A model generated the notes under the pieces. It was not told the DNA's origin and did not search any database. It was given only the letters and a program-made list of their open reading frames with translations. From Deltaproteobacteria bacterium (lineage in GTDB: Bacteria > UBA10199 > DSSB01): DNA of 12,621 nucleotides. Each line of letters starts with the position of its first letter. Positions within the stretch are counted from its first letter, which is position 1. Shown in pieces: positions 1 through 12,621 of this stretch. The position numbers were made by a program, and so were the translations under genes. The DNA lies in the NCBI GenBank assembly GCA_021414045.1, contig JAIOPF010000361.1:1-12621 (forward strand), in the 5' to 3' direction.

Positions 1-1
1 G

Positions 2-469
2 GACACCGAAAAGGACGAAGAGCATAGCGCGCAACGCCTGGTTTACAAGACCATGTACGGCGGCATGATGCGCCAGACCTTGATCGATCTCGATCTCCTC
101 GAATCCCCGGAAATTCACGAACTGCGCGGTATCCAGAAAGAGCTCTCCCAGCTTGGCGAAGGTCCTTTTGAAATTCATGATAAAGAAAAGGTCTCTACCT
201 TCAACACGCTGCGCGAAGTGAAAGATTTTGTTTTGGCCAACGGGCGAGAGGGGCAATACATCCAACGCTACAAAGGCTTGGGTGAGATGAATCCCGAGCA
301 GTTGTGGGAAACAACCATGAACCCGGAAACCCGCACGCTTCTGCAGGTTCGCGTCGACGATTTAGTGGAGGCCGACGATATCTTCACGGTCTTGATGGGC
401 GACCAAGTCGAACCCCGAAGGGAGTTCATCGAAAGCAACGCCCTCAAGGTCCGCAACCTCGACGTCTAA
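2..469 (+). CDS. gyrB: DNA gyrase subunit B, C-terminal fragment
   Basis: This is the last 155 codons of the ATPase subunit of DNA gyrase, the cytoplasmic type II topoisomerase that introduces negative supercoils together with GyrA. The frame is open from base 2 and enters from outside the window; the ATG at 53 is internal. The TOPRIM-to-tail signature is plain: [20 protein letters not shown], then [25 protein letters not shown] and the terminal [10 protein letters not shown]. The match to the GyrB tail is nearly full, and the MGD-VEPRR-FIE-NA ending favours GyrB over ParE. It ends at TAA 467-469. What lies upstream cannot be seen. No convincing U-tract terminator follows. Confidence 0.97.
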
Positions 470-590
470 GCGACCGATCTCTAAAGAACACCCTGTATAA
501 CCCCAGGGAATAAGGCCCTATTTTATTGCTTGGCGGCTTTCCGAGGGCCATGTTACGCTTTCCCGAAATGTTTTCGATAAGGAGTCTCTC

Positions 591-1070
591 ATGGGCAAGG
601 TAGTCCTCAACGATCTCGAATTCGAAGTTCCCGCAAATTGGCAGGATCAAGGCATGGTCACCCTCACCATTCCTTCCACGGACAAAAATGTCAGGCCCAA
701 CATCATCATCACCAAAGAGAGACTGGCCCAACCGGTAGATCTGGCGACTTACTTTGGTAAAATCAAAGAAGCGGTCAAGGCCCGAGGGATTCAAACTTTC
801 CAAATCTTAGATGAGCGCGAAATCAGCGTCGGCGGTGTCCCAGCGATGCAAATGGTCTGTGCCTGGGATTTAGCCGCGATGAAGCAGATGCTCGGCCCCA
901 ATGCCGAAGTGCTCAAGAACATCAAGCCCGGCCAAAAAGTGCAGCAAATTCAAGTGAGTTTTATCAAGGGCGAGGTCGCGGTCAACCTGACCGCGAGCTT
1001 TCCGGCCGAGCAGTTCGAAATCTATACCCGACCCTTCCAAAAATTCCTCTCGACGATCAAATCCGTCTAG
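591..1070 (+). CDS. DUF1795 / DcrB-like small protein
   Basis: This 159-residue protein has no signal peptide or membrane segment. It opens with a short beta-rich start (VVLNDLEFEVPANWQDQG), continues with strands and a helix (VDLATYFGKIKEAVKARG), and closes with VAVNLTASFPAEQFEIYTRPFQKFLSTIKSV. This layout fits the DUF1795/DcrB-related fold. In that family some members are EagR chaperones for type VI secretion effectors, but nothing around this gene suggests type VI secretion, so its role here is unknown. The start is supported by AAGGAG at 579-584, 6 bases before the ATG. It stands alone between gyrB and a convergent gene. The family assignment is from overall pattern, not from a catalytic motif. 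Confidence 0.72.
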   Translation: MGKVVLNDLEFEVPANWQDQGMVTLTIPSTDKNVRPNIIITKERLAQPVDLATYFGKIKEAVKARGIQTFQILDEREISVGGVPAMQMVCAWDLAAMKQMLGPNAEVLKNIKPGQKVQQIQVSFIKGEVAVNLTASFPAEQFEIYTRPFQKFLSTIKSV

Positions 1071-1088
1071 TTGCGAAACGCGGATCAA

Positions 1089-1107
1089 CCTCTCGATGGC
1101 GAGTAGG
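1089..1107. terminator. possible weak hairpin between convergent genes
   Basis: CCT-CTCG (1089-1095) can pair with CGAG-(T)-AGG (1100-1107) around an ATGG loop. It lies in the 54-base gap between two convergent genes, where a shared terminator would be expected. There is no U-tract on either side, so this is only a weak candidate. Confidence 0.25.
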
Positions 1108-1124
1108 TGGGAGTGCGAGCTGGC

Positions 1125-1889
1125 TTAACTCGAAGAGTCTTGAGCGCAGGTCGATTCGCAGTTCCACTCCGAGAGCGTTTCCCCCTCGGCGTTGGCGAAG
1201 ACCAAGCGATAACTCTGGTCGTTGGCATCGTAGGTCAGCCCGAAGGCTCCCGCCGCGTTTTGGTAATGCCTCATGAAGCTGCCGTCGGCGAATTGCTTGA
1301 GCGTGACTGTATAGGCTCCGACCCGGCGGGTTTGCTGGTCGCTCACCATGCTTTTCTTTTTGTCGAAAAAGATGTCTTCCGTGAATCCCGGCCATTCGAC
1401 TTTCCATTGGCTGGCTCCGTTGGGAAAGGCGGTGATGGTGAAGGGGACGCCTTGAACCAATGTTTTTGAGGTGGAACCCGCCTCCGGAACTTGCGCCGGT
1501 CCTTTTAGACTGCTGGCATCAAGACCGCGTCCCGTCGGGGCTTTTTTGCTGTTTAAGTATTTTTTCTTCTGGCTGAGCGCCCCCCCGAGATCCACTTCTT
1601 CGACGTTGAGTCCCATGGCCTCGGCTCCGCTGACATGCGAGGCCCTCGCGCTCAAATTGACTTGGGCCAACACGGCTCCCTCGGGCCCTTTCAAGACCAG
1701 CGGTCCTTGCGAAGGCCATAGCAGGGAGCGTCCCCCCTCGAGAAAGATTTGAGTTCCGCCACCGATGGAGCGGAGCTCCCCTGGGAGGGCGGGAATTTCA
1801 ATCTTTGCCTTGTCCTTGGCATGAACTAGGCCACCGCTCAGGACGAGCGCCAAGATCAGAGTGGGAAACAATTTTTTTTGGGGCGACAT
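1125..1889 (-). CDS. exported protein of unknown function
   Basis: I do not recognise this 254-residue protein. It begins MSPQKKLFPTLILALVLSGG and ends the leader in VHA, a clear Sec signal peptide with likely cleavage after residue 24, so it is probably periplasmic or outer-surface. The mature part is beta-rich with many Gly/Ser turns. A basic, low-complexity middle (QKKKYLNSKKAPTGRG) separates two halves. The C-terminal half carries WKVEWPGFTEDIFFD and YTVTLKQFADGSFMRHYQN, and two cysteines near the end (NCESTC) may form a disulfide. The frame stays open upstream to 1955, but the ATG at 1889 has both the signal peptide and an AGGAAAG site about 5 bases before it. It starts 8 bases after the acylphosphatase stop, so the two are probably co-transcribed. 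Confidence 0.75.
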   Translation of the reverse strand: MSPQKKLFPTLILALVLSGGLVHAKDKAKIEIPALPGELRSIGGGTQIFLEGGRSLLWPSQGPLVLKGPEGAVLAQVNLSARASHVSGAEAMGLNVEEVDLGGALSQKKKYLNSKKAPTGRGLDASSLKGPAQVPEAGSTSKTLVQGVPFTITAFPNGASQWKVEWPGFTEDIFFDKKKSMVSDQQTRRVGAYTVTLKQFADGSFMRHYQNAAGAFGLTYDANDQSYRLVFANAEGETLSEWNCESTCAQDSSS

Positions 1890-1897
1890 TTTCTTTC

Positions 1898-2176
1898 CTA
1901 AGCTGATGAACGTTCGACGAGAAATTCGGAATTTTTTGCGGCTTCCTCGGACCATTCCACCTTAACGTCCTCTACTCGCGCGGCCGGTGGGCCGATCCGA
2001 CAAAGACGCAGCAGCTCCTCTAAAGGGTCTTTTTCACCCTGGGCCAGCAGTTCCACCGAGCCGTCGGAACGGTTTCGCACCCAGCCGACCAAGCCTAGGG
2101 ACCGCGCGGTTTGCTGGGTCCAGGCGCGAAAAAAGACACCCTGGACGCGCCCGCGGATGACGGCATGAAATTGCAT
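1898..2176 (-). CDS. acyP: acylphosphatase
   Basis: A 92-residue acylphosphatase, a small cytoplasmic enzyme that hydrolyses the carboxyl-phosphate bond of acylphosphates such as acetyl phosphate. The N-terminal signature GRVQGVFFRAW contains the phosphate-binding loop and catalytic Arg17. LGLVGWVRN contributes the catalytic Asn35. GSVELLAQGEKDPLEELL and the C-terminal VEDVKVEW complete the usual fold, and the length is typical. The start at 2176 gives the exact family N-terminus, although the upstream ribosome site is poor. It is the first gene of a minus-strand pair; its stop codon overlaps the ribosome-binding site of the exported protein that follows. It is divergent from ruvX, with 70 bases between the starts. 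Confidence 0.93.
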   Translation of the reverse strand: MQFHAVIRGRVQGVFFRAWTQQTARSLGLVGWVRNRSDGSVELLAQGEKDPLEELLRLCRIGPPAARVEDVKVEWSEEAAKNSEFLVERSSA

Positions 2177-2246
2177 GGGATTTTTTTATCAGGCCCGGCG
2201 ATTTTTTTCCATGGATATGGCAGGGGGGGCGACTTAAACTATTCTC

Positions 2247-2678
2247 ATGAAAATCCTCGCCATCGATCCGGGGACCAAACGCATCGGGCTTGCCGCCAGC
2301 GACGCCTTGCATCTGACCACACGTCTTCTGCCGGTCCTACAGGTTTCCGGACTGGGGCGTTCGGTTCAGGAGATCGCGAGCCTCATCGCGGAGGAAGAAT
2401 TCCGAAAGGTCGTCGTCGGTTTGCCGCTCAACATGGACGGCAGCGAAGGAAAGGCAGCCCTCGGCGCGAGGGACTTAGTGAAGCGCCTAAAGAAGGAACT
2501 CCAGAACAAGAAAATTTCTTGCGAAGTCGAAGTCTGGGACGAGCGGCTCACCAGTTTCGAAGCCGAGCAGCGCGCTCGTCAGCAAGGCGTCGCCAAAGCC
2601 AAGGCGAAGGCTTTTTTGGATTCGCTGGCGGCCGAGGTCTTACTCGAAGACTACCTCGCTTCTCATCCTGAAAAATAA
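2247..2678 (+). CDS. ruvX: Holliday junction resolvase-like RuvX/YqgF
   Basis: This 143-residue protein has the RNase H-like YqgF fold. The family is linked to 16S rRNA 5'-end processing (E. coli YqgF) and was annotated as a putative Holliday junction resolvase. The motifs are in order: LAIDPGTKRIGLAASD with Asp7, VVVGLPLNMDGSEG at about 55-68, WDERLTS with Asp98 and Glu99, and LDSLAAEVLLEDYL with Asp125. These acidic residues would hold the catalytic metals. The length is normal. No strong Shine-Dalgarno precedes the ATG. It begins a + strand pair with mltG, a common bacterial pairing, with a 9-base gap. Confidence 0.94.
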   Translation: MKILAIDPGTKRIGLAASDALHLTTRLLPVLQVSGLGRSVQEIASLIAEEEFRKVVVGLPLNMDGSEGKAALGARDLVKRLKKELQNKKISCEVEVWDERLTSFEAEQRARQQGVAKAKAKAFLDSLAAEVLLEDYLASHPEK

Positions 2679-2687
2679 GGAAGACCC

Positions 2688-3827
2688 ATGAAGGCCGGAA
2701 CGATTCTCAAAATTCTGCTGGTTTTATCCCTGATCGCAGCCGCGTTTTATCTTTATGTTTCCATTCAATTGGGACCCTACGGAAAAGGGGGGGTGGTTTA
2801 TATTCCGAGGGGAGCTTCGTTGCGCCAGAGCGCCGAAATTCTCGAACAAAACGGCGCGATTCGCAGCGCTTGGGCTTTCCGTGGGCTGGCCCGCTGGAAA
2901 AAAATGCAGGCCAAACTCAAGCCGGGCGAATACCAACTCGATCCAGCGATGACTAGCGGAGAGGTCCTGAATAAAATCGTGCGAGGCGAGAGGGTCGTGC
3001 GTCGCGTGACGGTGCCGGAAGGCTACAATTTCCAGCAAATCGCGGCTTTGATCGAAAAAGCGGGCATCGCTCCGCAAGCGGAGACCATGAAATATTTCCG
3101 GGACCCCGGCCTCTTGACCGCCTTGGGATTTCCCGCCGTGAGCCTCGAAGGCTATCTTTTTCCCGCGAGTTACGAATACGACCGCGAAACCAAGGTGGAG
3201 GGTCTCTTGCGACAGATGTTGCAGAAATTTCAAGACAGCATGCGCGGTCCCATCGCCGATCGCGCCAAGCAGGCCGGCTGGAGCCTTCCCCAAGTGGTCA
3301 CGCTCGCTTCGCTGATCGAAAAGGAAACCGCCCAGGCCACCGAGCGTCCGCTGATCAGCTCGGTATTTCAAAACCGCCTGAGGATCGGCATGCCCTTGCA
3401 GACGGATCCCACCGTGATTTACGGATTGCCGAATTTCGACGGAAATATCCGCCGAGACGACCTGAGAAACCCCCACGCCTACAATACCTACGTCCATGTC
3501 GGCCTTCCGCCGGGACCCATCGCTTCCCCGGGGCTGGCCAGCCTCGAGGCGGCCTTGGCTCCGGCCCAAAGCAATTACTTGTTTTTCGTTTCGAAGGGAG
3601 ATGGGACACACTATTTTTCTTCAACCCTGGACGAGCACAACACGGCCGTGTCGCGTTACCAACTCGGAAGAGCCCCTGGACCCGAAAGTCGTCCCGAGAC
3701 CCAGCCCACGGCTTCCGTGCCGGTGCAGAAGCCCATTCCCATGCCGCGAGCACCTGTGCCTCCTCCCGGGGCGGGCAATCCTCAGCCCCTCATGAAGCCC
3801 ATTCCCATGCCCCGTGCGCCTCAATAA
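2688..3827 (+). CDS. mltG: endolytic murein transglycosylase MltG
   Basis: This 379-residue protein of the YceG/MltG family cuts nascent peptidoglycan strands inside the chain and so helps set glycan length. Residues 5-25 form a single N-terminal membrane anchor, putting the rest in the periplasm. A LysM-like region (about 35-100) is followed by the catalytic domain: VTVPEGYN (108-115), EGYLFPASYEY (154-164), LASLIEKET (206-214) with Glu211 as the likely catalytic residue, FQNRLRIGMPLQTDPTVIYG, and NTYVHVGLPPGPIASPG with YLFFVSKGDGTHYFS. The start has AAGGAAG 5 bases upstream. The family's core ends near residue 327; the remaining 50 residues are a Pro-rich tail with a repeated KPIPMPRAP. Confidence 0.95.
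   Translation: MKAGTILKILLVLSLIAAAFYLYVSIQLGPYGKGGVVYIPRGASLRQSAEILEQNGAIRSAWAFRGLARWKKMQAKLKPGEYQLDPAMTSGEVLNKIVRGERVVRRVTVPEGYNFQQIAALIEKAGIAPQAETMKYFRDPGLLTALGFPAVSLEGYLFPASYEYDRETKVEGLLRQMLQKFQDSMRGPIADRAKQAGWSLPQVVTLASLIEKETAQATERPLISSVFQNRLRIGMPLQTDPTVIYGLPNFDGNIRRDDLRNPHAYNTYVHVGLPPGPIASPGLASLEAALAPAQSNYLFFVSKGDGTHYFSSTLDEHNTAVSRYQLGRAPGPESRPETQPTASVPVQKPIPMPRAPVPPPGAGNPQPLMKPIPMPRAPQ
3729..3821 (+). repeat. duplicated KPIPMPRAP coding repeat in the MltG tail
   Basis: Two 27-base copies (3729-3755 and 3795-3821), 66 bases apart, encode the same nine residues KPIPMPRAP. They differ only at a few third positions. They sit in a Pro-rich periplasmic extension beyond the MltG catalytic domain and end one residue before the stop. 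Confidence 0.85.
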
Positions 3828-3830
3828 AAC

Positions 3831-3865
3831 AAAAAAGTCCGCACGGCAAAACTGCCGGCGGACTT
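3831..3865 (-). terminator. intrinsic terminator of the Phd-like gene
   Basis: AAGTCCGC (3835-3842) pairs with GCGGACTT (3858-3865), and the inner CGGCA (3844-3848) pairs with TGCCG (3853-3857), leaving an AAAC loop and one bulged A. Read on the minus strand the hairpin runs directly into a run of T from the six A at 3831-3836. On the + strand there is no T-run after the stem, so it should stop only minus-strand transcripts. It lies 26 bases after the stop of the minus-strand gene. Confidence 0.85.
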
Positions 3866-3891
3866 GAGAAAAAAATCGGCGATCGCAAGAG

Positions 3892-4245
3892 TTATTTGTT
3901 GAACAGGCTCTTGAGCGAGCTCACCAACTGCTCGGACTCACGCTGCACCCACTTGGGGGGCAGGGCGCCGTTTCCGGGACTATGGGGCTTTTCGTCCTCG
4001 GACCCGATAATGACGGAAGCGGTCGAAGCGGCCTCTTCGGCGAGGACGCCGGGGAGATGCTGCGCGGCGGCGCCCATCAAGCTTAAGTATTCGTCGTAAC
4101 GAATCATGATCTTGGTGGGACGGCCGTGGCGGGTGACCACCACCTTGGCTTCGTCCTCTTTGAGCACCTCGGCGAAGTTCGCCCGCGCTTCGGTGACGTT
4201 GAAGATCTTGAGTCGTCCTAGTCGTTCATCGTGGATTTCAAACAT
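3892..4245 (-). CDS. Phd/YefM-family antitoxin-like protein, no adjacent toxin
   Basis: This is a 117-residue protein. Residues 13-55 match the Phd/YefM DNA-binding N-terminal domain: LKIFNVTEARANFAEVLKED, then VVVTRHGRPTKIMIRYDEYLSL. In that family this half binds the operon's own operator and the C-terminal half wraps the toxin. Here the C-terminal 60 residues are an acidic, Pro/Gly-containing linker and a final helix (VQRESEQLVSSLKSLFNK) that could be the partner-binding part. No Doc, YoeB or PIN-type toxin lies beside it: mltG is on one side and a 438-base gap on the other. It may be an orphan regulator. GGGAGG, 8 bases before the ATG, supports the start, and it has its own promoter and terminator. 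Confidence 0.85.
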   Translation of the reverse strand: MFEIHDERLGRLKIFNVTEARANFAEVLKEDEAKVVVTRHGRPTKIMIRYDEYLSLMGAAAQHLPGVLAEEAASTASVIIGSEDEKPHSPGNGALPPKWVQRESEQLVSSLKSLFNK

Positions 4246-4265
4246 GAAACCAACCTCCCGGATTA

Positions 4266-4299
4266 TGTCTCTTTAAAAAGACAGAAGAACTAATGTCAA
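4266..4299 (-). promoter_or_regulatory. promoter of the Phd-like gene with overlapping palindrome
   Basis: On the minus strand there is an exact TTGACA (4294-4299), a 17-base spacer and a poor -10 TTAAAG (4271-4276), placed just upstream of the Phd-like gene. An 18-base near-palindrome, TGTCTCTTTAAAAAGACA (4266-4283, one mismatched pair), covers the -10. Phd-family proteins normally repress their own promoters by binding palindromes, so this is a natural operator candidate. The -10 is the weak point of the call. Confidence 0.55.
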
Positions 4300-4306
4300 A
4301 GACTTT

Positions 4307-4321
4307 CTGGACGGAATCCAG
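4307..4321. repeat. short inverted repeat CTGGA-N5-TCCAG
   Basis: CTGGA (4307-4311) and TCCAG (4317-4321) flank CGGAA. It lies just upstream of the predicted -35 of the Phd-like gene. It is short enough to be chance, but its position makes it a possible second protein-binding site. Confidence 0.35.
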
Positions 4322-4330
4322 TACATCCAT

Positions 4331-4355
4331 AAAGTCGAATTAATTCAACGACTTT
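4331..4355. repeat. inverted repeat AAAGTCG / CGACTTT
   Basis: AAAGTCG (4331-4337) and CGACTTT (4349-4355) are perfect inverted arms around an 11-base AT-rich centre that itself contains the palindrome GAATTAATTC (4337-4346). There is no T-run, so it is more like a protein-binding site than a terminator. It lies in the gap between two divergent genes. Confidence 0.5.
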
Positions 4356-4671
4356 CGCCGTTGTTGTTCCCGACATCCCTCATCCCGAGACCGAAGCCCG
4401 TACGGAATATTCGATTTTCTTTGGACGAAGGTTTTTTCGTAGGTGTCACTAAAAAGGTGCGAATTTTTTTTTGCCCATTTCAATCGGCGCAAATTCTCGA
4501 TAACCATCGAAGCGGATTCTTGGAATTCTGGTCTGAAATGTAACTAGAATGGTGCTTGGCGTCCTAGGGATCAGGGCCGGGGAAACAGACACAACTTCTC
4601 CGTTGGGTGGGCGAAAACCGTTTCATCCCATACGGATTCGATGATATTGGCGCCGAGCGGGGGCCGCGCTT

Positions 4672-4679
4672 GAGGAGGT
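4672..4679 (+). promoter_or_regulatory. ribosome-binding site that fixes a GTG start
   Basis: GAGGAGGT lies 4 bases before the GTG at 4684. It is the only good Shine-Dalgarno near the beginning of this long frame and selects the non-ATG start. Confidence 0.8.
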
Positions 4680-4683
4680 AATT

Positions 4684-6903
4684 GTGAATTTTCGCGTTCA
4701 TTACGGAACGCCCGACGTCTCGACGCAGCCGTCCCCTTTCCGTCCCAATTTTCATGGACCCAGCCAAGCCTCGGATCGCGAGGAATGGAATTCCCTTTCC
4801 CAAGAAACCGACCCACAACTTCGCAGCGAGGCGATGCTGCAATTCGCCCGTCGCCAGGAAGAATCCGATCACTTCGATACGGCCGCCGCGGTTTATGGTT
4901 CCCTTCTAGAGACCGCTCCCGAAGCGGGCATGAGGGAACGCGCGCGCGGGCGCTTGGATGCGATGCTCGGACGTGGTGACTTGGGTTCGCGGGCGGAGTT
5001 CCTGATGAGACGCTTCGCCCGCCAGGCCAGCGATCCCAGCACTTTATTGGCCATGGGCGTCGCGGGAGCCGTCTTCCGTATGACGCGCTTGGCGACGCTC
5101 TCCCGCTTGTCCGCCACTCCGACTCCAGGATTTTTGACGCGCTTTTTGGGTACGGGCCGCGCGGCCTCCCTCGCTGGTTTCGCCCTGGAGGCGCCGACCT
5201 TTACCTTGGCTTCGAGGTTGGGAAATGAAGCCCTGGGATCGTCCCAAGCCTGGGACCGCGCTTCCCTGGGTCGAGATTTGGCCTCGAGTTATTTGGTTTT
5301 GGGCGGCTTGCGACTCGCCGGTTGGGCGAGCGCGGCCTCCTATCAGCGCCTGGCCTCCACCCCACTGCAAGGGCGTGGCTTGCAAGCCGCGACACAAACC
5401 TTGTTTCAACAGGGTGGGATGCTGACCGGGATTCTATTGGGACACCGTCTGGAGCAATGGGCGGGCCTGCGTCGTCCTCAAGAGGGCGGAGCCCTCTTGA
5501 TCGATTCCTTGGCGACGCTATTGCAGTTTCATGTCGCCGGCAATCTCAGCCGCCAGGCCTTCGGTAGCCGATGGCAGGCTTGGGAGCGGGGACTGGATAG
5601 CCAGGGAGCAGGACTCATGGAAGGCCTGCGGCTTCCCGAATTTCCAGTGCCAGAAAACGCGCTGGCTTGGGCGTCCCCAGGAACCGTAAGCCGACCCCTC
5701 GCTGGCCCACGTCAACCCCGAGGCCCGGAAATCTTGATGATGGTGGGGGATGGGGAAGGCAAGATCCGGGGAGAAGGTTCTGGGCCACCTAGCGCGGACA
5801 CCACCCAGCCTTTCCGGACGGAGGCTAGGCCCGCGACCGCCGAAGCTGAAGGTGAGCTCCGCGACCCCTTGGAAGTCGAATCGGCAGCCCAACTCATGCG
5901 GCGAATGAACGATCCCGACTTGAATTTCCGGGAGGCCTTGCTCGAGAGGGATTTGGAATTTCGTTTTAAGGCCCCGAACCCCGAGTTGGGGACGACGGCG
6001 CGCATCGAACGATCCATCCCGAGTATTCTGCAATTTCTCAATGCCATCGCGATCGGCAAGTCCATCCCGGCAGGACGTCGTGTGGTGATTGTGCAAGACG
6101 GCGAGGGTTGGGGGCGATTTTCCCTGATTCGAGGCGAGAAAGCTTTTGAATGCCATCCGCCGTTACCGGAGACCGCGGAGAGCGCCCCCGCTCGCCCATC
6201 TCCGCCTCCGCCCCCTTCGGCGGAAGCGGAACGCAATGAAACGAATGAGTCCGAACCGCCGAAGAGTCCCGGCCGCGGAGTGGTCTCGCCTTTGGCTCCG
6301 AAAGCCGAAGCCGAAACCGCGAAATTGAGCGCTGAGGAAGAGGAGGCGCGCAGCATTCCCTTGCGGACTTTGTTGGTCGAATCCTTGCCGCGCGTCCTGG
6401 AATTGGCCGGACGGCAATTTCAGAGACGCGGAACGACGGGCCCGGTTTTGCTCGAAACGGGAAGCGTCGATTTGCCGGCCCTCGAAACTTTGGAGACGGA
6501 TTTCGTGCAAGAGATTCCCGCGGGAACTCTCTTCAAGCTCTATGTCTCCGAAACCCGCCAAACCTTTCGGGGGACGGCGGAAGAGGGCCGTTTGCGGTGG
6601 GCCTCCATCGAGGACAAAGGTTGGGACCATTCCACTATTTTTTCCGCGACCACGGTGCGTTCGGTCATCGAGGCCTATCAAGCCCTCTTGGCCCATTCAC
6701 GCTCGGAAAGTCCTTCCAGCGGAGAATTGACCCTGCGTTTCCGCGGAGCGACCCCCAGCCGGGACTTCTTGGGTGAATTCGTGGCTTCGACCTTGGACCG
6801 CTTTCCCATTCCCGGGCGCGATTCCATTCGCTTCGAATTAGGGGGCGAAGAAGCTCCTCTCGTGTTTACCCGGGGGGCCGATGGACGTTGGAGCCGGGAA
6901 TAA
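4684..6903 (+). CDS. unrecognised 739-aa protein sharing a module with the next gene
   Basis: I do not recognise this protein, and no signal peptide is evident. After a Pro/Ser-rich leader, residues 45-95 form helical hairpins of TPR-like character (MLQFARRQEESDHFDTAAAV). Residues about 102-303 are an Ala/Leu/Gly-rich module with conserved LLAMGVAG, SLAGFALEAPTFTLASRLGN and MLTGILLGHRLE segments; some are hydrophobic enough to be buried or membrane-associated. Residues 320-400 and 500-560 are Pro/Glu-rich linkers. Two C-terminal mixed alpha/beta parts (about 400-490 and 565-739) each carry an IPAG-type turn followed by a strand. The module recurs in the next gene with 55 identities in an 80-residue stretch. 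Translation starts at GTG. A 121-base gap separates it from the next gene, so they may be one transcript. Confidence 0.8.
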   Translation: MNFRVHYGTPDVSTQPSPFRPNFHGPSQASDREEWNSLSQETDPQLRSEAMLQFARRQEESDHFDTAAAVYGSLLETAPEAGMRERARGRLDAMLGRGDLGSRAEFLMRRFARQASDPSTLLAMGVAGAVFRMTRLATLSRLSATPTPGFLTRFLGTGRAASLAGFALEAPTFTLASRLGNEALGSSQAWDRASLGRDLASSYLVLGGLRLAGWASAASYQRLASTPLQGRGLQAATQTLFQQGGMLTGILLGHRLEQWAGLRRPQEGGALLIDSLATLLQFHVAGNLSRQAFGSRWQAWERGLDSQGAGLMEGLRLPEFPVPENALAWASPGTVSRPLAGPRQPRGPEILMMVGDGEGKIRGEGSGPPSADTTQPFRTEARPATAEAEGELRDPLEVESAAQLMRRMNDPDLNFREALLERDLEFRFKAPNPELGTTARIERSIPSILQFLNAIAIGKSIPAGRRVVIVQDGEGWGRFSLIRGEKAFECHPPLPETAESAPARPSPPPPPSAEAERNETNESEPPKSPGRGVVSPLAPKAEAETAKLSAEEEEARSIPLRTLLVESLPRVLELAGRQFQRRGTTGPVLLETGSVDLPALETLETDFVQEIPAGTLFKLYVSETRQTFRGTAEEGRLRWASIEDKGWDHSTIFSATTVRSVIEAYQALLAHSRSESPSSGELTLRFRGATPSRDFLGEFVASTLDRFPIPGRDSIRFELGGEEAPLVFTRGADGRWSRE
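4987..5592 (+). repeat. shared Ala/Leu-rich module, copy 1
   Basis: This codes residues about 102-303 of the 739-residue protein. It is homologous to copy 2 at 7502-8125: 55 of 80 residues match by hand between residues 102-181 here and 160-239 there. The near-invariant segments are LLAMGVAG, EAPTFTLA-RLGNEALG, GILLGHRLE, and LLQFHVAG-LS-QAFGSR. The module family and function are unknown to me. Confidence 0.9.
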
Positions 6904-7013
6904 TTGAGAAAATTCACCTTTACCGCCTCTTTTTTAGACAACTTTCCACAGGGCGACCCGAAAACGCCTGTACTTCTATCTTTCTGTTAAAAATCAGTCA
7001 CTTCCACTGTTCC

Positions 7014-7019
7014 GGGAGG
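7014..7019 (+). promoter_or_regulatory. ribosome-binding site of the ACC-like gene
   Basis: GGGAGG lies 5 bases before the ATG at 7025 and decides that start. The 121-base gap before it (6904-7024) is T-rich, with no clear promoter or terminator that I can defend. Confidence 0.75.
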
Positions 7020-7024
7020 TAAGG

Positions 7025-9871
7025 ATGACTCGAGGCTTTGGGGGCCCCACTGGGTACCCGTCTATTTTGTCGGCAGGCCGTCACGATTTGCAATCGGGAC
7101 TAGCCTCCGACAGCGGCACTGGCAATGCGCCCTTTTCGGGCTCTGCCGTATTAGCGCGATTTTTGGAGGGAGGAGAACAACCAGGGCCCCTTAGTCAGGC
7201 CCTGCGAGCCCATGACGGCGACCTTAGGGCCACTCTAGCGAGTCTATCCGCCACGGAACGACAAACCCTGCAGCGACGTTTAGACCCTGCTGGCTTGGAA
7301 GAGCTGCTCAGCCTAGGCGGAGAAAGCGACGCCAATTTATTCTTTGAAGGCCTGCTGGCCTTCGGAACCCGTCAAGAACAGGCGAATCGCCTGGAGATCG
7401 CGACCTCTATTTATTCCATTATTCAAGGCCAGGCCGAAACCGGGCTAGGGGCCCGCGCCCGACAAAGGCTGGGTGCGGTGATGGGCAGCGGCGGCGGGGG
7501 AGCGCGAGCGGAGTTTTTGCTGCGGCGCTTGACGCAGGAAGCCTGTGAGCCCAGTGCGTTATTGGCGATGGGCGTGGCGGGGATGGCCTTTAAGGTGACG
7601 CGTTTAGCGGCCTTGTCGCGTCTGGCGGCGACGCCGACGGGGAATTTTTTGACGCGGGGTTTCGGGGCCCGGGCCATTGCGTCCTTGGCGGGCTTCGCCG
7701 TGGAAGCGCCGACCTTCACGCTGGCGGGTCGCTTGGGGAACGAGGCCTTGGGCCGTCACCAAGATTGGAGCGGCCGTGCCTTGAGCCGGGACATCGCCTC
7801 GAGCTTTTTGGTGTTGGGGGCGATGAAGGCGACGGGCTGGGCGACCGGAGCGGCGTTTAATCGAGTGCACGGGATCAATCCCCTGACAGGTCAGGCGACG
7901 CGCCTGACGGGCCTGAGCGGCGTGACGCAGCGTCTGTTGCCGCAGGCGGGGATGCTGAGCGGGATACTGCTTGGGCACCGGTTGGAAGAGCGCTTTGGCT
8001 TGCGTGAGCACGTGGACGGGGCGACGACGTTGGTGGACAGCCTTGCGATGCTGCTGCAGTTCCATGTGGCTGGCCGGCTCAGCCAACAGGCCTTCGGATC
8101 CCGGTTCCAGGCTTGGGAACAGGGAATGGAGCGGCAAACCGAGCTCTTGGCCCAGCAGAACCGTCGTGCCCGGGGCCCAGGATTGTTGGCCAGCCAAATC
8201 GGCGATCTTAATGGAATCACGCCCGCGCTGGCGATGGCGGGTTCCGAGTCGATCCACGATTCCACGGTTCATATGAGCATTTTGGGCGAGGGGACGGGCG
8301 GCGATCGCTTGCCGCCTTCCGAACCTCCCCGCGGCGGAGGAGGCCCCGGCGATGGGGGCGGTGGACGCCGAATTCCGCCCGCCGGTTTGGCCGAGGCCAG
8401 GCGGCAGTTGGAAATTTTTCGCGATAACCGCGACCGGGGCGACCACGATTCGATCCCGGCTTTCGCCCTGGCCCTGCGCTATCTGCGCGAGCATCCCGAA
8501 GCCGCCCGCGAGGCCCTCATCGGTCGCACCGATCTCAGCATCCCTCATTTGGATGAAATTTTCCGCGCCACCAAGCCGGAAGGACACGACATCCTCACGA
8601 ATGAAAATATTCGTCGCGTCTTGATCCCGAATCGCGGGGAGATCGCCTTGCGTCTCGCCAGGGGATTGCGCGCGGAAGGCCTGACTCCCGTGGTTTTGGT
8701 TCCCACCGTCGAAGGCCAGGCGGCCTGGGCTCGCCAAATCCGCGAGATGGGCGGAGAAGTGCGCCTTATCGAAGGGGCGACGCCGGCGGAATCCTATCGC
8801 AACGCTTATTTGAATATCCCTCGCATTCTGAACGAGGCCAGGGAAGCCGATGTTCAAGCCGTGCACCCGGGCTATGGGTATCGATCGGAAAGTCCCGAGT
8901 TCACCCGCGCCTTGGAAGATGCGGGAATCGTCCTCATGGGTCCCTCTGTGCGATCCAGGGAGCGCGCCGGCGACAAAGACATCGCCAAACAGGCCTTCAT
9001 CGCCGCCGGAGTTCCGGTGGTTCCGGGGACCCGTCGCGGTTATACCGAAGTCGAGGGCTTGGTCGCCGAGTTGGGCGAATTGAACATGGTCCGCAACGGC
9101 GAGTTGGCCTTTCCAATTCGCCTCAAGGCCGTGGCAGGCGGCGGCGGACGCGGTCAAAGGACGGTGCGCAGCCTGCAGGAATTGCGCGACGTTTTCTCGC
9201 GGCTCTCCGCCGAGGCCCAAGTTGGTTTTGGCAATGGCTCGATCATGGCCGAGCGCTTCGTTTCCCGGTTCCATCACGTCGAATTCCAAGTGATGGCGGA
9301 TCGCTTCGGAAACACGATTCAGTTGGGCGAGCGCGAGTGCACATTACAAGAGCGCAATCAGAAGCTGGTCGAAATCCATCCGGCGGCGATCTTTGACCGA
9401 TTTCCGGGTCTGCGCGAACGCATGGCGGAAGCTTCCGTGAACGCGGCCCGCGCCATGAATTACACGGGCCATGGAACCGTCGAATTCATGGTCGACCCCG
9501 AGACCGGCGATTTCTTCGCGATGGAAGTGAACGCCCGCATCCAGGTCGAGCACCGAGTCACCGAGGCGGTGACGGGTTTCGATTTGATCCGGGAGTCCGT
9601 CCGCGTGGCGCGAGGCCTGCCGCTCTCCGTGAGCCAGGACCAGATTCGTCCGCAAGGCGCCGCTGTGGAAATCAGGATCAAGGCGGTGGACCCGATGCGC
9701 CGAGATCGGGACGGAAACGCCGCTCCAGCCCCCGGCTTGGTCGAGGAGTTTTCAAGATCATCGTCACGGCCGAGAACCGTTCCGCCGCCGTCGCCCGTGC
9801 GGCCGAAGTGCTGCAACGGACGATCTTGCGCGGCAGCCAGGGCTTTTCCAGCGACATCTCGCGCCAGCTGA
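7025..9871 (+). CDS. unknown module fused to a biotin carboxylase domain, frame broken near 9750
   Basis: As it stands this frame reads 948 residues. Residues 104-370 are the module shared with the previous gene; 420-450 are a Gly-rich linker; about 455-520 a small helical stretch. Residues 528-909 are a biotin carboxylase, which uses ATP and bicarbonate to carboxylate biotin: VLIPNRGEIALRLARGL, VHPGYGYRSE, GDK with Lys651, LKAVAGGGGRG with Lys701, HHVEFQ, GTVEF, MEVNARIQVEH with Glu834, Asn836, Arg838 and Glu842, then EIRIK. The ATP and catalytic residues of bacterial AccC are therefore present; VEHPVTE reads VEHRVTE. After GLVEEF the frame yields 39 residues of low-complexity nonsense and stops at TGA 9869-9871. 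Homology resumes in another frame, so this is the N-terminal part of a larger gene. Confidence 0.85.
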   Translation: MTRGFGGPTGYPSILSAGRHDLQSGLASDSGTGNAPFSGSAVLARFLEGGEQPGPLSQALRAHDGDLRATLASLSATERQTLQRRLDPAGLEELLSLGGESDANLFFEGLLAFGTRQEQANRLEIATSIYSIIQGQAETGLGARARQRLGAVMGSGGGGARAEFLLRRLTQEACEPSALLAMGVAGMAFKVTRLAALSRLAATPTGNFLTRGFGARAIASLAGFAVEAPTFTLAGRLGNEALGRHQDWSGRALSRDIASSFLVLGAMKATGWATGAAFNRVHGINPLTGQATRLTGLSGVTQRLLPQAGMLSGILLGHRLEERFGLREHVDGATTLVDSLAMLLQFHVAGRLSQQAFGSRFQAWEQGMERQTELLAQQNRRARGPGLLASQIGDLNGITPALAMAGSESIHDSTVHMSILGEGTGGDRLPPSEPPRGGGGPGDGGGGRRIPPAGLAEARRQLEIFRDNRDRGDHDSIPAFALALRYLREHPEAAREALIGRTDLSIPHLDEIFRATKPEGHDILTNENIRRVLIPNRGEIALRLARGLRAEGLTPVVLVPTVEGQAAWARQIREMGGEVRLIEGATPAESYRNAYLNIPRILNEAREADVQAVHPGYGYRSESPEFTRALEDAGIVLMGPSVRSRERAGDKDIAKQAFIAAGVPVVPGTRRGYTEVEGLVAELGELNMVRNGELAFPIRLKAVAGGGGRGQRTVRSLQELRDVFSRLSAEAQVGFGNGSIMAERFVSRFHHVEFQVMADRFGNTIQLGERECTLQERNQKLVEIHPAAIFDRFPGLRERMAEASVNAARAMNYTGHGTVEFMVDPETGDFFAMEVNARIQVEHRVTEAVTGFDLIRESVRVARGLPLSVSQDQIRPQGAAVEIRIKAVDPMRRDRDGNAAPAPGLVEEFSRSSSRPRTVPPPSPVRPKCCNGRSCAAARAFPATSRAS
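7502..8125 (+). repeat. shared Ala/Leu-rich module, copy 2
   Basis: This codes residues about 160-367 of the ACC-like gene and is homologous to copy 1 at 4987-5592. Base use differs from copy 1: here GCG, ACG, TTG, GTG and CTG codons dominate, while copy 1 mixes GCC, ACC, TCC and GTC. This hints at a separate history for the segment. Confidence 0.9.
9743..9765 (+). other. frame junction with missing biotin carboxylase residues
   Basis: Upstream, codons beginning at 9743 read EEF; downstream, codons beginning at 9751 read FKIIVTAENRSAAVARA in the frame one base earlier. In the AccC family about 28-30 residues, including the Gly-rich GPGVR and YDS segments, normally separate these two parts. 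A deletion of about 85-90 bases, of length 3n+1, would explain both the lost residues and the frame change. A single-base error would not explain the missing residues. Confidence 0.8.
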
Positions 9872-12621
9872 ACCTCGTGCGGACGCGCGCGGTCGCCGAG
9901 GCGAGTTACGACAACCGTTTCGTCGACGAGTGGACTCGCTTGGGCGGGGAAAATTTCGCATCGGCGCCGCATCGAGAATCCGCCTTGATCGGCAGCGACG
10001 GACCCTTCCTACATTTCGAGGTTGGAGGCCAAGAGACCATTCCTCCGGCTCGGCTGGAACAACACGCCGCCGCCTTGAGACTCTTGTTGCATGATGCCGA
10101 GTCCGCGGTGGAAATGCCTCTGACCGGTCCTGTCGCGGAGTGGGTGCGCCGCAATCCCGAGCTGCGCGAGGAATTTCTGCGAGAAGCCCCCGACCGCGGT
10201 ACCTGGGCCCAGACGGAAAGCGGGGGTGAGTTGCGGCAATTGGTGATGTTCCAAAACCACCGGCCCCTCCGTATCCTGCTTGGGCGGCGCGCAATGATGC
10301 CCACCGGCAAAGGTCCGCAATCTTATGCGGAAGAACCTCTCGTCTACGACCTGCAATTCAATCCTGAGGGTTCCGCATTGCAGAGCGTGGCGCTTTATGC
10401 CCAGCGCGACGGTAGGATGGTGCGCATTCAATCCCTCGATCGCGGTAATTCGTTGTTCCAGGCAAGCGCGAACGGATTGGAATATCAGCTATACTCCCAA
10501 AAGGGTTCCAGCACTCCCGCCGCGTTAAACCTAAGGCTTATTCCTGCCGGCAACCATCGTGGACTTGAGATCCGCGACCGCGTCGGCAACATCCTACTTT
10601 CCCTGTCTCCGGAGCGCGTCATGGAATCCCCGGCTCAGCGCCTGTTGAGCCTCTTTGAATTCAGCGAGGACCAGGTCCCGGCCCATGTCCGCCAGCGATC
10701 GGAAACTCAAATCCGGGAGCTTTTGGGACAGATGTCCGCCACCCCTCGAGGCAACGGAGCGCGCGAGGAATTTTTGACGGCGTTGGGGCGCAGCCCGGTC
10801 TCGATGGTGCGGCGCCTGCTGAGATTGGCGGATGAGAGCCGCGATCCGGCGGAACGCCGGTTGATCGACGAAATCATCGCGCGTCGCGAAATTACGGGTT
10901 TTTGGCACCGACATCGCTTCGAATCCTACGAGGCCGTCGATGAAAATACCTCCCTGGTCCGCTTCAACGAGACCGGCGCCGACGGGACGAGCTTTCCCCG
11001 CTTAATGCTGCGAATCCACAGCGAGACCGGGCTGGAGCCCGGGGATCTGGTGGACAAGGCCCTGGGTCATTTGACTCAGGCGCAAGGCGAGGTTCTGGAA
11101 GCGCGCGATCACGTCATTCAAATCGTTTCGCGTCATTTCGATCCGGCCCATATCGAGCGGTTCCAGTCGGCTCTCAACGTGGCCGCGCAAGCCCGCGCCA
11201 TCATCGGTTCTCCCGAAGGGACCCGTGAACTCGGCGTCAAGCGCCTCACCTTGGTCGTGGATAGACCCGGGGAATATCCGGACTATTTCACCTTCCGTCG
11301 CGCCGAAAATGCCATGGGCCAACGCGAGGGACGTTACGAAGAGGATACCCGCTATCGCAGCGTCCATCCCATGCTCGCACATCTCATCGAATTGCGCCGC
11401 CTGGACCAATTCAGTTTGGAACGCGACCTCACCAATTCCTCGCGCACCACCCATATTTACTTCGCGAGGAATAAGGCGGCTCCCGGAGTGGATGCCGGAG
11501 CCGATCAGCGAATTTTCGGCCTGGGCCTGGTGCCGGAGGCGACCATCGAGCGGAATGCCACCGGAGAACTGCAAGAAATCCCGAAGGTCGAGGAGGGCTT
11601 CGTCGACGTTATCGGGGCCATGCACCGCTCCATCGAGTCTCTGGAAGGGCGTCGGCCTTACTGGAACCGCATGTTTCTCAACATTCAGCCCATCCTGGCC
11701 GTCACCGACGCGGAAGTCGCCGGCTACGCCGAGCGCTTGGCGATTCGGCATCGCGACCAGCTCCGAGGCCTTGGTCTCGAGAAGGTCGTGGTCAAGGGAC
11801 GTATCCGCGACCCACGGGAGCCGGAAGGTTATCGTACGATCCTGGTGCGCGTCACCAATCCGACCAGCTTTCGCTATGAGCCGATGATCCACAACGTGGT
11901 TCGGGCGCGGGTACAAGCCGCGGATGGGTCCATCTCGCAGCGGGAAGTTTTGCTGCGTAACGGTACCTATGAAAATTGGCGCGCTGCGCGGGATACGGGC
12001 CGAACGGACTATGCGATTCCCAATGGAGAGTGGGCCCCGGCCGATATCCCCATACGCCCGGCGACTCCCGCGGAAATCCGCGAGCAGCAGGCAAGGGCGC
12101 GGGGCGCCGTGTGGGCTTATCGCATTCCCGAGTTGATCGAGCAGGAAGCGGAAACCTTCCGCGTCCAAAACGGCCTGGGAACCGCGCGCCTTCCCGGAAG
12201 CGAGCGGCCGGAAGCATCGGCTTCACCGAATTTCGTCGAACTCGACTTGGATCCCGCGAGCACCGTGATGGATTCCAGGACGGGCCTCATCGATTACAAT
12301 CAGGGACGGCTGATTCCCGCCGTCGACGCCGAAGGTCTGCCTCGGCCGGCCGGACAAAACCAGGCGGGGGTGGTCATCGGAATTCAAAGCGACAACGTCG
12401 GGATTCCCATCCGGCGGGTCGTGATCATGGGCGATTTGACGCACGCCAGTCGCGGGTCGCTTTCGGCCAACGAATGCGCGCGTATCAATGCCGCGATCCG
12501 TTATGCCGCCGAACAAGGACTCCCCGTCGATTGGTTCACGGCCAGTTCCGGCGCGGAAATTCATGAAAAACGCGGGGTGGAGGGGCTCGATGCCACGGCC
12601 TCCACGGTACGCGAGATCGTC
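9751..12621 (+). CDS. eukaryote-type acetyl-CoA carboxylase central region and start of carboxyltransferase domain (continues past window)
   Basis: The frame is open for 957 codons with no stop to the window end and no credible start of its own, so it is the continuation of the gene at 7025. It begins with the biotin carboxylase tail (IVTAENRSAAVARAAEVLQ, RGSQGF). A beta-rich stretch at about 10345-10610 sits where ACC has its interaction domain. From about 10620 the sequence follows the ACC central region: EYPDYFTFR, RYRSVHPMLAHLIELRRLDQF, THIYFAR, MFLNIQPILAV, ILVRVTNPTSF, VWAYRIPELIEQE. At about 12220 the carboxyltransferase domain opens with VELDLD, VVIMGDLTHASRGSLS and WFTASSGAEIHE, matching the ACC VIVIGNDITY and SANSGARIG blocks. 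No biotin-lysine motif is present. ACC makes malonyl-CoA for fatty-acid synthesis; activity here is uncertain. Confidence 0.8.

What the first reader, a model, noticed from the sequence alone, without database searches (positions are those of the whole stretch)
7025..12621. Eukaryote-type single-chain ACC architecture in a bacterial chromosome, with an extra N-terminal module
Seen: biotin carboxylase motifs, then segments aligning in order with the ACC central region (EYPDYFTFR, MFLNIQPILAV, VWAYRIPELI) and the carboxyltransferase start (VVIMGDLTH, ASSGAE). Known: bacteria normally split ACC into AccA, AccB, AccC and AccD, while the fused BC-carrier-central-CT chain with the non-catalytic central region is the eukaryotic form. 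I know of no characterised bacterial protein with this central region. Inferred: a fused, scaffolded ACC or ACC-like enzyme tethered to an unknown roughly 520-residue N-terminus.
Basis: partly seen in the sequence, partly recalled or inferred. Interest (0 to 1): 0.88.

Follow-up and report, generated by a model that had tools for sequence, protein, structure and literature searches.

The report
Bacterial ACC relative lacking biotin carrier
A bacterium carries a giant relative of our own fat-making enzyme acetyl-CoA carboxylase that keeps its two catalytic ends and part of its eukaryote-style scaffold but has lost the biotin arm between them, and it is fused to a tether domain that dozens of other proteins in the same cell share.

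The parts
7025..9871 (+). First reading frame of the gene (948 aa, ATG): N-module, linker, biotin carboxylase; in-frame homology to relatives ends near 9748
   Evidence: ORF; Pfam; aligns to residues 2-956 of the intact G001 homologue
7025..8404 (+). N-terminal module, all-helical in the model, shared with dozens of other proteins in the genome
   Evidence: E 2e-179, model positions 2-461; 36 matches in this genome; structure (pLDDT 80.6)
8609..8950 (+). Biotin carboxylase N-terminal domain (PF00289)
   Evidence: residues 529-642
8972..9628 (+). Biotin carboxylase ATP-grasp domain (PF02786) with conserved Lys/His/Glu/Arg motifs
   Evidence: residues 650-868; motifs
9749..9753 (+). Break: 5 nt where three relatives have 114 nt; loss of about 109 nt and change of frame, removing part of the BC C-domain
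   Evidence: frames
9754..12621 (+). Second reading frame (ORF listed from 9808), runs off the contig end
   Evidence: aligns to residues 979-1947 of the G001 homologue
9955..10605 (+). Beta-rich region between BC and central region, where BT and biotin carrier stand in other ACCs; no biotin motif
10654..12075 (+). ACC central region, superposes on yeast ACC AC3-AC5; PF08326 match at 11221-11874
12076..12621 (+). Start of the carboxyltransferase domain, cut by the contig end
   Evidence: model residues about 747-938 on ACC CT domains
4684..6903 (+). Upstream same-strand gene (739 aa) with the same N-terminal module (4687-5895); no Pfam family

Best explanation
The window holds one copy (interrupted in this assembly) of a distinct clade of multidomain acetyl-CoA carboxylase relatives, here called type B: N-module, biotin carboxylase, beta-rich linker, central AC3-AC5 scaffold, carboxyltransferase, without a biotin carrier. 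Shown: the homology, the fold, the missing carrier, purifying selection, and gene neighbours. Inferred: it works as a split-carrier acyl-CoA carboxylase, in which its BC and CT sites are served in trans by a biotinylated carrier from another protein (the type A paralogue's, or a free-standing carrier of the PCC-type sets), and it supplies malonyl-CoA or a related carboxyacyl-CoA to the ketoacyl synthases (and MaoC dehydratase) encoded beside it in relatives. Also inferred: the shared N-module gathers these enzymes in one place by a common docking or membrane-associated site.
For: Domains and fold. Carrier loss: none of P0001-P0016 lists PF00364, while P0017-P0120 list it (best 120 of 155 shown); motif scan of 23 type B rows; of 22 rows that cover the interval between BC and the PF08326 match, five have no lysine there at all and none has a biotin-type motif. 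Type B no more eroded than the carrier-bearing type A: BC invariant columns kept 40 of 55 (A: 44), CT 33 of 49 (A: 28). Selection: dN/dS 0.16 for G001 versus G002 (BC 0.06, mid 0.20, central 0.12, CT 0.14); window frames 0.13 and 0.17 versus G001. Separate clade with support 1.0 in the BC tree. Biotinyl/lipoyl-domain frames other than type A in all 8 genomes searched, including G004 and G010. Neighbours: KS proteins with the same N-module (G001, G004; G002 on another contig) and a MaoC protein (G004), with active-site-like motifs visible. Type A directly upstream of an N-module FAS beta protein in G001.
Against: No biochemistry; nothing shows that a carrier acts in trans, and PF00364 does not tell biotin from lipoyl carriers. 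The column of E. coli R338 (numbering recalled) is mostly F in type B (also Y, H; R in P0016), though eukaryotic-type rows have W there. The G-G-A motif of CT reads G-G-T/S/G/I (N in P0016) in B. P0012 lacks BC altogether, so BC may be dispensable in some lineage. B was found without A in G004 and G010, which speaks against a strict A-B pair. The N-module also heads sigma-factor, kinase, GGDEF and permease-like proteins, so it is not specific to fatty-acid enzymes. FAS and ACC co-occurrence is p 0.0025 by genome but only 0.08 by family.
Confidence: 0.5

Rival explanations
1. Non-catalytic or regulatory pseudo-ACC: type B binds ATP or acyl-CoA but mainly scaffolds or senses, for example as partner of type A or of the ketoacyl synthase.
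For: No carrier; altered R338 and GGA positions; BC-less relative P0012.
Against: BC motifs are kept and BC is the slowest of the four segments measured (dN/dS 0.06); type B keeps about as many invariant BC and CT columns as carrier-bearing type A; no strict pairing with A.
Confidence: 0.27
2. Complete eukaryote-type ACC, with the carrier merely missed because it is divergent or lost in the assembly gap.
For: Order BC-central-CT and the AC3-AC5 fold.
Against: Intact relatives also lack the carrier, five of 22 rows without a single lysine in the interval, while type A, eukaryote-type and G027 rows still show the motif lysine; the gap lies inside BC, not at the carrier.
Confidence: 0.05
3. A pseudogene in this organism: the 109-nt loss is real and the copy is dead, whatever the family does elsewhere.
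For: Frame-changing loss inside a catalytic domain.
Against: Both frames show constraint (dN/dS 0.13 and 0.17 against G001); a metagenome-style contig that ends inside the gene; other split frames in the same genome, in C68 and in a CT gene on C208, fit assembly or sequencing faults.
Confidence: 0.15
4. Contamination by a eukaryote or a recent transfer from one.
For: Eukaryote-type central region.
Against: Type B in six genomes of the class; it branches outside the eukaryotic clade with a long stem; the window also carries uninterrupted genes that read as bacterial (a gyrB end, an mltG-like gene; recognised by eye, no call).
Confidence: 0.02

Closest known systems
SACE_4237-type (actinobacterial homodimeric multidomain) ACC, PMC6491548
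   Same: Single chain, BC, central region homologous to eukaryotic ACC, CT of the same sub-type (CT tree, support 0.999; SACE_4237 itself was not in the tree, its type is represented by actinobacterial and acidobacterial proteins)
   Different: These have an internal biotin carrier; BC of type B branches outside them; no N-module in the ones looked at
Eukaryotic cytosolic ACC (yeast, human; 5cs4, 5csl, 8xkz)
   Different: No BCCP and no recognised BT or AC1-AC2; extra N-module; type B is not in the eukaryotic clade
[quoted passage not shown] 4rcn)
   Same: Single-chain bacterial acyl-CoA carboxylase
   Different: According to the Discussion of PMC6491548, LCC has another domain order and is a hexamer, and the central region is named there as a difference
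PCC/ACC-type split carboxylases (separate BC, BCCP, CT)
   Same: Carrier on another chain (inferred for type B)
   Different: There BC and CT are on separate chains and there is no central region (general knowledge)

Membership tests
Eukaryote-type multidomain ACC | BC domain | tested here: met
   PF00289 and PF02786 in the window; PF02785 in intact relatives
Eukaryote-type multidomain ACC | ACC-specific central region | tested here: met
Eukaryote-type multidomain ACC | Carboxyltransferase on the same chain | tested here: met
   CT start in the window; PF01039 in intact relatives
Eukaryote-type multidomain ACC | Internal biotin carrier with MKM-like motif | tested here: not met
   none in 23 type B rows by pattern; no biotin-type motif in 22 rows covering the interval, five of them without any lysine; 16 of 16 proteins without PF00364
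Eukaryote-type multidomain ACC | BT domain (PF21385) | tested here: inconclusive
   No Pfam match; beta-rich region present but not folded or searched alone
Eukaryote-type multidomain ACC | Placement in the eukaryotic clade | tested here: not met
   BC tree: type B outside (A,(eukaryote type, SACE type)); CT tree: sister to the SACE type
SACE_4237-type homodimeric ACC | Internal biotin carrier | tested here: not met
SACE_4237-type homodimeric ACC | CT of the same clade | tested here: met
   CT tree support 0.999 for B plus SACE-type; P0016 falls outside
SACE_4237-type homodimeric ACC | Acetyl-/propionyl-CoA carboxylase activity, homodimer | not testable with these tools
   needs protein
Canonical AccABCD | Separate AccA-type CT subunit in the genome | tested here: inconclusive
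   28 of 46 class genomes pass the PF03255 cut-off, but best 45 bits, partial, mostly in frames of about 500 aa; the three in G000 coincide with PF01039 genes

The most novel reading that the evidence does not exclude
A lineage of bacteria has built a 'tagged' fatty-acid assembly system: ACC-like enzymes, a fungal-type type I FAS, ketoacyl synthases and dehydratases each bear the same N-terminal helical module, which sorts them (with regulators bearing the same tag) to one intracellular site, and one of the ACCs has given up its own biotin arm to share a carrier in trans.
Probability: 0.22. Interest if true: 0.82.

Novelty: new variant of a known kind. Interest (0 to 1): 0.62.

Why it matters
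Multidomain ACCs are thought to need their tethered biotin arm swinging between BC and CT; a conserved clade that keeps the scaffold but lacks the arm makes the role of the central region directly testable. The same bacterial class holds four deep branches of multidomain ACC, including members that fall with eukaryotic ACC, which bears on where eukaryotic ACC came from. The N-module, with 34-38 matches in each of five genomes, no Pfam family and no significant Foldseek match in the PDB, looks like a lineage-specific sorting or assembly tag of unknown mechanism.

Tried and rejected

Rows dropped before counts: the BC tree used 86 of 95 and the CT tree 74 of 82 extracted domains, after removing nine named near-duplicates or pieces (script); extracted domains under 300 aa had been left out before. 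In one search, P0012, P0013 and the outlier P0016 were left out of type B. P0016 falls in the B clade for BC but outside B plus SACE-type for CT. Of 22 N-module frames fetched from G001, 20 C-terminal parts were given to Pfam.

The type A placement with eukaryotes in the CT tree has support 0.46 only. In the CT tree G019 and G014 sit with P0214 inside the eukaryote-type clade and only G034 is basal; in the BC tree all three are successively basal. P0214 and other rows of that clade come from metagenomes without a name. Papers: PMC6491548 passages and the Discussion read; PMC7602337 passages read; the other papers were seen as search listings only. Nothing on a carrier-less multidomain ACC or on the N-module showed in the listings; none of these searched for the N-module by name, as it has none.

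Full report

THE BREAK. The change of frame lies at 9749-9753. There the window has 5 nt between two conserved motifs where G001, G002 and G004 each have 114 nt. Relatives G001, G003 and G004 have uninterrupted frames of 2,423-2,460 aa; G002's runs off its contig. So the family is a real single-chain protein. Whether the 109-nt loss is biological or an assembly fault cannot be told. The second paralogue on C68 also has split frames, and a CT gene on C208 is split, which favours a fault.

WHAT IS MISSING. In intact relatives Pfam finds BC, central and CT but no biotinyl domain. Among homologues of the G001 protein, P0001-P0016 list no PF00364, while P0017-P0120 list it (best 120 of 155 shown). 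A pattern scan finds the carrier motif in that place in none of 23 type B rows; the few matches at residues 248-298 are in the N-module. All 3 type A rows, all 10 SACE-type rows and two eukaryote-type rows have it; the other two comparison rows show MKS and MKG variants with the lysine kept, so 17 of 17 keep the lysine. As a stricter test, 22 type B rows cover the interval between BC and the PF08326 match: five (G001, P0002-P0005) hold no lysine there at all over 429-433 residues, and none shows a biotin-type motif. The region is beta-rich in the model but could not be folded or searched alone.

NOT SIMPLY DEAD. The BC motifs are kept. The column of E. coli R338 (numbering recalled) is mostly F in type B; eukaryotic-type rows have W there. 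In CT the G-G-A motif reads G-G-T/S/G/I, N in P0016. Of columns invariant in other multidomain ACCs (for BC also in PCC-type enzymes), type B keeps 40 of 55 in BC and 33 of 49 in CT, against 44 and 28 in the carrier-bearing type A. dN/dS between G001 and G002 is 0.16 overall and 0.06 in BC; the window's two frames give 0.13 and 0.17 against G001 (simple Nei-Gojobori counts, dS about 1.4 in the latter, near saturation). One relative, P0012, has N-module, central region and CT but no BC.

RELATIVES AND TREE. Type B was found in 6 of the 46 class genomes held (G000-G004, G010) and type A in 4 (G000-G003; at most 7 candidates per genome were scored in these two calls). PF08326 matches 10 of 60 genomes, own included, all ten in the class. 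In the BC tree, type B (support 1.0) branches outside type A, the eukaryotic type and the SACE type; in the CT tree it is sister to the SACE type plus G027 (0.999), P0016 apart. The bacterial proteins of G034, G019 and G014 fall with eukaryotic ACC: successively basal in the BC tree, while in the CT tree only G034 is basal. The class may be the UBA10199 group of GTDB (weak inference, partly recalled: one search lists relatives of the same class and then of the same domain, nothing between; NCBI labels are 'Deltaproteobacteria' or 'bacterium').

NEIGHBOURS AND SYSTEM. In G004 type B is followed by a 296-aa gene, an N-module protein with two ketoacyl-synthase C-domain matches and an N-module protein with a MaoC dehydratase. 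G001 has a 298-aa gene and an N-module KS gene after type B, and G002 has an N-module KS gene on another contig. The sequences show ketoacyl-synthase-like Cys, His and Lys-His motifs and a MaoC D-x-N-P-x-H motif (read by eye, motif roles recalled). Type A in G001 lies directly upstream of an N-module protein with type I FAS beta domains (PF08354 1.5e-136); in G000 the FAS beta protein also begins with part of the N-module, while the FAS frames of G002 and G003 begin at contig edges. PF08354 is in 13 of 46 class genomes and in 7 of the 10 with PF08326 (p 0.0025 by genome; 0.08 when collapsed to families). For AccA, 28 of 46 class genomes pass the PF03255 cut-off, but the best score is 45 bits over part of the profile, mostly in frames of about 500 aa, and the three matches of this genome coincide with PF01039 genes; I take them as PCC-type CTs.

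THE N-MODULE. A profile from 12 copies has 34-38 matches in each of G000-G004 (36 candidates scored of 45-131, so probably more), 2 in G007 and none in the other 40 class genomes. The module stands near the N-terminus of proteins whose remainder is ACC, FAS beta, KS, MaoC, PAS, histidine kinase, GGDEF with HTH, sigma-70 with amine oxidase, ResIII with sigma-70 region 4, aminotransferase with methyltransferase, amino-acid permease-like, PLP-enzyme-like, HEAT, or nothing recognised (of 20 C-terminal parts of G001 tested matched no family). Homologues with metallo-beta-lactamase-fold domains also exist. The model is all-helical (pLDDT 80.6). Foldseek found no significant match in the PDB or viral library. 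The function is unknown; a shared docking or sorting role is inference.

MECHANISM AND VERDICT. The best reading is a split-carrier carboxylase: BC and CT on one chain held by a eukaryote-like AC3-AC5 scaffold, with biotin supplied by another protein, feeding malonyl- or acyl-malonyl-CoA into neighbouring ketoacyl synthases. Homology, loss of the carrier, selection and neighbourhood are shown; catalysis, the carrier in trans, substrate and co-localisation are inferred. SACE_4237 (PMC6491548) shows that single-chain ACC with this central region is already known in bacteria, so this is a new variant of a known kind rather than a new kind. On checking, the odds of a merely hidden carrier were lowered from 0.06 to 0.05 because.

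Noticed in passing
L037:1-7170 (G019), L036:4020-12428 (G014), L038:3804-11912 (G034): Eukaryote-type ACCs in the same bacterial class with BC, biotinyl domain, long central region and CT (BT domain over its cut-off in G019 and G014); G019 scores 1703 bits to human ACC1. All three fall with eukaryotic ACC, basal in the BC tree.
   Followed up: partly
L039:4465-11622 (G027): A multidomain ACC with a biotin protein ligase fused to its C-terminus (PF03099 3e-17, PF02237), possibly self-biotinylating.
   Followed up: no
L029:10430-15154 (G001), L138 (G000), L139 (G003): Fungal/actinobacterial-type type I fatty acid synthase domains in these bacteria; in G001 and G000 the protein bears the same N-module as the ACCs.
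   Followed up: partly
46 class genomes: No strong AccA match: best PF03255 score 45 bits, although 28 of 46 pass the cut-off, mostly in PCC-type CT-sized frames.
   Followed up: partly
P0292, P0297, P0306, L111: N-module fused to a sigma-70 factor and a flavin amine oxidase in one protein, seen in several sequences.
   Followed up: no
L003:1-6044 (G000:C68): Carrier-bearing type A paralogue of the window gene, also cut by a contig end and with split frames.
   Followed up: partly
P0012: Type B relative (1,885 aa) with N-module, central region and CT but no biotin carboxylase.
   Followed up: partly
L028, residues 1051-1480 of the type B protein (and P0002-P0005): About 430 residues without a single lysine between BC and the central match; arginine-rich composition in GC-rich genomes may be part of the cause.
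   Followed up: partly
L036:3-3737 (G014): Protein next to the eukaryote-type ACC matches the FAS1 dehydratase region (PF13452 3.5e-7), another ACC-FAS neighbourhood.
   Followed up: no
L035:717-3527 (G010): Protein kinase plus FGE-sulfatase domain protein beside the 3,819-aa type B protein, in which the N-module profile found no match.
   Followed up: no
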